Below, in pieces: positions 1-64,000 of a DNA stretch of 64,000 nt. The position numbers and the translations under genes are program-made. Position 1 is the first letter of the stretch, and each line of letters begins with the position of its first letter. Location: contig NZ_RKIC01000010.1 in NCBI RefSeq assembly GCF_003755185.1, positions 124,001-188,000 on the forward strand, given 5' to 3'. The notes beneath the pieces were generated by a model. It did no database searches. It saw nothing but the letters and a program-made list of their open reading frames with translations, and was not told the DNA's origin. This DNA is from Frigoribacterium sp. PhB24 (lineage in GTDB: Bacteria > Actinomycetota > Actinomycetes > Actinomycetales > Microbacteriaceae).

Positions 1-1
1 T

Positions 2-205
2 CACCGTGACGGTCTCCTCGCGCGAGACGACGACCTTCCGGAGGCGCACCCGCTCGACCGGGAGGGTCACCCTGGTCGCGCGGGCGCGTTCTCCGGAGAG
101 GACCACGTCCACCGTCGTCGGGGGTGGCGCCGCCGACCCGCCGTCGCCACCGCCGGGTTCGTCGGCGAGGTGCGGGCCGGGCGGGTCGACGACGCCGGGT
201 GTCAC
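2..205 (-). CDS. DUF2382-like stress protein, partial (cut by window edge)
   Basis: The reading frame enters from a GTG at 203-205 and is still open at the left edge, so only about 68 N-terminal codons are visible. After a Pro/Gly-rich start of about 30 residues it reads VERVRLRKVVVSREETVTV, the strand-rich repeat style of DUF2382 proteins. It lies 94 bases downstream of another DUF2382 gene on the same strand and is probably co-transcribed with it. No clear ribosome binding site is seen and no upstream ATG exists in the frame, so the start is uncertain. Function unknown; the family is linked to stress tolerance only by association. Confidence 0.55.
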   Translation of the reverse strand, partial: MTPGVVDPPGPHLADEPGGGDGGSAAPPPTTVDVVLSGERARATRVTLPVERVRLRKVVVSREETVTV

Positions 206-299
206 CGCAGGTCTCGATCGACGTCGGCCGGGACCTGAGTCTCGACGTCGGGCGTGCGTCGGTACGGGGCGTCGTCCCCGGTACCACCTGCAGCGGTGC

Positions 300-1163
300 T
301 CACGCGGTGGCGGGGCGGTCGTCGGTGCCGAGGTCGTCGCTGACGGTGTCGTCGCCTTCGAGCTCGATCTCCTCGTGGCGGACCTCCTCGGTGACCCGCT
401 GCTGCTCGGTCACGGTCTCGGTGCCGAGTTGGACGCGCTCGACGGGGACGGTCTCCTTGTCGGTGACGACGTGGTCGGCCGTCAGGGTGACCTCGTGCTC
501 CTCCTCGGTCAGCTCGCCGCCCGAGAGGGCGTCGCCGACGTTCGCGTCGGTGATCGGCTCGCGCGTGATGCGGACCTCGTCGTGGCTGACCGGGACGGTC
601 TTGGTGACCTGCTCGGCCACGATGTACTTCCGCAGGCGTGCGCGACCCGCGTCGGTGGTCTCGGTGCCGACGTGCAGGCGTTCCTCGCTGCGGGTCATGG
701 CGTCGTCGGTGTCGGGGCCCGACGTGTCGTGACCGGCGCCGGTCCCGGTGACGGAGTCCGCCGCGGTGCCGGTCGTCCCGGCGTCCAGGTCGATGGCGTT
801 CGTGTCGGCGTCCTGGTCGAACAGGGGCGTCTCGACCCCGCCCCCGTCGAGGTGGTAGTAGCGGAACAGGTCGGCCTCCTGGTCGGGCGAGAGGTGGCCG
901 TCGGAGTCGTCGCTGTGGGGCGCGTCCTTGACCATGGCCTTCGTGACGGGCACGTGGACGTCGTCGCCCTGGACGGTGGCCTCGGCCAGGGGTGCGAACG
1001 ACTCGCCCGTACCGAAGAGTCCGGTCGTGACCGTGACCCAGGCGGGCTCGCCGCCCTGGTCGTCGAGGTAGACCTGGCCGATGCCGCCGATCTTCTTGCC
1101 GTCCTGGTCGATGACGTCACCGCCGCCGGCGAGCAGGGCGTCGAGCTGGGTGGTGCTGATCAT
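300..1163 (-). CDS. PRC-barrel and DUF2382 domain protein
   Basis: 287 residues. Residues 1-100 look like a PRC-barrel (DVIDQDGKKIGGIGQVYLDD, then an alternating-strand region). An acidic linker follows, then from about 165 a DUF2382 domain with the repeating pattern RARLRKYIVAEQVTKTVPV and VTLTADHVVTDKETVPVERV. The ATG at 1161-1163 is chosen because AGGA lies eight bases upstream and the PRC-barrel begins there; the frame continues further upstream without coding character. PRC-barrel/DUF2382 proteins are common in actinobacteria and deinococci and are thought to be surface- or stress-associated; no enzymatic function is known. The neighbours on the plus strand are also stress-type proteins. 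Confidence 0.85.
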   Translation of the reverse strand: MISTTQLDALLAGGGDVIDQDGKKIGGIGQVYLDDQGGEPAWVTVTTGLFGTGESFAPLAEATVQGDDVHVPVTKAMVKDAPHSDDSDGHLSPDQEADLFRYYHLDGGGVETPLFDQDADTNAIDLDAGTTGTAADSVTGTGAGHDTSGPDTDDAMTRSEERLHVGTETTDAGRARLRKYIVAEQVTKTVPVSHDEVRITREPITDANVGDALSGGELTEEEHEVTLTADHVVTDKETVPVERVQLGTETVTEQQRVTEEVRHEEIELEGDDTVSDDLGTDDRPATA

Positions 1164-1630
1164 GGTGTTCCTCACGGGTCGAGGACCGGGCGGGGTGCCC
1201 GGCCTCAGGGTGTGGCTGACCGGTCGTCGCCGAGGACGACGGGCGCACGCCGGCGGGGTCGTCGTCTTTCGGGGACGGGGTGCCGTGCGTGGGGGAGGAG
1301 GTCGGGGAGGACGCTCGCGGGCTCGATGTCGTTCGTTCGGACGGGGATGGCACGAGGGCCACGTCCCGGTCCTCGTGGAACGTACGCCGCGCCTCCCGGT
1401 GGTGACCGTCTCGGACGACGTGCTGTCCGATCGTGAAGCTTTCGTGCAGACCGGCCTCCGGGTGCCCTCGCGGAACGGGCGCGCGTGACCCCACGCGGAC
1501 CCGGATGTCAATCCCCTGAGGCGTTCTCACCATGACCGGCCTCCACCCCTCGTGAGGGGGACAGGGTGACAGGTCCGACCCCGATCACGACCGTCACCCG
1601 GACGGTCGCCGACGATCCGAGAGGCACGAC
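1164..1630. other. Intergenic region between divergent stress genes
   Basis: No gene is supported on either strand across these 467 bases; the open frames are G+C-driven shadows. It must hold the promoters of both flanking operons, but I cannot place them with confidence. A TTGACA-like hexamer (minus strand, 1506-1511) has no matching -10. One copy of the CGCGCCTCC motif lies at about 1388. Confidence 0.5.
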
Positions 1631-2599
1631 ATGAGCGACGACAAGCGCTACGACGGAGACCCGTCCACCCCGGTCTACGACAGCACCTCCGAGGGGCAGC
1701 CGCTGCGCGGCGTCGCCTCGGGCCACGACCACCTGCGTCGTGACGACGCCGTCACCGACCTGGGCGACCAGGTCGGCGCGTACGCCGACGTCACCGACCC
1801 CGATGCCACGGCGAGCGACTTCAGCGCGACCGCGGCCCCTGTCGTCGAGGAACACCCCGCACACGACCACACCGGTTCCGGTTCTGGTTCCGGTTCCGAC
1901 GGGGGAGCCGCCGACACCGCGAAGGCCAAGGCCGGCGCCGCGAAGGACGAGGCGGCAGGCGTGGCGGACGACGCGAAGTCCGCGGCCTCCGACGTCGCCG
2001 GCAGTGCCAAGGAGCAGGCCTCGAAGGTCGCCTCCGAGGCCACCGGCCAGGCCAAGCAGCTCTTCGGGCAGGCCACCGGCGAGCTCAAGGAGCAGGCCGG
2101 CGCCCAGCAGGAGAAGGCTGCGGCGGGCCTCCGTCAGGTCGGTGAGCAGCTCGGCTCGATGGCCGACTCGGCCGACAGCGGTGTCGCGGGCGAGCTCGTC
2201 CGCACCCTGTCCGGTCGTGCCCACGGCGTCGCCGGCTGGCTCGAAGGCCGCGACCCGGGCAGCCTGCTGGACGACGTGAAGTCGTACGCGGCCCGGAAGC
2301 CCGGCACCTTCATCGCCATCGCCGCGATCTCGGGCCTGCTCGCCGGACGCGTCGTGAAGTCGCTGACGGCCGAGGCCAAGGACGAGCACGCCGCCACGGC
2401 CGCGAACGCCGGAGGCGCGGCGAACCAGCCCGCGCCTCCTTCGTCTGCGCCCGTGCCGAGCCGTCTCGTCGGTGACGTCGGCCCCGTGGCCGGCGAGTAC
2501 GACGTCGTCACCGAGGGTGACGTCCCTGGTCTCGACACGACGACGACCGACACCAGCGTGCCCACGACGTGGCCCGGCACCTCGGGGACGCGCGCGTGA
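1631..2599 (+). CDS. Ala/Lys-rich amphipathic stress-type protein
   Basis: 322 residues, not assigned to a named family. Residues 1-75 are acidic; a Gly/Ser linker follows. Residues 95-175 are a heptad-like Ala/Lys/Glu region (AKAKAGAAKDEAAGVADDAK) resembling LEA or CsbD-type helical repeats. A hydrophobic stretch near 228-245 (PGTFIAIAAISGLLAGRVV) could be a single membrane helix, and the C-terminus is Pro/Thr-rich. It is first in a three-gene operon: its TGA overlaps the GTG of the holin-like gene, which overlaps the DUF3618 gene. A purine-rich GAGAGGCAC precedes the ATG. Similar triplets occur in many actinobacteria; a role in envelope stress is inference. Confidence 0.75.
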   Translation: MSDDKRYDGDPSTPVYDSTSEGQPLRGVASGHDHLRRDDAVTDLGDQVGAYADVTDPDATASDFSATAAPVVEEHPAHDHTGSGSGSGSDGGAADTAKAKAGAAKDEAAGVADDAKSAASDVAGSAKEQASKVASEATGQAKQLFGQATGELKEQAGAQQEKAAAGLRQVGEQLGSMADSADSGVAGELVRTLSGRAHGVAGWLEGRDPGSLLDDVKSYAARKPGTFIAIAAISGLLAGRVVKSLTAEAKDEHAATAANAGGAANQPAPPSSAPVPSRLVGDVGPVAGEYDVVTEGDVPGLDTTTTDTSVPTTWPGTSGTRA

Positions 2600-3030
2600 G
2601 CGACCCGTTCCGCGAACCCGTGTCGACGCCGCCCGCCCCCGAGGAGAAGGCCGCGTCGACGTCGCTCGGCGACCTGCTCACCGGGGTGACCGGCGACATC
2701 TCGACCCTGTTCCGCCAGGAGGTCGAGCTGGCGAAGGCCGAGCTGACCGAGTCGGCCAAGAAGGCCGGCAGGGGCGCGGGCATGTTCGGCGGTGCCGGGC
2801 TCACGGGCCTGTTCGCCCTCCTGTTCGTCTCGTTGGCCGCCATGTGGGGCCTCGGCGAGCTGATCGGCCTCGGCTGGTCGTCGCTGATCATCGCGGTCGT
2901 CTACGCGATCGTCGCCCTCGTGCTGTTCCTCCGGGGACGCAAAGAACTGAAGAGCATCAAGGGGGCACCGAAGACGGTCGACTCCCTCAAGAAGATCCCC
3001 GAGACCGTGACGCCTGGAGGCACCGCATGA
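2596..3030 (+). CDS. Phage-holin-superfamily (actinobacterial) membrane protein
   Basis: 144 residues from GTG at 2596, which overlaps the preceding TGA as GTGA and has GGGGA eight bases upstream; an ATG 27 bases earlier is less likely. Residues about 25-65 form an amphipathic helix (RQEVELAKAELTESAKKAG), followed by two membrane helices at roughly 70-95 and 100-120, then a basic tail. This is the layout of the chromosomal holin-superfamily/DUF1469-like proteins found beside DUF3618 genes. Despite the family name there is no prophage here and no lysis function is implied; it probably acts at the cytoplasmic membrane with its operon partners. Confidence 0.85.
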   Translation: MSDPFREPVSTPPAPEEKAASTSLGDLLTGVTGDISTLFRQEVELAKAELTESAKKAGRGAGMFGGAGLTGLFALLFVSLAAMWGLGELIGLGWSSLIIAVVYAIVALVLFLRGRKELKSIKGAPKTVDSLKKIPETVTPGGTA

Positions 3031-3626
3031 GCACCACCGACCAGAACGGCAGCAGCCGCACGCCCGAAGAGATCCGCGCCGAGATCGAGCGCACGCGCGC
3101 CGGTCTCAGCTACGACGTCGACGCGCTCGCCGACAAGGTGAACCCGTCGAGCATCGCCCACCGCCAGACCGAGAAGGTGAAGAGCCGTTTCTCCGGCGTG
3201 AAAGAGTCCGTCATGGGAGCGGCGCACGACGCGGCCTCGAACACCTCGGGCGCCGGCCACGACGCCGCGGGCAGCGTCTCGGACGCCTCGTCGGCGGCCG
3301 TGCAGAAGGCGAAGGGCAACCCGCTCGCCGTCGGCCTCATCGCCTTCGGGGCCGGCTGGCTCGTGTCGTCGTTGATCCCTGCGACCGACAAAGAGAAGGA
3401 GCTCGTCTCCGACGCGAAGGACAAGGCGGGTCCTGCGCTCGACTCGGTCAAGGGCGCGGCCCAGGACGTGGCGTCGAACCTGAAGGAGCCGGCCCAGGAA
3501 GCGTTCGCGTCGGTCAAGGGCACGGCGCAGGATGCCGCCTCGACCGTGAAGGACGACGCGTCGAGCGCCGCGGGCGACGTCAAGGACAGCGCCCAGCAGT
3601 CGAAGGACACCGTGCAGGGGGCCTGA
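3027..3626 (+). CDS. DUF3618 membrane-associated protein
   Basis: 199 residues, starting in an ATGA overlap with the holin-like gene. The N-terminus matches DUF3618 well (PEEIRAEIERTRAGLSYDVD near residues 12-31, then ADKVNPSSIA). A middle membrane helix (NPLAVGLIAFGAGWLVSSLI, about 94-113) is followed by a long Ala/Lys/Asp repeat region (KGAAQDVASNLKEPAQEAF) resembling LEA-type helices. Family function unknown; conserved linkage with holin-superfamily genes suggests a membrane complex. The operon ends in the hairpin at 3657-3694. Confidence 0.9.
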   Translation: MSTTDQNGSSRTPEEIRAEIERTRAGLSYDVDALADKVNPSSIAHRQTEKVKSRFSGVKESVMGAAHDAASNTSGAGHDAAGSVSDASSAAVQKAKGNPLAVGLIAFGAGWLVSSLIPATDKEKELVSDAKDKAGPALDSVKGAAQDVASNLKEPAQEAFASVKGTAQDAASTVKDDASSAAGDVKDSAQQSKDTVQGA

Positions 3627-3656
3627 CCTCACCCCGCACGCGTCGGCCGGACGCAC

Positions 3657-3694
3657 CGAAGGCCCGCCTCGACTCTCGTCGGGACGGGCCTTCG
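3657..3694. terminator. Bidirectional rho-independent-type hairpin
   Basis: CGAAGGCCCG (3657-3666) pairs perfectly with CGGGCCTTCG (3685-3694) across an 18-base loop. It sits between the converging DUF3618 and manganese catalase genes and could serve both. There is no long T-run, as is common in such G+C-rich genomes. Confidence 0.8.
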
Positions 3695-3710
3695 CCTGTG
3701 TGGAGCCGGG

Positions 3711-4664
3711 TCAGCTCGCGGTCGGGCCGTAGTACGACTCGATCTCTTGCAGCTCGAGGTCGGCCGTGGCCTGGATCAACTCGAGCAGGTCGGCGTCGAG
3801 GCCGGGGCTGAACTCCTCGAGACGCTCGGGGCTGATCGTCGACGGCACGCCCTGCGGGGCCTGTTCGGTGGCCGTCAGCTCGGTGCCGTCGTTCGACGGC
3901 GAGGGGCCGCGGAAGATCTTGCTCGCCTCGCTCTTGCCGTCGAGGTCGAAGCTGTACTGCTTGCTCTGCAGACCGAGGTCGAGCAGCTTCTTCACCTCGG
4001 GGAACTTCTCGGCGTTCGTCTTCGGGATCGGCAGCAGCTTGTTCCAGTTCACGCCGAGCGACTCGAGCGCCTTGGCGTAGGCGTTCTCGTGGGCCTGGTC
4101 CCGGACGATCAGGTACGCGAGGGTGCTGCGGGCGACCGCGTTGTCGGTCATCTCGTAGATGCGGCACTTCTGCAGGCGCCCGGTCGACTCGAGCATGACG
4201 TTGTACAGCAGGTCGAGCGGCAGGTTGCCCGAGTTGTAGACGTAGCTGCCGCTCCACGGGTTGCCGACCGAGTCCACCGGCAGGGCGCCCTGGGCCCCCA
4301 CGAGGTAGTGGTGGATGTTGCCCGTGTCGAGGGCGATGTTCAGCGGGGTCGCTCCACCGGCACCGGGCGTGTCGAGCGGGTCGGTCAGCGTGCCGGTGTA
4401 CTCGGGGCTGCCGTCGAGCAGACGCGAGATGGTCGTGCCGATCAGCTCGACGTGGCTGATCTCCTCGGTGCCGACGCCCTGGATGAGGTCGCGGTAGGGC
4501 TTGGCCGACGGGCCCCGGAAGTTCATGGCCTGGAAGAGGTACTGCATCATGGTGCGCATCTCGCCGAACTGACCTCCGAGCCCCTCTTGCAGGGCGTTGG
4601 CGGCGGCGGGGTCGGGTTCGCCGTCGGCGATCTCGTTGATCCAGGTCTGTGCGTGGAAGTACAT
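3711..4664 (-). CDS. Manganese catalase family protein
   Basis: 317 residues, close to the family's usual length. Non-heme Mn catalases disproportionate hydrogen peroxide with a di-manganese centre in a four-helix bundle. Visible markers are QFGEMRTMMQYLFQAMNF, the GTEEISHVELIGT segment (paired metal-ligand Glu and His), and a later DQAHENAYAKALESLG helix matching the second ligand helix. The ATG at 4662-4664 is preceded by GAGGAGG at good spacing. No signal peptide, so cytoplasmic. It is divergent from the permease gene at 4838 and close to other stress-type genes. Activity is inferred from the family. Confidence 0.93.
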   Translation of the reverse strand: MYFHAQTWINEIADGEPDPAAANALQEGLGGQFGEMRTMMQYLFQAMNFRGPSAKPYRDLIQGVGTEEISHVELIGTTISRLLDGSPEYTGTLTDPLDTPGAGGATPLNIALDTGNIHHYLVGAQGALPVDSVGNPWSGSYVYNSGNLPLDLLYNVMLESTGRLQKCRIYEMTDNAVARSTLAYLIVRDQAHENAYAKALESLGVNWNKLLPIPKTNAEKFPEVKKLLDLGLQSKQYSFDLDGKSEASKIFRGPSPSNDGTELTATEQAPQGVPSTISPERLEEFSPGLDADLLELIQATADLELQEIESYYGPTAS

Positions 4665-4837
4665 GGAGCCTCCTCGTGTGTTCTGGCGACGCGATGCCGT
4701 CGACCTCAGGCTGCGCCCTGCTCGGGGGGTGCGGTCGCCGGCGGGCCACCTTGCCAGGTGACCTGTACCCCTCTGTCCGCCCCGCGCCTCCGCGGCGGTG
4801 TCGGCCCTCGTGCCGTGCGACACGCCAGGATGGACGG

Positions 4838-5962
4838 ATGCCCTCGTCACCCCGCGCCCGTCTCGTGCGTCGATCGGCCGGTACGGCCACGAAGACCGAC
4901 ACCCCGCCCAGCCCGATGCAGCGCCCCGGGGCGTTCCGGTTCGGCCTGATCGCGACGCTCGGCGGAGGGCTCGGCGTCGGCATCATCGTCGCCCTCATGG
5001 CACTGTCGACGATCCTCGTCTACATCGGCCTCGCGTTCTTCCTGGCGCTCGCCTTCGAGCCGGTCGTCCGACGCCTCGCCCGTGCCGGAGCCCCACGGTG
5101 GGTCGGGGTGATCGTCGCCGTCGTGCTGGTCGTCGGCATCGTCGTGGGCATCGTGGCCGCCGTGGTGCCGGCCCTGGTCGAGCAGATCGGACACGTGGTG
5201 CGGACCGCACCCGCCGCCCTGCAGGACCTCTCGCGTCAGCCGTGGGTGCAGCAGGCGGTCGAGACCGTCGGCTTCGACGTCGACGTCGACGACGCCGTCG
5301 GGGCCGTCACCTCGTACCTGCTCGACCCCGACCAGCTGCTCGCCCTCGGCGGGGGACTGCTCGCCGTGGGGCAGGGGATCACCAACGCGATCACCGCCGT
5401 CATCGTGGTCGCGATCCTCACCCTCTACTTCGCCATCACCCTGCCGCAGATGCTGCGCTCACTGAGCCGCGCCGTGCCGCGCAGCCACCGCGAGAACGTC
5501 ATGAGCATCTCGGACGAGATCTTCCTGTCGGTCGGCCGCTACGTCGCCGGGCAGGTCGCGCTCGCCGCGGTCAACGCGGTCTTCGTCTTCATCGTGTTGA
5601 CGATCGCCGGCGGACCGGTGCCCGTGCTCTTCGCGACACTTGCCTTCTTGGGGGCGCTGATCCCCGTGGTCGGCACCGTCGTGGCCTACGCGATCATCAT
5701 CGCCGCGACGATCACCGTCTCGCCGGTGACCGCGGTCGTCGTCGGCGTCGTGCTGCTGGTCTACGCGCAGGTCGAGGCCTATGTGCTGACCCCGCGCGTG
5801 ATGTCCAAGGCCGTGGCGGTGCCGGGGGCCCTCGTCATCGTGGCGGCGTTCGGCGGCGGGGCGCTCGGCGGCGTCCTGGGCGCCCTCGTGGCGATCCCGA
5901 TCGCGACGGCCGGGGTGGTCGTCTTCGAACGGGTCGTCGTGCCGAGGCAACAGCGCGTGTAG
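4838..5962 (+). CDS. AI-2E family transporter (PerM/YdiK type)
   Basis: 374 residues. The hydrophobic profile fits the seven- or eight-helix AI-2E exporter superfamily: paired helices near residues 30-75, a third near 90-110, a soluble stretch (about 115-170), then a dense C-terminal block. The GALIPVVGTVVAYAIII region and the C-terminal GGVLGALVAIPIA segment resemble family signatures. The ATG at 4838 follows AGGA by seven bases; the longer frame upstream covers the catalase promoter region. Substrates vary (autoinducer-2, Na+/H+ exchange, efflux), so none is assigned. Confidence 0.88.
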   Translation: MPSSPRARLVRRSAGTATKTDTPPSPMQRPGAFRFGLIATLGGGLGVGIIVALMALSTILVYIGLAFFLALAFEPVVRRLARAGAPRWVGVIVAVVLVVGIVVGIVAAVVPALVEQIGHVVRTAPAALQDLSRQPWVQQAVETVGFDVDVDDAVGAVTSYLLDPDQLLALGGGLLAVGQGITNAITAVIVVAILTLYFAITLPQMLRSLSRAVPRSHRENVMSISDEIFLSVGRYVAGQVALAAVNAVFVFIVLTIAGGPVPVLFATLAFLGALIPVVGTVVAYAIIIAATITVSPVTAVVVGVVLLVYAQVEAYVLTPRVMSKAVAVPGALVIVAAFGGGALGGVLGALVAIPIATAGVVVFERVVVPRQQRV

Positions 5963-6034
5963 CCGCCGGTTCCACGACGAGGGGGGCCGACGCCTCCGGC
6001 AGGGGCCGGGAACCGAGCCCGCGCCTCCTGGTCC

Positions 6035-6274
6035 TCAGATCGTGGGGCCGTCCGGCGCGCGAGGTGCCGACGGATCGACGGGGTCCGCCGGGCCGTCCTC
6101 GGCCAGCAGCAGGTCGATGCGGAGCTCGCGTTCGCGGGTGTAGGCCGTCAGAGCCCGGATCACCCAGAGGAGGGTGCGGACCAGGAGCACGCCCAAGGTG
6201 AGGGCGAGGGCGAACACCACGACGAAGAACACCGGGTAGAGGATGCCGACGATCGAATAGCCGTTGGAGAACAT
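6035..6274 (-). CDS. Small membrane protein, unknown function
   Basis: 79 residues: a long hydrophobic helix near the N-terminus (residues about 8-35, ILYPVFFVVVFALALTLGVL), a basic stretch (RALTAYTRERELR), and an acidic/Pro tail, so probably one or two membrane passes with a cytoplasmic tail. The start is supported by a -10-like TAGCGT exactly six bases before the ATG, giving a leaderless transcript. No family recognised. The hairpin at 6305-6330 separates it from the gene upstream. Confidence 0.7.
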   Translation of the reverse strand: MFSNGYSIVGILYPVFFVVVFALALTLGVLLVRTLLWVIRALTAYTRERELRIDLLLAEDGPADPVDPSAPRAPDGPTI

Positions 6275-6280
6275 CCCTCG

Positions 6281-6286
6281 ACGCTA
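6281..6286 (-). promoter_or_regulatory. Leaderless-type -10 box (TAGCGT)
   Basis: TAGCGT on the minus strand followed by six bases and the ATG of the 79-residue membrane protein. Same geometry as ten other genes in this window. Confidence 0.6.
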
Positions 6287-6304
6287 GGTCACGACCGAGG
6301 TCGA

Positions 6305-6330
6305 GGGGCTCCACCTCGCGGTGGAGCCCC
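6305..6330 (-). terminator. Hairpin after the 65-residue acidic gene
   Basis: GGGGCTCCACC (6305-6315) pairs perfectly over 11 bases with GGTGGAGCCCC (6320-6330) around a TCGC tetraloop, starting five bases beyond the stop of the gene at 6336-6533. Confidence 0.8.
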
Positions 6331-6335
6331 CGGAC

Positions 6336-6533
6336 TCACTCCTCGGCGTCGGCCGGGCTCTCGTCGGCCTGGGCGGTCTCGTCCATGCGGTCGCGCAGGT
6401 GGTCGGCCATCGACGCCGCCCCCTCGTCGCCGTGGTCGGCCTCGACCTGCTCGATCAGGCCGCTCAACTTCTCGTGGTCGGTGGCCTCGGTGGCGCCGTC
6501 CATGACGGGCTCTGTCTGCTTCTCGTCGCTCAT
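6336..6533 (-). CDS. Short acidic protein, unknown function
   Basis: 65 residues, strongly acidic, no membrane segment (EKLSGLIEQVEADHGDEGAA). Probably a small helical cytosolic protein. The ATG at 6531-6533 is preceded by TAGCGT (6541-6546) at seven bases, again suggesting a leaderless mRNA, and the gene is closed by a clean hairpin terminator. It is divergent from recQ. No family recognised; conservation would have to decide whether it is functional. Confidence 0.65.
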   Translation of the reverse strand: MSDEKQTEPVMDGATEATDHEKLSGLIEQVEADHGDEGAASMADHLRDRMDETAQADESPADAEE

Positions 6534-6540
6534 GGGCGGG

Positions 6541-6546
6541 ACGCTA
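6541..6546 (-). promoter_or_regulatory. Leaderless-type -10 box (TAGCGT)
   Basis: Minus-strand TAGCGT seven bases before the ATG of the acidic 65-residue protein. Confidence 0.55.
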
Positions 6547-6739
6547 CGCCCTGGGGGTCCGCGCCGCCTGGGGCCGCGCCTCCCGTCCCGACCGACGACT
6601 CGACACGGACGTCGAGGGGTAGCATGCGCGCCCCGCGACGGGTGGGGTACGCAGGGGCCGGGCATCGGCTGGCAGGCCCGCGCGTGTCGCCCCGCGCGTG
6701 CCTGGGATGGACCTCTGCCCCACCGGAACCGAGGACCAC

Positions 6740-8446
6740 ATGAGCACCACGACGCGAACCGCACACACCCGCACGAGCGACACCGGCCGCACCGACGACA
6801 TCACCCGGGCCGCCGCCGACCTGTTCGGCTGGACCGACCTGCACCCCGCCCAGCTCGAGGCCCTGGAGGCGGTGGTCGCCGGTCGGGACACCCTCGCGGT
6901 CATGCCGACCGGCTTCGGCAAGTCGGCGATCTACCAGGTGGCCGGAGCCGTGCTCGACGGGCCGACCGTCGTCGTCTCGCCGCTGATCGCGCTGCAGGCG
7001 GACCAGGTCGCGGGCCTCGTCGGTCGACCCGACGCCCCGCCCGCCGTCGCCATCAACTCGGGCCACACCGACGCCGAGAACGACGAGGGATGGAGTCGTC
7101 TCGCCGCCGGGGAGGTCACCTACGTCTTCCTCGCCCCCGAACAGCTCGCCCGCGACGAGACCGTCGAGCGCCTGCGGGACGCCGGCGTCGCCCTGTTCGT
7201 CATCGACGAGGCGCACTGCGTGTCGTCGTGGGGCCACGACTTCCGGCCCGACTACCTGCACCTCGGCGAGGTCGTCGAGCGCCTCGGCGGGCCGACCGTG
7301 CTGGCTGTGACGGCGACCGGATCGGGGCCGGTGCGGGACGAGATCGTCGAGCGCCTGCGCCTCGACGACCCGCTCGTGCTGAGCCACGGCTTCGACCGGC
7401 CGAACCTCGCGCTCGAGGTCGTGCGGCACGAGGACGACGACGAGAAGGCCCGGGCCGTCGTCGAGCAGGTGGCCGCGTCGACGACGCCGGGCATCGTCTA
7501 CGTCGCCACCCGCAAGGCCACCGAGCACTACGCCCGGGCGATCGCCGAGCGCTGCCCCGACCGCACCGTCGTCGGCTACCACGGCGGCCAGCGCTCGGCC
7601 GAGCGGGGCGAGCTGCACGAACGGTTCCACGCGGGCGAGGTCGACGTGGTCGTGGCGACGAGCGCGTTCGGCATGGGCATCGACAAGCCCGACGTCCGCT
7701 TCGTCGTGCACGCCGACGTGCCCGACTCGCTCGACTCGTACTACCAGGAGATCGGTCGGGCCGGGCGCGACGGCGACCCCGCCACCGCGACCCTGCACTA
7801 CCGGCCCGAGGACCTCTCGCTGCGGTCGTTCTTCGCCTCGGGACTGCCGGGACGCGCCGACCTGCGCGGTGTCTTCACCGCGCTCTCGGCGGCCGGTCGC
7901 CCCGTCCGGCGGTCCGAGGTGTCCGACCAGCTGGCGCTGGGGGCCCGGACCGTCTCGCGGCTCATCGACCTGCTGCTCGAGGGCGGCTCCCTGTCCGAGT
8001 CGTCGGCCGGGTTCGAGCCGCTCGCCGGGTTCGACGCGAAGGGCGCGGCCGAGGCGGCCCGCGGAGTCGCCGTCACGCGCGAGCGGGTCGAGCATTCGCG
8101 CGTCGAGATGATGCGCACCTTCGCCGAGGCGCCCGGCTGCCGACGGCACTTCCTGCTCGGCTACTTCGGCGAGGAGTCGCCCGAGCGGTGCGGCAACTGC
8201 GACGGGTGCCGAGCCGCCGCACGGACCGGTGACGCCGAGGAGGCGCGCGACGGCCGGCCGGGCGACGTCACCGACACCGCGCCTCCTGCGTTCGCGAACG
8301 ACGCCCGCGTCGTGCACGCGACCTGGGGCGAGGGGACCGTGATGAGCACGGACGCGGACCGCATGACGGTGTTCTTCGAGAGCGAGGGGTACAAGGTCCT
8401 GGCCGTCGCCGACGTCCTCGAGCACGAGCTGCTCACCCCGGCCTGA
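6740..8446 (+). CDS. recQ: RecQ-type ATP-dependent DNA helicase with C-terminal Tudor-like domain
   Basis: 568 residues. 3'-5' DNA helicase of superfamily 2, used in recombination and repair. Motif I is MPTGFGKS (Lys about 61), motif II VIDEAH near 155 followed by the RecQ-typical CVSSWGHDF, motif V/VI SAFGMGIDKPDVRFVVH and YYQEIGRAGRDG. Cysteines near 467-490 (CRRHFLLGYFGE, CGNCDGC) form the RecQ zinc site. There is no HRDC domain. Instead, after an Ala/Asp linker, residues about 518-568 read VVHATWGEGTVM ... VFFESEGYKVL, like the C-terminal Tudor-type domain of PcrA/UvrD. Start ATG follows GAGGACCAC. Confidence 0.93.
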   Translation: MSTTTRTAHTRTSDTGRTDDITRAAADLFGWTDLHPAQLEALEAVVAGRDTLAVMPTGFGKSAIYQVAGAVLDGPTVVVSPLIALQADQVAGLVGRPDAPPAVAINSGHTDAENDEGWSRLAAGEVTYVFLAPEQLARDETVERLRDAGVALFVIDEAHCVSSWGHDFRPDYLHLGEVVERLGGPTVLAVTATGSGPVRDEIVERLRLDDPLVLSHGFDRPNLALEVVRHEDDDEKARAVVEQVAASTTPGIVYVATRKATEHYARAIAERCPDRTVVGYHGGQRSAERGELHERFHAGEVDVVVATSAFGMGIDKPDVRFVVHADVPDSLDSYYQEIGRAGRDGDPATATLHYRPEDLSLRSFFASGLPGRADLRGVFTALSAAGRPVRRSEVSDQLALGARTVSRLIDLLLEGGSLSESSAGFEPLAGFDAKGAAEAARGVAVTRERVEHSRVEMMRTFAEAPGCRRHFLLGYFGEESPERCGNCDGCRAAARTGDAEEARDGRPGDVTDTAPPAFANDARVVHATWGEGTVMSTDADRMTVFFESEGYKVLAVADVLEHELLTPA

Positions 8447-8467
8447 CCCGTTCGTCGGGAGCGGCCG

Positions 8468-9163
8468 TCAGGCGGGCTCGGCCGCGGCGGCGAGCACCGT
8501 GGCGATCGTGCGGGGGTGGGCCAGCACCCGGAAGTGCCCGCCAGCGTGCAGGCGGACGTTGACCGCGCCGGGCAGTTCGCTGCCCTCGGGGATGTGCGGG
8601 TCGAACTCGCCGTAGACCGAGGTGATGCGGCCGTTGGCCGAGTCGTCCCGTGCGAGCAGCCTCGTCGTCGCATCGCGCGGCGAGAAGGCCCTCAGGGCGG
8701 GCAGCACCAGCCAGGTGGCGTAACGCGACCCCGAGAACGGCGAGCAGACGGCGACCATCGACCGTACCCGGCGGGTCTCGTCGAGCAGCACCATGACGTA
8801 CTTGCCGATCAGGCCGCCCTTGCTGTGGGCGACGATCACGACGTCGGTGAGCCCGTGTCCGAGCAGGTACGCGGCGACGTCGCGAGCGGTGGCCTCGACC
8901 GGGCGGCTGTTCCAGCGCAGGTCGTCCAGCACGTGGACAGGGTGGCCCTCGGCGTGCAGGCGTTCGATCATCGGGCGCAGGAACGCCCAGGTCTCCCACA
9001 CGCCGGGGATCACGAGCACGGGCCGACCGGCGCCCCCGAGGTAGCGCTCGGGGTCGCGCGGGCTCGTGACGGCCCGCACCTGCCAGATCGCGGCGTAGGC
9101 GTAGTCCTGCACCCACCAGACGGCGTGACGGACGAGCCGGCCGGGGGCGAGGTGGTGGAACAC
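8468..9163 (-). CDS. Alpha/beta-hydrolase, lipase/esterase type
   Basis: About 231 residues. VLVIPGVWETW gives the oxyanion strand-loop, VIVAHSKGGLIGK contains the nucleophile (A-H-S-K-G), VYGEFDPHIP the probable acid Asp and LHAGGHFRVL the catalytic His, so the triad is complete and in order. It resembles short actinobacterial triacylglycerol-lipase/PGAP1-like proteins. A signal peptide is not evident, so it is probably cytosolic or peripheral. GTG at 9161-9163 is preferred because TAGGGT lies exactly six bases upstream (leaderless); the adjacent GTG at 9164 is an alternative. Substrate unknown. Confidence 0.82.
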   Translation of the reverse strand: MFHHLAPGRLVRHAVWWVQDYAYAAIWQVRAVTSPRDPERYLGGAGRPVLVIPGVWETWAFLRPMIERLHAEGHPVHVLDDLRWNSRPVEATARDVAAYLLGHGLTDVVIVAHSKGGLIGKYVMVLLDETRRVRSMVAVCSPFSGSRYATWLVLPALRAFSPRDATTRLLARDDSANGRITSVYGEFDPHIPEGSELPGAVNVRLHAGGHFRVLAHPRTIATVLAAAAEPA

Positions 9164-9169
9164 CACTCG

Positions 9170-9175
9170 ACCCTA
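9170..9175 (-). promoter_or_regulatory. Leaderless-type -10 box (TAGGGT)
   Basis: Minus-strand TAGGGT six bases before the GTG at 9161-9163 of the hydrolase gene. Confidence 0.55.
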
Positions 9176-9201
9176 GGCGTCGACGTGCGGGTCGTCCCGG
9201 G

Positions 9202-10230
9202 TCAGACGCTGTCGGGGTCGAGGACGAGCGTCGTGCCCTCGAACAGCTGCTGGGCGTCGTCGATGACCTGCAGCCCCTGATTCATGTAGAGGAGTGCCGA
9301 GACCGAGATGCCGAAGCGTTGCGCGACGACGTCGATCAGGTCGTCGGGTGCGACGGTGTACCGCTTGGGTGCACCGGACGACGTCGTCGCCTCGAGGGCC
9401 CCCGTCGCGAAGGCCACCGCACCCGAGTCGGTCGGGACGATGTTCGTCTGCCGCGGTGGCACCGACCAGACGACCGGCGCGACGGCGAGGACCTTGCCGT
9501 TCGCGATCTCGACGGGGACGTCCGGGGAGGTGCCCGTCGAGTAGACGACGAGGGTCGAGAGGTACGACGGCTGGCTGATCGAGCCGAAGCTGCCCGAGGC
9601 CGCCGTCGGGGTCGTGACGGACGCGCCGAGCTCGACACCCCCGTCGCCGCCGAACGTGACGCCGTCGCCGACCGACGGAGCGACCTGGTAGAACGCGACT
9701 CCGACCGGGACGGGCAGGCTCGAGGTGGCGTCCGAGAGCTCGGTCGTGTAGCTGTCGTCGCCCCCGGCCACCACGCGGTAGTGGAGGTGGACGCTGCCCT
9801 TGGGCGAGGCGACGTCACCCTCGGCGACGACCGTGCCGGCCGCGACCGGCGTGATGAACGGCGCCGGCACGACGGCGTCCTGCGGTGGAGGGGTCGCCGC
9901 CCGGGGGGACGGCGTCGGGGTGGCGGTCGGCGTCGCCGACGGCGTCGCGCTCGGGGTGGGCGTCGAGGTGCGGGCGGGCGTGGTCGGCCGAGGGGACTCG
10001 GTGGGGGCGCCGGCCGCGAGCGGGGCCGACCCGCTCGTGAACAGGACCGCGCTCACGACGACCGAGACCAGGGCCGCGACGGCCACGACGCCACCGACGA
10101 TCGCGAGACGGCGGCGACCGGACCGGGGTGCGGGTTCGTCGTCTCCGCCGTCGGCGCCCGCCCGGGGCGCGAAGAGTTCGTGACCGGGCGTGACGTCGTC
10201 GTCGCCCACCCCTGGTGTGTGCCGTGCCAT
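9202..10230 (-). CDS. Membrane-anchored LysM-domain protein
   Basis: 342 residues. A cytoplasmic N-terminus of about 45 residues is followed by one membrane helix (about 46-72), a Pro/Thr/Ser wall-spanning linker (about 80-125), a beta-rich region of unknown type and a C-terminal LysM module (about 288-337: YTVAPDDLIDVVAQRFGISV, then LYMNQGLQ). LysM binds N-acetylglucosamine-containing glycans such as peptidoglycan, so the protein is probably anchored in the membrane and reaches into the wall. ATG at 10228-10230 has GAGGGGG upstream; TAGGAT about 25 bases before the start is a plausible -10. No catalytic domain is visible. Confidence 0.85.
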   Translation of the reverse strand: MARHTPGVGDDDVTPGHELFAPRAGADGGDDEPAPRSGRRRLAIVGGVVAVAALVSVVVSAVLFTSGSAPLAAGAPTESPRPTTPARTSTPTPSATPSATPTATPTPSPRAATPPPQDAVVPAPFITPVAAGTVVAEGDVASPKGSVHLHYRVVAGGDDSYTTELSDATSSLPVPVGVAFYQVAPSVGDGVTFGGDGGVELGASVTTPTAASGSFGSISQPSYLSTLVVYSTGTSPDVPVEIANGKVLAVAPVVWSVPPRQTNIVPTDSGAVAFATGALEATTSSGAPKRYTVAPDDLIDVVAQRFGISVSALLYMNQGLQVIDDAQQLFEGTTLVLDPDSV

Positions 10231-10409
10231 GGTGCCCCCTCGGCGATGATCCTAGGGGACGGGATGGGCCGGGTCGAGACCGATCGGTCCGGTACCGGGT
10301 CGGGTACGAACCTGGAACAGCCTGTGAACCCCGGCGGCCAGCGGGCACCCGGCCTACCGTCACGGGTGTACCGGGTCAGTCCGGTCGACCGACAACCAGG
10401 AGGTACGTC

Positions 10410-10586
10410 ATGTCCGTTGGCGACAAGGCAAAAGATTTCGTCCAGAAGGCCGCCGGCAAGGCCGAAGAGGCCGTCGGAAAGCGCACGGACGACGAAGAAC
10501 TCACGAAGCAGGGCCACAAGGACCAGCACATGAGCGAAGAGCGTCTCGAGACCGAGAAGGCCAAGGACGACCTCGGCCAGAGCTGA
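10410..10586 (+). CDS. CsbD-family stress protein
   Basis: 58 residues, highly charged and helical: DKAKDFVQKAAGKAEEAVGK at the N-terminus is the CsbD signature, followed by a Lys/Glu-rich tail. The ATG follows AGGAGG by seven bases. CsbD proteins are general-stress proteins of unknown biochemical role (sigma-B regulon in Bacillus). A 38-base palindromic terminator follows immediately. The rest of the 0-11 kb region also carries stress-type genes. Confidence 0.9.
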   Translation: MSVGDKAKDFVQKAAGKAEEAVGKRTDDEELTKQGHKDQHMSEERLETEKAKDDLGQS

Positions 10587-10611
10587 TCGTCCCGCCGACC
10601 CGGTCGGCACC

Positions 10612-10649
10612 ACGAAGGGCCCGACATCCGCGGATGTCGGGCCCTTCGT
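10612..10649. terminator. Perfect 19-bp-arm palindromic terminator
   Basis: ACGAAGGGCCCGACATCCG is followed directly by its reverse complement, a perfect palindrome. It lies between the converging csbD-like and SGNH-GAF genes and should terminate both. Confidence 0.85.
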
Positions 10650-10680
10650 CGTCCGGGTGGGGTCCTCTCCGGACGTGGGC

Positions 10681-11886
10681 TCAGCCGCCGCCCGGCTCGT
10701 GCCGGAACAGGTGTCGCTGCACCGCGAGGGCGAGCGACCTCAGGGCCGTGGCGTCCGCGGTCGAGAAGCGCCGCGCCTCCGTGTCCATGACGCAGAGCGC
10801 ACCGACGCGGTGGCCGTCCGGCGACTCGAGGGGGTAGCCGGCGTAGAACCGGATGCCGGGGTCACCGGCCACGACCGAGTAGTCGGCGTAGCGCGAGTCC
10901 AGGCTGGCGTCCTCGATCACGAGGTGACCGGTGCGTCGGATGGTCGTGTCGCAGAACGACTCCGAGCGGGGTAGGACCACCGGGTCGATCCCCGAGACCG
11001 AGCGCATGACCTGCGTCTCGCTGCGGATCAGGGTCACGGCGGCGAGGGTCGTGCCGAAGAGCCGCCGGGCCCGGTCGGTGAGTGCGTCGAGTTCGGGGTC
11101 GTCCACGCCGTCGGCACGGTCCTCGAGTCGTTCGAGGGCGAGACGCCGGGCCGACTCGTCGGCGGCGACGGTCTCTCGGGCAGCGGGGCGCGCAGGGTCG
11201 AGCCGGTCGCTCACGGTGAGCGCGATCGGCGCTGCCCACCGGGCGTAGACGGGAGCGCTCTCCGCCTCGAAGGCGTGCTCCTCGGCTTCGGGGACGAAGA
11301 CCATGGAGGTACGTCGGGCGACGGCACGTCGGGTCGCGGCGTTCAGCCTGCCGGCGTTCCGGTCCACGGTGTCGGCGAGTCGGGGTGGGAAATGCGGATT
11401 GACCGCGAACGACGGGACGCCGAGCACGAAGGTCGTGGTGGCCGCAGGCGTCCCGGCCGACACGACGTCCAGCAGCGCCTCGAGGTCGTGCTGCCAGGCG
11501 GCGACGTCCATCAGGGCGAGGGCCTCGTTCGCCCCGAACGAGAGCAGGACGGCGTCGAACCGGCCGAGATCCAGGTCGGCGATCGCGTCAGGGCCCTGCC
11601 TCACGGTCATGCGGCCGTCGACCACGATGTCGACGTCGGTGGCCCGTCCGGTCAGCGCGGTGAGGCTCCGGGCGAGGTGACCGGGCAGTCCGAGCTCGTG
11701 CGTCCGCACGCCGCGGCCGGTGGCGACACCGTCACCGACCAGGAGCACCCGGTCGGGGTCGGTGCCCGGCGCGTGCAGGTGGGGCGAGTCGCGCGCGACG
11801 ACGTGGCGTTCCCACGAGTGCGGGCTCGCGCTCAGCCAGGTGCGGATCAGGGGACGCGCGAACGCGTGGGTGACGGCGGAGAGCAT
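10681..11886 (-). CDS. SGNH-hydrolase-like plus GAF domain protein
   Basis: 401 residues. Residues about 40-250 follow the SGNH fold: VLLVGDGVATGRG (block I), GRMTVRQG (block II), LLSFGANEAL (block III). In block I the usual catalytic Ser (GDS) is Gly (GDG), so hydrolase activity is doubtful. Residues about 255-395 are a GAF domain (LFGTTLAAVTLIRSET, FCDTTIRRTGHLVIEDA, VGALCVMDTEARRF), a small-molecule or redox sensor fold. The ATG at 11884-11886 follows GAGG; a TAGGCT -10-like box is about 85 bases upstream. Probably a cytosolic sensor-type protein; no output domain is seen. Confidence 0.78.
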   Translation of the reverse strand: MLSAVTHAFARPLIRTWLSASPHSWERHVVARDSPHLHAPGTDPDRVLLVGDGVATGRGVRTHELGLPGHLARSLTALTGRATDVDIVVDGRMTVRQGPDAIADLDLGRFDAVLLSFGANEALALMDVAAWQHDLEALLDVVSAGTPAATTTFVLGVPSFAVNPHFPPRLADTVDRNAGRLNAATRRAVARRTSMVFVPEAEEHAFEAESAPVYARWAAPIALTVSDRLDPARPAARETVAADESARRLALERLEDRADGVDDPELDALTDRARRLFGTTLAAVTLIRSETQVMRSVSGIDPVVLPRSESFCDTTIRRTGHLVIEDASLDSRYADYSVVAGDPGIRFYAGYPLESPDGHRVGALCVMDTEARRFSTADATALRSLALAVQRHLFRHEPGGG

Positions 11887-12092
11887 GGCGGCCTCGCATC
11901 GGCGGGTGACGTGCCGACACTTGGACGGCCTGGGAGAACCCCCGTCACGCGATCGACGATGCAGGCCTGGTCCGCCCGAGCCTAGGCAGTCGCCGTCGCG
12001 ACGGCCCTGCCGCGTCGGGGGGCTTGACAAGGTGACCGGTGGGGTTCGATGCAGGATGTGCACGACGAGGCCGTCCGTGCTTCGGTGAAGGC

Positions 12093-12755
12093 ATGAACCG
12101 TTCGTTCCGCGCCCTGCTCCCCGCCGTCACCCTCGCGGTCGTCTTGTCGGCCTGCTCGTCGCCGGGCGGCACCGAGACGACGGGGACTCCCACCGTGACC
12201 GTCTCGGCGTCTCCGTCGACCGGGACGCCGACGCCGACGGCCGCTGCCACGGCGACGCCCGGCCCCGACGGAGCGTCCGGAGGAGGCGGCGACCTGGGCG
12301 ACGGTGCCGGCGGTGACGCGTCCTCACGCTGCACGGTGGGCGAGCTCACCGCCGAGATCGCCGACGGAGGCGGGGGTGCGGCCGGCAGCTACGGCGTCGC
12401 GATCATCCTGACGAACAGTGGTCAGCGGTCCTGCACCCTGCAGGGCTGGCCGGGCGTCTCGTTCGTCGGAGACGGGAACGGGACCCAGATCGGTGCCTCC
12501 GCCGTACTCGACCGGTCGACCGCACACGAGACCCACACGCTCGCCCCCGGCGGCGAAGTGCAGACCATCGTGCGCATCGCCCAGACGGGCAACTACGACA
12601 CGGACGAGTGCCGGCCTCAGGCCACCGACGGCTTCCGGGTCTACCCGCCCGGCTCGCTCGAGTCGATCTTCGTACCCGCGTCGGGGTCGAGCTACGAGGC
12701 GTGCTCGAACGCGCAGGTGCAGCAGATGACGGTCGGCGCCCTCGCGACCTTCTGA
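12093..12755 (+). CDS. Secreted lipoprotein with DUF4232 domain
   Basis: 220 residues. Signal peptide with lipobox VLSAC (Cys21), then a Pro/Thr/Gly-rich linker to about 85. Residues about 90-220 match DUF4232, a beta-sandwich domain of actinobacterial lipoproteins: two Cys (SRCTVGEL and RSCTLQGWPGVSF) near the start and two near the end (TDECRP, YEACSN) probably form disulphides. Exported and anchored to the outer face of the membrane. Start ATG with GTGAAGG upstream. Function of DUF4232 unknown. Confidence 0.88.
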   Translation: MNRSFRALLPAVTLAVVLSACSSPGGTETTGTPTVTVSASPSTGTPTPTAAATATPGPDGASGGGGDLGDGAGGDASSRCTVGELTAEIADGGGGAAGSYGVAIILTNSGQRSCTLQGWPGVSFVGDGNGTQIGASAVLDRSTAHETHTLAPGGEVQTIVRIAQTGNYDTDECRPQATDGFRVYPPGSLESIFVPASGSSYEACSNAQVQQMTVGALATF

Positions 12756-12942
12756 CGTTCCCCCGGCCCCTCTGCCGGACGGAGTCATCCTCGGCCAGAG
12801 ACTGGAGGACGTCTGAGGGTGCTGCGGATCGTCCTCGGTGCGACCGTCCTCGCCTGGGGCATCATCCGCACCCGGAGGTCCGCGGCGGTGTGGTTGCCCG
12901 TCGTCGCCGACCCCCGGTGTCGGTGCCGCCCCCGGTGTCGGT

Positions 12943-13029
12943 GCCGGCAATTCCGAGCTGGTGCTGCGGCGGGGTGACGGGATCGGCGTGGGACGGGCGC
13001 TCCGGCGTCAGGAGCCAGGATTTGCCGAC
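12943..13029. repeat. Intergenic palindromic repeat, copy 1 (87 bp)
   Basis: Begins GCCGGCAATTCC and ends AGGATTTGCCGAC, so the ends are imperfect inverted repeats. The interior (CTGGTGCTGCGGCGGGGT, then GGGATCGGCGTGGGACGGG) matches copy 2 over the same 87-base length at roughly 80% by eye. It sits in the 325-base gap between the lipoprotein and DUF4166 genes, where no gene is supported. Confidence 0.75.
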
Positions 13030-13080
13030 AGAGGGGGCGGGCGGGGGTGAGCTCGTGACGCGACCCGTGCCTCCTGACGT

Positions 13081-13767
13081 CTAGAGACGGGCCTCGGTCC
13101 GCCTCGGCTTCAGCCGGGAGGGCGCGTCCGATGCCGCGAGCCACTCGCAGGTGAACGTGCCGCGGTAGCCGAAGAGGAAGCCGAAGCGATGGTTGCGCAC
13201 CTCGAGGTCGACGTGGAACGACCGGTCGTCGTCGGACCACCACTCGTGCAGCTCGGCCCGGCCGCTGAAGAGCATCGGGAAGCGGAACGAGACCGGGCCC
13301 TCGTGGAACCGCTGCGCCTCGGACCGCAACACGAGGCCGCCGTGGGCGTCGACCGTCAGGTCGAGGTCGACCGCGAGGTGCTGGTGCGTGCCGAGGTAGT
13401 CGAGCACCCGCCCCTCGTCGAGCACCATGGTCGCATCGAAGCGGACCGGGCGCCGGCCCGCGCGGCGACGACGCGGCACCGTGTACGAGCGGACGAAGGT
13501 GACGGTCTCACGGCCGAGACCGTCGCGGTACGGGTAGTTCTCGATGACGAAGGGCACGTCACGGCCGACGTCGGGCACCAGGATGTTGCGCAACCGCCCG
13601 ATCTGCAGGAACGGGACCGTCCACCACGGGCCCCGCCGGATCGACGACATGACGCCCCGGCCCACGCAGGCCTCGCCCGAGTCCAGACCGACTCCGAAGC
13701 GGCGCTGCATCATCGGGTGCAGACGGGCGAACTCGTCGCCGAGGGCCTGCTCGAAGATCGAGGTCAT
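13081..13767 (-). CDS. DUF4166 protein
   Basis: 228 residues, ATG at 13765-13767 overlapping the TGA of the SRPBCC gene (ATGA). It opens SIFEQALGDEFARLHPMMQRRF and contains LRNILVPDVGRDVPFVIENY and FRFPMLFSGRAELHEWW, all features of the DUF4166 family, a lipocalin-like beta-barrel domain sometimes fused to saccharopine dehydrogenase-like proteins. Function unknown; coupling to a SRPBCC lipid-binding-fold gene suggests both act on the same hydrophobic ligand (inference). A basic C-terminal tail follows. Confidence 0.8.
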   Translation of the reverse strand: MTSIFEQALGDEFARLHPMMQRRFGVGLDSGEACVGRGVMSSIRRGPWWTVPFLQIGRLRNILVPDVGRDVPFVIENYPYRDGLGRETVTFVRSYTVPRRRRAGRRPVRFDATMVLDEGRVLDYLGTHQHLAVDLDLTVDAHGGLVLRSEAQRFHEGPVSFRFPMLFSGRAELHEWWSDDDRSFHVDLEVRNHRFGFLFGYRGTFTCEWLAASDAPSRLKPRRTEARL

Positions 13768-14399
13768 CGGGGTGACCGCCTCGCGGGGTCGGGCAGCGCG
13801 GCCAGGGTGACCGGCGCCTCCTCCAGGTGGTCGCTCGTGCGCGAGCCGCCCACGGGAGCACGCAGGGTCCGGGAGGCGCGGGGGCGGTCCGGACGCCAGA
13901 ACGCGAGGGCGCTGGCGAGCGGCCACCGCTCGGGCTCGCGCCCGGTCTCGAGCCAGAGCCGCAGACGGTCGAAGCTGAAGGCGGTGGCCCAGCCGAGCAG
14001 CGGGCGGACGACCAGGTCGAGCGGACCCCAACCCGAGTCGTAGTCGTAACCCGTCACGAAGCGTGTGCGCCCGTCGGCCGTCGGCAGGTAGCGCCAGTAC
14101 CCGCGCCCGGCGCGGATCGGCGAGAGGGCGTCCTCGGTCGCGAAGCGCAGGGCCGACGTGCGCGAGCCGTCGGGGCCGTGGCGCTCGCCGATGCTGACGC
14201 CCGTGCCCTCGACGGTGTGGAGGGGCGTCCGGCGGACGTAACGGAACGGGGTCGAGCCGTCGCCGTCCGGCGGCCCGGGGGTGATGCTCGAGAAGCGGAC
14301 GTCCCAGCGGACGTGCTGCGCGGGGTCCTGCGTGGCGGCCCAGACCCGGTCGAGGTCGGCGTCGATCACGGTCTCGACGTAGATCTGACGTTTCCCCAC
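13764..14399 (-). CDS. SRPBCC (START/Bet v1-fold) family protein
   Basis: 211 residues from a GTG at 14397-14399. It begins GKRQIYVETVIDADLDRVWA, the typical SRPBCC opening with the DLDRVW helix, continues with HVRWDVRFSSITPG, and ends in a C-terminal helix (LLGWATAFSFDRLRLWLE). These proteins bind hydrophobic ligands in a deep cavity. The last 45 residues are Arg/Pro-rich and unrelated. A TAGCCT box seven bases upstream indicates a leaderless transcript; longer open frame upstream is not credible because it runs through the divergent promoter. Confidence 0.8.
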   Translation of the reverse strand: MGKRQIYVETVIDADLDRVWAATQDPAQHVRWDVRFSSITPGPPDGDGSTPFRYVRRTPLHTVEGTGVSIGERHGPDGSRTSALRFATEDALSPIRAGRGYWRYLPTADGRTRFVTGYDYDSGWGPLDLVVRPLLGWATAFSFDRLRLWLETGREPERWPLASALAFWRPDRPRASRTLRAPVGGSRTSDHLEEAPVTLAALPDPARRSPR

Positions 14400-14406
14400 G
14401 ATCGTG

Positions 14407-14412
14407 AGGCTA
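14407..14412 (-). promoter_or_regulatory. Leaderless-type -10 box (TAGCCT)
   Basis: Minus-strand TAGCCT seven bases before the GTG at 14397-14399. It is back to back with the plus-strand TAGGCT at 14465. Confidence 0.55.
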
Positions 14413-14464
14413 GGGCATGGTGACGGCCTCGGGAACGCCTCGCGACGCGGTTCGCGGCCGGTTC

Positions 14465-14470
14465 TAGGCT
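14465..14470 (+). promoter_or_regulatory. Leaderless-type -10 box (TAGGCT)
   Basis: TAGGCT six bases before the ATG at 14477. Confidence 0.6.
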
Positions 14471-14476
14471 CACGCC

Positions 14477-15106
14477 ATGGACGAGAGCTTCGAGACGGTC
14501 CGCGTCGCGTTCGGGGCCGCGGCGCGGTGGTTCGCCGAGACGGTGCACGAGCTCGATCGGGCACCGGTCCGGTGGGATGACCCGGCCCTCGGCGAGTGGA
14601 GCCTCCGCGACCTCGTCGGCCACACGTCGCGGGCCCTGTCGACGGTCGAAGAGTACCTGCGGCCCGGGTCGACGGAGTCCGACCGCCGGACCGTCGACTA
14701 CTACCGGGCCGTCCGGGGCGGACGCGCCGACCCGGACGAGGTCGCAGAGAGGGGCCGGCGGGCGGGACGGGACCTTGGCGTCGACCTGCCCGAGAGCGTC
14801 GACGTCCTCGTGCGACGGGTGACCGGCGTGGTGGCCGGCCGGTCCGCGGACGCGCGGGTGGAGACCCCGGTGGGCGCGTGGCGACTCGAGGCGTACCTGC
14901 CCACGCGGGTCGTCGAGCTCGTCGTCCACACGGGCGACCTGCGGACGGCCGGCGGGCTCGACGGGCAGTGTCCCGAGGTCGCGAGCCGTCGGGCGCTGGT
15001 CGTGCTCGGCGCGCTCGTGGCCGATGCTCCGTCGGATGACGCGCCGCGCCTCCTGACGGCCCTGACGGGGCGCTCGGCGCTCGCCGCCGGGTTCACGGTG
15101 CTGTGA
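14477..15106 (+). CDS. Mycothiol-dependent maleylpyruvate isomerase-like (DinB-fold) protein
   Basis: 209 residues. The four-helix MDMPI N-terminal/DinB fold is indicated by AARWFAETVHELD, GEWSLRDLVGHTSRALSTVEEYL and RVVELVVHTGDLRTA: the His residues in TVHELD, VGHTS and VVHTGDL are the expected three metal ligands. Family members are metal-dependent mycothiol S-transferases or isomerases, and mycothiol is an actinobacterial thiol, so this also supports the taxonomic placement. Substrate unknown. The start is fixed by the leaderless -10 box at 14465. Confidence 0.85.
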   Translation: MDESFETVRVAFGAAARWFAETVHELDRAPVRWDDPALGEWSLRDLVGHTSRALSTVEEYLRPGSTESDRRTVDYYRAVRGGRADPDEVAERGRRAGRDLGVDLPESVDVLVRRVTGVVAGRSADARVETPVGAWRLEAYLPTRVVELVVHTGDLRTAGGLDGQCPEVASRRALVVLGALVADAPSDDAPRLLTALTGRSALAAGFTVL

Positions 15107-15183
15107 CGCGGACGCCACACCTGCCGTCGGACGGCGGCCCCGCCGTCTCGAGCGTCGGCCTCGGGAGCGGGTTCGGCCTCGGG

Positions 15184-15270
15184 GCCGGCAATTCAGGGCT
15201 GGTGCCGCGCCGGGGTCCCGGGATCGGTGCGGGACGGGTGCGGCCGCAGCAGGAACCAGGACTTGCCGAC
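15184..15270. repeat. Intergenic palindromic repeat, copy 2 (87 bp)
   Basis: Begins GCCGGCAATTC and ends GGACTTGCCGAC; same length and internal order as copy 1 (CTGGTGCCGCGCCGGGGT, GGGATCGGTGCGGGACGGG, AGCAGGAACCAGG). It lies between the MDMPI-like gene and the proline iminopeptidase gene. Confidence 0.75.
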
Positions 15271-15324
15271 GGGACGACGCCCGCCGCCGCGCGGGGCTCG
15301 TCGTGCTCGCGGTGGGCTGGTGAC

Positions 15325-15330
15325 TACCGT
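15325..15330 (+). promoter_or_regulatory. Leaderless-type -10 box (TACCGT)
   Basis: TACCGT six bases before the ATG at 15337 of the proline iminopeptidase gene. Confidence 0.55.
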
Positions 15331-15336
15331 GGCCGC

Positions 15337-16290
15337 ATGACCTACCCGCCGCACGACCCGTACCGGACGGGCTCCGTCGAGACGACCGACCGCGCCTCGC
15401 TGTACGTCGAGGAGTCCGGGCGCCCGGACGGAGTCCCTGCCCTCTGGTTGCACGGCGGACCCGGCGGCTCGCTCGGTCGGGGAGGCTACCGACGGGCGTT
15501 CGACCCGCGGGCGTACCGGTTGGTCGGCATCGACCAGCGCGGTACGGGGCGCAGCACCCCGAGCGTCGCCGGCGACCCGGCCGGCCTCGAGCGGCACACC
15601 ACGCAGCGGCTCGTCGCCGACCTCGAGGAGGTGCGTGACCGGCTCGGCATCGAGAGCTGGGTTGTCGGCGGGGTGTCGTGGGGCACGACGCTCGCGCTCG
15701 CCTACGGCGAGGAGCACCCGGACCGCGTCCGAGCCCTGGCGCTCAAGGCGGTCACGACCACGAGTCGGGACGAGGTCGACTGGATCACCGAGGGGGGGGT
15801 CGGACGGCTCTTCCCCGAGGAGTGGGCCGTGTTCGACCGCGAGAGCAGGAGGCGCGACGACGAGAGGCCCGTCGACGCGTACGCGAGACGGCTGGCTTCC
15901 GACGACGCGGCCGACCGTGAGGCCGCCGCGGCGAGCTGGGACAGGTGGGAGGGCGTCCACGTGAGCCTCGACGACCCGGACTCCCGAGGGCGGGGACACC
16001 TCGGCCCCGGGCGGCGGGAGGCGTTCGCGACGCTCGTCACCCGGTACTGGAGCAACGACGGCTTCCTGTCGGGCGAGCGGTCGGTCATGGCACGGCTGCC
16101 CCGCATCGGGCACATCCCCGGCGCGCTCGTCCACGGTCGACGAGACGTGAGCGGGCCGGCGGTCACGCCGTGGCGTCTGCACCGGGCCTGGCCGGCGAGC
16201 ACCCTCACCGTCGTCGAGGACGAGGGGCACGGCGGCCCGGGTCAGGTCGAGGCGCTCGGCTCGGCACTAGACGTATTCGCGCGGCGGTGA
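15337..16290 (+). CDS. pip: Proline iminopeptidase (S33 alpha/beta-hydrolase)
   Basis: 317 residues, the normal length. It removes N-terminal proline from peptides. HGGPGG (39-44) is the S33 oxyanion signature, GGVSWGTTLAL carries the nucleophile Ser (about 114), GRRDVSGP the acid and DEGHGGPG the His near the C-terminus. No signal peptide, cytosolic. Oddity: the last 25 or so bases turn less G+C-rich (CACTAGACGTATTCGCG) and the low-G+C insert begins right after the stop, so the insertion junction may lie inside the 3' end of this gene. The catalytic residues are all upstream of that. Confidence 0.92.
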   Translation: MTYPPHDPYRTGSVETTDRASLYVEESGRPDGVPALWLHGGPGGSLGRGGYRRAFDPRAYRLVGIDQRGTGRSTPSVAGDPAGLERHTTQRLVADLEEVRDRLGIESWVVGGVSWGTTLALAYGEEHPDRVRALALKAVTTTSRDEVDWITEGGVGRLFPEEWAVFDRESRRRDDERPVDAYARRLASDDAADREAAAASWDRWEGVHVSLDDPDSRGRGHLGPGRREAFATLVTRYWSNDGFLSGERSVMARLPRIGHIPGALVHGRRDVSGPAVTPWRLHRAWPASTLTVVEDEGHGGPGQVEALGSALDVFARR

Positions 16291-16337
16291 TCAAGGTTGC
16301 TCTATGCGTTATCGCTGCGCTCACCTAAGGAGGTCGG

Positions 16338-19300
16338 CTAAACGAACTCAAGCCCCTGCCGAACGAGGTGCGGAATCGTCACAACTTCCAGATCTGCGGC
16401 CGGGACAAGCTCAATGAGCCAGGTATCCTCCGCGGCCTTGACGACGTCAGGGATTTTTGCTCCTGCCACCCTGAGAAGAACCACATTGCTCGAATGACGT
16501 TTTGCCGAGTGCAACGCTCGATCAGGATCGGTTGTCATGTGAACAAACTGTCGATCCATCGATCTGAGACCGGCACGAGCTTCGAAGATCGATGGCAGAT
16601 TGCCGATAGCAGTGGCATGAAACAACCACTCTGGGGGAGTTGGGCGTTCGTAGTCGGAACGACGATTAACGGAGTGGCCGTAGGAGGCGCGAATTTCCTG
16701 GCCGTCGAGTTCAAACCTCGGCTCCCCTAGAGCGCCCGCTACAACGAGTAGCTGTTCCGGTGTGACACCCCGGTGGCCATGTGCCTTGAGAGCGTCAGCT
16801 AAGTCTTCCGCGAACATCCATCCTCCCACTGCTGTTTTGGCACTCGTGTCGTGGCGGAGATGATATGACATCGCCTTGCTTATTCGCACGCGATCATTTG
16901 GCTGAATGCTCTTAAGCCGCGTGGGGTCCGAAAGTCCGGTTTTCACCGCCCAGGCAGAGAGTATTTTGTTGGCCCAAGCGCCCAACGGCTTCGAGGTCTC
17001 CGACCCAGCGAGACCGGCCAACAGGCGGTACGCGTGATCTCTAGTCGCTGACGTCGATCGTGCATCTGTGAGCAATCCAACAGAACGAGCCGCCGTACTT
17101 GCTCGATAAGCCTCGAAGTGCACTTCTTGAGTGTCAAGACCAAGGGAATTTAGGTAAATTCCGAGAATTTGGTCCCGAGTCTCCCAATCCGCCGGGTCGA
17201 TGACAGGCGCGTCGTCAACGAGTTGAGCGAGTTCGTATGTCAGGGGTCTTAGCCCGATGGATTCAAGGTCAGCGGCCAAGACTCGCTGATCATCATTAAC
17301 AAGCCAGTTCAATGTGTGGGCATCCCGTCTTGGAAAATCTGGCATCTCCTCGATGATGCCCCACCATTCGTTGAATAGAGAGCCCTTATCGTTACCAGCA
17401 AGCTTTCTAAGCCACCTACCTAGCTCTCGGTCCTTTATAACTCTGCGGGCCGTAGGGCCACTTCTAATCTCGGCGTGTTCCCAACCATGTATTAGTCCCA
17501 AGAAGCGGGATGTTTGGCGGAGTAGTTCGATTGGTTCGCTACCAGGCTCACCCAGCGCTTGGCGAAGTGTGCGTCCTCGCGCATACCGGCGGACGCTGAT
17601 TAGGTCGCCCGCTTCGTTCTCGTTCCCGACAACTAGGGAACTAATGTGTTCGATAACGCCGAAATGCGGTGAAACTCCAAGGTCTGCAAGTCGACCGCTG
17701 AGATTCTTTGCACGCTTAGAGTCTCGAAGTAGCGCTTCAGGCGAAGTTCTTTTGAAGACGAACGTTTGGCCAGTAATGCCAGAAAAATCATCCACCGTAT
17801 AGGCCTTGCCGCGACCGCCCAGACCGCTCATTCGTAAAGCTGGGTTGTTTATGGCGTTCTTTGCTGCCTGCGCAAAAACAGCGGTTTCGTCGCCAGATCG
17901 TATTGCGGCGACCAGGGCTGGGTTGCCCCGAAGAGTGGCACCGTTATAACGTCCTGAGGTTTCGATGTTATTGGCGAGGAGTACCAGAGGCTCACTGCTC
18001 GTTGGATTCAAGTGGTGTTGGCGAAGGAGAATGTCGATGCCAGCTGCCCTGTGACCCGCATGCTGCGTCATTTCGGCCAATAAGAGCAGGTCCTGAGCTT
18101 GTGCGAGCTTATCCCGCACCCCACCTAGTGCTCGTTTAGTTCCGATAGGCTCCCGTAGTCGCACGGCATCCTGGAGTAGTTCGATAGCTTTAGTCTTGCT
18201 GCTTGACCGTGCGATTCTCGATTCCAGTTCCGCCAGATACTCGCGGTATTGATACTGGCCCCTCTCGGCTGACTTTCGAAGGATCTCCATAAGAGCGTCA
18301 GAGGCATATTCGATGGTGGGCGGCAGGGCCCTGGATGTTCTTAGAGTAAACGGCAGGCGGACGTTCCTCAAGGGCAGTTCCTTATGAGGATGCTCCAGAA
18401 TGAAATCATGAAGAGCTATGAGCATCAGGCATCGAATTTCATGGGCCAGCTCAAGGGACTGGAGTTCAACCGTTCTCAGCGAGTCCCTGGCTCTTGCCAA
18501 GAACTGTTTTCTTGCACTGTCGGAAGCATGATCGGCCAGGTTGAGCCATATCTCCGCGGTGTTTAGGTGCCAACTGGGCCATTCATTTGATGGCACAAAA
18601 CGCGCCTGTGTATATCTTGCCGCCTCGCGCAGCGTCTCAACTTCACCGGTGGCATGGTATATTTCCAACGATGCTTCAATCCTCAGGGCTGCTGACCGGT
18701 AGTCCCTATCGTCGTGACTTGCTGAGGCTTCCAGATGTTCAAGGGCCGATCGCAATCGGTCGACATCTGGAGTCGAGAAGCGCGCAGCTGTGACTACCTG
18801 TCTACCGATCTCGCGCCCAAGGCGAATTGGCGTTCTCTGGGCGGGTGCAGTCTGGGTGTGTGGCCAGAGTGTCTCGTACGCGGCCAGAGTCAATTCAGCA
18901 GCGCGCACCAAAATGACCGGTTCGTGGAATGGAATGGTCCCAGCATGATCTCTCAAGGCTCGTGCGGTTAACCATCTTGCCTCCACAATTTCGGCCCCGT
19001 AACTCGATCCGGAGGACCTTAGATACGACCCAATCTCCGCGCCCGCCGTAGAAAGTTTGGCTTCTACGATTAGTGCGGCAAACGCCGGAAGATCAGTCGA
19101 TCGTAATTGAAACCAACTGTCTGTAATCGCGGCGGGGCTGGCGTCGTCGGATAGCCAAAGCCGAACTACCTCAAGTCCGTGCAGATCGACCCAGTTTTCG
19201 AGCTGCTCGTCTATCCGAATCCCAACTACTTTGGCGGTGCGGCAGACGGCCTCAAAGTTGGCCTGAGCCTGTAAAGCGAGATCCGTGAACGCCGTTTCCG

Positions 19301-19346
19301 GCCGTACTGCATAGAAGGCAGCAACCTGACCAGGATTTGGCTTCAT
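16338..19346 (-). CDS. Helical region + kinase-like domain + Tpt1/KptA RNA 2'-phosphotransferase fusion
   Basis: 1002 residues, in a clearly A+T-richer segment (line 17401-17460 is 33/60 G+C, against about 73% around it). Residues 1-500 are helical, partly TPR-like, unassigned. Residues about 505-745 look like a protein/aminoglycoside kinase fold: GLGGRGKAYTV (Gly-rich loop), FVFKRT (Lys532), RRDAHTLNWLV (Asp675, Asn680) and AADLES (Asp693). Residues about 819-990 are Tpt1/KptA: MSYHLRHD (Arg831-His832), EIRASYGHS (Arg886), WLFHAT, FVHMTTD, AKRHSSNVVLL (Arg950), that is, the full catalytic tetrad. Tpt1 moves an internal RNA 2'-phosphate to NAD+. The ATG is coupled by an ATGA overlap to a 26-codon ORF. 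The combined function is unknown; RNA repair or a conflict system is inference. Confidence 0.85.
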   Translation of the reverse strand: MKPNPGQVAAFYAVRPETAFTDLALQAQANFEAVCRTAKVVGIRIDEQLENWVDLHGLEVVRLWLSDDASPAAITDSWFQLRSTDLPAFAALIVEAKLSTAGAEIGSYLRSSGSSYGAEIVEARWLTARALRDHAGTIPFHEPVILVRAAELTLAAYETLWPHTQTAPAQRTPIRLGREIGRQVVTAARFSTPDVDRLRSALEHLEASASHDDRDYRSAALRIEASLEIYHATGEVETLREAARYTQARFVPSNEWPSWHLNTAEIWLNLADHASDSARKQFLARARDSLRTVELQSLELAHEIRCLMLIALHDFILEHPHKELPLRNVRLPFTLRTSRALPPTIEYASDALMEILRKSAERGQYQYREYLAELESRIARSSSKTKAIELLQDAVRLREPIGTKRALGGVRDKLAQAQDLLLLAEMTQHAGHRAAGIDILLRQHHLNPTSSEPLVLLANNIETSGRYNGATLRGNPALVAAIRSGDETAVFAQAAKNAINNPALRMSGLGGRGKAYTVDDFSGITGQTFVFKRTSPEALLRDSKRAKNLSGRLADLGVSPHFGVIEHISSLVVGNENEAGDLISVRRYARGRTLRQALGEPGSEPIELLRQTSRFLGLIHGWEHAEIRSGPTARRVIKDRELGRWLRKLAGNDKGSLFNEWWGIIEEMPDFPRRDAHTLNWLVNDDQRVLAADLESIGLRPLTYELAQLVDDAPVIDPADWETRDQILGIYLNSLGLDTQEVHFEAYRASTAARSVGLLTDARSTSATRDHAYRLLAGLAGSETSKPLGAWANKILSAWAVKTGLSDPTRLKSIQPNDRVRISKAMSYHLRHDTSAKTAVGGWMFAEDLADALKAHGHRGVTPEQLLVVAGALGEPRFELDGQEIRASYGHSVNRRSDYERPTPPEWLFHATAIGNLPSIFEARAGLRSMDRQFVHMTTDPDRALHSAKRHSSNVVLLRVAGAKIPDVVKAAEDTWLIELVPAADLEVVTIPHLVRQGLEFV

Positions 19347-19423
19347 CGACGTGGGCCGCCCTTACTCGAGCGCACACACTGTCGTTCGGGGCCTACAACT
19401 CGTTCGCGGACGTGCGTCTTCAT
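19343..19423 (-). CDS. 26-residue leader ORF overlapping the KptA-fusion start
   Basis: ATG at 19421-19423 with GGGAAGAAG just upstream; the frame ends in a TGA that overlaps the ATG of the fusion gene (ATGA). The peptide is basic (begins MKTHVRERVVG). The fusion gene itself has no good ribosome binding site, so translation is probably coupled through this ORF. A GATAAT-like -10 (minus strand, 19472-19477) lies about 50 bases upstream. It could be a regulatory leader or only a coupling device. Confidence 0.5.
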   Translation of the reverse strand: MKTHVRERVVGPERQCVRSSKGGPRR

Positions 19424-19626
19424 TGACTTCTTCCCTGGCGTTTGGACTGAGACAAGTCTGCAACCCTAAGTATTATCTGGGTCCTCGGATTCGGCGGTCC
19501 AGCGCAATCTTCTGAGTAGGTGGTGACGCTGATGTGTAGCGCCCATGATGACACGGCTCCGCGCCTAATGACGCGAAAGATGGCACGGGCTCGCGTGTAC
19601 CCGATACTGAACACGTCACGGGCGAG

Positions 19627-19941
19627 GTGGACGGGGCGGGGCGGGCTGTTCGACGTCGCCTGCGCGAGAGTACGTGCCCTGCTTGCGGGCACGCGTGGGA
19701 GGAACACCCGGGTGGTCGTGACGGAGCCGGCGAGGTCTGCGACGAGTGCGAGTACGAGCGGGACTACGAGGAGGTGCCGGTTTATCGTGCGCCGTGTCGG
19801 CTGACGGTCCCCGATGCGTTGCTCGCGCGTCTCACCCCAAGGGAGAGGGATTGGGCGAGGCCCCTGTCACGTGGACTCGGAGACCGCATCGGGAGGGGCC
19901 TGGCGCACATGGTGGACGCCGTGATCAACGCGTGGCCCTGA
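19627..19941 (+). pseudogene. Zinc-ribbon protein fragment, probably 5'-truncated
   Basis: The frame carries a convincing two-knuckle zinc ribbon, CPACGHAWEEH ... VCDECEYERDYE, followed by a folded-looking C-terminus (VPDALLARLTPRERDWARPL). Upstream the frame is open for another 75 bases but has no ATG and no ribosome binding site; GTG at 19627 is the only start offered. Base composition rises from the low-G+C insert to the genome average within this ORF, so its 5' end may have been lost when the insert arrived. A short functional gene remains possible. Confidence 0.4.
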
Positions 19942-20060
19942 GTGGCATTGTGACTGCTGGGGTCAGCCCTCGCGCACGCAGCCGCCGTCGGCCGCGTCGC
20001 GACCGGGGCGCAGGCCGGGGTCCTCGACGACCCGTGCTCGGTGTCAATGTCGGTGTCGGT

Positions 20061-20147
20061 GTCGGCAATGCCGGGTCGGTGCTGCGGCGGGGTGCCGGGA
20101 TCGCCGTGGGAGGGGAGCAACCGCGACGAGGGTCAGGATTGGACCAC
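20061..20147. repeat. Intergenic palindromic repeat, copy 3 (87 bp, degenerate right end)
   Basis: Begins GTCGGCAATGCCGGGTCGG and contains GTGCTGCGGCGGGGTGCCGGG and GGTCAGGATTGGACCAC, aligned with copies 1 and 2 at the same length. The right terminal TTGCCGAC has decayed to TTGGACCAC. It lies in the 432-base gap 19942-20373, which holds no supported gene. Confidence 0.65.
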
Positions 20148-20373
20148 GGGTTGACGCCGCAGCAGCGCGAGGAGAGCCCGGCTCGGGGTGCGGGCGTGGG
20201 GTGCGATCACCGCGATGCTGGTCGCGGCTTGAACTGCGTCTGGCCTGTCGCCTGCGTCTGCTCTTCGACCCTGGGGCCTCGCTCGTCGCCTGATCCGGTC
20301 CGCAACGGATCAGGCTGGTGAACACATGGCGGGTCGCATCCTCGGCGGGACCGCAGGGCCTGTCCTGCACGCA

Positions 20374-20901
20374 TCAACGGCCCGACGAGTCGTCGATCCG
20401 CTGGAACAGCACGTGGTCCTGCCAGCGGCCTGCGATCTCGAGGTAGGACGGGGCGATACCGTACTGCTCGAAACCGGCCTTCCGAAGGACTCGTTGCGAG
20501 GCGAGGTTGTGGCGGAGCGTCCCGGCCTGGACGCGGTGCAGACCCGCTTCACCGAACGCCCAGTCGACGGCCTCGTCGACGGCCGACGTCATGATGCCCC
20601 GCCCGTTGCGGTCCTCCGACAGCCAGTAGCCCAGGTCGCAGGACCGGAACGGGCCCCGGGCGATCCCGCTGAGGGTCAGCCGGCCCACCACAGCACCCTC
20701 GTCGACGATGTCGAACGGCTGCGCCTCGCCCCGTGACCGTTGCGCCAGCAGCGACGAGATCACCGACAGCTGCCCCTCGGGCGTGAAGAAGGCGTCGCCG
20801 CGCACGGGGTCCAAGGGGGCCAGGAACTCACGATTGCGCGTCAACGTTCGTGCCAGCTCGGGGGCGTCTCGCGGGTCGATCAGGCGCAGGTGGGAGGACA
20901 C
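20374..20901 (-). CDS. GNAT acetyltransferase (RimJ/RimL type)
   Basis: 175 residues. Acetyl-CoA-dependent N-acetyltransferase. It shows the RimJ-like order: LRLIDPRDAPELARTL, VGRLTLSGIARGPFRSCDLGYWLSEDRNGRGIMTSAV (motif A, with the pyrophosphate-binding R/Q-x-x-G-x-G/A turn as RNGRG), and HRVQAGTLRHNLASQRVLRKAGF (motif B). Substrate (ribosomal protein, antibiotic or other amine) cannot be told. The GTG start at 20899-20901 is fixed by TAGCGT six bases upstream. Confidence 0.9.
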   Translation of the reverse strand: MSSHLRLIDPRDAPELARTLTRNREFLAPLDPVRGDAFFTPEGQLSVISSLLAQRSRGEAQPFDIVDEGAVVGRLTLSGIARGPFRSCDLGYWLSEDRNGRGIMTSAVDEAVDWAFGEAGLHRVQAGTLRHNLASQRVLRKAGFEQYGIAPSYLEIAGRWQDHVLFQRIDDSSGR

Positions 20902-20907
20902 CGGTGC

Positions 20908-20913
20908 ACGCTA
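20908..20913 (-). promoter_or_regulatory. Leaderless-type -10 box (TAGCGT)
   Basis: Minus-strand TAGCGT six bases before the GTG of the acetyltransferase. Confidence 0.55.
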
Positions 20914-20952
20914 CCGCCGGAGGAGCGTCTTGATGCCGCCGGAGTCGACGCG

Positions 20953-21305
20953 CTACGAGCGCTCGTGAGGCCGCGGGCTCAGCGCGTTCAGCCGCGCGAC
21001 GAACGTCTCGAACCTAGTCTGGTCCGTTCGCCCGCTCAAGGTCTCGCCGAACCATTCCGTCCAGATGACGTCGACCTGGTCGCCGATTGTTCCCCCGGCC
21101 GTGATCAGCTGACGCACGATCGGGACGGCCTCGAGCTCGTACTCGTCCAGGGGGCATCGTCCTCGGCCCCGGGCTCCAGGCCCTAGGGGTCAAGGGCGTT
21201 CAGTTCGACGAGGACGCGGTCGACGAGCTCCCGCCAGGCCTGACGTCGGCGCGGCTCGCCGCCGTTCGCGTCTCGGCGACGCCGGAATGCGCCGAGGAGC
21301 CTCAC
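20953..21305 (-). pseudogene. Decayed gene of unknown function (stop plus frameshift)
   Basis: Three collinear minus-strand pieces look like one protein. A GTG at 21303-21305, in a GTGA overlap with the gene upstream, opens LLGAFRRRR ... QAWRELVDRVLVELNALDP and meets TAG at 21183-21185. The same frame continues GLEPGAEDDAP to a five-C run near 21150-21154. Adding one C there restores LDEYELEAVPIVRQLI ... WTEWFGETLSG to a TAG at 20953. The piecewise coding character and shared helical style suggest recent inactivation or assembly error. No family recognised. Confidence 0.5.
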
Positions 21306-21828
21306 CGCGCCTCCGGACGACCGGCCTCGTCGAGCGCGCGGAGCAGCGCCTCGCCGTCGCGCACGTCCACGAAGGTCATCGGCAGCGGGGCCAGGACCCC
21401 GTCGAGGCCCGTGTTGGTCAGTCCGCGCTGGCGTGCACCGAACGGGGTGGTTCCGGTGATCGAGTCGGTCCAGTCGACGCTGACGTGGGTGCGGTCGCGC
21501 GACCACGAGACCTCGTGGTTCTGCTGCTTCGCCGGTGCCTGGTGGACGGTCGACCCGACGACCAGGAACGACCGCTGGTCGGTGACCGCGTAGCCCGTCC
21601 TCGCCTTCCGCGCCCGCTTCAGCAGGAAACGACCGACCACGAAGAAGAGACCGATCGCGACGAAGACACCGCCGAAGGCGACGAAGAACCACGACCCGCC
21701 GTCCCGCAGCGCCGAGAGATCACGCTCTCGTCCGGACCACCCGACCAGAGCAGGCGCTCGCCGGGGCGCAGTTCGGGCTGCACGAGGGCACGTCGGTCGT
21801 CGGGCATGCGGGCGTCGGGAGCGCTCAT
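21302..21828 (-). pseudogene. PH-like membrane protein with internal deletion/frameshift
   Basis: From ATG at 21826 the frame reads LVQPELRPGERLLWSGGPDE, a typical opening of actinobacterial short PH-domain membrane proteins. It then loses sense near 21735. In another frame from about 21730 the protein resumes with SALRDGGSWFFVAFGGVFVA, IGLFFVVGRFLLKRARK and TGYAVTDQRSFLV, and ends at 21302. Family members usually have about 25-30 hydrophobic residues between these parts, which are missing here, so a deletion not divisible by three is the simplest explanation. It overlaps the next decayed gene by GTGA. Confidence 0.6.
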
Positions 21829-21894
21829 GATCGAGAAACTACCGTGACGCGTCCGCCACCGTGACCGTCTCCGCGACGGGTACGAGCGGTGTCG

Positions 21895-22548
21895 TCAGGC
21901 CCTCGGGCGGTCGAACCGGGCGCCCGCGGGCTTGGGTCCGAGCAGAGACAGGATGAAGATGACGAATCCACCGAGGTAGGGGACGAGGTTGATCAGCAGC
22001 AACCACCCGCTGACGTTGATGTCGTGCAGGCGGCGGGCGCCGAGCGACAGGAACGGCACGATCGTGCCGAAGAGCAGGATCGCGAAGACGAAGCCGACGG
22101 GGATGAAACCCGGTCCGGGCTCCAGGGTGCCGTCGTAGTCCGTCGTGCTTCCCGGGAGACCCGCGAGGAGGCCGACGACGCCGAGCACGATGTAGAGGAC
22201 GGAGTTCGCCAGGACCACCCACCAGTACTCGCTGCGGCTCGCCCGCCCCGTGAAATCGGCGTACTTCTTGAAGAACCGCGTGGCCGCGACGACCGGACCG
22301 GCGCCGTACAGCGGTGCCCAGAGGGGAACGGTCCCGCCCGGGCCGGAGGGCTGGCCCTGCGGCGGCTGGCCGTACGACGGCTGCGCGTACGCGGGCTGTG
22401 CGTACCCGGGCTGCTGCTGCGGGTAGCTCATCGGTGGCGGCGCGGGGTGGCCGTACGGCGCCTGCTGCCCGTTCGGGGGCTGCTGCCCGTACGGGGGCTG
22501 CTGCGCCTGTCCGCCCTGCTGGTCCGCTCCGTCGTTGCGATCGGCCAT
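21895..22548 (-). CDS. DUF805 membrane protein with Gln/Pro/Tyr-rich N-terminus
   Basis: 217 residues. Residues 1-75 are low-complexity (repeats of QQPPYG and YAQPAY type). Residues about 85-210 are a DUF805 domain: FTGRASRSEYWWVVLANSVLY opening, then three to four membrane helices and GARRLHDINVSGWLLLINLVP, a strongly conserved DUF805 segment. Family function unknown. ATG at 22546-22548 is chosen for GAGGGGGATC upstream; TAGGGT at 22588-22593 (minus strand) is a plausible -10 with a leader of about 32 bases. Confidence 0.88.
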   Translation of the reverse strand: MADRNDGADQQGGQAQQPPYGQQPPNGQQAPYGHPAPPPMSYPQQQPGYAQPAYAQPSYGQPPQGQPSGPGGTVPLWAPLYGAGPVVAATRFFKKYADFTGRASRSEYWWVVLANSVLYIVLGVVGLLAGLPGSTTDYDGTLEPGPGFIPVGFVFAILLFGTIVPFLSLGARRLHDINVSGWLLLINLVPYLGGFVIFILSLLGPKPAGARFDRPRA

Positions 22549-22717
22549 GAGATCCCCCTCGTCCGTGCCGCCCACCGCGACCCCGCCACCCTATCGAGAC
22601 GCGGCCGTGCCCCGTCGTGCCGACGACGGCAAGCCGGCGGACCAGGAGGCGCGGTCCGCCACCGAGGACGACCCACGTCGAACGATCGCTCCGTGCAGAC
22701 CCCGACTCACCCGCGAT

Positions 22718-22773
22718 CGAGTGGGCAGTTGTCGCTGTTCATCCCCGGGAGAAGAGCAACTACTGCCCACTCG
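22718..22773. repeat. Intergenic hairpin, 19-bp arms
   Basis: CGAGTGGGCAGTTGTCGCT (22718-22736) pairs with 22755-22773 at 17 of 19 positions, the outer 11 being perfect; the loop is 18 bases. It lies between the DUF805 promoter and the 3' end of the glycosyltransferase operon. It may terminate that operon or be a dispersed element; it is unrelated to the GTCGGCAA repeats. Confidence 0.65.
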
Positions 22774-22845
22774 GCAGACAGTGCGTCGCCGTGAGGAGCG
22801 CGCGGGGGCAATGGGCCGGCGAGGGGCGGGCTGGGCGACCCCGGT

Positions 22846-24510
22846 TCAGCCCCAGCCGCCGAGGTAGGCCGCCACGCCGGGCTCGCCCGTGACGGGAGTC
22901 AGCCAGTCCACGGAGGCGCGGTGCGAGACGAACGCGACGCCCGCCCCCCAGCGACGGGCGCGCAGGGCGGCGCGACGCGACTCGACCGTCGCGAGCACGC
23001 GACCCGACGGGTCGGTCAGCTGGATCGTGCCGAGCGCCCCCACGCCGACCGCGTCCGTCGCCGTCCGGAGGTCACGCGCGACGTCGTCCCCGAGCCCGAC
23101 CGCCGCGGCCACCGCCTGCGCCCGCGCGTCGTCCCAGCCGCCGGGATCGACCAGGGGCAGCACCCGCACGGGACCGTCGAGGGTCACGACCACCCGGGCA
23201 CCGCCCAGCGCCGCGGCGGAGGCCTCCGACGACCGGCCCAGCACCCGCTGGTCCGCCTCGAACACCGACGCCACCTCGTCCGGCACCACGACCGTCACGT
23301 CCGGCATCGCCGCCAGCACGCTGTCCACCGCCACGAACGCCGCACCGGCCGAGATCGGCACCCCGGCGGCGACGACCAGCTCGACGCACACGTCGACGGT
23401 GCGACTGCGCACCCCGAAACCACGGGAGCCGCGCACCGCGATCAGGTCGGCGAGGCGCAGGGTCTCGCCGTTCTTGTCGGCCTGGCGCCGCGCCTCCTCG
23501 TCCTCGCGAGCGGCGCGGTCGGCCGCGGAGGCCGCTGAGGCCGCTGAGCCCGCCGAGGCCGCTGAGCCCGCTGAGGCCGCTGAGCCCGCCGAGTCGGTGC
23601 CGGCACCCGCCGCGCGCCCCGCCCAGTCCGGCCCGTCGTGCCACGCCACCGCCCCCGGCACGTGCGCGAAGACCCCGCCGGCGAGCCACGCGCGGTGTGC
23701 CCACTCCCAGTCCTCGCCGCCGTAGCTCGTGAACGACTCGTCGAAGCCTCCGACCTGGTCGAAGAACCACCGCGAGCAGCAGGTGACCGCTCCGATCACG
23801 TGGCGGTACGAGCGGTCGTCGGCGTGCAGCAGGTCGGCGGACCAGCCGTAGGCCTGCTGCAGCCACCGCGGCTGCTCGAGCTCATGGGCCGGCCCGGCCA
23901 TCTCGACCGGTTCGGACACCGGCACGACGCCGGCACTACCGCCACCGGCACCACCGCCACCGCCGGCACCGCCACCGGCACCACCGCCACCGGCACCACC
24001 GCCACCGCCACCGCCGTCGGCGCCCAGCACCCCCGCGAAGTCCGCGTGCTTCCGCTGTCCGACCGTCACCGCCTCGGGCGCGAGCGCCGGCAGGCGGGTC
24101 AGCCGCAACACGTAGTCCGGCTCCGGTGAGGTGTCGGCGTCGACGAAGCACAGCACGGACCCCGACGACGCGGCGACCCCGACGTTGCGGGCGGCCGAGA
24201 GCCGGAACCCGCGGTCCTCCTGCACGATCAGTCGCACCTCGTCGGGCACCGTGGGGGCGGTCGGCGAGCCGTCGTCGACGACGATCACCTCGAGCCGCTC
24301 GGCCGGGTAGCTCTGCCGGGCGAGCGCCGCCAGCGTCCGGTCGAGTTCGGCCTGCTGCCGGTAGTGCACGACGATCACGGACACGAGCGGCGGCAGTTCG
24401 GGCCATTGCCCGTCGAGGGCGTCCCACGCGTTGCCCACGACGAACCGCCCGCCCGCTGGAGGCGCGGTGTCGGCCACGACGGAGGCCGGCGACCCGGCGT
24501 CGCGGCTCAC
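22846..24510 (-). CDS. Family 2 glycosyltransferase with Gly- and Ala/Ser-repeat inserts
   Basis: 554 residues from GTG at 24508 (GTGA overlap with the gene upstream). GT-A fold: VSVIVVHYRQQAELDRTL, VVDDGS (79-82), FVDADTS (DxD at 124-126), YGGEDWEWAHR (about 264-273) with the catalytic ED. Two low-complexity inserts interrupt it: a Gly/Ala run at about 166-193 and an Ala/Ser/Gly repeat at about 305-333, both encoded by tandem trinucleotide-like DNA (23936-24012 and 23520-23590). Residues 350-554 form an extra C-terminal domain. Last gene of a three-gene operon. It transfers a sugar from an activated donor; acceptor unknown. Confidence 0.87.
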   Translation of the reverse strand: MSRDAGSPASVVADTAPPAGGRFVVGNAWDALDGQWPELPPLVSVIVVHYRQQAELDRTLAALARQSYPAERLEVIVVDDGSPTAPTVPDEVRLIVQEDRGFRLSAARNVGVAASSGSVLCFVDADTSPEPDYVLRLTRLPALAPEAVTVGQRKHADFAGVLGADGGGGGGGAGGGGAGGGAGGGGGAGGGSAGVVPVSEPVEMAGPAHELEQPRWLQQAYGWSADLLHADDRSYRHVIGAVTCCSRWFFDQVGGFDESFTSYGGEDWEWAHRAWLAGGVFAHVPGAVAWHDGPDWAGRAAGAGTDSAGSAASAGSAASAGSAASAASAADRAAREDEEARRQADKNGETLRLADLIAVRGSRGFGVRSRTVDVCVELVVAAGVPISAGAAFVAVDSVLAAMPDVTVVVPDEVASVFEADQRVLGRSSEASAAALGGARVVVTLDGPVRVLPLVDPGGWDDARAQAVAAAVGLGDDVARDLRTATDAVGVGALGTIQLTDPSGRVLATVESRRAALRARRWGAGVAFVSHRASVDWLTPVTGEPGVAAYLGGWG

Positions 24511-25733
24511 CAGCGCACCTCGCCGGCCCACCACGTCGTGTAGGCGTCGGCGACCTCGTCGAGACCGGGCAGGGTGCGGGCGTCGTCGTCGAGCCAGGTC
24601 GACGCGGGGTCGGCCAGGGCCGTCGCGATGGCCGCCGCCAGCCCGCCCTCGGGGTAGAGCGTGAGCGTGCCGGGTCGCAGCGCCGCCATCTCGCGGGAGT
24701 ACCTCGTGTCGGGCACGAGCGGGCGTCGTCCGGCGGCGATCCAGGTCGCGATCGACCCGGACGCCGACACGTGTTGGTGGGCTGCCACGGGCACCGACGC
24801 GCGTCGGGCCCGGTCGAGCAGCGTCGCGTCGTCGAGGTAGCCCGTCGCGCCGAACGGCACGCCGAGCCCGGCGGCCTCGTCGACGAGCTGCCGCAGTTCG
24901 GCTTCGTGACCCGAGGAGGCGCGACCCAGGGCCACGACGCCCGTCGCGTCCGCGCGCGGTCGCGTCGCCCCGCTGCCGTCCCGGGCGTCGTCGGCGTCGG
25001 GTCGCGCGGCCGCGAGTCCGGCCACGGCCGCCACGACCTCGGCGTGCCCCTTGCCCGGGTAGAAGAACCCGATGACCGCCACGTCGCCGTCCGGCTCGGG
25101 GCGTCCGGTCGGCAGCGGGTGGCGGTCGACGGGCAGGGGGATCACGGCGACCGGGCCGTCGAAGGCGACCCACTCGCGCAGCAGGGCACGCTCGTGCTCG
25201 CTGTTGACGACGACACCGCGGGCGGCGGCGACCACGCGACCGTAGGCCTCGCCGCGCCTTCGCAGGTTGCGCTCGCCGTCCGAGGGTTGGGGCAGGTCGT
25301 GGAGGGTGACGGTGAGCGCCGTCGTATCGGCCAGGTGCTCGACGACGTCGGCCGCGGCCGACGGTGACGGGCCCCAGAGCCGGTCGGTGAACTGCAGGTG
25401 TGCCCGGGGCACGCTGACGTCGTCGGGGTCGGCACCGAGGCTCGGGCCGGGGCCCTGGTCGGGACCCGCCGCGTCGTCCGGAACGTCGAGCAGGTCGGCG
25501 ACGTCGAGCAGGTCGGCGACGTCGAGCGCGAGGTGCCGCCCGGTGCGGGCCTCGACCGTCGCCGCGATCTGGGCCGCGTAGGTCGCGACGCCGTGCTGCG
25601 GGTCGTGGTGCGTGACGACGACCGGCAGCTCGCCGAGGGCGGCCGTCGCGGCCGCTCCGCCCGCCGCGGCCGAGCGGGCCGCGTCGCGTGTCGTCGCCCC
25701 GGGGGCCGTGGCGTCGACCGCCGCTCCGCTCAC
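24507..25733 (-). CDS. Glycosyltransferase, GT-B fold (GT4-like)
   Basis: 408 residues, GTG at 25731-25733 overlapping the TGA of the WcbI-like gene. The N-terminal Rossmann half shows VVVTHHDPQHGVATYAAQIA (GxxxY turn) and FVVNSEHER-type VVVNSEHERALL; the C-terminal half shows VAVIGFFYPGKGHAEVV (PxKG-like donor loop) and TLLDRARRASVPVAAHQH. An Asp/Leu duplication (DVADLLDVADLLDV) sits near 75-90. Probably uses a nucleotide-sugar. It ends in a GTGA overlap with the GT2 gene. Confidence 0.8.
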   Translation of the reverse strand: MSGAAVDATAPGATTRDAARSAAAGGAAATAALGELPVVVTHHDPQHGVATYAAQIAATVEARTGRHLALDVADLLDVADLLDVPDDAAGPDQGPGPSLGADPDDVSVPRAHLQFTDRLWGPSPSAAADVVEHLADTTALTVTLHDLPQPSDGERNLRRRGEAYGRVVAAARGVVVNSEHERALLREWVAFDGPVAVIPLPVDRHPLPTGRPEPDGDVAVIGFFYPGKGHAEVVAAVAGLAAARPDADDARDGSGATRPRADATGVVALGRASSGHEAELRQLVDEAAGLGVPFGATGYLDDATLLDRARRASVPVAAHQHVSASGSIATWIAAGRRPLVPDTRYSREMAALRPGTLTLYPEGGLAAAIATALADPASTWLDDDARTLPGLDEVADAYTTWWAGEVRW

Positions 25734-26677
25734 GCCGCACCCCACAGGGCGAACGTGTCGGCGTGCCGGGTCATCGCCGCCTCGACGGCGTCCGGGTGCT
25801 CGGCGTACCAGGCGAGGTGCGCACGACGGACCTCGTCGACGTCGACGCGCTCGCCGCCGACGACCCAGTGGTCGGTCGACTGGTCGTCGAGGCCCCACGC
25901 GTCGATCACGGCCTGCTCGCGCGGAGCGTGCACGCTCGACAGCACCGGTCGGCCCGGGTCGACGACGTGCTCGGGGAGGCCGGCCCGCTCGCGGACGCGC
26001 GACGCGAGGGCCGTCCAGACGGGGTTGCCGGGGTGGTTCAGGGTGCGCATCTGGTCGAAGCGCGGAGTGCCCGACCCGTCCGCGCCCGTCCCGACGTCGA
26101 ACAGGTCGGAGGCGACGACGGTGTCGTGCGCGACCTCGCGCCTCCGCAACTCGGCCAGAGAGAGCTCGGCGACCGATCGCACGACGGCGGGCGTCAGGGC
26201 GTCGGTCGCGAGGGGGCGTCCGGCGGCCTCGGCGATCAGTCGGACGTCGTGGTACTCGACCACGGGCGGCACGAGCGAGGCGTCGCTCGGCGGCCGGACG
26301 ATGACGTGCGCGGGGTAGAGGCCCGCGAATCGGACGACGGGCACCCGGACGACCCGCGCCTCCCGGGGCAGCATCGCGGCGAGCTGCGACGTGCCGAGCG
26401 GCAGGTCGTGGTAGTCGTCGCGCACCGGCTGCGAGACGAGCAGCCCGGCCCGGCCGAGCCACCGTTCGAGCTGCGGCAGGTCGGTGGCCGTGAGTTCGTG
26501 CACCGGAGGCATCCGCACGGTCGTGAGACCTGCGCCGTCGAGGAAGATCCGCAGCGACTCGGCCTGGCAGTTGCCCACCACGAGGGCGATCGTCCCGTCG
26601 TCCTCCGGCTCGCTCAGGCCGGAGAAGACGCCGTAGTGACGGGTGCGGCCGTCGGGTTCGGTTCGCTGTTCGGACAT
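25730..26677 (-). CDS. WcbI-family polysaccharide biosynthesis protein
   Basis: 315 residues. IALVVGNCQAESLRIFL near residue 30 is the WcbI signature; the family occurs in capsule loci and is annotated as a putative acetyltransferase with an SGNH-related fold. PPVHELTATDLPQLERWL and LLVSQPVRDDYHDLPLG fit the same family. First gene of the leftward operon, ATG at 26675-26677 with GGAGGGAACC upstream. Biochemistry is not firmly known; modification of the glycan made by the adjacent transferases is likely. Confidence 0.8.
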   Translation of the reverse strand: MSEQRTEPDGRTRHYGVFSGLSEPEDDGTIALVVGNCQAESLRIFLDGAGLTTVRMPPVHELTATDLPQLERWLGRAGLLVSQPVRDDYHDLPLGTSQLAAMLPREARVVRVPVVRFAGLYPAHVIVRPPSDASLVPPVVEYHDVRLIAEAAGRPLATDALTPAVVRSVAELSLAELRRREVAHDTVVASDLFDVGTGADGSGTPRFDQMRTLNHPGNPVWTALASRVRERAGLPEHVVDPGRPVLSSVHAPREQAVIDAWGLDDQSTDHWVVGGERVDVDEVRRAHLAWYAEHPDAVEAAMTRHADTFALWGAA

Positions 26678-26889
26678 GGTTCCCTCCGGCCCGGACTCGG
26701 AACGGACAAAGGGGGTCGCGCGGGCCTATGTTGAGTCAACAGCGACTTCCCCGGTCGCGTCATCCTTTCCCGCCGCCAGCCCCGGCACATCTCGCCCGCA
26801 TCGTCGCGGGTGCTCGTCGTCCCACCGGTCCAGGCCTCGCGCGCCCGACCGGCCGCGGCGGGCGACCTGATCACGCCGAGGAGGCTCCG

Positions 26890-28113
26890 ATGACCCACGA
26901 CGCCCCGACGTCTCCGGCCCTCGCACCCGCCGGGCCGGCCGTCGACGCCCCGCCCCGCGTCGACCCGATCCGCGTCGCGTCCGTCCCGGCCGGCCACCCG
27001 TACGTCCGCTCGTTGCTCGACCCCCTCGACCGCACCGGTCGCGTCGTGCACCTCGCCGACCCGCTGCCCGACCCTGCCGAGCCGACGCGCTGGTGGCCCC
27101 CGGTCGTGCTCGACGCCGCCTGGCTGCGCGCGCACGTCGACGAGGTCGACCTGCTGCACGTGCACTTCGGCACGGAGTCGTACCCGACCGAGCACCTCGT
27201 GGCCGTCGTCGAGGCCCTCCACGACCTGCGCCTCCCGCTCGTCCACACGGTCCACGACCTCACGAACCCCCAGCTCGTCGACCAGGCACCCCACCTCGAG
27301 CACCTCGACGTGCTGATCCCGGCCGCCGACGAGCTGATCACCCTGACCGACGCGGCCGCCGACGAGGTCGAGACCCGGTGGGGTCGCCGCCCGACCGTCA
27401 TCGCGCACCCCGCCATCGCCGACGTCGACGCCGAGCTGCCCGTCGGCACGCCGGGCGACACGGTCGTCGTCGGGGTCCACCTCCGCGACCTGCGACCGAA
27501 CGTCGCCGGAGTCGAGACCGTGCGCACCCTGCTCGCCGCGGTCGACGCCCTGCGCGCCGCGGGTGCCGCCGTGGAGGCGCGGGTCGACCTGAACGAGCGG
27601 GTGCGCGACCCCGAGCAGGCGGCGCGCATCCGCGAACTCGTCCGTGCCGCCGGCCCGTCCGCGACCCTGGCCGAGCACCCCCGACTGAGCGACGCCGACC
27701 TCGAGCGCTCGCTCGCCGAGCTGGACGTCTCGGTGTTGCCCTACCGCCACGGCACGCACTCGGGGTGGGTCGAGCTGTGCTGGGACCTCGCCGTGCCGGT
27801 CGCCGCGCCGCGCGTCGGCCACGCCGCCGCGCAACACCCCGACGCCGCGTCGACGGCGTCGTTCGACCTCGACGACCCCGCGTCGCTCGCTGCGGCCCTG
27901 ATCGCCCTCGTCAGCCCGCACGCGGCCGACGAGACCGCCGACGCCCACGACGACCCGGCGCGCGTTCCGGCCTCGCGGCGTGGCAGCCCGCAGCGCACAA
28001 CGCTGCAGCGTCAGCGTCGGTCCCTGCGCCGACGGCAGCGCCGCGACGTGGCCGCCGCGCACCTCGCCGTGTACGAGCGGGCCCTCGCGACGGTCGCGGC
28101 GGTGACGGCGTGA
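26890..28113 (+). CDS. Glycosyltransferase, GT-B fold
   Basis: 407 residues, ATG with GAGGAGG eight bases upstream; first gene of the rightward operon. DLLHVHFGTESYPTEHLVAV and LVHTVHDLTNPQ resemble the acceptor half of GT4 enzymes, and LAELDVSVLPYRHGTHSGWVELCWDLAVPVAAPRVG resembles the donor half, where the usual E-x7-E is reduced to one Glu in GWVELCWD. The last 60 residues are an Arg-rich tail. The 212 bases upstream are shared with the divergent operon, with a GTTGAGTCAAC palindrome at about 26731. Confidence 0.78.
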   Translation: MTHDAPTSPALAPAGPAVDAPPRVDPIRVASVPAGHPYVRSLLDPLDRTGRVVHLADPLPDPAEPTRWWPPVVLDAAWLRAHVDEVDLLHVHFGTESYPTEHLVAVVEALHDLRLPLVHTVHDLTNPQLVDQAPHLEHLDVLIPAADELITLTDAAADEVETRWGRRPTVIAHPAIADVDAELPVGTPGDTVVVGVHLRDLRPNVAGVETVRTLLAAVDALRAAGAAVEARVDLNERVRDPEQAARIRELVRAAGPSATLAEHPRLSDADLERSLAELDVSVLPYRHGTHSGWVELCWDLAVPVAAPRVGHAAAQHPDAASTASFDLDDPASLAAALIALVSPHAADETADAHDDPARVPASRRGSPQRTTLQRQRRSLRRRQRRDVAAAHLAVYERALATVAAVTA

Positions 28114-29357
28114 CCCGCGCCTCCCGGCCCCTGCGCATCGTCGTGGTGGCGCCTCTGCGGTACCCGATCCGTGAGCCGTTCGCCGGTGGCCTCGAGTCAT
28201 CCGTGCACCATCAGGTGCGCACGCTGCGCGAACGCGGTCACCGCGTCTCGCTGATCGCGACCGAGGGCTCGGACCACCTCGACCAGAGCCCGCCGCAGTT
28301 CGTGCTGCCCGCCGTCGTCTTCGACGACCCGGCCGAGGCGACCGACACCACCTACCCCGCCGGCTATCTCGAGCGCGCGCTGCCGGCCCTCGAACGAGCC
28401 CTACGGTTCGTCGCCGACCACGCGGACGACTACGACCTCGTCGACAACCACAGCCTGCACGGCGTCCCGCTCGCGTGGGCCGATCGCATCGGCGTCCCGA
28501 TGGTCAGCACCCTGCACACGCCGACGCTGCCCGACATGCTCGCCGCGCACCGCTCGTCGAACGGGCCGCGCAGCCGCTTCGTCGCCGTCAGCGGTCACAC
28601 CGCGGCCGCCTGGGCGGCCGAGGGCGTCGAGGCCACCGTGCTGCCGAACGGCGTCGACACCGAACGTTGGGGCCTCGGCCCGGGGGGCGACGACCTCGTC
28701 TGGTCCGGCCGCATCGTCCCCGAGAAGGGATTGCACCTGGCCCTCGAGGTCGCCCGTCGGGCCGGTCGTCGCCTCGTCGTCGCCGGCCGCATCGGTGACG
28801 TCGACTACTTCGAGACCGAGGTCGCCCCGCACCTCGGCGTCACCGCCCACTACGTCGGCGAACTGCGCCAGCCCGAGCTCGCCGCGCTCGTCGGCCACAG
28901 CGGCTGCGCCCTCGTCACGCCCGTGTGGGAGGAACCCTTCGGCCTCGTGATCGCGGAGGCGCTGGTCACCGGCACGCCGGTCGTCTCGTTCGCCGTCGGG
29001 GGAGTCCCCGAGGTCGTGGCGGGTTCGGTCGGGGCGGCCCTGGTCCCCGCCGGCGACCTCGACGGCATGGCCCGCGCGGCGGACGATCTGCTCCGCCGCG
29101 TCGGGACGGACGCCGGCGCGCGCCACACGGTGCGGGAGGACGCCGTCGACCGGTTCTCGCTGCGGGCCCGGGCCGCCGTGCTCGAGCGGTCCTACGCCGA
29201 GGTCGTTGCCTCCGGCGCCCGCGCGGCGGGCGCCCCCGTGGTCTCCGCGGCCGAGGCGATCGTCGTGGGTGGCCGGCACCGCGCCTCCTCGTCCCTCGCG
29301 GGCGGTCTGTCCGCCGTGCGCCCGGCCGGTACCGGACGACGGGTGGTGAGGGCGTGA
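28110..29357 (+). CDS. Glycosyltransferase family 4
   Basis: 415 residues from GTG at 28110 (GTGA overlap). A textbook GT4: VVVAPLRYPIREPFAGGLES at the N-terminus, VSTLHTPTLPDM, VLPNGVDTERW, GRIVPEKGLHLALE donor loop, and TPVWEEPFGLVIAEALVTGTPVV with the E-x7-E motif. Retaining transfer from a nucleotide-sugar, probably at the inner face of the membrane. The C-terminal 50 residues are low-complexity. Second gene of four coupled by 4-base overlaps. Confidence 0.92.
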   Translation: MTRASRPLRIVVVAPLRYPIREPFAGGLESSVHHQVRTLRERGHRVSLIATEGSDHLDQSPPQFVLPAVVFDDPAEATDTTYPAGYLERALPALERALRFVADHADDYDLVDNHSLHGVPLAWADRIGVPMVSTLHTPTLPDMLAAHRSSNGPRSRFVAVSGHTAAAWAAEGVEATVLPNGVDTERWGLGPGGDDLVWSGRIVPEKGLHLALEVARRAGRRLVVAGRIGDVDYFETEVAPHLGVTAHYVGELRQPELAALVGHSGCALVTPVWEEPFGLVIAEALVTGTPVVSFAVGGVPEVVAGSVGAALVPAGDLDGMARAADDLLRRVGTDAGARHTVREDAVDRFSLRARAAVLERSYAEVVASGARAAGAPVVSAAEAIVVGGRHRASSSLAGGLSAVRPAGTGRRVVRA

Positions 29358-30484
29358 GCTCGTCGGCCGCACGTCCGCTCGTCGGCTGGTACGTACACCA
29401 CCACGGTGCCGGGCACCGCACCCGCTTCTCGGCCGTCCGGCCCCACCTCGACGCCGACGTCGTCGTGTTCAGCTCGCTCGCCGCCCCCACCGACCTGCCG
29501 CCCGACACGACCTGGGTCGAACTCGAGCGCGACGACGCGCCGACCACGGGCGCCGACGGCGTGGTCCGCCACCCGGCCGACGCGTCGCCGACCGCGGGCG
29601 GCCTGTTGCACTGGGCTCCCGTCGGTCACCCCGGCCACACCGCGCGACTCGGACGGATCGCCGCGACGATCGCCGGTGCCGCCGCCGGCGGCCGCCCCGT
29701 CGACGCGATGGTCGTCGACGTGTCGGTCGAGGTGACGCTCTTCGTGCGGCTGCTCGGGGTCGAGGTCGTCGTGGTGTCGCAGCCCGGCGACCGCACGGAC
29801 CAGCCCCACCGGCTCGCGTACGACGCCGCGTCGCGCGTCATCGCGCCCTGGCCCGCAGGGACCCACGACTCGTCGGCCCTCGACCGGGTCGCCGACACCG
29901 TGCGCTGGGTCGGCGGCATCTCGCGGCAGGACGGGCGACGGGCGTCGGCACCCGGCCACGTCACCGTGCCCGGCAGTGTGCTCTTCGTCGGTGGCGCGGG
30001 CGGCAGCGACCACGACGACCTCTCGGCCTCGGTCGCCCGCGCGGCCCGGGCCACGCCCGGCACCACCTGGTCGGCCCTCGGGCTCGACACGTGGGTCGAC
30101 GACCCGTGGGGCGCGATGGCCGCGGCCGAGGTGGTCGTGACCTGGGCCGGACAGAACACCGTCGCCGACCTCGCGGCCCTCGGCGCGCGTGCCGTCGTCG
30201 TGCCGCAGAGCCGACCCTTCGACGAGCAGCTCACCACCGCCCGCGCCCTCGACCGCGCCGGACTCGCCGTCGTGGCGTCGTCCTGGCCCGCCGACGACGA
30301 GTGGCCCGCAGTGATCGAGCGGGCACGAGCCCTCCGACCCGACTGGTCCGCGTGGCAGGTCGAGGGCGCCGCGGCTCGCGCCGCGGCCGTCGTCGCCGAG
30401 GTGGCCGGTCGTGGCACGCACGCCGTCGGCCCCGCACGCGCCACCGTCGCCGTCCACGACGACCTGGCCGGAGCGTTCTCGTGA
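29354..30484 (+). CDS. Glycosyltransferase, MurG/GT28-like
   Basis: 376 residues from GTG at 29354 (GTGA). It opens GWYVHHHGAGHRTRFSAV, the GxGH loop of MurG/MGDG-synthase-like enzymes, and has VLFVGGAGGSDHDDL, then AEVVVTWAGQNTVADLAALGARAVVVPQSRPFDEQL, a clear GT28 C-terminal donor site with the conserved GxxT and P-x6-EQ features. Likely transfers a UDP-sugar to a lipid or glycan acceptor. Third gene of the rightward operon. Confidence 0.85.
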   Translation: MSSSAARPLVGWYVHHHGAGHRTRFSAVRPHLDADVVVFSSLAAPTDLPPDTTWVELERDDAPTTGADGVVRHPADASPTAGGLLHWAPVGHPGHTARLGRIAATIAGAAAGGRPVDAMVVDVSVEVTLFVRLLGVEVVVVSQPGDRTDQPHRLAYDAASRVIAPWPAGTHDSSALDRVADTVRWVGGISRQDGRRASAPGHVTVPGSVLFVGGAGGSDHDDLSASVARAARATPGTTWSALGLDTWVDDPWGAMAAAEVVVTWAGQNTVADLAALGARAVVVPQSRPFDEQLTTARALDRAGLAVVASSWPADDEWPAVIERARALRPDWSAWQVEGAAARAAAVVAEVAGRGTHAVGPARATVAVHDDLAGAFS

Positions 30485-31317
30485 CCGTCGTCGTCGTGAC
30501 CCTCGCGTCCGCCACCCGCATGAAGCACGTCGCGAACCAGTTGCGGTTCGTCCGGCAGGTCGCGCCCGACGCCGGGCACGTGGTCGTCTGGCTCGACGAG
30601 ACCCCCGCCCCCGACGTGCCCGCCCTGGCGGGCGTGACGACCCTGCACGTGCCGCCCGGGCCCGACGGGTTGCGCCTCGCCGCCGGTCGCAACCGCGGAG
30701 CCGACGCCGCCCTCGGCCACGGTGCGACCCTGCTCGTGTTCCTCGACGCGGACTGCGTCCCGGGGCCCGACCTCTTCCGGTTCTACGAGCAGGCGGCCCT
30801 CGACCACCCGGGAGCGCTGCTGAGCGGGCCCGTCACCTACCTGCCCGAGGGGTTCGTGCTGGGCGCGGGCGAGGGTCTCGTCGACGCGACCGCTCCGCAC
30901 GCAGCGCGACCCGCGCCTCCTGCGGGCTCGACGCTCGCCGCCGAGGCCGCGGACTACCCGCTGTTCTGGTCGCTCTCGTTCGCCGTGACGCCCGCGACCT
31001 GGGCCCGGCTCGGCGGTTTCGACGAACGCTACGAGGGATACGGCGGCGAGGACACGGACTTCGCCTTCACCGCTCGATCGCTCGACGTGCCGCTCGTCTG
31101 GGTCGGCGGTGCCCACGCGTACCACCAGTACCACGCCACCTCGTCGCCGCCGTGGCGTCACCTGGGCGACGTCGTCCGCAACGGCGGGCTGTTCGCCGAG
31201 CGGTGGGGCGAGTGGCCGATGGGAGGCTGGCTCGACGCGTTCGAGCGGGCCGGCGCGGTGCGGCGCACGGCCGACGGTGGCTGGACGCTCGTCGAGGGCG
31301 CGGCCGTCCCGAGCTGA
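30481..31317 (+). CDS. Family 2 glycosyltransferase
   Basis: 278 residues from GTG at 30481 (GTGA). GT-A fold: VVVVTLASATRMKHVANQL, LAAGRNRGADAALGHGATLLVFLDADCVPGPDL (DxD), and GGFDERYEGYGGEDTDFAFTARSLDVPLVWV with the catalytic ED, similar to GT27/GT7-type chain-extending enzymes. An insert of about 25 Ala/Pro residues (with one CGCGCCTCCT motif) lies before the acceptor site. Last gene of the rightward operon. Confidence 0.88.
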   Translation: MTVVVVTLASATRMKHVANQLRFVRQVAPDAGHVVVWLDETPAPDVPALAGVTTLHVPPGPDGLRLAAGRNRGADAALGHGATLLVFLDADCVPGPDLFRFYEQAALDHPGALLSGPVTYLPEGFVLGAGEGLVDATAPHAARPAPPAGSTLAAEAADYPLFWSLSFAVTPATWARLGGFDERYEGYGGEDTDFAFTARSLDVPLVWVGGAHAYHQYHATSSPPWRHLGDVVRNGGLFAERWGEWPMGGWLDAFERAGAVRRTADGGWTLVEGAAVPS

Positions 31318-31345
31318 CCTGCCCGGGTCGGTCGGAGCCGCCGGC

Positions 31346-31630
31346 TCAGTCGAGCGCGCCCTGGTCGGACGACTTCTTGTGGGCGATGGCATCGCGTTCG
31401 GCGGCGAGCGACGCGACGGTCGCCGGGTCGAGGGCGTCGTAGTCGACGAACGGATCGGGCTGCCCCGTCTTGTCGGCGACGACCGCCGAGTACGCCGAGA
31501 CGGCGAGCCGCAGCTTGGCGGTCGCCCGCCCCGCGCGCTTGCTCGACAGCGGTTTCTCTTGCATGACCTTGCGGTGGTGGTCGAGCGCCTCGACGAGGTC
31601 GCGGTGGGCCGTCTTGAGCTTTTTCGCCAT
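31346..31630 (-). CDS. Small basic helical protein, unknown
   Basis: 94 residues. It opens with a Lys-rich helix (KKLKTAHRDLVEALDHHRK) and continues as a helical Ala-rich protein without membrane segment. The ATG at 31628-31630 lacks a good ribosome binding site; the frame extends upstream but loses protein character there. No family recognised. It converges on the glycosyltransferase operon, 28 bases away, with no obvious terminator between. Confidence 0.6.
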   Translation of the reverse strand: MAKKLKTAHRDLVEALDHHRKVMQEKPLSSKRAGRATAKLRLAVSAYSAVVADKTGQPDPFVDYDALDPATVASLAAERDAIAHKKSSDQGALD

Positions 31631-31785
31631 GTGACGATCATGCCCACCCCGGGCCGATCTGCCAACACGGTCACGGCAGCGGGGGACCACCCGGGGGACA
31701 AGCCGCCGCGGGGGAGGAGACGGGGCCCGGGTGCTTTCACAGCGGGTGGCCACACTGCCGTAACCTCCCGGGCGGACGATCAGGC

Positions 31786-32115
31786 ATGATCTCGCTGACC
31801 GGTGTCATCCGCCCCACCGACGAGGTGGCCGTGTTGCACGTCGTCGAGCAGAAGCTCCGGCGGCACTTCCCGGCGTTGAGCGCCGCGTCCGAGGTGCTCG
31901 TGCTGCAGGCCTGGGGCCTGCCCGTCCGCGTGACCGAGCAGTTGGCACGGCTGAGGCTCGACGTCGTCGTGGGCGACCGGGACGAGGCGGCGACCTTCCG
32001 CGACACGGTCGGCGCCGAGCTGCGCGGCTGGTCGGGGTCCGGCTCGCTGCGGGTCGACTGGACCGAGGACGTCCTGCCCGCCGTCGCGCCCGCCACGCTC
32101 GGCGAGACCGCCTGA
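31786..32115 (+). CDS. Small protein of unknown function
   Basis: 109 residues with a plausible mixed alpha/beta pattern (VAVLHVVEQKLRRHFPALSA, VLVLQAWGLPVRVTEQLARL). No motif recognised and no membrane segment. ATG at 31786 is 19 bases after a TAACCT -10-like box (31761-31766), and ATCAGG before the ATG is a weak ribosome binding site. Independent of its neighbours by orientation and spacing. Confidence 0.6.
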   Translation: MISLTGVIRPTDEVAVLHVVEQKLRRHFPALSAASEVLVLQAWGLPVRVTEQLARLRLDVVVGDRDEAATFRDTVGAELRGWSGSGSLRVDWTEDVLPAVAPATLGETA

Positions 32116-32227
32116 GCCGATCGGCCGGGGTCGCCGACGAGGTGACCGTCGGGCCTCTCCCGGCCCGCGCCTCCTATGCTTCCCCTCGACAGGGGCCGCC
32201 CGAGCCCCGCTCGCCGAGGGGGCGCTC

Positions 32228-33610
32228 ATGACCGACGACGGACGCGCGGAGCAGACACTCGACGGCCCTGACGGTCCGGTGGGCCGAGGAGGCGCGGTGC
32301 GTGAGGGCGGGATCGCCCGCCACGGTCGCCTCCGCCGTGGGCACCCCGTGGCGTTCGCGGCGAAGGTGACGGCGGCCGCGTTGGCGGTCGTGCTCGTCAG
32401 CACGACGTCGGTCGCGGCGATCGCCACCTGGCAGGTGCTGCAGGGCGCCGCGCCCACCGTGGACCTCGCCGGACCCGACGGGTCGACGGCGTCACCTCTG
32501 CCACGGCTGACGGCCCAGAGCGGCGAGGTGAACCTGCTGCTGATCGGCACGGACACGCGCGAGGGGCTGGGGACCGGGTTCGACGACGCGGCCAACCAGC
32601 AGGCCAGCTCGGGGGCGGGCAAGAACGACTCCACCATTCTCGTGCACATCTCCGAGGACCACACGAACCTGGCGGTCGTCAGCTTCCCGCGCGACCTGAT
32701 CGTGCCCATGCCCGCCTGCCCGAACGACGACGGGACGACGAGCCCGGCGACGTCGGGCGCGATGCTGAACACCGCGCTGGCTCGTGGCGGACCGCAGAAC
32801 GGGCTGTCGTGCGTGGCACAGACGATCGGCCGGCTGACCGGGCTGCAGATCGACTACGCCGGGTCGATCACCTTCGAGGGGGTCGTGTCGATGGCCGACG
32901 CCATCGGCGGTGTCGAGGTGTGCCTGGCGACGCCGATCCGCGACACCGAGGTGCAGCCCGCACTCGACCTGCCCGCCGGCACGCGGACGTTGTCGGGGGC
33001 GGAGGCCGGGGCGTTCCTCCGGTCGCGCTACGGGGTGGGCGACTCGAGCGACCTCGGTCGCATCAGCAACCAGCAGACGTTCCTCTCGGCGCTCGCGCGG
33101 CAGACGGTGTCGGCGGGCACGCTGACCGACCCGACCAAGGTGCTGGCGATCGCACGGGTGGCGTTCGCGAACATGACCCTGAGCGAGAGCCTGGCCGACG
33201 CGTCGACGCTCGCGAAGCTCGGGCTGGCGGTGAACACGGTCGGACTGTCGAACATGGTGTTCGTGCAGTACCCGGCGGTGGACGACCCCGCGGACCGCAA
33301 CCGTGTGCTCGTGGACGAGTCGGCCGCGGCCCTGGTGAACGACGCGCTGCAGCGGAACCTGCCGTTGACCCTCTCGGCGGGCAGTCTCGGACGGTCGGCG
33401 GTGCTCGACCCGGACGCCCAGGCGGCGGCACCCACCGGGTCGGCCGCTCCGTCGCCCGGCATGGGCGGCGAGCCGACGGGCGGGACGACCGACGCTGCTC
33501 CTGGTCAGGGAACCGCTCCCGTGCAGACGCCCGCGCCGACCGCGGCCGCCTTGCCGGACAGCGTCTCGGGCCAGTCCGCCGACCAGGTGACCTGCGCCAA
33601 GCGCGACTGA
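32228..33610 (+). CDS. LytR-CpsA-Psr (LCP) family cell-wall glycopolymer ligase
   Basis: 460 residues. N-terminal cytoplasmic region, one membrane helix (about 42-68), then an external LCP domain (about 98-310): EVNLLLIGTDTREG, NDSTILVHISEDHTNLAVVSFPRDL (conserved Asp and Arg), ITFEGVVSMADAIGGVEVCL, AFLRSRYGVGDSSDLGRISNQQ (the catalytic R-x-R/GDxxR region). LCP enzymes attach glycopolymers to peptidoglycan. The C-terminal 70 residues are Pro/Ala/Thr-rich and wall-spanning. A TATGCT -10-like box lies near 32175 beside a CGCGCCTCCT motif; GAGGGGG precedes the ATG. It may process the glycan made by the operons at 22.8-31.3 kb (inference). Confidence 0.93.
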   Translation: MTDDGRAEQTLDGPDGPVGRGGAVREGGIARHGRLRRGHPVAFAAKVTAAALAVVLVSTTSVAAIATWQVLQGAAPTVDLAGPDGSTASPLPRLTAQSGEVNLLLIGTDTREGLGTGFDDAANQQASSGAGKNDSTILVHISEDHTNLAVVSFPRDLIVPMPACPNDDGTTSPATSGAMLNTALARGGPQNGLSCVAQTIGRLTGLQIDYAGSITFEGVVSMADAIGGVEVCLATPIRDTEVQPALDLPAGTRTLSGAEAGAFLRSRYGVGDSSDLGRISNQQTFLSALARQTVSAGTLTDPTKVLAIARVAFANMTLSESLADASTLAKLGLAVNTVGLSNMVFVQYPAVDDPADRNRVLVDESAAALVNDALQRNLPLTLSAGSLGRSAVLDPDAQAAAPTGSAAPSPGMGGEPTGGTTDAAPGQGTAPVQTPAPTAAALPDSVSGQSADQVTCAKRD

Positions 33611-33743
33611 CGTCGGGGCACCGGCGCCGTCGTCCCGCGAATTCCGTCCGGGGTCGACCGGGCCATAAGATGGCGGCCGACATGTGAACTCGGACATGTC
33701 ACCTTCCGGGTGGCCTGCCGACGATTCAGGGAGGCGCCACGCG

Positions 33744-36700
33744 ATGCAGACGACCAGAGGTGCTCGGGGGATCGGCGCGGCGGTGTCCTCGGCGATGATC
33801 GCCGTGACCTTCGCGGTGACCCCCGCCTCCGCCACGCCGTCGGTCGAGACACCCGTCGCCCCGGCGGCAGCGGCACCCGCACCCGCACCCGAATCCGTGG
33901 CCGCGGCCGCGACCGTCGCCCTCGACATCGAACGTCGTGCCGACGGCAGCGGCCCGTTCACGCCCACCGAGGGGCCCGGTGCCGACACCGGCGCCGCCAA
34001 CGGCATCGTCCGCACGTTCGACGCCATCACGTACCGGGTCACCGTCAGTGCCAACGGCGGCTCGGTCACGAACGAGCGGTTCACCGTCACCGCGCCCGTC
34101 GGCACCACCTGGGCCGGTCTGCCGAACACCTGCGAAGCCGACGGCTCCGCGATCGTCGGCCGTGACCTCACCTGCACCGTGGGAACGGTCGACGAGGGGG
34201 AGGTCCTGGCCACCCCGGTCGTCCTGACCATCGGCTCCCTGGCCGGCGGCGACACCGTCGCGATCTCGGGCACCGTGACCGGCGACGAGGTCGCCGGTCC
34301 GGTCGGTCCCGTCGTGTCGGTGCCGACGACGGTGTCCGCCTCGCCTCGCTTCGACCTCAGCAAATCCGTCGCGAACTCGCTCGTCCACCCCGATGTCGTC
34401 GGCCCCGACGGAACGCGGGGGACGGTCATCCAGTACCCCGTGGCCGTCGCCTGGCAGCCCGTCGTCCCGGGGCAGGGTCTTCTCGGCTACGAGCGTTCGG
34501 TGGGCACCTTCACCTTCCGGGACGACGTCTCCCGCATGTTCGGTGATCTCCCGTCCCCCGCGGTCCTCTTCAGCCACGACGGACGAGCGGCCTGCGGGCC
34601 GAACGACGGACGCACGTTTCCGGTCCTCCCCGGCGGCAGCGGAGGCAGGTCCACGTCGGTCCTGCACTCCGGCCGATTCGAGTGCACCCAATCCGCCCCG
34701 GGGCAGCCCATCGACGTCACCATCACGGGCGCCGACACCGACATCACGCCGTCACATGGCATCCCCTCGCAGAGCGCCGCCGGCCAACCGATCTCCGGTG
34801 GCGTCAAGCCCTACGTCATCGCCGGGTACATCAGCGTCTGGGTTCCCGGTCTCGAGGCCGGTCAGTCCCTCATCGCGACGAACACCTACACCCCGCTCCA
34901 GACCAGAGGCATCAGCGGCGCACCCAACTTCCAGGGCTCGACCGAGCCGCTGGCCAACAACTCCGTCGACCGCAACCTGTCGTACTTCGTCCCCGGAGGG
35001 GGCTTCAAGTACCTCGGCCAGACCCGAGCCGACGGCTCCACCGCTGTCGGTTCCGCCAAATCCGGTGATCCCTACGTCACGCCCGGGACGCGCATCCGCT
35101 CGCAGGTGAACCTCGCGAACATGGGCGTCTCGGACTACGCCGGGGCGATCGCCTGCGACGTCTACGACAACCGCTTCCAGAAGCTCACGACCTTGTTCGG
35201 TCATCACGCCACGACCAACGGCTGGAACGACGGCGTCCGCATCCAGTACGCGCCGTTCTCCTTCACCGATCCCGCCGTCGGCCGTGACGCCACGTGCGAC
35301 GACGCCGACGGCCCCTGGTACGACGACCCCGACGACGTCCCCGGCGGTGTCGAGGCGATCGGGAAGATCCGCGCCGTCGGGACCGTGGCCGGTGGGCGGT
35401 CCGGCAACCTCTTCAGCTACCTCGAGGTGCTGGCCGCCCCGAACGGCACCCGACTCCACGATTTCGGCACGCTCTTCGACGGAACCAGCGCGTGGATCCA
35501 CGACACGACGCCTGCGGTCAACGGCGCGGGTCCCCTGGCCGACAGCATGATCGTCACCCAGTTCAAGGCCAGGGTCGAGAAGAAGATCGTCGATCCCGGC
35601 ACCACCGCAGAGACCACGTCCGACAAGACCTCGTACGTCGTCGCCGGGACGACCATCGACTACGCCCTCTACCCGACCCTCACCAACGCCACGGACGGCG
35701 GCCGGCCCCAGCCCCTCACGGTGACCGACGTCCTGCCCCCGAACACCACGTACCAGCGTGGCTCGAGTTCGCTCGACCCGACGAGCGTCGACGTGACGAC
35801 GGTCGACGGCCAGGTCCGCGAGACGCTCGTCTGGACCCTCGACGACGTCGTCCCCAACCGCCCGATCCCTCCCATCACCTATCGGCTCGAGGTGTCCGGC
35901 ACCGCTCCGGCTGGATCGGTCGACAACACGGCCCGCGTCTTCTCGGCGGGAGACATGTCGCCCGACGAGCGTCGTACCGCACTCCGGGGTGTCCGGATCG
36001 AGTCCTCGAGCGGTGTCGGCGTCCAGAAGACCGCGAAAGAACCCACCGTCGTCATCGGTGACACCCTCGCCTGGGTCCTCGAGTACCGCAACACCGACGC
36101 CGCTCCCATCGCGGCCGTCGACCTGATCGACGTCCTCCCCTCCGTCGGGGAGGGCGGTGACCGGGTCGAGCTCGCCGCTCCGGTGGTGGTCGACCCCGCC
36201 GCCGGTGAACGCGTCAGCTACACCACCGCCGCCCCGGGCAGCGTCTCCTTGGACGGCGACGACCCGACCAACGCCCCTGGCGGCGACACCGCCTGGTTCG
36301 ACGGGTCCCGTGTCGGCACGGGCGATGACGAGGTGCCGCTCGAGGACATCACCGCCGTCCGCATCCAGCGGACCACGGCGATCGACGTCGGCCAGGTCGT
36401 GACCTACGACCTCACCGCGACGGCGACGGCAGCGCGTGACGGTGACACCATCGCGAACCGCTTCGGCCTGCGCGCGACGAACCTCGCCCTTCCGGCTTTC
36501 TCGAACGAGGCCGCCATCACCGTCCGGGCCGGCGGGATCGGCGACTTCGTGTGGGACGACGCGGACGGCGACGGAGTCCAGGGGGCGACCGAGATCGGCA
36601 TCCCGTCCCTCCCGGTCACCCTCACCGGAACCGATGACCGGGGCCGCCAGGTCGAAGGTCACACCACGACCGACATCGCGGGGGCGTACGCCTTCGACGG

Positions 36701-37181
36701 TCTTCGACCGGGGGTCTACACCGTCAGCTTCTCCTCTCTACCGGGCCGAGCCTGGACCGCACGTGACCGAGGCGACGACGACACCGTCGACTCCGACGTC
36801 GGGCCCGACGGAACCGCGTCGGTGACACTCGCGACCGTCATCGAGGGTGGCGAGCTCGTCGGGGTCGACACGGACGTCACGATCGACGCGGGCCTCGTTC
36901 CGGCCGCCGGCCCCGACGGGCGGACCGGCCCCGACGGGCGGACCGGCCCCGACATCCCGGTCGAGCCGGTGGCTCCCGTCGGTCCCGACGCCGCGGGCTC
37001 CGCGCCGTCGTCCTCGCCCCGAGGGGTGGGCGGTGTCCGCATGCTCGCGTTCACGGGAGCCGAAACGGCCGCGCTCGGCATCGGGGCGTCGTGCCTGCTC
37101 CTCGTCGGAGCACTCGTCGCCCTCGGAGCGCGCCGCCGACGGGACTCCGGCCAGGTCGACACCGAGCAGGACGACTCGTGA
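33744..37181 (+). CDS. Large LAXTG-anchored surface protein with SdrD_B-type domain
   Basis: 1145 residues. Signal peptide (about 1-30), then an Ala/Pro stretch and a long series of beta-rich modules with DUF11/isopeptide-style junctions (TVTDVLPPNTTYQRGSS, VDLIDVLPSVGEGGD). Residues about 930-1050 are an SdrD_B/Cna_B-like domain (GDFVWDDADGDGVQ, GAYAFDGLRPGVYTVSF). A GPDGRT duplication precedes the sorting signal LAFTG (1101-1105), a membrane helix and an RRRR tail. LAXTG is the motif used by class E sortases; no sortase is in this window. The ATG at 33744 is chosen for its signal peptide, with GGGAGG upstream. Likely adhesin or structural. Confidence 0.87.
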   Translation: MQTTRGARGIGAAVSSAMIAVTFAVTPASATPSVETPVAPAAAAPAPAPESVAAAATVALDIERRADGSGPFTPTEGPGADTGAANGIVRTFDAITYRVTVSANGGSVTNERFTVTAPVGTTWAGLPNTCEADGSAIVGRDLTCTVGTVDEGEVLATPVVLTIGSLAGGDTVAISGTVTGDEVAGPVGPVVSVPTTVSASPRFDLSKSVANSLVHPDVVGPDGTRGTVIQYPVAVAWQPVVPGQGLLGYERSVGTFTFRDDVSRMFGDLPSPAVLFSHDGRAACGPNDGRTFPVLPGGSGGRSTSVLHSGRFECTQSAPGQPIDVTITGADTDITPSHGIPSQSAAGQPISGGVKPYVIAGYISVWVPGLEAGQSLIATNTYTPLQTRGISGAPNFQGSTEPLANNSVDRNLSYFVPGGGFKYLGQTRADGSTAVGSAKSGDPYVTPGTRIRSQVNLANMGVSDYAGAIACDVYDNRFQKLTTLFGHHATTNGWNDGVRIQYAPFSFTDPAVGRDATCDDADGPWYDDPDDVPGGVEAIGKIRAVGTVAGGRSGNLFSYLEVLAAPNGTRLHDFGTLFDGTSAWIHDTTPAVNGAGPLADSMIVTQFKARVEKKIVDPGTTAETTSDKTSYVVAGTTIDYALYPTLTNATDGGRPQPLTVTDVLPPNTTYQRGSSSLDPTSVDVTTVDGQVRETLVWTLDDVVPNRPIPPITYRLEVSGTAPAGSVDNTARVFSAGDMSPDERRTALRGVRIESSSGVGVQKTAKEPTVVIGDTLAWVLEYRNTDAAPIAAVDLIDVLPSVGEGGDRVELAAPVVVDPAAGERVSYTTAAPGSVSLDGDDPTNAPGGDTAWFDGSRVGTGDDEVPLEDITAVRIQRTTAIDVGQVVTYDLTATATAARDGDTIANRFGLRATNLALPAFSNEAAITVRAGGIGDFVWDDADGDGVQGATEIGIPSLPVTLTGTDDRGRQVEGHTTTDIAGAYAFDGLRPGVYTVSFSSLPGRAWTARDRGDDDTVDSDVGPDGTASVTLATVIEGGELVGVDTDVTIDAGLVPAAGPDGRTGPDGRTGPDIPVEPVAPVGPDAAGSAPSSSPRGVGGVRMLAFTGAETAALGIGASCLLLVGALVALGARRRRDSGQVDTEQDDS

Positions 37182-37471
37182 GAAACGCGGCGCGCTGCGG
37201 GGTGCTCCCCCGGGGGAACGAACCCGGCTGTCGCGGTTCAGACCTCGTGGGCGAAGCAGACCGACTCGGCCGACCCGACGGACGAGCCGAACAGGGGGAT
37301 GCCCTCGTCGCGGCCGTCGAGGGGGGGCTCGAGCTTATCGGCCGGCGACTCGGACCGGTGGCCCCCGGAGCGTCAGGTGCAGGCGCTCGAGTTCGTGCTC
37401 GCCGCCGCGGGTGGTGGTTCTCCACGCTCGCGGTGACCACGTCGTCGCCGTCGGCGTCTACGCTCGGCGGC
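37182..37471. other. Intergenic region with possible gene remnant
   Basis: 290 bases with no supported gene. On the minus strand a stretch ending with TGA at 37238-37240 reads LEPPLDGRDEGIPLFGSSVG then AESVCFAHEV, which has protein-like composition but is open for only about 40 codons, without a start. A CCCCCGGGGG palindrome at about 37208-37217 could be part of a terminator for the surface-protein gene. Confidence 0.35.
37459..37464 (+). promoter_or_regulatory. Leaderless-type -10 box (TACGCT)
   Basis: TACGCT seven bases before the ATG at 37472 of the DUF2254 gene; the identical hexamer serves the gene at 63015. Confidence 0.6.
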
Positions 37472-38704
37472 ATGCTGTCGTTGACCCGCGTGCGGGAGTC
37501 GTTCTGGTTCCTGCCCGCCGTCTTCGGGCTCGCCGCCATCGTGCTCGCCGAGGTGCTCGTGACGGTCGATCGGGCACTGCCGACGACGGTGACCGAGGGA
37601 CTGCCGCTGCTGGGAGCCCTCAGCGCCTCCGGGGGGCGGTCGCTGTTGTCGGGCATCGGGACGTCCATGCTGACCGTGGCCGGGACGTCGTTCTCGATCA
37701 CGATCTCGGTGCTCGCCACGACGTCCTCGACCTACGGTCCGCGGCTGGTGCGCAACTTCATGGCCGACCGTGCCAACCAGTTCGTGCTGGCGACCTTCAC
37801 CTCGACCTTCTTGTACTGCATCGTCGTGATGCGCACCGTCCACACCGAGGTCGACGACACCAGTGCGTTCGTCCCGGTGATCGCCGTGCACGTGGCGGTC
37901 CTGGCGAGCGTGTTCGACGTGGGCGTGCTGGTCTTCTTCATCCACCACATCGCCGGCTCGGTGCAGATCACCTCGTTGCAGGCGAGGGTGCTCGACGACC
38001 TGCGGGCCGTGGCCGGCGTCGTCTACCCGACGAGTCCGGCCGACGACGTCAGCCAGGAGGCGCGGGTCCGGTCGTCGGCGGAGGGCCGGCTGCCGGCGGA
38101 CGCGGCCGTCGTCCGGGCCGACGCCGACGGCTACGTGCAGACCGTCGCCTGGGAGGGGCTGCGTCGCATCGCGGTGCGTGAGGACCTCGTGGTCGAGGTC
38201 GTCGCGATGCCGGGCCGGTACGTGATCGTGGGGGACCCGCTCGCCGTGACCAGCGCCTCCTCGGGGTCGGACACGGTCCGTGAGCTGCGACGGGCGGTCA
38301 CCCTGGGGCCCGCCCGGACCCCTCACCAGGACGTCGAGTTCGCCTTGCAGCAGCTCGTCGAGATCGCCGTGCGCGGCCTGGCCTCGGGAAGCAACGACCC
38401 CTACACCGCGGTGAGCGCCCTCGACATGTCGGCGGGGGTGCTCGTCCCGCTCTGGCGTCGGGGCGAGCCCGTCACGGCCCTGCTCGACGACCGGGGAGCA
38501 CCGGCCGTCCTCGTCTCGTGGCCGGCGGTGGACGAGCTCGTCGACTCGCTCTTCGACACCGTCCGCACCTACGCCCTCGACCAGCCGGCCGTGCTGGCTG
38601 CGGCGTTGCGCCTCATCGAGCGGCTCGACGAGGTGGCGTCGTCGGCCCGCGTCGGTCGACTGGCCGACCATGAGACCGCCGTGCGGGGCGCCCTCGCCGG
38701 CTGA
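37472..38704 (+). CDS. DUF2254 membrane protein
   Basis: 410 residues. Four membrane helices in the first 165 residues (FWFLPAVFGLAAIVLAEVL, AGTSFSITISVLATTSSTYG between helices, FVLATFTSTFLYCIVVMRTV, VAVLASVFDVGVLVFFIHHI) and a soluble C-terminal half, as in DUF2254. SSTYGPRLVRNFMADRANQFVLATF is the most conserved family segment. The C-terminal half includes ARTPHQDVEFALQQLVEIAVRGLASGSNDPYTAV, also typical. Function unknown. The leaderless -10 box fixes the start. Confidence 0.9.
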   Translation: MLSLTRVRESFWFLPAVFGLAAIVLAEVLVTVDRALPTTVTEGLPLLGALSASGGRSLLSGIGTSMLTVAGTSFSITISVLATTSSTYGPRLVRNFMADRANQFVLATFTSTFLYCIVVMRTVHTEVDDTSAFVPVIAVHVAVLASVFDVGVLVFFIHHIAGSVQITSLQARVLDDLRAVAGVVYPTSPADDVSQEARVRSSAEGRLPADAAVVRADADGYVQTVAWEGLRRIAVREDLVVEVVAMPGRYVIVGDPLAVTSASSGSDTVRELRRAVTLGPARTPHQDVEFALQQLVEIAVRGLASGSNDPYTAVSALDMSAGVLVPLWRRGEPVTALLDDRGAPAVLVSWPAVDELVDSLFDTVRTYALDQPAVLAAALRLIERLDEVASSARVGRLADHETAVRGALAG

Positions 38705-38754
38705 ACCTCCCACTGCCGACCCCGGCCCCGAGCTCGTGGGCGCCGTGCGCTCGT

Positions 38755-38848
38755 GTCGGCAACTCCGGGCTGGTGTCGCAGCGCCGGAACCCGGGCCCGG
38801 AAACCCAGGGCCCACGCCGGTCGGTGGACCAGGAAACAGGAGTTACCC
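38755..38848. repeat. Intergenic palindromic repeat, copy 4 (about 94 bp)
   Basis: Begins GTCGGCAACTCCGGGCTGG and ends near CAGGAGTTACC, sharing GTCGCAGCGCCGG with copy 5, which lies 105 bases to the right in the same orientation. Arms are more degenerate than in copies 1 and 2. Confidence 0.65.
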
Positions 38849-38862
38849 GTGCCGCGACGCGC

Positions 38863-38898
38863 GGGGCGGGGCGGGGCGGGGCGGGGCAGGGCGGGGCG
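38863..38898 (+). other. G-run tract (G-quadruplex-capable)
   Basis: Six to seven runs of three or four G separated mostly by single C (GGGGCGGGGCGGGGC type), between repeat copies 4 and 5. It satisfies the G3+ N1-7 rule for G-quadruplex formation on the plus strand. Confidence 0.6.
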
Positions 38899-38953
38899 GC
38901 CGAGGGTGCGGATGGGATCGGCTCTGGCCGGGACGCGCTTCGCCGCGGTCCCC

Positions 38954-39049
38954 GTCGGCAACTCCGGACCGGTGCCGCAGCGCCGATCCACGGGCCCGGG
39001 AGCTCAGGGCCGCCGTGGAACGACGCAGCACGGGGCAGGAATTGCCGAC
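38954..39049. repeat. Intergenic palindromic repeat, copy 5 (96 bp)
   Basis: The best-preserved ends of the family: GTCGGCAACTCC at the left and GGAATTGCCGAC at the right, 11 of 12 complementary. The interior contains GGTGCCGCAGCGCCG and CGGGCCCGGGAGCTC. Confidence 0.75.
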
Positions 39050-39373
39050 CAGGCGTCGGGGTGGGCGGTCAGGCATCGGGGTGGCCCGAGTTGCCGGGGC
39101 GGGAGTCGTGCCGGAAGCGCGGGACGCGCGGGGGTGGGGGTTGCGATCGGGCGACCGTCAGGGCATGGGGGCGAGGCGCAACCGGCGCTCGGAGATCTGC
39201 ACCTGCGAGACGGGCCCGTCGCCGCCGCGACCGGTTCGGGGCGGGCGGGGGTCGACCCGCCAGGCGCGGGTCGATCGACGACACGCCCCGCCAGGTGCTG
39301 CCCCGGCTCGGACCACGATGCCCGTCGCGCGGCACGCGAACGGATCGCGGAGCGCGGTGTCGGTGGTGTGACG
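39050..39373. other. Intergenic region upstream of umuDC
   Basis: No gene is supported. A minus-strand frame ending at 39158 has a protein-like end (VSQVQISERRLRLAPMP) but no credible start. I looked for an actinobacterial SOS box (TCGAACN4GTTCGA-like) and found none. Confidence 0.4.
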
Positions 39374-39379
39374 TAGCGT
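39374..39379 (+). promoter_or_regulatory. Candidate -10 box of the umuDC operon (TAGCGT)
   Basis: TAGCGT 17 bases before the ATG of the 27-residue ORF, leaving room for the GGGAGG ribosome binding site. No LexA-type operator overlaps it. Confidence 0.45.
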
Positions 39380-39396
39380 CCTCGGTGGGAGGCGTG

Positions 39397-39480
39397 ATGA
39401 GAGACCACCGGCAGCCGTCCGCGCGAACCGGCGCGCGCCTCCTCGGCGACCCCCGGGCCGGTCGCGAGGCCGCACGGTGA
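39397..39480 (+). CDS. 27-residue ORF coupled to umuD
   Basis: ATG with GGGAGG six bases upstream; the peptide is basic (begins MRDHRQPSARTG) and its TGA overlaps the GTG of umuD (GTGA). umuD has no ribosome binding site of its own, so coupling is likely. Contains a CGCGCCTCCT motif. No homologue recognised; either a leader peptide or a short true gene. Confidence 0.5.
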   Translation: MRDHRQPSARTGARLLGDPRAGREAAR

Positions 39481-39908
39481 CCGCCGTCATCGGTCCCGTC
39501 GGTGGCGACGAACGGCCCGACCACCTGCTGCCGCAGCAGGCCGCCGAAGCGGTCCACGCCGGGTTCCCCTCGCCGGCGCAGGGGTACTACAACGGGCCGG
39601 TCGACCTCAACCGGCACCTGATGCGTGATCCGACCGCGACGTTCCTGGTCCGGGTCAGCGGCGACAGCATGACCGGCGCCGGCATCTTCGACGGCGACGA
39701 GCTCGTGGTCGACCGGGGGCTCGACGCGCACGACGGGCACGTGGTCGTCGCGGTCGTCAACGCCGAACTCACCGTCAAGCGCCTCTCGTACCGTCAGGGC
39801 CAGATGGTGCTCAGCCCCGAGAACCCGGCCTACCCCGAGATCGTCCTGTCCGAACTCGACGAGGCGACGATCTGGGGCGTCGTGACCAGGTGCCTGCACC
39901 GTGTCTAG
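39477..39908 (+). CDS. umuD: UmuD-type S24 peptidase, SOS mutagenesis
   Basis: 143 residues, the normal UmuD length. Self-cleaving LexA-superfamily protein; the processed form is the partner of the UmuC polymerase. The cleavage region reads HAGFPSPAQ (Ala28-Gly29, equivalent to Cys24-Gly25 of E. coli), the nucleophile is in SGDSMTG (Ser64) and the general base in ELTVKRL (Lys101), so the dyad is intact. Overlaps umuC by eight bases. GTG start at 39477. Confidence 0.93.
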   Translation: MTAVIGPVGGDERPDHLLPQQAAEAVHAGFPSPAQGYYNGPVDLNRHLMRDPTATFLVRVSGDSMTGAGIFDGDELVVDRGLDAHDGHVVVAVVNAELTVKRLSYRQGQMVLSPENPAYPEIVLSELDEATIWGVVTRCLHRV

Positions 39909-41202
39909 GTCCGGGGCGTCAGAGCGCAGCGTCGCCATCGTGGACGCCAACAACTTCTACGTCTCGTGCGAACGGGTGTTCAACCCGGCGCTCGAGGGCC
40001 GTCCGGTCGTCGTGCTGTCGAACAACGACGGCTGCGTCATCGCCCGCTCGCAAGAAGCCAAGGCCCTGAACGTCGACATGGCCGCGCCGTGGCACAGCAT
40101 CGCGCCGATCGCGGCCATGCAGGGCGTGGTCGCCGTGTCCAGCAACTACGAGCTCTACGGCGACATGTCCGCGCGGTCGGCCGAGATCCTCAGCCGCTAC
40201 ACGAGCGACCAAGAGGTGTACTCGATCGACGAGTCGTTCATCGAGCTGACCGGCACGCTCGACGACACCATCGCCCAGGCCCGCGAGATCCGCCGCGCCC
40301 TGCGCAAGCTGATCGGGTTGCCCGTCAGCATCGGCATCGCGCCGACCAAGACCCTGGCCAAGCTCGCGAACCGCGGCTCGAAGCAGAACGCCGCGCTGGC
40401 CGGCGTCTGTCATCTGGGCAGCTATGCGCCCGAGCGGCAGACCGCCATCCTGGCGAGCGTCGACGTCGGCGACGTCTGGGGCATCGGTCGACGCACGGCG
40501 AAGAAGCTCGCGCCGCTCGGCATCCACACGGCGGCCGACCTGCGCGATGCCGATGCCGCCCGCATCCGCACGCGGTTCGGCGTCGTGCAGGCCCGGGTGG
40601 TCCACGAGCTGCGGGGGGTCGACTGCCTGCCGATCGAGCAGGTGCAGCCCGACCGTGAGCAGATCTACCACTCGCGGTCGTTCGCGGTGCCCATCACGAC
40701 CGTCACCGAGCTCGAAGAGGTGCTGTCGGTCTACACGCAGCGGGCAGCGGCCCGGTTGCGGAAGCAGGGTTCGCTGACGCGCATGATGCGGTGCTTCACC
40801 GCGACCTCGCCGTTCTCCGACAGCGCCGCCCACACGAACCACTCGGTCTCGGTCGCGTTCCCCGAGCCCACCGACGACGCCGCCCTGCTCTACCGCTCGG
40901 CCATCGCCGCCCTCGGCCCCCAGCTCGAGTCCGGCAAGCGCTACGTCCGAGCCGGCGTCACCCTGATGGAGCTCAGCCCGCGCGACGAACACGCGAGCCT
41001 CGACGTCTTCGACGAGGCCGACGCGGCACCGCCCGCCTACGGAGCCGTCATCGACCGCATCGCCGGCAAGTTCGGCGACGACACCCTGGGGCTCGGCGTG
41101 GCAGGCCTGCGCCACCGCCGCGGCTGGTCGATGAAACGCGACATGGTCTCGCCCCGCGCGACCACCCACTGGGAAGAGCTCGCGACGGTCACGGCCCGGT
41201 GA
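39901..41202 (+). CDS. umuC: UmuC-type Y-family DNA polymerase
   Basis: 433 residues, GTG at 39901. Translesion polymerase. It opens VAIVDANNFYVSCERVFNP (catalytic Asp), followed by VVVLSNNDGCVIARSQEAKAL and VYSIDESFIEL (catalytic Asp-Glu), then GLPVSIGIAPTKTLAKLAN and the helix-hairpin-helix DVWGIGRRTAKKL. The C-terminal region contains the DUF4113 typical of UmuC (WSMKRDMVSPRATTHWEEL). Complete and intact. Probably DNA-damage induced, although no operator is visible. Confidence 0.95.
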   Translation: MSRSGASERSVAIVDANNFYVSCERVFNPALEGRPVVVLSNNDGCVIARSQEAKALNVDMAAPWHSIAPIAAMQGVVAVSSNYELYGDMSARSAEILSRYTSDQEVYSIDESFIELTGTLDDTIAQAREIRRALRKLIGLPVSIGIAPTKTLAKLANRGSKQNAALAGVCHLGSYAPERQTAILASVDVGDVWGIGRRTAKKLAPLGIHTAADLRDADAARIRTRFGVVQARVVHELRGVDCLPIEQVQPDREQIYHSRSFAVPITTVTELEEVLSVYTQRAAARLRKQGSLTRMMRCFTATSPFSDSAAHTNHSVSVAFPEPTDDAALLYRSAIAALGPQLESGKRYVRAGVTLMELSPRDEHASLDVFDEADAAPPAYGAVIDRIAGKFGDDTLGLGVAGLRHRRGWSMKRDMVSPRATTHWEELATVTAR

Positions 41203-41236
41203 CGCAGTCGGGTCGCCGGGTCACGGAGTCACGGAG

Positions 41237-41581
41237 TCACGGGCCGAAGATCAGGGTGCCGAGCACGAAGTACGCCATGACGCCGATGAAGCCCGCCACC
41301 CCCGAACCGACCGCCCACGCAGCTCGGTCCGACCGGTCGAGCCGGCGATCGAGGAGCGCCGCCATCGCGCCGACGAGCCCGAGAAGCGGCGGGACGACCA
41401 CGAGCACGCCCGCCAACCGGAGGTACCCGGCGACGTACGGGTTGGGGAACGGCACGATGACCAGGCCGAGCACGATCAGCAGGGCCGCAGTCAGGCACAC
41501 GACGGTCACGACGGGCACGCGGTGGAGGCGCGGCGTGGGCTTCTCGGTGACGGCAGGTGCGTGTGGTGGTCGGGGTCGCAT
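41237..41581 (-). CDS. Small membrane protein, unknown function
   Basis: 114 residues. A basic N-terminus, then about three membrane helices (VPVVTVVCLTAALLIVLGLV, LRLAGVLVVVPPLLGLVGAM and VGSGVAGFIGVMAYFVLG). ATG at 41579-41581; no strong ribosome binding site. Just after the stop is a short tandem repeat (TCACGGAG, 41221-41242). It is divergent from the membrane protein at 41663. No family recognised. Confidence 0.65.
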   Translation of the reverse strand: MRPRPPHAPAVTEKPTPRLHRVPVVTVVCLTAALLIVLGLVIVPFPNPYVAGYLRLAGVLVVVPPLLGLVGAMAALLDRRLDRSDRAAWAVGSGVAGFIGVMAYFVLGTLIFGP

Positions 41582-41650
41582 GGCTCGATCTTGTCGTGTC
41601 GGTGCGACCGGGCCAAGGGCGAGATGGCCGCCACGTCCGTCCGGACGCAC

Positions 41651-41656
41651 CATGCT
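41651..41656 (+). promoter_or_regulatory. Leaderless-type -10 box (CATGCT)
   Basis: CATGCT six bases before the GTG at 41663; a weaker match to TANNNT than the others but with the same geometry. Confidence 0.4.
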
Positions 41657-41662
41657 GGGCTG

Positions 41663-42289
41663 GTGACCGCCTCGACCGCCTCGACCGCCACGACCGCCTC
41701 GACCGCCACACGTCTCGTGATCTCGACTGCGGCCGTCCTGGTCGTGGTGTCGGCGGGCACGGCCGTCCTGGCCCGGCGCGTCGTCGGTGAGGGCCGCGCG
41801 CTCGTCCTGGGAGCCCTGGGGGGTCAGACGCTCGTCGAGGTGGCCGTGCTCGTCGCGGGCGTCGCCTCGGTGGTCCTGGTCGTCGGCGTGGCCTGGCGTC
41901 TCACCCGACGATCGGGCTTCTGGCCGCAGATCGTCGTGCGGTCCACCGCGTCGCTTCTCGCGGTGGCGATCGGCCTCGGGCTCTGCGCGTTCGCCTGGCT
42001 CGCCGCCCTGGGCTCCGTGCGGTACGTCGACGTGGGGTCCGTGGACGGGCGGACGGTCACGGTGGCCGAGTACCGGTCCTTGGCGGGGTTGGGCGCGACG
42101 CTCGGTCACCGCGACGGATGGTTCTACACGCCCGATCCGGCGTCGCCGGGCCCCGCGATCGGCCACGACGACGGCGCCGGCGATCCGCGGGCCGAGTTCG
42201 GGCACTACCGGCTCGAGGTCACGTCGGACCTGGTGACGGTCCGGTTCGGTGACGACGGGCAGAACGTCCTGACCGCACCTCGGCCCTGA
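41663..42289 (+). CDS. Membrane protein with Ala/Ser/Thr N-terminal repeat
   Basis: 208 residues from GTG at 41663. The first 16 codons are a 9-base tandem repeat (GACCGCCTC-type) giving TASTASTATTASTAT. Three membrane helices follow (about 17-37, 55-78, 92-112), then a soluble C-terminal domain (VRYVDVGSVDGRTVTVAEY ... DGWFYTPDP) probably outside. No family recognised. The repeat could vary in length between strains. Confidence 0.65.
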   Translation: MTASTASTATTASTATRLVISTAAVLVVVSAGTAVLARRVVGEGRALVLGALGGQTLVEVAVLVAGVASVVLVVGVAWRLTRRSGFWPQIVVRSTASLLAVAIGLGLCAFAWLAALGSVRYVDVGSVDGRTVTVAEYRSLAGLGATLGHRDGWFYTPDPASPGPAIGHDDGAGDPRAEFGHYRLEVTSDLVTVRFGDDGQNVLTAPRP

Positions 42290-42381
42290 CGGACGTCCTC
42301 CAAGATGGCCCCACGACTCAGGCTCGCCCCCGCATCGTCCAACCGACCGTCGTCTCCGTAGGTGGCCCAAAGGTGCACTTC

Positions 42382-42507
42382 ATGGACATGTTCTGGTGGA
42401 ACGTCGTCGGGATAGAAGCCCCGGTGGTCGTCATCGGTGCCATCACTGCGACCATTCTCGGGCTCCGCTCACGCAACAGGCGACACACGAACGAATACGA
42501 CGCGTAG
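42382..42507 (+). CDS. 41-residue single-helix membrane protein
   Basis: An ORF of 41 codons: MDMFWWNVVGIEAP, a membrane helix (VVVIGAITATILGLR) and a polar basic tail. AAAGGTG lies nine bases before the ATG and a strong hairpin terminator follows 19 bases after the stop, so it looks like a self-contained gene. Base composition is lower than its neighbours. No family recognised. Confidence 0.6.
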   Translation: MDMFWWNVVGIEAPVVVIGAITATILGLRSRNRRHTNEYDA

Positions 42508-42526
42508 CCCGAAGAGCCTCATCGTT

Positions 42527-42566
42527 CTTCCCCTCGATTGCCGGCGGTTCGGCACTCGAGGGGAAG
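42527..42566. terminator. Hairpin terminator after the 41-residue gene
   Basis: CTTCCCCTCGA (42527-42537) pairs perfectly with TCGAGGGGAAG (42556-42566); the loop itself can form TGCCG/CGGCA. It separates the small gene from the converging MFS gene. Confidence 0.8.
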
Positions 42567-42611
42567 GCAGGGGGAGGCTCCGACTCCAGGTCCGAGCTCT
42601 TCGCGCTGGAC

Positions 42612-43895
42612 CTAGAACGCCCGGCGCGCCTCCTCGGTCGTCAGCCCGCGGACGCCCGGCGTCGACACGGCCGCGAGCGTGGCCACGACGATGATCGCGG
42701 CGCAGACGAGCAGCGTGGGCCGCGTCCCGAACTGGTGCGCCGCCGGGCCGGCGAAGATCTCGCCGAGCGGAACGGCGACGAACGAGCCGACCATGTCGTA
42801 CGAGTAGACGCGAGCCAAGGAGGCGCGGGGCACGGTGCCCTGCAGCGACTGGTCCCACGAGATGGCGAAGATCTCGAGGGCGACTCCGCCCAGCAGGAAC
42901 GCCACCACCAGGGCGGGCACCACCGGGGCCAGTCCGAGCGTCGCCACCGGCACCGCCGTCACGGCCATCAGCCCCACGCCCACGGCGAGACCGTGCCGGG
43001 GTCGCCACCGCATCGCGACGACCGCGCCGATGCCGAGGCCCACGGTCTGGGCCGCGACGATCAGCCCCCAGGCCGCCCGACCGAACGTGCCGTCGGCCAC
43101 GACGGGGCCCAGCACCGTGGTCGCGCCCACGAACGCGGCGTTCAGCACCGCGAACTGGGCGACGACGATCCACACCCACGAGCGTCGGGTGAACTCGCTC
43201 CACCCTTTGCGCAGGTCGGCGATCACAGACGAGCCGGAGTCGGCAGCACCCGACGAGGCAGGATGCGTGCGCGGCGGCAACCGGAGGCGCGAGTACAGGA
43301 CGCCCGCGAGTGCGAAGCCCGCCGCGTCGACGGCGAGGCCCCATCCCGGCCCGACGACGGCCACGACGCCCGCCCCGGCGGAGGCGCCGACGACGCTGCC
43401 GCCGTTCAGGCCCAGGCGCAGCAGGGCGTTGGCGGGCCGCAGCAGGGCCGTGGGCACCGTCTCGGGCACGAGGGCCGCCGCAGCGGGCAGGCTCACCGCG
43501 GCCACCGCGCCGTTCAGCACGCTCAGCACGACGAGCAGCGGGATCGTCGCCGACCCCGTGATCACGAGCGCGGCGACGACCGCCTGCGTCCCGGCCGCGG
43601 CCCACGAGGTCCCGATGAGCACGACGTCGCGCCGCAGCCGGTCGGCGATCACGCCCCCGACGAGCAGCACCGCGACGTTGGCGATCGACCGGGCCGCGAC
43701 GACCAGCCCGAGGTCCGCCGCCGACCCGGTCAGGTCGAGCACGGCGAACGCGAGCGCGATCGGGGCAACGGCGTTGCCGAGGACGCCCGTCGTCCGAGCC
43801 GCGAGCAGCCAGCGGAACGTGCCGTGCGCGAGGGGGCCGCGGTGGTCGCTCGTGGGCCGGGGGGCCGAGGAGGCGCCTCCTGCGTCCTCGGTCAC
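42612..43895 (-). CDS. Major facilitator superfamily efflux-type transporter
   Basis: 427 residues with about 12 membrane helices. ARTTGVLGNAVAPIALAFAVLDLTGSAADLGLV and the loop VGGVIADRLRRDVVLIGT (MFS motif A, GxxxDRxxRR) place it among H+-coupled MFS exporters of the drug/macrolide efflux group (MefA/DHA3-like). GTG at 43893-43895 overlaps the TGA of the ArsR-type regulator, so the pair is one operon and the regulator probably senses the exported compound. Contains the perfect palindrome AGGAGGCGCCTCCT (43868-43881). Confidence 0.88.
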   Translation of the reverse strand: MTEDAGGASSAPRPTSDHRGPLAHGTFRWLLAARTTGVLGNAVAPIALAFAVLDLTGSAADLGLVVAARSIANVAVLLVGGVIADRLRRDVVLIGTSWAAAGTQAVVAALVITGSATIPLLVVLSVLNGAVAAVSLPAAAALVPETVPTALLRPANALLRLGLNGGSVVGASAGAGVVAVVGPGWGLAVDAAGFALAGVLYSRLRLPPRTHPASSGAADSGSSVIADLRKGWSEFTRRSWVWIVVAQFAVLNAAFVGATTVLGPVVADGTFGRAAWGLIVAAQTVGLGIGAVVAMRWRPRHGLAVGVGLMAVTAVPVATLGLAPVVPALVVAFLLGGVALEIFAISWDQSLQGTVPRASLARVYSYDMVGSFVAVPLGEIFAGPAAHQFGTRPTLLVCAAIIVVATLAAVSTPGVRGLTTEEARRAF

Positions 43896-44413
43896 GGTCG
43901 CCTCAGCGGGAACAGCGCCGCCGTCATCGACACGGGGTTCGTGCCCGGCGTCCGCGGGCGCTGGGCGGCGGCGTGCAGGAGGGCGGAGGCGTCCCCCACG
44001 TGGCGGACGACGCGCTGCCAGGTCTCGGCGTCGACCCAGAGCTCGGCGTCGGTCGAGACCTGGGGGCCCGCCACCCGCCGGGGGGAGCGCCGGCGCAGTT
44101 CGTCAACCAGGGCCTCGACGTACCGGGCGCGCTCCTCGTCGTCGTCGTCGCCGGGCGCGGGCACGACCGGGAACGGCCGGGCCGACGACAGGTGTCGGTA
44201 GCGCTTGGCCTCGCCACCCCGGATCGTGACCACCTCGACGACCTCGACGAGTCCCACCCGCTCGAGCACGCGGAGGTGGTAGCTCGCGGTCGCCTGGGAC
44301 AGTCCGAGCTCGCGACCCGCCTCGGCGGCGCTCATCGCGACGCCGGTCAGGAGCGACAGGAGGCGCAGGCGGATCGGGTGGGCCGTGGCGCGGAGTTCGT
44401 CGAGTGCGGGCAT
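43892..44413 (-). CDS. ArsR/HTH_5-family transcriptional regulator
   Basis: 173 residues, ATG at 44411-44413. Winged helix-turn-helix in residues 1-85: LRATAHPIRLRLLSLLTG, AEAGRELGLSQATASYHLRVLERVGLVEVV, the ArsR signature with recognition helix QATASYHLRVL. No metal-binding CxC motif, so a non-metal member. The C-terminal half is acidic then helical. Probably represses its own operon with the MFS exporter. Confidence 0.88.
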   Translation of the reverse strand: MPALDELRATAHPIRLRLLSLLTGVAMSAAEAGRELGLSQATASYHLRVLERVGLVEVVEVVTIRGGEAKRYRHLSSARPFPVVPAPGDDDDEERARYVEALVDELRRRSPRRVAGPQVSTDAELWVDAETWQRVVRHVGDASALLHAAAQRPRTPGTNPVSMTAALFPLRRP

Positions 44414-44484
44414 GAGGTCATCGTGTGGCCGCTCGACCCTCACCGTCAAACGGCTCTTTGGGGGTCGCGGCCACGCGGGACGTG

Positions 44485-44546
44485 AATGATCGTATTTTGT
44501 CGGTAATGATTGCTTGGTTGCACTTTCGCGCATGTTCAGTCAAGAT
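44485..44546 (+). promoter_or_regulatory. Promoter and operator half-sites of the sugar operon
   Basis: TTGCAC (44518-44523), 17 bases, CAAGAT (44541-44546), seven bases, ATG (44554): a sigma-70-type leaderless promoter. Upstream, AATGATCG (44485-44492) and AATGATTG (44505-44512) are spaced 20 bases apart, two helical turns, and match the TTCGATCAT repeats at 56680 in reverse complement. Candidate DeoR-family operator. Confidence 0.55.
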
Positions 44547-44553
44547 CGTGCGC

Positions 44554-45870
44554 ATGACACGAATCGCGTTCATGGGTGCCGGCAGCGTCGTCTTCACCCG
44601 CCAGCTGATCGCCGACCTGCTCGGCTTCGACGACCTCGGCCCGATCGAGGTGGCCCTGCACGACATCGATCGCCAGCGCCTCGACGTGGCGGAGGGCACG
44701 GCCCACCAGCTCGCCGAGCGCTTCGGCCGCCCGGTCACGGTGTCGGCCCACCTCGAACGCCGCGAGGCCCTGGCCGGGGCGGACTTCGTCATCGACATGG
44801 TGCAGATCGGTGGGGTCGAGGCGACGCGACGCGACCTCGAGATCCCGGCCCGACACGGCCTGCTGCAGACCATCGGCGACACCACCGGCGTGGGCGGGGT
44901 GTTCCGCGCGCTCCGCACGTTCCCGTTCCTCTCGGCCCTCACCGCCGACATGCGCGAGGTCTGCCCCGACGCCGTCCTGCTGAACTACACGAACCCGATG
45001 GCCATGAACATCTGGTGGGCCTCCGTCGTCGCTCCGGACATCACGGCCCTCGGCCTGTGCCACAGCGTGTACTGGACGGCTCACGACCTCGCCGAGCTGG
45101 TCGGCGTCCCGGTCGAGCAGACGGTCCACCGCGCCGCCGGCGTGAACCACCAGAGCTGGTTGCTCGAGTGGACCCACGACGGGCGCGACCTCTACCCCCT
45201 GCTCGAGCAGAAGATCGCCGCCGACCCCGAGCTGCGGCGCCGCGTGCGCGTCGAGATGTTCCGCCGCGTCGGCTTCTACCCGACCGAGACCAGCGAGCAC
45301 TCGTCCGAGTACCTCTCGTGGTTCCTCCGGTCGCCCGAGCAGGTCGAGCGCTTCCGCCTGCAGCCGCTCGAGTACCTCGGCATCAGCGACGAGAACGTCT
45401 CCGAATACCACCGCGCCCAGGAGGCACTGCGCACCGACAGCCCGCTGCCCCTCGAGGAGGGCGCCACCGAGTACGCCCCGCAGGTCATCCACTCGCTCGT
45501 CACGGGCACCCCGCGCGAGATCCACGCGAACGTCCCGAACGTCGGCCTGATCGACAACCTGCCGCAGGGCGCCGTCGTCGAGGTGCCGACGCTCGTGGGT
45601 GAGGGCGGCATCCGGCCGGTGGCGATGGGCGCCCTGCCGGTCCAGTGCGCCGCGGTGAACCGTCCCTACGTCTCCGTGGCCGAGCTGACCGTCGAGGCGA
45701 TGCGCACCGGTGACCCGCGCCTCCTGCGCCAGGCGGTGCTGGTCGACCCGAACGCCGGCTCGACCCTGACCCCCGAGCAGATCTGGCGGCTCTGCGACGA
45801 GCTCGTCGAGGCGCACGGCGACCTGCTGCCCGAACCCCTGCGCGAACTCCTGCCCGCGAGCGCGCTGTGA
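44554..45870 (+). CDS. Glycoside hydrolase family 4 (alpha-galactosidase-like)
   Basis: 438 residues. GH4 enzymes hydrolyse glycosides by an NAD+- and Mn2+-dependent oxidation-elimination mechanism. IAFMGAGSVVFTRQLI is the Rossmann loop, LLNYTNPMAMNIW the substrate/metal region, LGLCHSVYW the metal-ligand Cys and GVNHQSWLLEW the conserved GxNH. Closest in style to MelA-type alpha-galactosidases, but GH4 specificity is not readable from motifs. Cytosolic. First gene of an operon running to 54455; ends in GTGA overlap with the aldolase gene. Confidence 0.92.
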   Translation: MTRIAFMGAGSVVFTRQLIADLLGFDDLGPIEVALHDIDRQRLDVAEGTAHQLAERFGRPVTVSAHLERREALAGADFVIDMVQIGGVEATRRDLEIPARHGLLQTIGDTTGVGGVFRALRTFPFLSALTADMREVCPDAVLLNYTNPMAMNIWWASVVAPDITALGLCHSVYWTAHDLAELVGVPVEQTVHRAAGVNHQSWLLEWTHDGRDLYPLLEQKIAADPELRRRVRVEMFRRVGFYPTETSEHSSEYLSWFLRSPEQVERFRLQPLEYLGISDENVSEYHRAQEALRTDSPLPLEEGATEYAPQVIHSLVTGTPREIHANVPNVGLIDNLPQGAVVEVPTLVGEGGIRPVAMGALPVQCAAVNRPYVSVAELTVEAMRTGDPRLLRQAVLVDPNAGSTLTPEQIWRLCDELVEAHGDLLPEPLRELLPASAL

Positions 45871-46745
45871 CGGCCGTCGCCACGGCCGAGCTGATCGCGG
45901 CGGCCGTCGACCGTCGGACCGCGGTCCCGAGCTTCAACGTGATCGGGCTCGAGCATGCCGAGGGCATCGTCCTGGGTGCCGAGCGCGCCGGCGTCGACGT
46001 ACTGCTGCAGCTCAGCGAGAACGCCGTGCGCTATCACGGCGGGCTCCGGCCCCTGGTCGCGGCCTGCCGCGAGCTCGCGGCGGCGGCCGCGGTCGGCGTC
46101 TCCATCCACCTCGACCACGTCGAGGACTCCGACCTGATCGACGAGACCATCGCGCTCGGCCCCGGCGCCGGCATCGGCTCGGTCATGGTCGACGCGTCGA
46201 CCCTGCCCTACGACGAGAACGTCGCCGTGACCGCGGACGCGGCGCGACGGGCCCGGGCGGCAGGGCTCTGGGTCGAGGCCGAACTCGGCGCGATCGGCGG
46301 CAAGGACGGCGCACACGCCCCCGGGGTGCGCACCGACCCGGCCGAGGCCGCGTCGTTCGTCGCGGCCACGGGCGTCGACGGCCTGGCGGTCGCGGTCGGA
46401 TCGTCGCACGCGATGGCCGACCGGTCGGCCTCGATCGACCTCGACCTCGTGCGTCGACTGGCGGCCGCCGTGCCGATGCCGCTCGTCCTGCACGGGTCGT
46501 CGGGGGTGCCCGACGACCTGATCCGCGCGGCGGTCGACGCCGGCATCCGCAAGATCAACGTCGGCACCGCCCTGAACATCGCGTGGACGACGGCCGTGCG
46601 CACCGCCCTCGCGGGCGACGCCGCCCTCACCGATCCCCGCCGCTACGGCCGGCCCGGGCGCGAGGCGCTGGCCGCCTCCGTCGCCTCCTTCTGCTCCGTC
46701 ATCTCACCGACCACCGCCTCCGTCACCGCCTCCGTCGGCCGGTAG
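45867..46745 (+). CDS. Class II fructose/tagatose-bisphosphate aldolase
   Basis: 292 residues from GTG at 45867. Zn2+-dependent aldolase of the GatY/KbaY/FbaA family: AVPSFNVIGLEHAEGIV, IHLDHVEDSDLI (Zn ligand His and catalytic Asp), VMVDAST, VEAELGAIGGKDG, VGSSHAMAD (Zn His), LVLHGSSGVPDDLI (Zn His) and KINVGTALN. Next to a SIS-type isomerase and a PfkB sugar-phosphate kinase, it most likely cleaves tagatose-1,6-bisphosphate to triose phosphates. Confidence 0.9.
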   Translation: MTAVATAELIAAAVDRRTAVPSFNVIGLEHAEGIVLGAERAGVDVLLQLSENAVRYHGGLRPLVAACRELAAAAAVGVSIHLDHVEDSDLIDETIALGPGAGIGSVMVDASTLPYDENVAVTADAARRARAAGLWVEAELGAIGGKDGAHAPGVRTDPAEAASFVAATGVDGLAVAVGSSHAMADRSASIDLDLVRRLAAAVPMPLVLHGSSGVPDDLIRAAVDAGIRKINVGTALNIAWTTAVRTALAGDAALTDPRRYGRPGREALAASVASFCSVISPTTASVTASVGR

Positions 46746-46765
46746 GACACCTCGAAAGGAACACC

Positions 46766-47644
46766 ATGAGCCTCACCACCACCGAGATCCTGAGCCAGCC
46801 CGACACCTGGGCCCGGGCCGTCGCCGAGGCGCCCGCGGCCAGCACCTTCTTCGGGTTGCCCGGCGAGCGCGTGCTCTTCCTCGGCTGCGGCACGTCCGCG
46901 TTCGTCGCCGAGTCGTTGGCCCATCTGCGCGAACGCGCGGGCCTCGGCGAGACCGACGCCGCCTACGCCAGCGAATGGCGTCCCGGCCGCCGGTACGACC
47001 GCATCGTCGCGATCACCCGGTCGGGAACGACCACCGAGATCCTCGACAGCCTCGCCGCGGCCGACCCCGACACCGTCAAGGTCGCCATCGTGGCGGTCTC
47101 CGGAAAGCCCGTCGACGCCCTCGTCTCGGACACCCTCGTGCTCGACTACGCCGACGAACGGAGCGTCGTGCAGACCCGGTTCCCGACGACGGTGCTGGCC
47201 GCGGCCCGCTCCGTCTACGGCTACGACGTGAGCGGCCTCGTCGAGCAGGCACGCGCCTCCCTGTCCGTGCCCTTCGCCCTGGACCTGACGCGCTTCGACC
47301 ACTTCGTCTACCTCGGCAGCGGCTGGACCCACGGCCTCGCGCAGGAGGCGGCCCTCAAGGTGCGGGAGGCCGCCCAGGCCTGGTCGGAGTCGTACCCCCT
47401 GCTCGACTACCGTCACGGGCCCATCGCGGTCGCGGGCGAGAGGTCGCTGGTCTGGATCATGGGCCCGGTCGAGCCGCAGCTGGTCGCCGACATCGAGGCC
47501 GTCGGCGCGACCGTCGTCGTCGGCGGCGACGACCCCCTCGTCCAGCTCGCCCAGGCCCAGCGGCTCGCCGTCGCACTCGCCGAGGGCCGGGGGCTGAACC
47601 CCGACACCCCCCGGCACCTGACCCGCTCGGTCATCCTCGGCTGA
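46766..47644 (+). CDS. SIS-domain sugar isomerase/deaminase (AgaS-like)
   Basis: 292 residues. Two SIS domains: VLFLGCGTSAFVAESLA with VAITRSGTTTEIL in the first, and HFVYLGSGWTHGLAQEAALKVREA with SYPLLDYRHGPIA in the second, as in AgaS and GlmS isomerase domains. AgaS-type enzymes convert galactosamine-6-phosphate to tagatose-6-phosphate with release of ammonia. ATG with AAAGGA upstream. Its position between aldolase and importer genes supports that role; fructosamine-type substrates are an alternative. Confidence 0.88.
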   Translation: MSLTTTEILSQPDTWARAVAEAPAASTFFGLPGERVLFLGCGTSAFVAESLAHLRERAGLGETDAAYASEWRPGRRYDRIVAITRSGTTTEILDSLAAADPDTVKVAIVAVSGKPVDALVSDTLVLDYADERSVVQTRFPTTVLAAARSVYGYDVSGLVEQARASLSVPFALDLTRFDHFVYLGSGWTHGLAQEAALKVREAAQAWSESYPLLDYRHGPIAVAGERSLVWIMGPVEPQLVADIEAVGATVVVGGDDPLVQLAQAQRLAVALAEGRGLNPDTPRHLTRSVILG

Positions 47645-47686
47645 CGACGCGCCCTCCCTCCACCCCCACCCGAACGGAGCACGACG

Positions 47687-49066
47687 ATGTCCTTCTTCTC
47701 GCACACGACGACCGGCCGCAGCACGGCCGAGGGTCGCAGGAACCGACCCCGCGGCGCGACCGCCGGCCGACTCCGACGGGGGCTGGCGCTCGGCGCGGCC
47801 GTCGCCACGGCGGCCGGCGTCCTCGCCGGCTGCGCGCCGTCGGGGTCGTCGACCCTCGACGAGTCGGCCGACGTCGAGATCACCATGTGGACGGGACAGG
47901 ACGACGCGGCCGGCCAACTGCTCGACGACCTGGCGCAGGAGTTCATGGACGAGCACCCGAACGTCACGCTCAAGCTGTCGCCCGGGGCCTCCTCGACCGA
48001 GGAGCTGCTGCAGAAGCTGTCGGCCTCGTTCGCCGGGGGCACCTACCCGGACATCTCGTACGCCTTCGGCTCGTGGGCGAGCCAGCTCGAGAAGTCGAAG
48101 CGCACCCTCGACATCACCGACCAGGTCGCCGAGCCCGACGTGAAGTGGGATGAGTTCCCCCAGGCCGCCCGCAGCACGGTCCAGCCGACCGGCGACCGCA
48201 CCATCGGGTTCCCCGCCGTCGTCGACAACATCAGCCTGCTGTTCAACAAGACGGTGTTCGACGAGGCGGGCGTCGCGTACCCGACCGCCGACTGGACCTG
48301 GGACGACTTCCGCGCGGCGGCGAAGCAGCTGACCGACCCCGCCTCGAACACCTACGGCTACGGCTACTCGGTGTCGGGCAGCGAGGAGACCACCTGGCAG
48401 CTGTGGCCGCACCTCTGGCAGAACGGGGGCGAGATCCTCAGCGAGGACGGCACCGAGGCCGCGTTCGACAGCGACGCCGGGGTCGAGGCGCTGACCCTGC
48501 TGCGTGACATGGCCGTCGACGACGAGAGCGTGTACCTCGACCAGACCGACACCAAGTTCGGCCCGTTGTTCGCGAGCGACCGCATCGGCATGATCACGTC
48601 GGGCCCCTGGCAGCTGAACGACCTGAAGATCGCCGGCACCGAGTACGGGGTCGTCGAGCTTCCGGGCACCGACGGCGACCACCAGACGGTCTCCGGGCCC
48701 GACGTCTGGGCGCTGTTCGACCACCAGGACGCGAACCGTGCGTACTGGTCGTACGAGTTCGCCGAGTGGCTGACCTCGGCCGAGCAGGACCTCCGGTTCA
48801 ACGTCGAGTACGGCAACCTGCCGCTGCGCTCGAGCGAGTCCGACAGCCCCGAGTTCCGGGCGAAGGCCGCCGACCTGCCCGGGCTCGACGTGATGCAGGC
48901 CAACGCCGAGAACGCGAAGCACGCCCGACCCACCGTTCCCGGTTACGTCGACGTGTCGGCCGCCGTCGGCCAGGCGGTGTCGTCGGTGCTGCAGGGCCAG
49001 GGCGAGCCGGCCGAGGCGCTCCGCAAGGCCGCGGACGAGGCCGACGAGTCCCTGGGCGACCGGTGA
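47687..49066 (+). CDS. ABC sugar importer, substrate-binding lipoprotein
   Basis: 459 residues. An unusually long basic N-region (about 32 residues), hydrophobic core and lipobox VLAGC (Cys49). The mature part is a cluster B/D family 1 extracellular solute-binding protein: VEITMWTGQDDAAGQLLDDL, HPNVTLKLSP, GTYPDISYAFGSW, DWTWDDFRAAAKQLTD. Captures an oligosaccharide outside the membrane for the permeases that follow. GTGA overlap with the first permease gene. Confidence 0.93.
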   Translation: MSFFSHTTTGRSTAEGRRNRPRGATAGRLRRGLALGAAVATAAGVLAGCAPSGSSTLDESADVEITMWTGQDDAAGQLLDDLAQEFMDEHPNVTLKLSPGASSTEELLQKLSASFAGGTYPDISYAFGSWASQLEKSKRTLDITDQVAEPDVKWDEFPQAARSTVQPTGDRTIGFPAVVDNISLLFNKTVFDEAGVAYPTADWTWDDFRAAAKQLTDPASNTYGYGYSVSGSEETTWQLWPHLWQNGGEILSEDGTEAAFDSDAGVEALTLLRDMAVDDESVYLDQTDTKFGPLFASDRIGMITSGPWQLNDLKIAGTEYGVVELPGTDGDHQTVSGPDVWALFDHQDANRAYWSYEFAEWLTSAEQDLRFNVEYGNLPLRSSESDSPEFRAKAADLPGLDVMQANAENAKHARPTVPGYVDVSAAVGQAVSSVLQGQGEPAEALRKAADEADESLGDR

Positions 49067-50031
49067 CCGCGACGTCGGTGCCGACGCGGCCGTCGGCGGC
49101 CGAGCCCCCGGGAGGCGCGGCTCGGCCCCCGGCGCCGGCTCGGCCCCGCCGTCGGCTCGGCTCCCGCCTCGGCGGCTGGGGGTTCGTCGCGCCGGCCCTG
49201 GTGATCGTGCTGGGCCTGTCGATCTTCCCCGCGGTCTGGGCACTGCTGCTGTCCCTGCAGGAGTGGGACGGGTTCAGCGCGCCCGAGTTCGTGGGGGGCG
49301 ACAACTACGCCGAGCTGGTCGGCGACGCCGACCTCGGCGCGGCCGTGCTGCACACGGTGCTCTACACCGCGCTGTTCGTGCCGGCGGTCGTGCTGGTCGG
49401 CCTCTTCCTGGCGGTGTCCCTCAATCGGCGCATCCGGTTCGTCGGGCTCTACCGCACGGCGATCTTCGTGCCGTTCGTCGCGTCGGCCGCCGCGACGGGC
49501 ATCCTCACCACGTACCTCTTCAACCCGCAGTTCGGTCTGATGAACAACGTGCTGCGGGTGCTGCACCTGCCCCAGCAGGGGTGGCTCGAGGACCCGAACC
49601 AGTCGATGGTCGTCATCGCGATCATGTCGCTGTGGGGGCAGGCGGCCTTCACGACGGTGATCTACCTCGCGGCCCTGCAGGACGTGCCCGGTGACGTCGT
49701 CGAGGCGGCGCGCATCGACGGCGCGGGGCCGACGCAGATCTTCTGGAACGTGGTGTGGCCGCAACTGCGGCCGGTCACGACCTTCGTCGCCATCTACATG
49801 ACCCTCCAGGCCGTGCAGCTCTTCGACCTCGTCTACACGACGACCCGAGGGGGGCCGCTGAACGCGACCGAGACGATCGTGTACTACCTCTGGCAGACGG
49901 CCTTCCGCGAACTCGACTTCGGCTACGGCTCGGCCATCGCCTACGGGCTGTTCTTCGTCACCCTGATCGCCACCGTCATCGTCACCGTGCAGCAGCGCCG
50001 CGCTGCCGCGAGAGAAAAGGAGACCCGATGA
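49063..50031 (+). CDS. ABC sugar importer permease, MalF/UgpA-like
   Basis: 322 residues, six membrane helices after a Pro/Ala/Arg-rich cytoplasmic start. The EAA loop reads EAARIDGAGPTQIFWNVVWPQLRP, the contact for the ATPase. GTG start overlapping the binding-protein stop. No ATPase gene exists in either importer operon here, so a shared MsiK-type ATPase elsewhere is expected, as is usual in actinobacteria. Confidence 0.93.
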   Translation: MTATSVPTRPSAAEPPGGAARPPAPARPRRRLGSRLGGWGFVAPALVIVLGLSIFPAVWALLLSLQEWDGFSAPEFVGGDNYAELVGDADLGAAVLHTVLYTALFVPAVVLVGLFLAVSLNRRIRFVGLYRTAIFVPFVASAAATGILTTYLFNPQFGLMNNVLRVLHLPQQGWLEDPNQSMVVIAIMSLWGQAAFTTVIYLAALQDVPGDVVEAARIDGAGPTQIFWNVVWPQLRPVTTFVAIYMTLQAVQLFDLVYTTTRGGPLNATETIVYYLWQTAFRELDFGYGSAIAYGLFFVTLIATVIVTVQQRRAAAREKETR

Positions 50032-50933
50032 GCGTCGACTCCCCGGTGCTGCCGCGCCGCCCACTCGACACGGCCGAGACCGTGGTCTCGCCGCCCCGAC
50101 CCCCGCGCGGCCGGCGACGGCGCCTCCCCTTCAGCGCGTGGCACCTGCTGCTGCTCCCCGTCGCGGTGGTCTTCCTGGTGCCGTTCGTCGAGATGTTCCT
50201 CACCTCGTTCACGCCCGCGGGCGAGATCAACAAGTTCCCCCCGGCGTTCTTCCCGTCGTCGTTCACGACGGCCGGCTACGAGAAGCTCTTCGCCGAGTCC
50301 GACATCCTGCGGTGGCTCGCGAACACGGTGGTCGTCTCGGTGGTCGCGATCGTGTCCCACCTCGTGCTCTGCTCGTTGGCCGGCTACGGCTTCGCTCGCC
50401 TGCGCTTCCCGGGGCGCGACATCGGCTTCCTCGCGGTGCTCGCGACGATCATGATCCCCACCCAGCTGCTGATGATCCCGACCTACGTGCTGTTCGCCCG
50501 GGTGGGGCTGATCGACACCCTGGGGGCGGCGATCGTGCCGTGGCTGGCCTCGGCCTTCGGCATCTTCCTGATGAGACAGTTCTTCCTCTCGCTGCCGGTC
50601 GAGCTCGAAGAGGCCGGCATGATCGACGGCTGCACGCGGGTGCAGGTCTTCTTCCGCATCGTCCTGCCCCTCGCCCGGCCCGCACTGGCGACCCTGGCGA
50701 TCTTCACCCTCCTCGGCTCGTGGAACGACCTCGTCTGGCCCCTCATCGCGATCAACGACTCCGAGGCGTTCACCCTGCAACTCGGCCTGACGAACTTCCA
50801 GGGCAACCGGCGCACCGACTGGAGCCTGCTGATGGCCGGCAACGTGGTGGCGACCCTGCCGCTGATCGTGTTCTTCCTGGTCGCGCAGAAGCAGTTCGTG
50901 GCGACCATGACGTTCTCCGGGTTGAAGGGATGA
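50028..50933 (+). CDS. ABC sugar importer permease, MalG/UgpE-like
   Basis: 301 residues, six membrane helices; the EAA loop is ELEEAGMIDGCTRVQVFFRIVLPLARP. AAAAGGAG lies before the ATG, which overlaps the previous stop. Partner of the MalF-like permease. Ends in an ATGA overlap with the PfkB kinase gene. Confidence 0.93.
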   Translation: MSVDSPVLPRRPLDTAETVVSPPRPPRGRRRRLPFSAWHLLLLPVAVVFLVPFVEMFLTSFTPAGEINKFPPAFFPSSFTTAGYEKLFAESDILRWLANTVVVSVVAIVSHLVLCSLAGYGFARLRFPGRDIGFLAVLATIMIPTQLLMIPTYVLFARVGLIDTLGAAIVPWLASAFGIFLMRQFFLSLPVELEEAGMIDGCTRVQVFFRIVLPLARPALATLAIFTLLGSWNDLVWPLIAINDSEAFTLQLGLTNFQGNRRTDWSLLMAGNVVATLPLIVFFLVAQKQFVATMTFSGLKG

Positions 50934-51946
50934 GCGCCGGGCCCACCCGGGTGCTCGTGGTCGGCGACGCGAACCTCGACCTGGTCCTGACGGGCGACGT
51001 CGTCCCGCGGTTCGGACAAGAGGAGCAACTGCTCGAGTCGAGCCGCCTGGTGCTCGGCAGCTCGGCCGGCATCGTGGCCCACGGTCTCGCGCGGCTGGGG
51101 GTCGAGACGACCCTGGTCGCCTGCGTCGGCGACGACGACTTCGGCCGGGTCACGACGGAGCGGCTGCGCGAGGGCCACGTCGACACCTCGGGCGTGCGGA
51201 TCGTCGAGGGCGCGGCGACCGGACTGTCGGTGATCCTCTCCGCGCCGCACGACCGCTCGATCCTCACCGACACCGGGGCCATGACGTCGGTGCGCGGCGC
51301 CGACGTCCGAGCGGCCCTGGCGGCCGCCCGGGCCGACGGGCGGCCGTTCGGCCACCTGCACGTCGCGTCGTGGTTCCTGCTGCCCGGCCTCGCGGCCGAG
51401 CTGCCCGCCCTGTTCGCCGAGTCGCGAGCCGACGGGCTGACGATCAGCCTCGACACGAACTGGGACCCCGCGGGTCGGTGGCAGGGACTCCGCGAGGCCC
51501 TGCCGCACGTCGACCTGTTCCTGCCGAACCGCGAGGAGCTGCGTGCCGTCGGCGCCGTGCTCGGCGCACCCACCGGTGACGGTCACGGCGGCGGCCACGA
51601 CGCCGGCCACGGCGACGGCCCCGCCGACGCGGACGACGTGGCCGCGGCGGCCACGATCGCCGCCCTCGGCCCCGCCGTCGTCGTCAAGGCGGGCCGGGAC
51701 GGGGGCTGGTCCCTCCGGCACGGCGGGCGACCCGTCTCGCACCCGGGACTCGTGCTCGACGTGGTCGACACCACGGGTGCCGGCGACAGCTTCGACGCCG
51801 GCTACCTCGCGGCCTGGACGGCCGGCGCCGACGACGAGGTCGAACGGCTCCGCTGGGCCACGACGGCGGGTTCGCTCTCGACCCGCGCCGCGGGCGGCAC
51901 CGGCTCGCAGGCCGCCCCCGACGACCTCGAGCGGGTGCCGGCGTGA
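50930..51946 (+). CDS. PfkB-family sugar kinase (ribokinase-like)
   Basis: 338 residues. VLVVGDANLDLVLTGDVVPRFGQE is the PfkB N-terminal signature with the substrate Asp, SSAGIVAHGLARLGVETTLVACVGDDDFG the lid/GG region, and DVVDTTGAGDSFDAGYLAAW the ATP site with the catalytic Asp in GAGD. A His/Gly/Asp-rich insert (GHGGGHDAGHGDG, about 218-230) is unusual. In context it may phosphorylate the imported sugar at C6 (AgaK-like); the ROK protein at 55677 is the other candidate. Confidence 0.9.
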   Translation: MSAGPTRVLVVGDANLDLVLTGDVVPRFGQEEQLLESSRLVLGSSAGIVAHGLARLGVETTLVACVGDDDFGRVTTERLREGHVDTSGVRIVEGAATGLSVILSAPHDRSILTDTGAMTSVRGADVRAALAAARADGRPFGHLHVASWFLLPGLAAELPALFAESRADGLTISLDTNWDPAGRWQGLREALPHVDLFLPNREELRAVGAVLGAPTGDGHGGGHDAGHGDGPADADDVAAAATIAALGPAVVVKAGRDGGWSLRHGGRPVSHPGLVLDVVDTTGAGDSFDAGYLAAWTAGADDEVERLRWATTAGSLSTRAAGGTGSQAAPDDLERVPA

Positions 51947-52872
51947 TCGTCGTCGCCGCCTTCAGTCCCTCGCTCGACACCGCCTACGTCGTCGACGACC
52001 TCGTGCTCGGACACCCGCACCGACCGTCACTCGTCCGTCGCGTCGCCGGCGGCAAGGCACTCAACATGGCCCGGGCCGCGTCCTCCCTGGGGGCGGAGGT
52101 CACGGCCGTGCCCGTACTCGGCGGCCGCATCGGCGACCTGGTGGCCGAGCTGCTCCGAGCGGACGGCGTCGACGCCGTCCCGGTGCCCGACGACGTCGCG
52201 ACCCGCGTCTGCGTGTCGATCGGCTCGGACTCCACCGGCGACCTGACCGAGGTCTACGAACACGCCGTGCCGGTGTCCGACGTCGTCGTCGACGCCGTCC
52301 TCGACTCCCTGCGGGCCGCCCTCGTGCCCGGCGCGTGGCTCTCCGTGTCGGGCAGCATGCCTCCCGACGCGGGCGACGACCTCGTGACCCGCCTCGCCGA
52401 CCTGGCCCGCGCCTCCTCGTCCCGGTTCGCGCTCGACACCCACGGCGAACCGCTGAGGCGCCTGCTCGCGGCGGGCACCGCGATCGACCTGCTGAAGATC
52501 AACCGCGAGGAGGCGCGGGTCGCCCTCGGCGCACCGGCCGACGCCGCGCTCGGATCGCTGGTCGACGCGCTGAGGGTGCGCACGCGTGGCGCCGTCGTGG
52601 TCACCGACGGGGCCGCGGGCTCGCTCGCCGCCGACGACACGGGCCGGTGGAGCGTCGCCCTGCCGACCACCGCGGGCCACCATCCCGTGGGGAGCGGCGA
52701 CTCGTTCCTCGGCGCGCTCGTCGCGGGGCTCGACGACGGCCGGCCCCTCGAGCAGGCGCTCGCCGCGGCCACGGGCGCGGGGGCCGCGAACGCCGAGGTG
52801 CCGGGGGCGGCCGTGTTCGACGCCCACCGGGCTCGGGAGATCGCCGACCTCGTACGGGTCGAAGCCGTCTGA
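51943..52872 (+). CDS. PfkB-family sugar-phosphate kinase (1-phosphofructokinase/tagatose-6-P kinase-like)
   Basis: 309 residues from GTG at 51943. FSPSLDTAYVVDDLVLG opens like FruK/LacC, RRVAGGKALNMARAASSLGAEVTAV is the LacC/FruK lid signature, and LLKINREEARVALGA is the K-x-N-x-x-E motif. The ATP site is HHPVGSGDSFLGALVAG, with GSGD instead of GAGD, acceptable in this subfamily. With the aldolase and SIS enzyme it completes tagatose-6-phosphate to tagatose-1,6-bisphosphate to trioses. Confidence 0.9.
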   Translation: MIVVAAFSPSLDTAYVVDDLVLGHPHRPSLVRRVAGGKALNMARAASSLGAEVTAVPVLGGRIGDLVAELLRADGVDAVPVPDDVATRVCVSIGSDSTGDLTEVYEHAVPVSDVVVDAVLDSLRAALVPGAWLSVSGSMPPDAGDDLVTRLADLARASSSRFALDTHGEPLRRLLAAGTAIDLLKINREEARVALGAPADAALGSLVDALRVRTRGAVVVTDGAAGSLAADDTGRWSVALPTTAGHHPVGSGDSFLGALVAGLDDGRPLEQALAAATGAGAANAEVPGAAVFDAHRAREIADLVRVEAV

Positions 52873-52952
52873 CGGTCGCCGGCACCCGTACCCGCTCCAC
52901 GCCCCTTCCCGCTCGACCTCACACCCCTTCCCCTCGACAGAGAGAGACCCCG

Positions 52953-54455
52953 ATGCAGTTCACCTTCGACTTCGACGACGCGACGTTCGCGGCCAACGTG
53001 ACCGCGCCTCCCCGTCGCACGGGCACCGGCTTCGTCGTCCCCGCCGGCCCCCTGGCCGTGCTGCACCCGTTCGGCGAGACCGAGTTCTACCGGCACGGCT
53101 GGAACTCGTGGAGCCCCAGCGGGTGGGCCCGCACCGACGGCGAGACCATCGGCATCAAGGACAGCCCCGAGCGGCTGCTGACCGCCGACGACGCCGCCGT
53201 CGAGACGCCGCACGCGCACTCGGGCAGCGCCGTGGGCGCCGTCGCCGGGCCCGACGGCAACGTGCTGCTGATCGGCGGCCTGGGCCTCGGCACACCCCGC
53301 GTCGGCGCCGACCGTGACGTGCTCTGGGCCCGGAACGAGGCGGACCTCGCAGAGTGGTTCGTCGCCTACGGCCCCGAACTCGAGGTGTTCGCCGACTACG
53401 CGAGCCTCGTCTCGGAGCGGCTCGGGCACCGCACCCGCGCGGCCGGCACGGTCTGGAGCAGCTGGTACTCGTTCTTCGAGTCGATCGACGAAGGGCTGAT
53501 CGCCCGCACGGTCGCCGACCTCGAGGGTCAGCCCGTCGACGTGTTCCAGATCGACGACGGCTGGGAGACGATCGTGGGCGACTGGGAGGCCGGCCCCGAC
53601 TTCCCGTCCGGCATGCAGGCCACCGCCGAGGGCATCGCGGCCCGCGGATTCCGCCCCGGCCTGTGGCTGGCCCCGCTGATCGCGCTGCCCGGCTCGACGA
53701 TCGCCCGGACCCGACCCGACCTCATGGTCCAGGGCGAGGACGGCCGCCCGCTCGTCGCCGGCCACAACTGGGAGTCGCACTACTACGCCCTCGACACGAC
53801 GCAGGCCGAGGTGCGCGACCACCTCCGCGAGGTCTTCGAGCGTGTCACGGGCTGGGGGTTCAGCTACCTCAAGCTCGACTTCATGTACGCCGGGGCCGTC
53901 ACGGGCGTCCGCAGCACCGACGTCCACCGGGAGGTCGCCTACCGCGACGCCCTGCAGCACATCCGCGACGTGGTGGGCGATGACACCTACCTGCTCGGCT
54001 GCGGCGTGCCGATGATCCCCTCGGTGGGCATCCTCGACGGCGCCCGGGTGGGGCCCGACACGGCCGCCGTGTGGGACAACGCCGAGCGGCCCCGTGACCC
54101 CTCGGGAGCGGGAGCGCTCAACTCGATCGTCTCGTCGGTGAACCGCGCCTGGATGAAGGGCCTCTACGAGGTCGACCCCGACTCGGTGTACTTCCGCAGC
54201 ACGAGGAGCCTGCTCGGCGAGCCCGAACGGCAGCTGCTGCGCGACACGGCGGCCGTGCTGGAGTTCCGGTCGACCTCCGACCCGATGGCGTGGCTCGACG
54301 AGGCCGAACGCGGCCTGCTCGCCGACTGGCTCTCCGAGCGGCCGACGGTCGAGCACGTCGGCCGGCACCGGTTCGTCGTCGACGGGCGCGAGGTCGACCT
54401 GTCGGCCGTCGTCACGGGCCGGCACGAGCCCGACCCGACGGCCGTCGCCGGCTGA
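52953..54455 (+). CDS. GH36-like alpha-galactosidase/alpha-N-acetylgalactosaminidase
   Basis: 500 residues, shorter than classical GH36 enzymes (about 700). A beta-rich N-terminal part (YRHGWNSWSPSGWART) is followed by a TIM barrel: VWSSWYSFFESIDE, VFQIDDGWETIVGDWE, FRPGLWLAPLIA, YLKLDFMYAGA with the nucleophile Asp309, and ARVGPDTAAVWDN with the probable acid/base Asp. No signal peptide, so it acts on imported oligosaccharides. AGAGAGAG precedes the ATG. Last gene of the operon that starts at 44554. Specificity for galactose or GalNAc cannot be told. Confidence 0.85.
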   Translation: MQFTFDFDDATFAANVTAPPRRTGTGFVVPAGPLAVLHPFGETEFYRHGWNSWSPSGWARTDGETIGIKDSPERLLTADDAAVETPHAHSGSAVGAVAGPDGNVLLIGGLGLGTPRVGADRDVLWARNEADLAEWFVAYGPELEVFADYASLVSERLGHRTRAAGTVWSSWYSFFESIDEGLIARTVADLEGQPVDVFQIDDGWETIVGDWEAGPDFPSGMQATAEGIAARGFRPGLWLAPLIALPGSTIARTRPDLMVQGEDGRPLVAGHNWESHYYALDTTQAEVRDHLREVFERVTGWGFSYLKLDFMYAGAVTGVRSTDVHREVAYRDALQHIRDVVGDDTYLLGCGVPMIPSVGILDGARVGPDTAAVWDNAERPRDPSGAGALNSIVSSVNRAWMKGLYEVDPDSVYFRSTRSLLGEPERQLLRDTAAVLEFRSTSDPMAWLDEAERGLLADWLSERPTVEHVGRHRFVVDGREVDLSAVVTGRHEPDPTAVAG

Positions 54456-54507
54456 TCGGTCCGGCTGATCGGCCCGGCGGGCCGGTCGGCGGGCCGGTCG
54501 GCGGGCC

Positions 54508-55680
54508 TCAGAGCCAGTGCCCGCCCCGCATGACCCGGCCGACCCGGCCCTGGTCGTCGAGCACGACGAGGTCGGCCCGGTCGCCGCGGCCGAGCCCCGC
54601 CCCGGCCAGCCCGAGGGAGGCCGCGGCGGTGGCGGACGACGCCCGCACGGCCTCGGGCAGCGAGACACCGTGCTCGCGCACCAGGCGCGTGACGCCGGCC
54701 CCGACGGTACCCGTGCTGCCGGCCAGCGAGGAGCCGTCCGCGAGCATCGCCACGCCGTGTTCGACGACGACCTCGGAGCCCGCGATCGAGTACCGGCCGT
54801 CGGACCAGCCCGTGGCGGCCATGGCGTCCGAGACGAGCACGAGACGACCCGAGGAGGCGCGGCGTGCGATCTCGACGGCGTCCCTCGAGACGTGCTGACC
54901 GTCGAGGATGAGCTCCACGGCGAGGCGGTCGTCGGTCAGCGCGGCACCGGCCAGGCCCGGTTCGCGGTGGTGCAGCGGTCTCATGCCGTTGTAGACGTGG
55001 GTGACCACGGTCGCCCCGGCGTCGGCGGCCGCGTGGGCCTCGGCGGCCGTGCAGTCCGAGTGTCCGAGCGCGACCACCACGCCGCGGTCGACGAGCAGGC
55101 GGATCGCGTCGACCGCGCCGGGCAGCTCGGGGGCGATGGTCACCAGACGGACGGTGCCCCGGGCGGCCTCGAGCAGGGCCTCGACCTCGGCGGGCTCCGG
55201 CGACCGCAGCAGACCGGGGTCGTGAGCGCCTCGCCGTTCCACCGAGAGCCAGGGCCCTTCGAGGTGGACGCCGTCGAGCACCCCCTCCTCGACGAGCGGG
55301 GCGAGGACGCCCAGGGCCCGGACCGTCGCCTCCGACGAGGCCGTGGCGACGGAGGCCACGAGCCGCGTCGAGCCCGCTCGCTGGTGGTGGGCCGCGGCTC
55401 GGCGGGCCCCGGCCTCGTCGGCACCGCCGAAGTCGACGCCCAGCGCGCCGTGTACGTGCTGGTCGACGAATCCGGGCACGACGACGCCCTGGAGCCGCTC
55501 GAGGGGCAGGCGCACCAGGTCACCGGTCGGGGCCGGTCCGTCGCCCACGTCGACCACGAGGCCGTCACCCAGGGCGAGCCAGCCGGGGCCGTCGGCGCCC
55601 GTCGCCGTCACGATCCGGTCGGCGACGACGACCCGGTCGGCCGTGCCCCGCGGCCCGGCCGCGTCGTCCCGGCGGCTCAC
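54508..55680 (-). CDS. nagA: N-acetylglucosamine/galactosamine-6-phosphate deacetylase
   Basis: 390 residues from GTG at 55678 (GTGA overlap with the ROK gene). Amidohydrolase fold: VVPGFVDQHVHGALGVDF (metal HxH), GVHLEGPWLS (metal Glu), VALGHSDCTAAE and VTHVYNGMRPLHHREPG (metal His, substrate loop), LVSDAMAATG (catalytic Asp) and an N-terminal small beta domain. Removes acetate from the 6-phosphorylated amino sugar. It converges on the GH36-like gene; the 52-base gap carries GGGCCGGTCGG repeats that could form a weak hairpin. Confidence 0.92.
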   Translation of the reverse strand: MSRRDDAAGPRGTADRVVVADRIVTATGADGPGWLALGDGLVVDVGDGPAPTGDLVRLPLERLQGVVVPGFVDQHVHGALGVDFGGADEAGARRAAAHHQRAGSTRLVASVATASSEATVRALGVLAPLVEEGVLDGVHLEGPWLSVERRGAHDPGLLRSPEPAEVEALLEAARGTVRLVTIAPELPGAVDAIRLLVDRGVVVALGHSDCTAAEAHAAADAGATVVTHVYNGMRPLHHREPGLAGAALTDDRLAVELILDGQHVSRDAVEIARRASSGRLVLVSDAMAATGWSDGRYSIAGSEVVVEHGVAMLADGSSLAGSTGTVGAGVTRLVREHGVSLPEAVRASSATAAASLGLAGAGLGRGDRADLVVLDDQGRVGRVMRGGHWL

Positions 55681-56618
55681 GCCGCGCCTCCGGCCGGCAG
55701 GGTCTCGAGCGCTCCCCGGTCGTGGAGGGCCTGCTCGGCCAGGAGGGCGGCGCCCACCATCGCGGCCCCGTCGCCGTGTGCGGCGGGCACCAGGGCGGGG
55801 CGACGCGAGTGCGCGAGGCGCTCGTCGAGTGCCGAGCCGAGGGGGTCGAAGAGCACCGCGCCGGCCCCTGCCAGCCCGCCGCCCACGACGAGTGTGGTGG
55901 GGGCCGCGACGGCCGCGATCCACGCGAGGCAGTCGGCGAGCACCTCGACCAGCTCGCGCCAGGCCGCGCTCGCCTCGGGCTCGCCCGCCCGGACGCGCGC
56001 CACGACGGCGAGGGCGTTCGCGGCGCCCGTGCGCCGCGCGAGACCGCCGGCCGAGGCCACCTCCTCGACTCGCAAGCCGGCGAGGCGCCCCGAGGTCAGC
56101 ACGACCTGACCGATCTCGCCGGCCCATCCGCCCGCGACCAGGGCCACGCCCCGGTCGACGACGGCGGCCGCGAGACCGGTGCCGACGGGGACGAACGCGA
56201 GGCCGCCCGAGACGCCCGCCCCGGCGCCCGTGGCCGCCTCGGCGAGGGCCCCGGCGCGGACGTCCTGCCCGAAACCCACGGGCAGCGAGGAGGCGCGCTC
56301 GACGAGGGCGCGCAGGGGTGCGTCGCGGAAGCCGACGTTGGTCGAGGCGACGGCCGTCCCGGCGTCGTCGTCCACGATCCCCGGCACGACGAGGCCGACG
56401 GCGTCGACCCGGCCGACACCGCGAGCGGCATCGACGAGACCGGCGACGGTCGCCGCGGTCCCGAGCCCGTCGTGGTCGTCGCGGGGGGTCGGGACCCGTC
56501 GTTCCCAGAGGGGGCGGTCGGACCGGCCGATCTCGACCAGCCGGGCCTTGACGGTCGTGCCACCGACGTCGACGCCGAGCACTCGGGGCCGGGCGTCGCC
56601 GGGGGGAGGGGTGGTCAT
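55677..56618 (-). CDS. ROK-family sugar kinase lacking the zinc motif
   Basis: 313 residues. VLGVDVGGTTVKARLVEIG is the ATP phosphate-1 loop; GFGQDVRAGALAEA holds the catalytic Asp; LAFVPVGTGLAAAVVDRG and the C-terminal LVVGGGLAGAGAVL fit ROK. The usual zinc motif CxCGxxGC is absent (replaced by LTSGRLAGL), and the ExGH motif preceding it reads GEIGQ, so the metal site is lost. Probably a GlcNAc/GalNAc kinase (NagK/AgaK-like). ATG at 56616-56618 with GAGGACATTCC upstream; first gene of the operon with nagA, divergent from deoR. Confidence 0.87.
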   Translation of the reverse strand: MTTPPPGDARPRVLGVDVGGTTVKARLVEIGRSDRPLWERRVPTPRDDHDGLGTAATVAGLVDAARGVGRVDAVGLVVPGIVDDDAGTAVASTNVGFRDAPLRALVERASSLPVGFGQDVRAGALAEAATGAGAGVSGGLAFVPVGTGLAAAVVDRGVALVAGGWAGEIGQVVLTSGRLAGLRVEEVASAGGLARRTGAANALAVVARVRAGEPEASAAWRELVEVLADCLAWIAAVAAPTTLVVGGGLAGAGAVLFDPLGSALDERLAHSRRPALVPAAHGDGAAMVGAALLAEQALHDRGALETLPAGGAA

Positions 56619-56679
56619 GGAATGTCCTCTCACGGATACTGATCGTCGGAGGAACGACCGCGTGAGCGATGACCTCCGA

Positions 56680-56699
56680 TTCGATCATCTTCGATCATT
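56680..56699. promoter_or_regulatory. Candidate DeoR operator, 10-bp direct repeat
   Basis: TTCGATCATC is followed directly by TTCGATCATT between the divergent ROK/nagA operon and the deoR gene. It overlaps the -35 position of a plausible deoR promoter (-10 TAAGAT at 56715-56720). Related sites occur at 44485 and 58212. Confidence 0.5.
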
Positions 56700-56758
56700 C
56701 TGGCGGACGATCGCTAAGATCGGAGCGACGTCACCCGGCACCGTTCGAGGAGAGCCCC

Positions 56759-57556
56759 ATGACCCAGCAGCAACGCCTGAACGCCCTCCTCGAGCTCATC
56801 AGCGAGCGGGGCAACGTCTCGATCGCCGAGATCGGCGACGCCCTCGACATCTCGGCCGCGACGGCCCGCCGCGATCTCTCGACGCTGGCCGGCCAACGAC
56901 TCGTCACCCGGACACACGGTGGCGCGGCGGCGCTCGGCAGTGGCTACGAGCTGCCGTTGCAGTACAAGATCGCGCGCCAGGCCGAGGCGAAGGTCGCGAT
57001 CGCGAAGGCGACGGCCGCTCTGATCCAGGTCAGCGACACGGTCGGGGTCAACGGGGGCACGACGACGAGCGAGGTCGCCCGTGAGCTCGGCCGCAGCGAA
57101 CGGTTCGTCCGCGGCGACGGCGACGACGGCGTCACCATCGTGACGAACGCCCTGAACATCGCCTACGAGCTCTCGGTGCGGCCCCACGTCAAGATCGTCG
57201 TCACGGGTGGCGTGTCGCGTCGGCAGTCGTACGAACTCGTGGGGCCGATGGTCACGGCGTCGTTGGCCGAGATGGCCCTCGACGTGGCGGTGCTCGGCGT
57301 CGACGGACTCACCGGCCGCTTCGGGGCGACCACGGTCCACGAGGGCGAGGCCGACGTCAGCCGCCAGTTCGCCTCCGTGGCGAAGAAGGTCGTGGTCGTC
57401 GCCGACAGCACCAAGCTCGGCCGGTCCACCTTCGCCCGCATCGCGCCCCTGTCGGTGGTCGACGTGCTCGTGACCGACGTCGCCGTCGAGCCCGAACTTC
57501 GTCGAGAGCTCGAGGCCGCCGGGGTCGAGGTGGTCGTCGCGTCCGCGACCGCCTGA
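56759..57556 (+). CDS. DeoR-family transcriptional regulator (AgaR/GlcR-like)
   Basis: 265 residues. N-terminal DeoR helix-turn-helix (RLNALLELISERGNVSIAEIGDAL, then ISAATARRDLSTLAGQRLVTRTHGGA, the family hallmark) and a C-terminal sugar-phosphate-binding DeoRC domain (VGVNGGTTTSEVARELG, VVVTGGVSRRQSYELVGPM, GVDGLTGRFGATTVHEGEADV, VVVADSTKLGRSTF). Probably derepressed by a phosphorylated intermediate of the amino-sugar pathway. GAGGAG lies nine bases before the ATG at 56759. Confidence 0.93.
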   Translation: MTQQQRLNALLELISERGNVSIAEIGDALDISAATARRDLSTLAGQRLVTRTHGGAAALGSGYELPLQYKIARQAEAKVAIAKATAALIQVSDTVGVNGGTTTSEVARELGRSERFVRGDGDDGVTIVTNALNIAYELSVRPHVKIVVTGGVSRRQSYELVGPMVTASLAEMALDVAVLGVDGLTGRFGATTVHEGEADVSRQFASVAKKVVVVADSTKLGRSTFARIAPLSVVDVLVTDVAVEPELRRELEAAGVEVVVASATA

Positions 57557-57603
57557 CCGCGAACGACCTGCCCGAGCGATGCCGCCCCGCCCCTGCCTGC
57601 CCC

Positions 57604-57666
57604 CACCCCGCCACCCCGCCATCCCGCCCCCCCCATCCCCCCACCCCGCCACCCCGCCATCCCGCC
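57604..57666. repeat. Two exact 25-bp direct repeats in a C-rich tract
   Basis: The 25-base unit at 57604-57628 (CACCCCGCC-ACCCCGCC-ATCCCGCC) recurs exactly at 57642-57666, separated by 13 C-rich bases; each unit is itself three 8-9-base subrepeats. It directly follows the deoR gene. Confidence 0.8.
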
Positions 57667-57720
57667 AGGATGTGGGCACAGCACCATGCTTAAACCTGGC
57701 GGTGTGCCCACGTCCTGGCG
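57663..57720. repeat. Long intergenic hairpin, 23-bp arms
   Basis: The 23 bases from 57663 (CGCCAGGATGTGGGCACAGC...) pair with 57698-57720 at 20 of 23 positions around a 12-base A+T-rich loop (ATGCTTAAACCT). It may terminate deoR transcription; the lack of a T-run and the length suggest a mobile-repeat-like hairpin instead. Confidence 0.7.
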
Positions 57721-58182
57721 TTGTGGGGCGGCCTGAGCTGGTTGCCGAGGTCTCGGAGGGTTCCGGCGAGGGGAAGGCGCAGGGCGACGACGAGCACGTC
57801 GACCACGAGCGCACCTGCGAGGCCGTGCGGACCGTCCTCATGCGTCTCGCGGCCGAACAGTGCGAGCAGAACGAGCGCATGGCGGCGAGCGTGCGAAGGC
57901 CCTCGAGGGGAGCCGAGGAGGCGCGGTGCCGGCCCCGCGAGCCAGAGCCGCGAGGTCACGCGATGCGCCCGGACGGCGTGCAGGCCCGAGCAGACCAGGG
58001 CGGTCTCGAGGCGTCCTCTGGCTGCCGGATCTCGCCCCGTGACTTCGTCGCGTCGCTCGCGCCTCCCTCGTCCAGGCTCCCTCGTCCACGCCTCGTCGTG
58101 AGGCGTCCGTCGGCCGGGGTGATGTGTTTCGGGGGAGTTAAACCTCTCGCAGCGGTCTTTTACTGAGCGGTCGTGCGCCTTA
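57721..58182. other. Intergenic region without a recognised gene
   Basis: Open frames exist on both strands, including a hydrophobic minus-strand one ending at 57690, but none has a credible start, ribosome binding site or recognisable domain. Two copies of the GGAGGCGCG motif (57917, 58058) occur. It may be the remains of a lost gene. Confidence 0.4.
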
Positions 58183-58221
58183 TTGTCGTTTCATGAGCGA
58201 TTCGGCTACGTTTGAATCATC
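58183..58221 (+). promoter_or_regulatory. Promoter and candidate operator of the second sugar operon
   Basis: TTGTCG (58183-58188), 18 bases, TACGTT (58207-58212) forms a plausible promoter for the gene at 58246. TTGAATCATC (58212-58221) overlaps its end and matches the TTCGATCATC repeat at 56680 in 8 of 10 positions. Confidence 0.45.
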
Positions 58222-58245
58222 TTCACGCAAAGGAGCGGTGACACG

Positions 58246-59502
58246 ATGACCAACAACCCCTCGCACCAGTCGACGGGCGCGACTGCCGCGCTGCGCGTCG
58301 GCGTGGTCGGAGTCGGGCAGCGCGCCTACATCGCGCACCACGTGGCGACCGCCGGTGACGCCGCCGAACTCGTCGCCGCCGCCGACACGACGCCCGAGGG
58401 TCGCGGCCGGGCCGCCGAACAGTTCCCCGGTGCCCGGGTCGTGGCGTCGCACCACGACCTCGTCGGACTCGTCGACGCGGCGATCGTGACGACACCGGAC
58501 GCCACCCACGCCGCCGTCGCGATCGACCTGCTCCGGGCCGGGATCGCGGTGTACCTCGAGAAACCGCTCGCGACGACCGTCGCCGACGCCGACGCGATCC
58601 TCACCGTGGCGGCCGAGACGGGGACGCCGCTCTACGTCGGGCACAACTTCCGGCACGCCGCCGTGGTGCGACTGATGCACGACGTCATCGCGCGCGGTGA
58701 GATCGGCGAGGTGAAGTCCGTCTGGGTGCGGCACTTCGTCGGCAACGGCGGTGACTACTACTTCAAGGACTGGCACGCCGACCGCTCGCAGACGGGCACG
58801 CTGCTGCTGCAGAAGGCGAGTCACGACATCGACGTCGTGCACCTGCTGGCCGGTGCCTACACACGGCGCGTGGTGGGCATGGGCGACCTCATGGTCTACG
58901 GCGAGGTCGAGGACCGACACGAGCGGCCCGGTCAGACCGTGGACGACTGGTTCTCGTTCGAGAACTGGCCGCCGGCGTCGGCGACCGGCCTGAACCCGGT
59001 CGTCGACGTCGAGGACGTCTCGATGATGATGATGACGCTCGACAACGGCGTGATGGCGAGCTACCAGCAGTGCCACTTCACACCCGACTACTGGCGCAAC
59101 TACACCGTCATCGGCACCGAGGGGCGGCTCGAGAACGTCGGCGACACCGGGGGCGGAGTCGTCAAGGTCTGGAACCGCCGGCACGACTGGCAGGTGGCCG
59201 GCGACGTCGAGTACCCGATCGACGGCGTCGAGGCCGGGCACGCGGACGCGGACGTCGCCGCCGTGACCGAGTTCCTCGCCTTCGTCGCCCGGGGGGTGCC
59301 ACCGACGCTCTCGCCTGTCGCCGCCCGCGCCGCCGTCGCGGCCGGCGCCCTCGCCGCCGAGTCGCTGCGCGACGGCTCGACGCCGCGTGACGTGCCCCGC
59401 CTTCCCGACGCCGTGCTCGACCACTTCGCCCGGCTCACCGCCGGCGGCTCGGCCCCCACCTCCTCGACCACTCCGTCGTCACACGCCCCCGCGGCCTCCT
59501 GA
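58246..59502 (+). CDS. Gfo/Idh/MocA-family NAD-dependent oxidoreductase (possibly GH109-like)
   Basis: 418 residues. Rossmann opening VGVVGVGQRAYIAHHVAT, catalytic EKPLATTVADAD (Lys of EKP), and the C-terminal beta-sheet domain with FKDWHADRSQTGTLLLQKASHDIDVVHLL. Members oxidise sugars or cyclitols, or, in GH109, hydrolyse alpha-N-acetylgalactosaminides by an NAD-dependent mechanism. The WHADRSQTGT...HDID segment and the amino-sugar context make the GH109-like option worth testing. AAGGAG lies 12 bases before the ATG. First gene of the operon to 62782. Confidence 0.85.
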   Translation: MTNNPSHQSTGATAALRVGVVGVGQRAYIAHHVATAGDAAELVAAADTTPEGRGRAAEQFPGARVVASHHDLVGLVDAAIVTTPDATHAAVAIDLLRAGIAVYLEKPLATTVADADAILTVAAETGTPLYVGHNFRHAAVVRLMHDVIARGEIGEVKSVWVRHFVGNGGDYYFKDWHADRSQTGTLLLQKASHDIDVVHLLAGAYTRRVVGMGDLMVYGEVEDRHERPGQTVDDWFSFENWPPASATGLNPVVDVEDVSMMMMTLDNGVMASYQQCHFTPDYWRNYTVIGTEGRLENVGDTGGGVVKVWNRRHDWQVAGDVEYPIDGVEAGHADADVAAVTEFLAFVARGVPPTLSPVAARAAVAAGALAAESLRDGSTPRDVPRLPDAVLDHFARLTAGGSAPTSSTTPSSHAPAAS

Positions 59503-59522
59503 CGAACCGAAAGGACAGCACC

Positions 59523-60839
59523 ATGTCTCGTTCCTCCACTCCTCGCCGCGGTGTCCGTCGCCGTCTCTCGATCGCGTCCGCCGCCCTCGGCATCTCCCTC
59601 GTCGCCGCCGGGTGCAGTTCGGCCGGTGGCCCGGCGACCGCCGACGACTACGAGGCCGCGCCCGGCGACCTCTCGGCCTCGATCACCTACGGCGTCTGGG
59701 ACCAGGCGCAGATCGCGGCCATCGACGCGAACCTCGAGGGCTTCAACGAGCTGTACCCGAACATCGACGTCAGCGTGAACGTCACCCCGTACGCCGACTA
59801 CTTCACGAAGCTGCAGACGCAGGCGTCGAGCAACAGCCTGCCCGACCTCTTCTGGATGAACGGCCCCGACTTCGAGCTCTACGCGAGCAACGGCAAGATC
59901 GAGCCCCTCACCGGTGCGATCGATGCCGGTGACATCGACACCACGAACTACCCCGAGGCACTCGTCGACCTGTACGAGCTCGACGGCGTGCAGTACGGCG
60001 TGCCCAAGGACGTCGACACGATCGGGATCTGGATCAACAAGGCGCTCTTCGAGCAGGCGGGCGTGCCCCTGCCTGACGGCGACTGGGACTGGGACGAGTT
60101 CACCGAGACCGCGGTCGCGATCTCGGACGCGCTCTCCGACCAGGGGATCTACGGCGGGGCCGGTGGCATGGACGGGCAGACGACCTACTACAACACCATC
60201 TTCCAGGCCGGCGGCGAGGTCGTCTCGGACGACGGCAGGTCGTCCGGCTACGACACCCCGGAGGCCAAGGCGGGCCTGCAGTTCTGGACCGACCTCATCG
60301 CCTCCGGCGGCTCACCGAACATCGAACAGCTGACCGACACCGCCGCCGACCAGTGGTTCACCTCGGGCAAGCTGGCGATGTACTGGGGCGGCAGCTGGCT
60401 GAACCCGGCCGTGACCGACTCGCCCGTCTCGGCGACCGCCGACGTGCTGCCCCTGCCGACCGGCGAGGAGCAGGCCACCGTCATCCACGGCATCTCGAAC
60501 GTCGTGGCCGCCGGCAGCCAGGAGAAGCAGGCCGCCCAGGCCTTGCAGGTCTACCTCGCCGGCCAGGAGGCGCAGCAGCAGCAGGGCGACATGGGCACCG
60601 TGATGCCCGCCTTCGCCGGCACCGAGCAGGGCTACCTCGACAGCGCTCCCGAGCGCGACCTGCAGGTGTTCGTCGACGGGATCGACTACGCCAAGTCGGT
60701 GCCCGTGTCCAAGAACTCGTCGGCGTGGACGACCCTCGAGACGGCCGAGTTGCCCGGCGCCTTCCGCGGTGACGACCCGGTGTCCGACGTGGCCGCGCGG
60801 CTCGGCGAGCAGATGACCCTGCTGCTCGAGAAGGAATAG
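59523..60839 (+). CDS. Second ABC sugar importer, substrate-binding lipoprotein
   Basis: 438 residues. Basic N-region, hydrophobic core and lipobox VAAGC (Cys31). Family 1 solute-binding protein: ASITYGVWDQAQIAAIDANL, YPNIDVSVNVTPYADYFTKL, SNSLPDLFWMNGPDFELY, DWDWDEFTETAVAIS, AMYWGGSWLNPAV. Delivers a sugar to the two permeases downstream. AAAGGA precedes the ATG. Distinct from the importer at 47687 in sequence, so the two may take different oligosaccharides from the same glycan. Confidence 0.93.
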   Translation: MSRSSTPRRGVRRRLSIASAALGISLVAAGCSSAGGPATADDYEAAPGDLSASITYGVWDQAQIAAIDANLEGFNELYPNIDVSVNVTPYADYFTKLQTQASSNSLPDLFWMNGPDFELYASNGKIEPLTGAIDAGDIDTTNYPEALVDLYELDGVQYGVPKDVDTIGIWINKALFEQAGVPLPDGDWDWDEFTETAVAISDALSDQGIYGGAGGMDGQTTYYNTIFQAGGEVVSDDGRSSGYDTPEAKAGLQFWTDLIASGGSPNIEQLTDTAADQWFTSGKLAMYWGGSWLNPAVTDSPVSATADVLPLPTGEEQATVIHGISNVVAAGSQEKQAAQALQVYLAGQEAQQQQGDMGTVMPAFAGTEQGYLDSAPERDLQVFVDGIDYAKSVPVSKNSSAWTTLETAELPGAFRGDDPVSDVAARLGEQMTLLLEKE

Positions 60840-60848
60840 GGGGACCGC

Positions 60849-61793
60849 ATGAGCGACGACACGATCACGACCCCCCGACCCTCGGAGTCCCGCGTCCCCA
60901 CCCCCGTGCCGAGGCGGAACACGCTGCACCGTGACGGTGCGTGGCCCTGGCTGTTCGTGTCGCCGCTCGCGGCGGGCATCGCGGTCTTCTTCGTGTGGCC
61001 CGTGCTGCAGACCGCCTACTACTCGATGACGACGTGGGGCGTGTTCGGCGGGTCGACCTTCACGGGCCTCGCGAACTACACGCGGCTGGTGGTCGACCCC
61101 CAGCTCTGGACGGCTCTCGGCAACACGCTGCTCTACACCGGCATCGTCCTGCTCGGCGTGCCCCTGGCCGTCTGGCTCGCGAGCCTGCTGAACACCCCTG
61201 GCCTCCGCTTCGCGTCGTTCTACCGCGTCCTGTTCTTCTTGCCGTACGTGGCCATGCCGACCGCCATCGCGATGGTGTGGCGCATCATCTTCAACGGCGA
61301 CTTCGGGGTGCTGAACTACCTGCTCTCGCTGGTCGGCATCGAGGGCCCCTACTGGATCTCGACACCCGGCGCCGCGACGGTGGCCGTGGCCATCGTCGGC
61401 CTCTGGTCGTCGATCGGGTTCGCGATGATCATCCTGGGTGCCGGTCTCAAGGCGATCCCGCCCGAGCTGTACGAGGCGGCCGAGCTCGACGGGGCGACGC
61501 CGTGGCGTCAGTTCCGCTCGGTGACGGTGCCGCTGCTCACCCCGAGCATCTTCTTCGTGCTGATCATCACGATCATCTCGAGCTTCCAACTGTTCGACCT
61601 GCAGTTCGCGATCCTGGGCAGCACCAACCCCGTCCTGCCGCGGAGCCTGTCGCTCGTCTACTTCTTCTACCAGCAGGGCTTCATCGCCAACGACAAGGGC
61701 TACGCGGCGGCGATCGCGATGTTCATCTTCGTGCTGATCGGCCTCGTCACGCTCGTCCAGTTCCGTCTCCAGAAGAAGTGGGTGCAGTCATGA
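60849..61793 (+). CDS. ABC sugar importer permease, MalF/UgpA-like
   Basis: 314 residues, six membrane helices after a cytoplasmic start of about 30 residues. EAA loop: EAAELDGATPWRQFRSVTVPLLTP. GGGGGACC precedes the ATG, nine bases after the binding-protein stop. Ends in an ATGA overlap with the second permease. Confidence 0.93.
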   Translation: MSDDTITTPRPSESRVPTPVPRRNTLHRDGAWPWLFVSPLAAGIAVFFVWPVLQTAYYSMTTWGVFGGSTFTGLANYTRLVVDPQLWTALGNTLLYTGIVLLGVPLAVWLASLLNTPGLRFASFYRVLFFLPYVAMPTAIAMVWRIIFNGDFGVLNYLLSLVGIEGPYWISTPGAATVAVAIVGLWSSIGFAMIILGAGLKAIPPELYEAAELDGATPWRQFRSVTVPLLTPSIFFVLIITIISSFQLFDLQFAILGSTNPVLPRSLSLVYFFYQQGFIANDKGYAAAIAMFIFVLIGLVTLVQFRLQKKWVQS

Positions 61794-62782
61794 CCGACCG
61801 AGCCGCACCGGTCCGCTCGGCGGCCGTGCTCAGTGATCCCCAGACCTTGTCCGCCACGCCGGCGGCCCTCGTCGCAGTCCCGTCCGACCGTGAGGAGGCG
61901 CGCGAGGTAGCGCCGACCGGTGGCCGTCCCGACCGCGCCCGTCGCGCCTCCTCGGGTCGACCCGGTCGTCGTGGCCGGTCGCACGCGGGCATCCATGTCG
62001 TGCTCGGGTTCGGCGGGTTCCTCATGGCGTTCCCGTTCCTGTGGCAGATCATCATGTCGCTGTCGACCAACGCCGAGGTGCAGAGCGTGACGCCGAACCT
62101 CTGGCCGGCCGAGCTGCAGTGGCAGAACTTCGCGATCGTCTTCGAGCGGCTGCCGTTCCTCGACCAGCTGCGGACGAGCGTCATCGTCACGATCGCCCGG
62201 ACGGTCGCCCAGATCGTGCTCTGCACGATGGCCGGCTACGCGTTCGCCCGGATGCGCTTCCGCGGCAGCGGCGTGATGCTGGCGGTGATCCTGTCGATCC
62301 TCATGGTGCCGTCGCAGGTCTACCTGATCTCGCAGTACCAGATCGTCCAGAACCTCGGCTGGCTCGACACCATCGCCGGCATCGTCGCTCCGGGGCTGTT
62401 CAGCGCCTTCGGCACGTTCCTGATGCGCACGGCCTTCCTGGCGATGCCCGCCGAACTCGAGGAGGCGGCGCGCCTCGACGGGGCGAACCCGTTCCAGGTC
62501 TTCGCCCGGGTCATGTTGCCCCTGGCGGTGCCGTCGATCAGCGTGCTCGCCATCACGACCGTGCTCTGGTCGTGGAACGAGCTGCTCTGGCCCCTCGTCG
62601 TCTCGACCTACTCGGACCGCATGCCGCTGTCGGCAGGCCTCGCGACCCTGATCGGCGACAAGACGACCGACTACCCGGTCGTCATGGCGGCGAGCCTGCT
62701 GGCCATGGCGCCGGTGCTGATCGCCTTCGTCGTGCTGCAGCGTCGGGTCATCGACGGGCTCGCGCACTCGGGCCTCAAGTAG
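61790..62782 (+). CDS. ABC sugar importer permease, MalG-like, with long Arg/Ala N-terminus
   Basis: 330 residues. The first 65 residues are a low-complexity cytoplasmic extension carrying two oppositely oriented AGGAGGCGCG motifs (61894 and 61943); six membrane helices follow. EAA loop: ELEEAARLDGANPFQVFARVMLPLAVP. Last gene of the second importer operon; no ATPase gene is present. Confidence 0.92.
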   Translation: MTDRAAPVRSAAVLSDPQTLSATPAALVAVPSDREEAREVAPTGGRPDRARRASSGRPGRRGRSHAGIHVVLGFGGFLMAFPFLWQIIMSLSTNAEVQSVTPNLWPAELQWQNFAIVFERLPFLDQLRTSVIVTIARTVAQIVLCTMAGYAFARMRFRGSGVMLAVILSILMVPSQVYLISQYQIVQNLGWLDTIAGIVAPGLFSAFGTFLMRTAFLAMPAELEEAARLDGANPFQVFARVMLPLAVPSISVLAITTVLWSWNELLWPLVVSTYSDRMPLSAGLATLIGDKTTDYPVVMAASLLAMAPVLIAFVVLQRRVIDGLAHSGLK

Positions 62783-62795
62783 GCGGCGCGGCCGG

Positions 62796-62891
62796 CTACT
62801 TCGAGGTGGCGAGCCCCACGAAGGCGGCCGTGATCAGGCCGGCGCCGACCACGGTGATGGCGATGATGAGGACGTGGAAGAACAGGACCAT
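62796..62891 (-). CDS. 31-residue single-helix membrane peptide
   Basis: An ORF of 31 codons that is almost entirely one membrane helix (MVLFFHVLIIAITVVGAGLI, then TAAFVGLATSK). No strong ribosome binding site is visible and the frame is open further upstream. Hydrophobic small proteins of this kind are easily missed; here the composition is too extreme to be a typical shadow frame, but evidence is modest. Confidence 0.45.
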   Translation of the reverse strand: MVLFFHVLIIAITVVGAGLITAAFVGLATSK

Positions 62892-63002
62892 GGGGGCGTC
62901 GGTCTCTCTGTGAGCAGGTGGGGCGGGGTCGGGGCGGAGCAGGCGTCCATCGTACCGAGCGTCGCTGGACGGGCACGTCCGGCGGCGGCCGCGGCCGCGG
63001 CC

Positions 63003-63008
63003 TACGCT
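63003..63008 (+). promoter_or_regulatory. Leaderless-type -10 box (TACGCT)
   Basis: TACGCT six bases before the ATG at 63015. Confidence 0.6.
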
Positions 63009-63014
63009 CGGACG

Positions 63015-63944
63015 ATGACGACCCACCGCCTGGATCCCGGCACCGAGACCGCCCACGAGGTCTTCTCGCGCGACCACGTCCCCGTGCTGACCATCGACCC
63101 CGGCGACACCGTCGTCGTCCGCTCGCTCGACGCCTCCGGTCACCTCGAGCGGCAGACCGTGCCCGGGGAGGTCACCCCGTACCTGTTCCCGACTCGGCGC
63201 GGCCACGCCCTGACCGGGCCGATCGCCGTCCGTGGGGCCCGCCCGGGTGACATGCTGCGGCTCGACCTGGTCTCGCTCACCCCGGACGACTGGGGGTTCA
63301 CGGTCGCTGCGGCCGCCGACACCCCGATCACCCGCCACCTCGGCCTGGTCGACTCCGAGGCCGCCTGGCTGCTCTGGAGCATCGACCGCGACGCCGGCAC
63401 GGCCACCGAGAGCCGGGGCCTGCGTCGCCCGATCGCGCCGTTCCTCGGCGTCATGGGACTCGCCCCCGCCGAGGCCGGCGAGCACTCGACCATCCCTCCC
63501 CGCGCCTCCGTCGGCGGCAACATCGACTGCCGCGACCTCGTCGCGGGCACGACCCTCTGGCTTCCGGTGGCGGTCGACGACGCCCTGCTCTACCTCGGCG
63601 ACGGACACGCGGCCCAGGGCGACGGCGAGGTGGGCGGCACCGCGATCGAGACCGGCATGACGACGGAGGCACGGGTCGGCCTCGCGACGGATCGCCCGCT
63701 CGCGACGATCCACGCCGAGACGCCCGAGGCCCGCATCACCTTCGGCTTCGACGCCGACCTCAACGTCGCCAGCGCCGACGCGCTCGCCGCGATGGTCGAG
63801 TGGATGCGTCAGCTGTACTCGCTCGACGCCGCCACGGCGCTGGCCTTCGCGAGCACGGTCGTCGACCTGCGGGTCACGCAGGTCGCCAACCGCACCTGGG
63901 GCGTCCACGCCGTGCTGCCCCGCGACGTGCTCGTCCCCGCCTGA
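63015..63944 (+). CDS. Acetamidase/formamidase family protein
   Basis: 309 residues. Hydrolyses short aliphatic amides to ammonia and the acid. Family features: VLTIDPGDTVVVRSLDASG near the start, GPIAVRGARPGDMLRLDL, PPRASVGGNIDCRDLVAGTTLWLPVAVDDALLYLGDGHAAQGDGEVGGTAIE, which carries the conserved GGNxD and GDxHAxQGDGE metal/active-site motifs. Cytosolic. The start is fixed by the leaderless -10 box. It may supply nitrogen; no direct link to the sugar locus is seen. Confidence 0.93.
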   Translation: MTTHRLDPGTETAHEVFSRDHVPVLTIDPGDTVVVRSLDASGHLERQTVPGEVTPYLFPTRRGHALTGPIAVRGARPGDMLRLDLVSLTPDDWGFTVAAAADTPITRHLGLVDSEAAWLLWSIDRDAGTATESRGLRRPIAPFLGVMGLAPAEAGEHSTIPPRASVGGNIDCRDLVAGTTLWLPVAVDDALLYLGDGHAAQGDGEVGGTAIETGMTTEARVGLATDRPLATIHAETPEARITFGFDADLNVASADALAAMVEWMRQLYSLDAATALAFASTVVDLRVTQVANRTWGVHAVLPRDVLVPA

Positions 63945-63965
63945 GCCGCGCCGCGCCTCCTGCCC

Positions 63966-63982
63966 GCCGACCGCGGGTCGGC
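63966..63982. terminator. Small hairpin after the amidase gene
   Basis: GCCGACC-GCG-GGTCGGC, a seven-base perfect stem, 22 bases after the stop, next to a CGCGCCTCCT motif. Confidence 0.45.
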
Positions 63983-64000
63983 ATTCGGGGCACGGAGCCC

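Follow-up and report, generated by a model that had tools for sequence, protein, structure and literature searches.

The 64,000-nucleotide stretch of DNA analysed here (the window) encodes, in a single gene on the minus strand (positions 16338-19346), a protein that, as read from its sequence, joins about 490 N-terminal residues, a kinase domain and a complete Tpt1/KptA domain in one chain. The 1002-residue open reading frame is intact and lies in a single frame, and because nine proteins have the same fusion, eight of them encoded in other genomes, a chance join of two genes is ruled out. The kinase-Tpt1 fusion proposed in the preliminary description is thus borne out, with both catalytic domains recognised, intact in their catalytic residues, and inherited as one unit. 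A search of the open-licence PMC literature found no described protein with a helical-kinase-Tpt1 architecture, in agreement with the earlier view that none had been reported. The fusion makes a good candidate for a defence protein not described before, and we interpret it as a conflict protein that is mobile, encoded by a single gene and most likely directed against phages; a role in conflict is probable.

The Tpt1/KptA domain (residues 818-984; positions 16395-16895, minus strand) is matched by PF01885 with an E-value of 6.9e-19 and 69 bits relative to a cut-off of 26, so that the KptA assignment of the C-terminal segment holds; solved Tpt1 chains also match it, and PF01885 matches seven of the seven family members scanned. 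Against the NCBIfam RNA 2'-phosphotransferase equivalogs the best score is 107.8 bits, under the curated cut-off of 231. Using the spacing given in PMC6333775, the catalytic tetrad maps to Arg831-His832 (16851-16856, corresponding to CthTpt1 Arg18-His19), Arg886 (16689-16691; CthTpt1 Arg68) and, as fourth member, Arg932 (16551-16553; CthTpt1 Arg121 by spacing), all present in 9/9 fusions. Three of the tetrad residues named earlier therefore stand, and the fourth does not: Arg950 (16497-16499), also in all nine fusions, corresponds by spacing to CthTpt1 Arg139, an NAD-phosphate arch residue. An HGT-type NAD motif is formed by His910-Ala-Thr912 (16611-16619), with the His in 9/9 and the Thr in 7/9, the position being Ala in G658 and Ser in G714.

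The kinase domain (residues ~496-770; positions 17037-17861, minus strand) is predicted to adopt a bilobal APH/choline-kinase fold, in line with the APH/protein-kinase fold anticipated for residues ~505-745. Among the best 50 fold matches of the model, those at the top are small-molecule kinases, including aminoglycoside phosphotransferases. Conservation was scored over ten sequences, namely the nine fusions and G849, a relative that keeps the kinase and has no KptA. The Gly-rich loop L-G-G-R (residues 509-512; 17811-17822) is conserved at L509, G510 and G511 in 10/10 and at R512 in 9/10, and Lys532 (17751-17753), by position the ATP-phosphate lysine, is invariant. The catalytic loop R-D-A-H-x-x-N-W (residues 674-681; 17304-17327) keeps D675, A676, H677, N680 and W681 in every sequence and R674 in nine, G714 having K-D-A-H, and Asp693 (17268-17270), the metal-binding Asp of D-L-E by position, is again in all ten. 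Within the fusions, GGR, K532, D675, H677, N680 and D693 are unchanged in 9/9. Pfam APH (PF01636) scores above its cut-off in G247 and below it in G457, and leaves the window protein unmatched. Because G849 retains the kinase without KptA, the kinase may act on its own; and since the fold best matches small-molecule kinases, a small-molecule or protein substrate is as favoured as RNA.

The N-terminal region (residues 1-490; positions 17877-19346, minus strand) is weakly characterised and probably helical. The roughly 500 residues previously placed ahead of the catalytic domains are present; for their helical nature there is a match of about 80 residues (E 1.9e-4) to 5cwj, a designed helical-repeat chain. 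Profile self-comparison detected no internal repeat, and a TPR reading was rejected, with no Pfam TPR, self-repeat or motif match. The region is the fastest-evolving part of the fusion, with dN of 0.7-0.9 in the four pairs compared versus about 0.4 in KptA; as dS is saturated in most pairs, we claim no dN/dS ratio. It is possibly a sensor or binding module.

Eight of the nine fusions come from four families of one phylum, and the ninth is from Cryobacterium. Outside KptA the relatives are 17-41% identical to the window protein. Strong matches occur in five of 398 family genomes and in none of the nine other same-genus genomes listed there. A whole-protein search of the genome collection gave no match, and a kinase-profile search of the same collection led to Cryobacterium sp. 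M96. Weaker kinase-profile matches were set aside (16 of 22 genomes in one search and three of six in another); their frames, of 257-564 residues, may be other APH proteins. A weak family match in G505 (residues 454-524 only) was treated as chance, in a frame that presumably resembles YebC. Weak matches in frames of ~1050 residues in G682 and G639 were treated likewise: over the 978 and 946 residues covered, neither a D-x-H-x-x-N loop nor a match to the KptA profile was found.

In a tree of 34 rows, comprising the nine fusions and 25 stand-alone KptA domains, the fused domains form one group (86/78; one change, with 0/500 shuffles as low), giving moderate support to a single origin. The tree leaves out G849 (no KptA), L018, L022 and L039 (internal stops), L025 and L026 (weak or incomplete), and L028-L030, L032 and L034 (duplicates of genes already present), and includes L038 only as far as its stop (108 residues). 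Long branches are seen for G247, G714 and L036.

Composition and distribution both suggest that the fusion gene moves horizontally. It is the one gene within a low-G+C island (16291-19540, the right edge being approximate) of about 55% G+C versus 73% in the surroundings, and its G+C is below that of the flanks in 10/10 loci, narrowly so in G722 and G714. The four same-genus genomes compared all lack the gene at this site, and the DNA to the left of the island has no plasmid match. Searches of plasmid and phage collections matched 49 plasmid and 50 phage records, no single place covering 80% of the query, and the matches listed (20 of 49 and 30 of 50) span only residues 767 onward. The G247 protein matched 46 plasmid records, the 40 listed spanning residues 752 onward, and none of the viral contigs and phage records scanned has the fusion.

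Proteins containing both domains were found eight further times, and defence or mobile DNA lies beside several of them. In G722 only 32 bp separate the fusion gene from the start of a type IIG restriction enzyme downstream of it, and a TrwC relaxase and an integrase lie at distances of 1.3 kb and 4.6 kb; this type IIG family scores 3.3e-264 there and 1.7e-20 at best in the other seven genomes, with some match in 5/8. In G951 the fusion gene is preceded on its own strand by mad8-, mad7-, mad6-, mad5- and mad2-like genes, with mad7 present in one of nine genomes searched; the mad2- and mad5-like proteins score better on R-M methylase/specificity models than on mad models, and the mad8 match is limited to the C-terminal part of an 1814-residue protein. 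A type II methylase and a restriction enzyme are near the gene in G714, and the Cryobacterium copy has a TrwC relaxase 0.9 kb and a resolvase 6.7 kb away. Scanned neighbours were chosen ORFs rather than an exhaustive set. Those of the window copy are ordinary (ten by Pfam, one by PADLOC), the one scanned in G247 is unmatched, and one of two in G658 has partial PADLOC matches (PDC-M37B and DolB), not counted as defence. The conflict role suggested earlier thus gains support from the relatives' neighbours and not from those of the window copy. No PADLOC model matches the window protein at E <= 10. A mechanical listing of 855 ORFs lying within 5 kb shows no conserved partner gene save the relaxase common to two loci, so the protein probably acts alone.

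In the mechanism that we favour, the N-terminal region would receive a signal or bind a target, and an active APH-type kinase would then use ATP to phosphorylate a hydroxyl group, which most likely belongs to an RNA such as tRNA. With NAD+, the Tpt1 domain at the C-terminus would engage the same phosphate, yielding either phospho-ADP-ribosylated RNA or a restored hydroxyl together with ADP-ribose cyclic phosphate; either way, RNA would be blocked or ATP and NAD+ drained during infection. We infer the activity, RNA as substrate, the reaction order, the trigger and the outcome. That both domains act on one and the same phosphate is a little short of an even call, its combination with the conflict role is more doubtful still, and an abortive-infection engine that would drain both cofactors together is improbable.

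Fusion of domains need not imply a common substrate, and regulation is as easy to imagine. The kinase might phosphorylate either itself or another protein and so switch a Tpt1 effector that ADP-ribosylates or dephosphorylates nucleic-acid ends, the domains sharing no substrate; such a regulated ADP-ribosyltransferase is somewhat unlikely, a separate target or partner gene not being conserved across loci. Rather less likely is a part in RNA repair or tolerance of counter-attack, the kinase healing cleaved tRNA ends and Tpt1 clearing 2'-phosphates as a guard against tRNA-cutting toxins. The mobile setting is compatible with this, and comparative genomics places KptA in NAD-dependent RNA repair in the account of PMC9503650. 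However, RNA ligase, 2H and Macro families are all absent from the Pfam-scanned neighbours, and no partner is conserved. The kinase fold is also APH-like, while classical 5'-OH polynucleotide kinases are P-loop enzymes.

The fold matches to small-molecule kinases would also suit detoxification, in which the kinase phosphorylates a drug or metabolite and Tpt1 ADP-ribosylates it or removes the phosphate; we consider this improbable, as all residues of the KptA tetrad, which binds RNA phosphates, are retained, and a ~490-residue N-terminal region with restriction and MADS neighbours would be unusual for a resistance gene. Least likely is a fusion that is neutral or serves ordinary housekeeping and takes no part in conflict: among the neighbours scanned, none of clear defence type lies beside the window, G247 or G658 copy, but the patchy occurrence, the consistently low G+C, the empty same-genus sites and the recurrence of defence or mobile neighbours among relatives speak against it.

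The preferred reading, a conflict protein handling one phosphate, bears on why bacteria retain Tpt1, whose bacterial substrate is not known and whose deletion in E. coli has no reported phenotype according to PMC6333775, where phosphorylation of an internal 2'-OH by a kinase is proposed as one source of substrate. The joining of a kinase to Tpt1 hints at the source of that phosphate, and makes the substrate question directly testable with a ready assay. If the defence role is true, bacterial immunity would gain a kinase-ART type encoded by one gene, and NAD+ probably a new use; a two-cofactor drain, if true, would supply the partner kinase long sought for bacterial Tpt1.

Several known systems share parts of this design. 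Like NAD+-consuming phage-defence effectors (TIR, ART and others; PMC9503650), the fusion places an ART-superfamily domain in a defence context, although we found none described in that source as pairing Tpt1 with a kinase, and the fusion matches no PADLOC model. The Bodo saltans virus protein also joins KptA to a second catalytic domain, but is viral and has Nudix as partner rather than a kinase (PMC9503650). The predicted fold and catalytic residues are shared with APH/choline/homoserine kinases (PF01636), whereas here the kinase follows a long N-terminal region and precedes Tpt1, and the window sequence is below Pfam detection. Stand-alone Tpt1/KptA proteins (PF01885) are of the same family, with tetrad and NAD motif residues kept, yet their solved chains have ~180-200 residues and the fused domains form their own group.

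ArkI and KptA form a kinase/eraser pair for reversible 2'-phosphorylation of tRNA U47; bacterial ArkI homologues exist and were active, and tRNA Up47 is a candidate KptA substrate where ArkI occurs (PMC9095486). A bilobal kinase and KptA handling one RNA phosphate would be common to both systems. We rejected ArkI membership for the fusion kinase: ArkI is ePK-like with HGQ replacing HRD (PMC9095486), whereas the fusion kinase is APH-like, without HGQ and with R-D-A-H-x-x-N in nine of ten sequences. ArkI is not named among the best 50 fold matches, which by itself does not exclude it. ArkI and KptA are encoded by separate genes, unlike the one chain with a large N-terminal region described here, and the defence-island settings of some fusion relatives further set them apart from that pair.

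The fusion gene of the window, first described at 16338-19346, is an intact open reading frame of 1002 residues; it lies on the minus strand with its start at 19346, and its product comprises an N-terminal region (1-490), an APH/choline-kinase-like kinase (~496-770) and a C-terminal Tpt1/KptA domain (818-984). The Tpt1/KptA assignment, also part of the preliminary description, is borne out by a PF01885 match over residues 818-957 (E 6.9e-19, Pfam scan of the fusion protein) and by matches of residues 818-982 to solved Tpt1/KptA chains (E 7e-21). The best NCBIfam name is RNA 2'-phosphotransferase, with a score under the curated cut-offs, and none of the PADLOC anti-phage models matches the protein. 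Within its own 3.46-Mb genome the gene is the only PF01885 match.

The active-site tetrad had been given as Arg831, His832, Arg886 and Arg950, of which the first three are retained and the fourth is reassigned. In the reference protein CthTpt1 the four residues are Arg18, His19, Arg68 and Arg121; His101 belongs to its NAD motif, HGT, and Arg139 is positioned above the ADP-ribose phosphate (PMC6333775). Counting from His910 of the window protein, Arg932 is at +22 and Arg950 at +40, and alignment places a 2-residue insert here relative to the solved Tpt1 chains; with the insert subtracted, Arg932 corresponds to Arg121 (+20) and Arg950 to Arg139 (+38), and the tetrad is thus R831-H832-R886-R932. 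These four residues, and also R950, are invariant in the alignment of nine fusions, and judged by sequence both the kinase and Tpt1 look active.

The search for further proteins with both domains, proposed at the outset, found eight beyond the window protein: the nine comprise five from the window's family, one from each of three other families, and one from Cryobacterium. Searching 396 genomes of the phylum gave matches in 22, namely its own, G247 (both domains, 28% identity over 482-989 of the window protein) and 20 limited to residues 748 or later, and searching 150 family genomes gave matches in eight, namely its own, the full-length relative in G457 (35% identity over 2-991), five KptA-only and one chance hit. 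A kinase profile was strong in 5/398 family genomes (its own, G457, G722, G658 and G714), matched 22 of 394 class genomes, six strongly, with G951, G1002 and G849 gained, and recovered Cryobacterium sp. M96 from a named genome collection; it added nothing further among 297 genomes of the order, and the G247 protein found no additional fusion in 66 genomes of its class. Across the fusions, the N-terminal region is 17-41% identical to that of the window protein (computed across 192 residues only for G658), the kinase 24-41% and KptA 31-57%. The G658 copy (L052, around 11135) has a reading-frame break between the N-terminal part and the remainder, which reflects either an error in sequencing or a gene that is broken. 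At six further loci (L005, L010, L012, L015, L037, L040) KptA lies at the end of stop-to-stop frames of 317-613 aa, either further fusions or long open frames.

A tree was built from 34 KptA domains, 25 stand-alone and 9 fused. A branch supported at 86/78 separates the fused domains from the rest; 86% of bootstrap trees concur, and none of 500 shuffles scored as low. Three rows have long branches, two of them fusions. A single origin of the fused KptA domains thus has moderate support from the sequences. G247 also encodes a second KptA that stands alone and falls in another part of the tree. The G849 gene (L104, 9478-13041) has the N-terminal region and kinase and ends with LRHDDI at the expected KptA start, and no KptA match below E 0.05 lies nearby, so that it may represent a secondary loss of KptA.

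By its composition and flanks, the window gene is a foreign single gene. Its G+C content is 55% in surroundings of 73%, and G+C is below the flanks at all ten loci; the gap is 17-19 points for the window copy and for G457, and only about 1-3 in G714 and G722. Two same-genus genomes (G817, G800) match the left flank up to the equivalent of 16290 and resume near 20191. The DNA that separates the two matches there is different and about 0.8 kb long, and the spot may therefore be a site of gene exchange; by eye, this 0.8 kb (L075/L076) has the appearance of a hydrolase-type gene. In two others (G819, G816) the match ends near 15273 and resumes near 20040-20051, and the kinase profile found no kinase in the nine other same-genus genomes listed. 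A G+C-rich repeat of roughly 100 bp is dispersed in this region, with copies at 12900-13029, 15160-15270 and 20020-20141, the latter two on either side of the low-G+C island and 77-82% identical to the first, with several copies in G816 and G819; a repeat search of 14800-20700 did not list it.

Neighbour scans covered a chosen subset of ORFs, at the ten loci only. Defence or mobile genes lie near some relatives, and none was seen among the ORFs scanned beside the window copy, which has ordinary neighbours: of the ten ORFs scanned with Pfam, four lack a family and the others include hydrolase, MDMPI-type, acetyltransferase and DUF805 proteins. In G722 the fusion gene is followed after 32 bp by the start of a type IIG restriction enzyme (PADLOC E 2e-264), and a TrwC relaxase lies at 1.3 kb and an integrase at 4.6 kb; the type IIG family has matches in 5/8 genomes, never better than 1.7e-20 outside this locus. 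In PADLOC's naming, MADS and Mokosh (Mko) count as systems against phage. In G951 the same strand carries, 1.2 kb upstream, a mad8-like gene matched only in its C-terminal part, and before it mad7-, mad6-, mad5- and mad2-like genes; R-M specificity and methylase models score better than mad models for the mad5- and mad2-like proteins, and mad7 is present in one of nine genomes searched. G714 has a type II restriction enzyme and a C5 methylase 3.5-6.7 kb off, the methylase family being common (7/8 genomes), and G457 an MkoC-like helicase 1.7 kb away, weaker evidence because the match is partial. Cryobacterium has a TrwC relaxase at 0.9 kb and a resolvase at 6.7 kb, G1002 a pentapeptide protein and a transposase, and G849 a DUF433/DUF5615 pair; the one neighbour scanned in G247 had no match. 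Of the two neighbours scanned in G658, one gave partial matches to PDC-M37B and DolB, which are not counted as evidence of defence. A mechanical listing of the ORFs less than 5 kb from the ten genes gave 855, and comparing them between loci (E <= 1e-5) yielded no conserved partner, the sole between-locus match being the relaxase common to G722 and Cryobacterium. The fusion gene thus seems not to depend on a fixed partner.

The simplest reason for the one-chain arrangement would be a shared phosphate: the kinase would make it, and Tpt1 would then use the same phosphate with NAD+. The outcome would harm the infected cell or the invader, a role suggested by the defence surroundings of some relatives. 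The N-terminal region, putatively helical, evolves fastest (dN 0.7-0.9, about 0.4 in KptA; four pairs), as might be expected of a sensor. Alternatively, the kinase could switch Tpt1, or the protein could act in RNA repair or in detoxification.

No description of the fusion architecture was found in open-licence PMC full text, and it is absent from the portions consulted of PMC9503650, PMC9095486, PMC11833690, PMC6333775 and PMC6582358. A kinase that acts on an internal 2'-OH was put forward by Shuman's group as one possible source of the bacterial Tpt1 substrate (PMC6333775), and archaeal ArkI phosphorylates tRNA in that way, with KptA as the eraser (PMC9095486). By its catalytic motif the window kinase is not ArkI; the proposed likeness would lie in a kinase and KptA acting on one phosphate.
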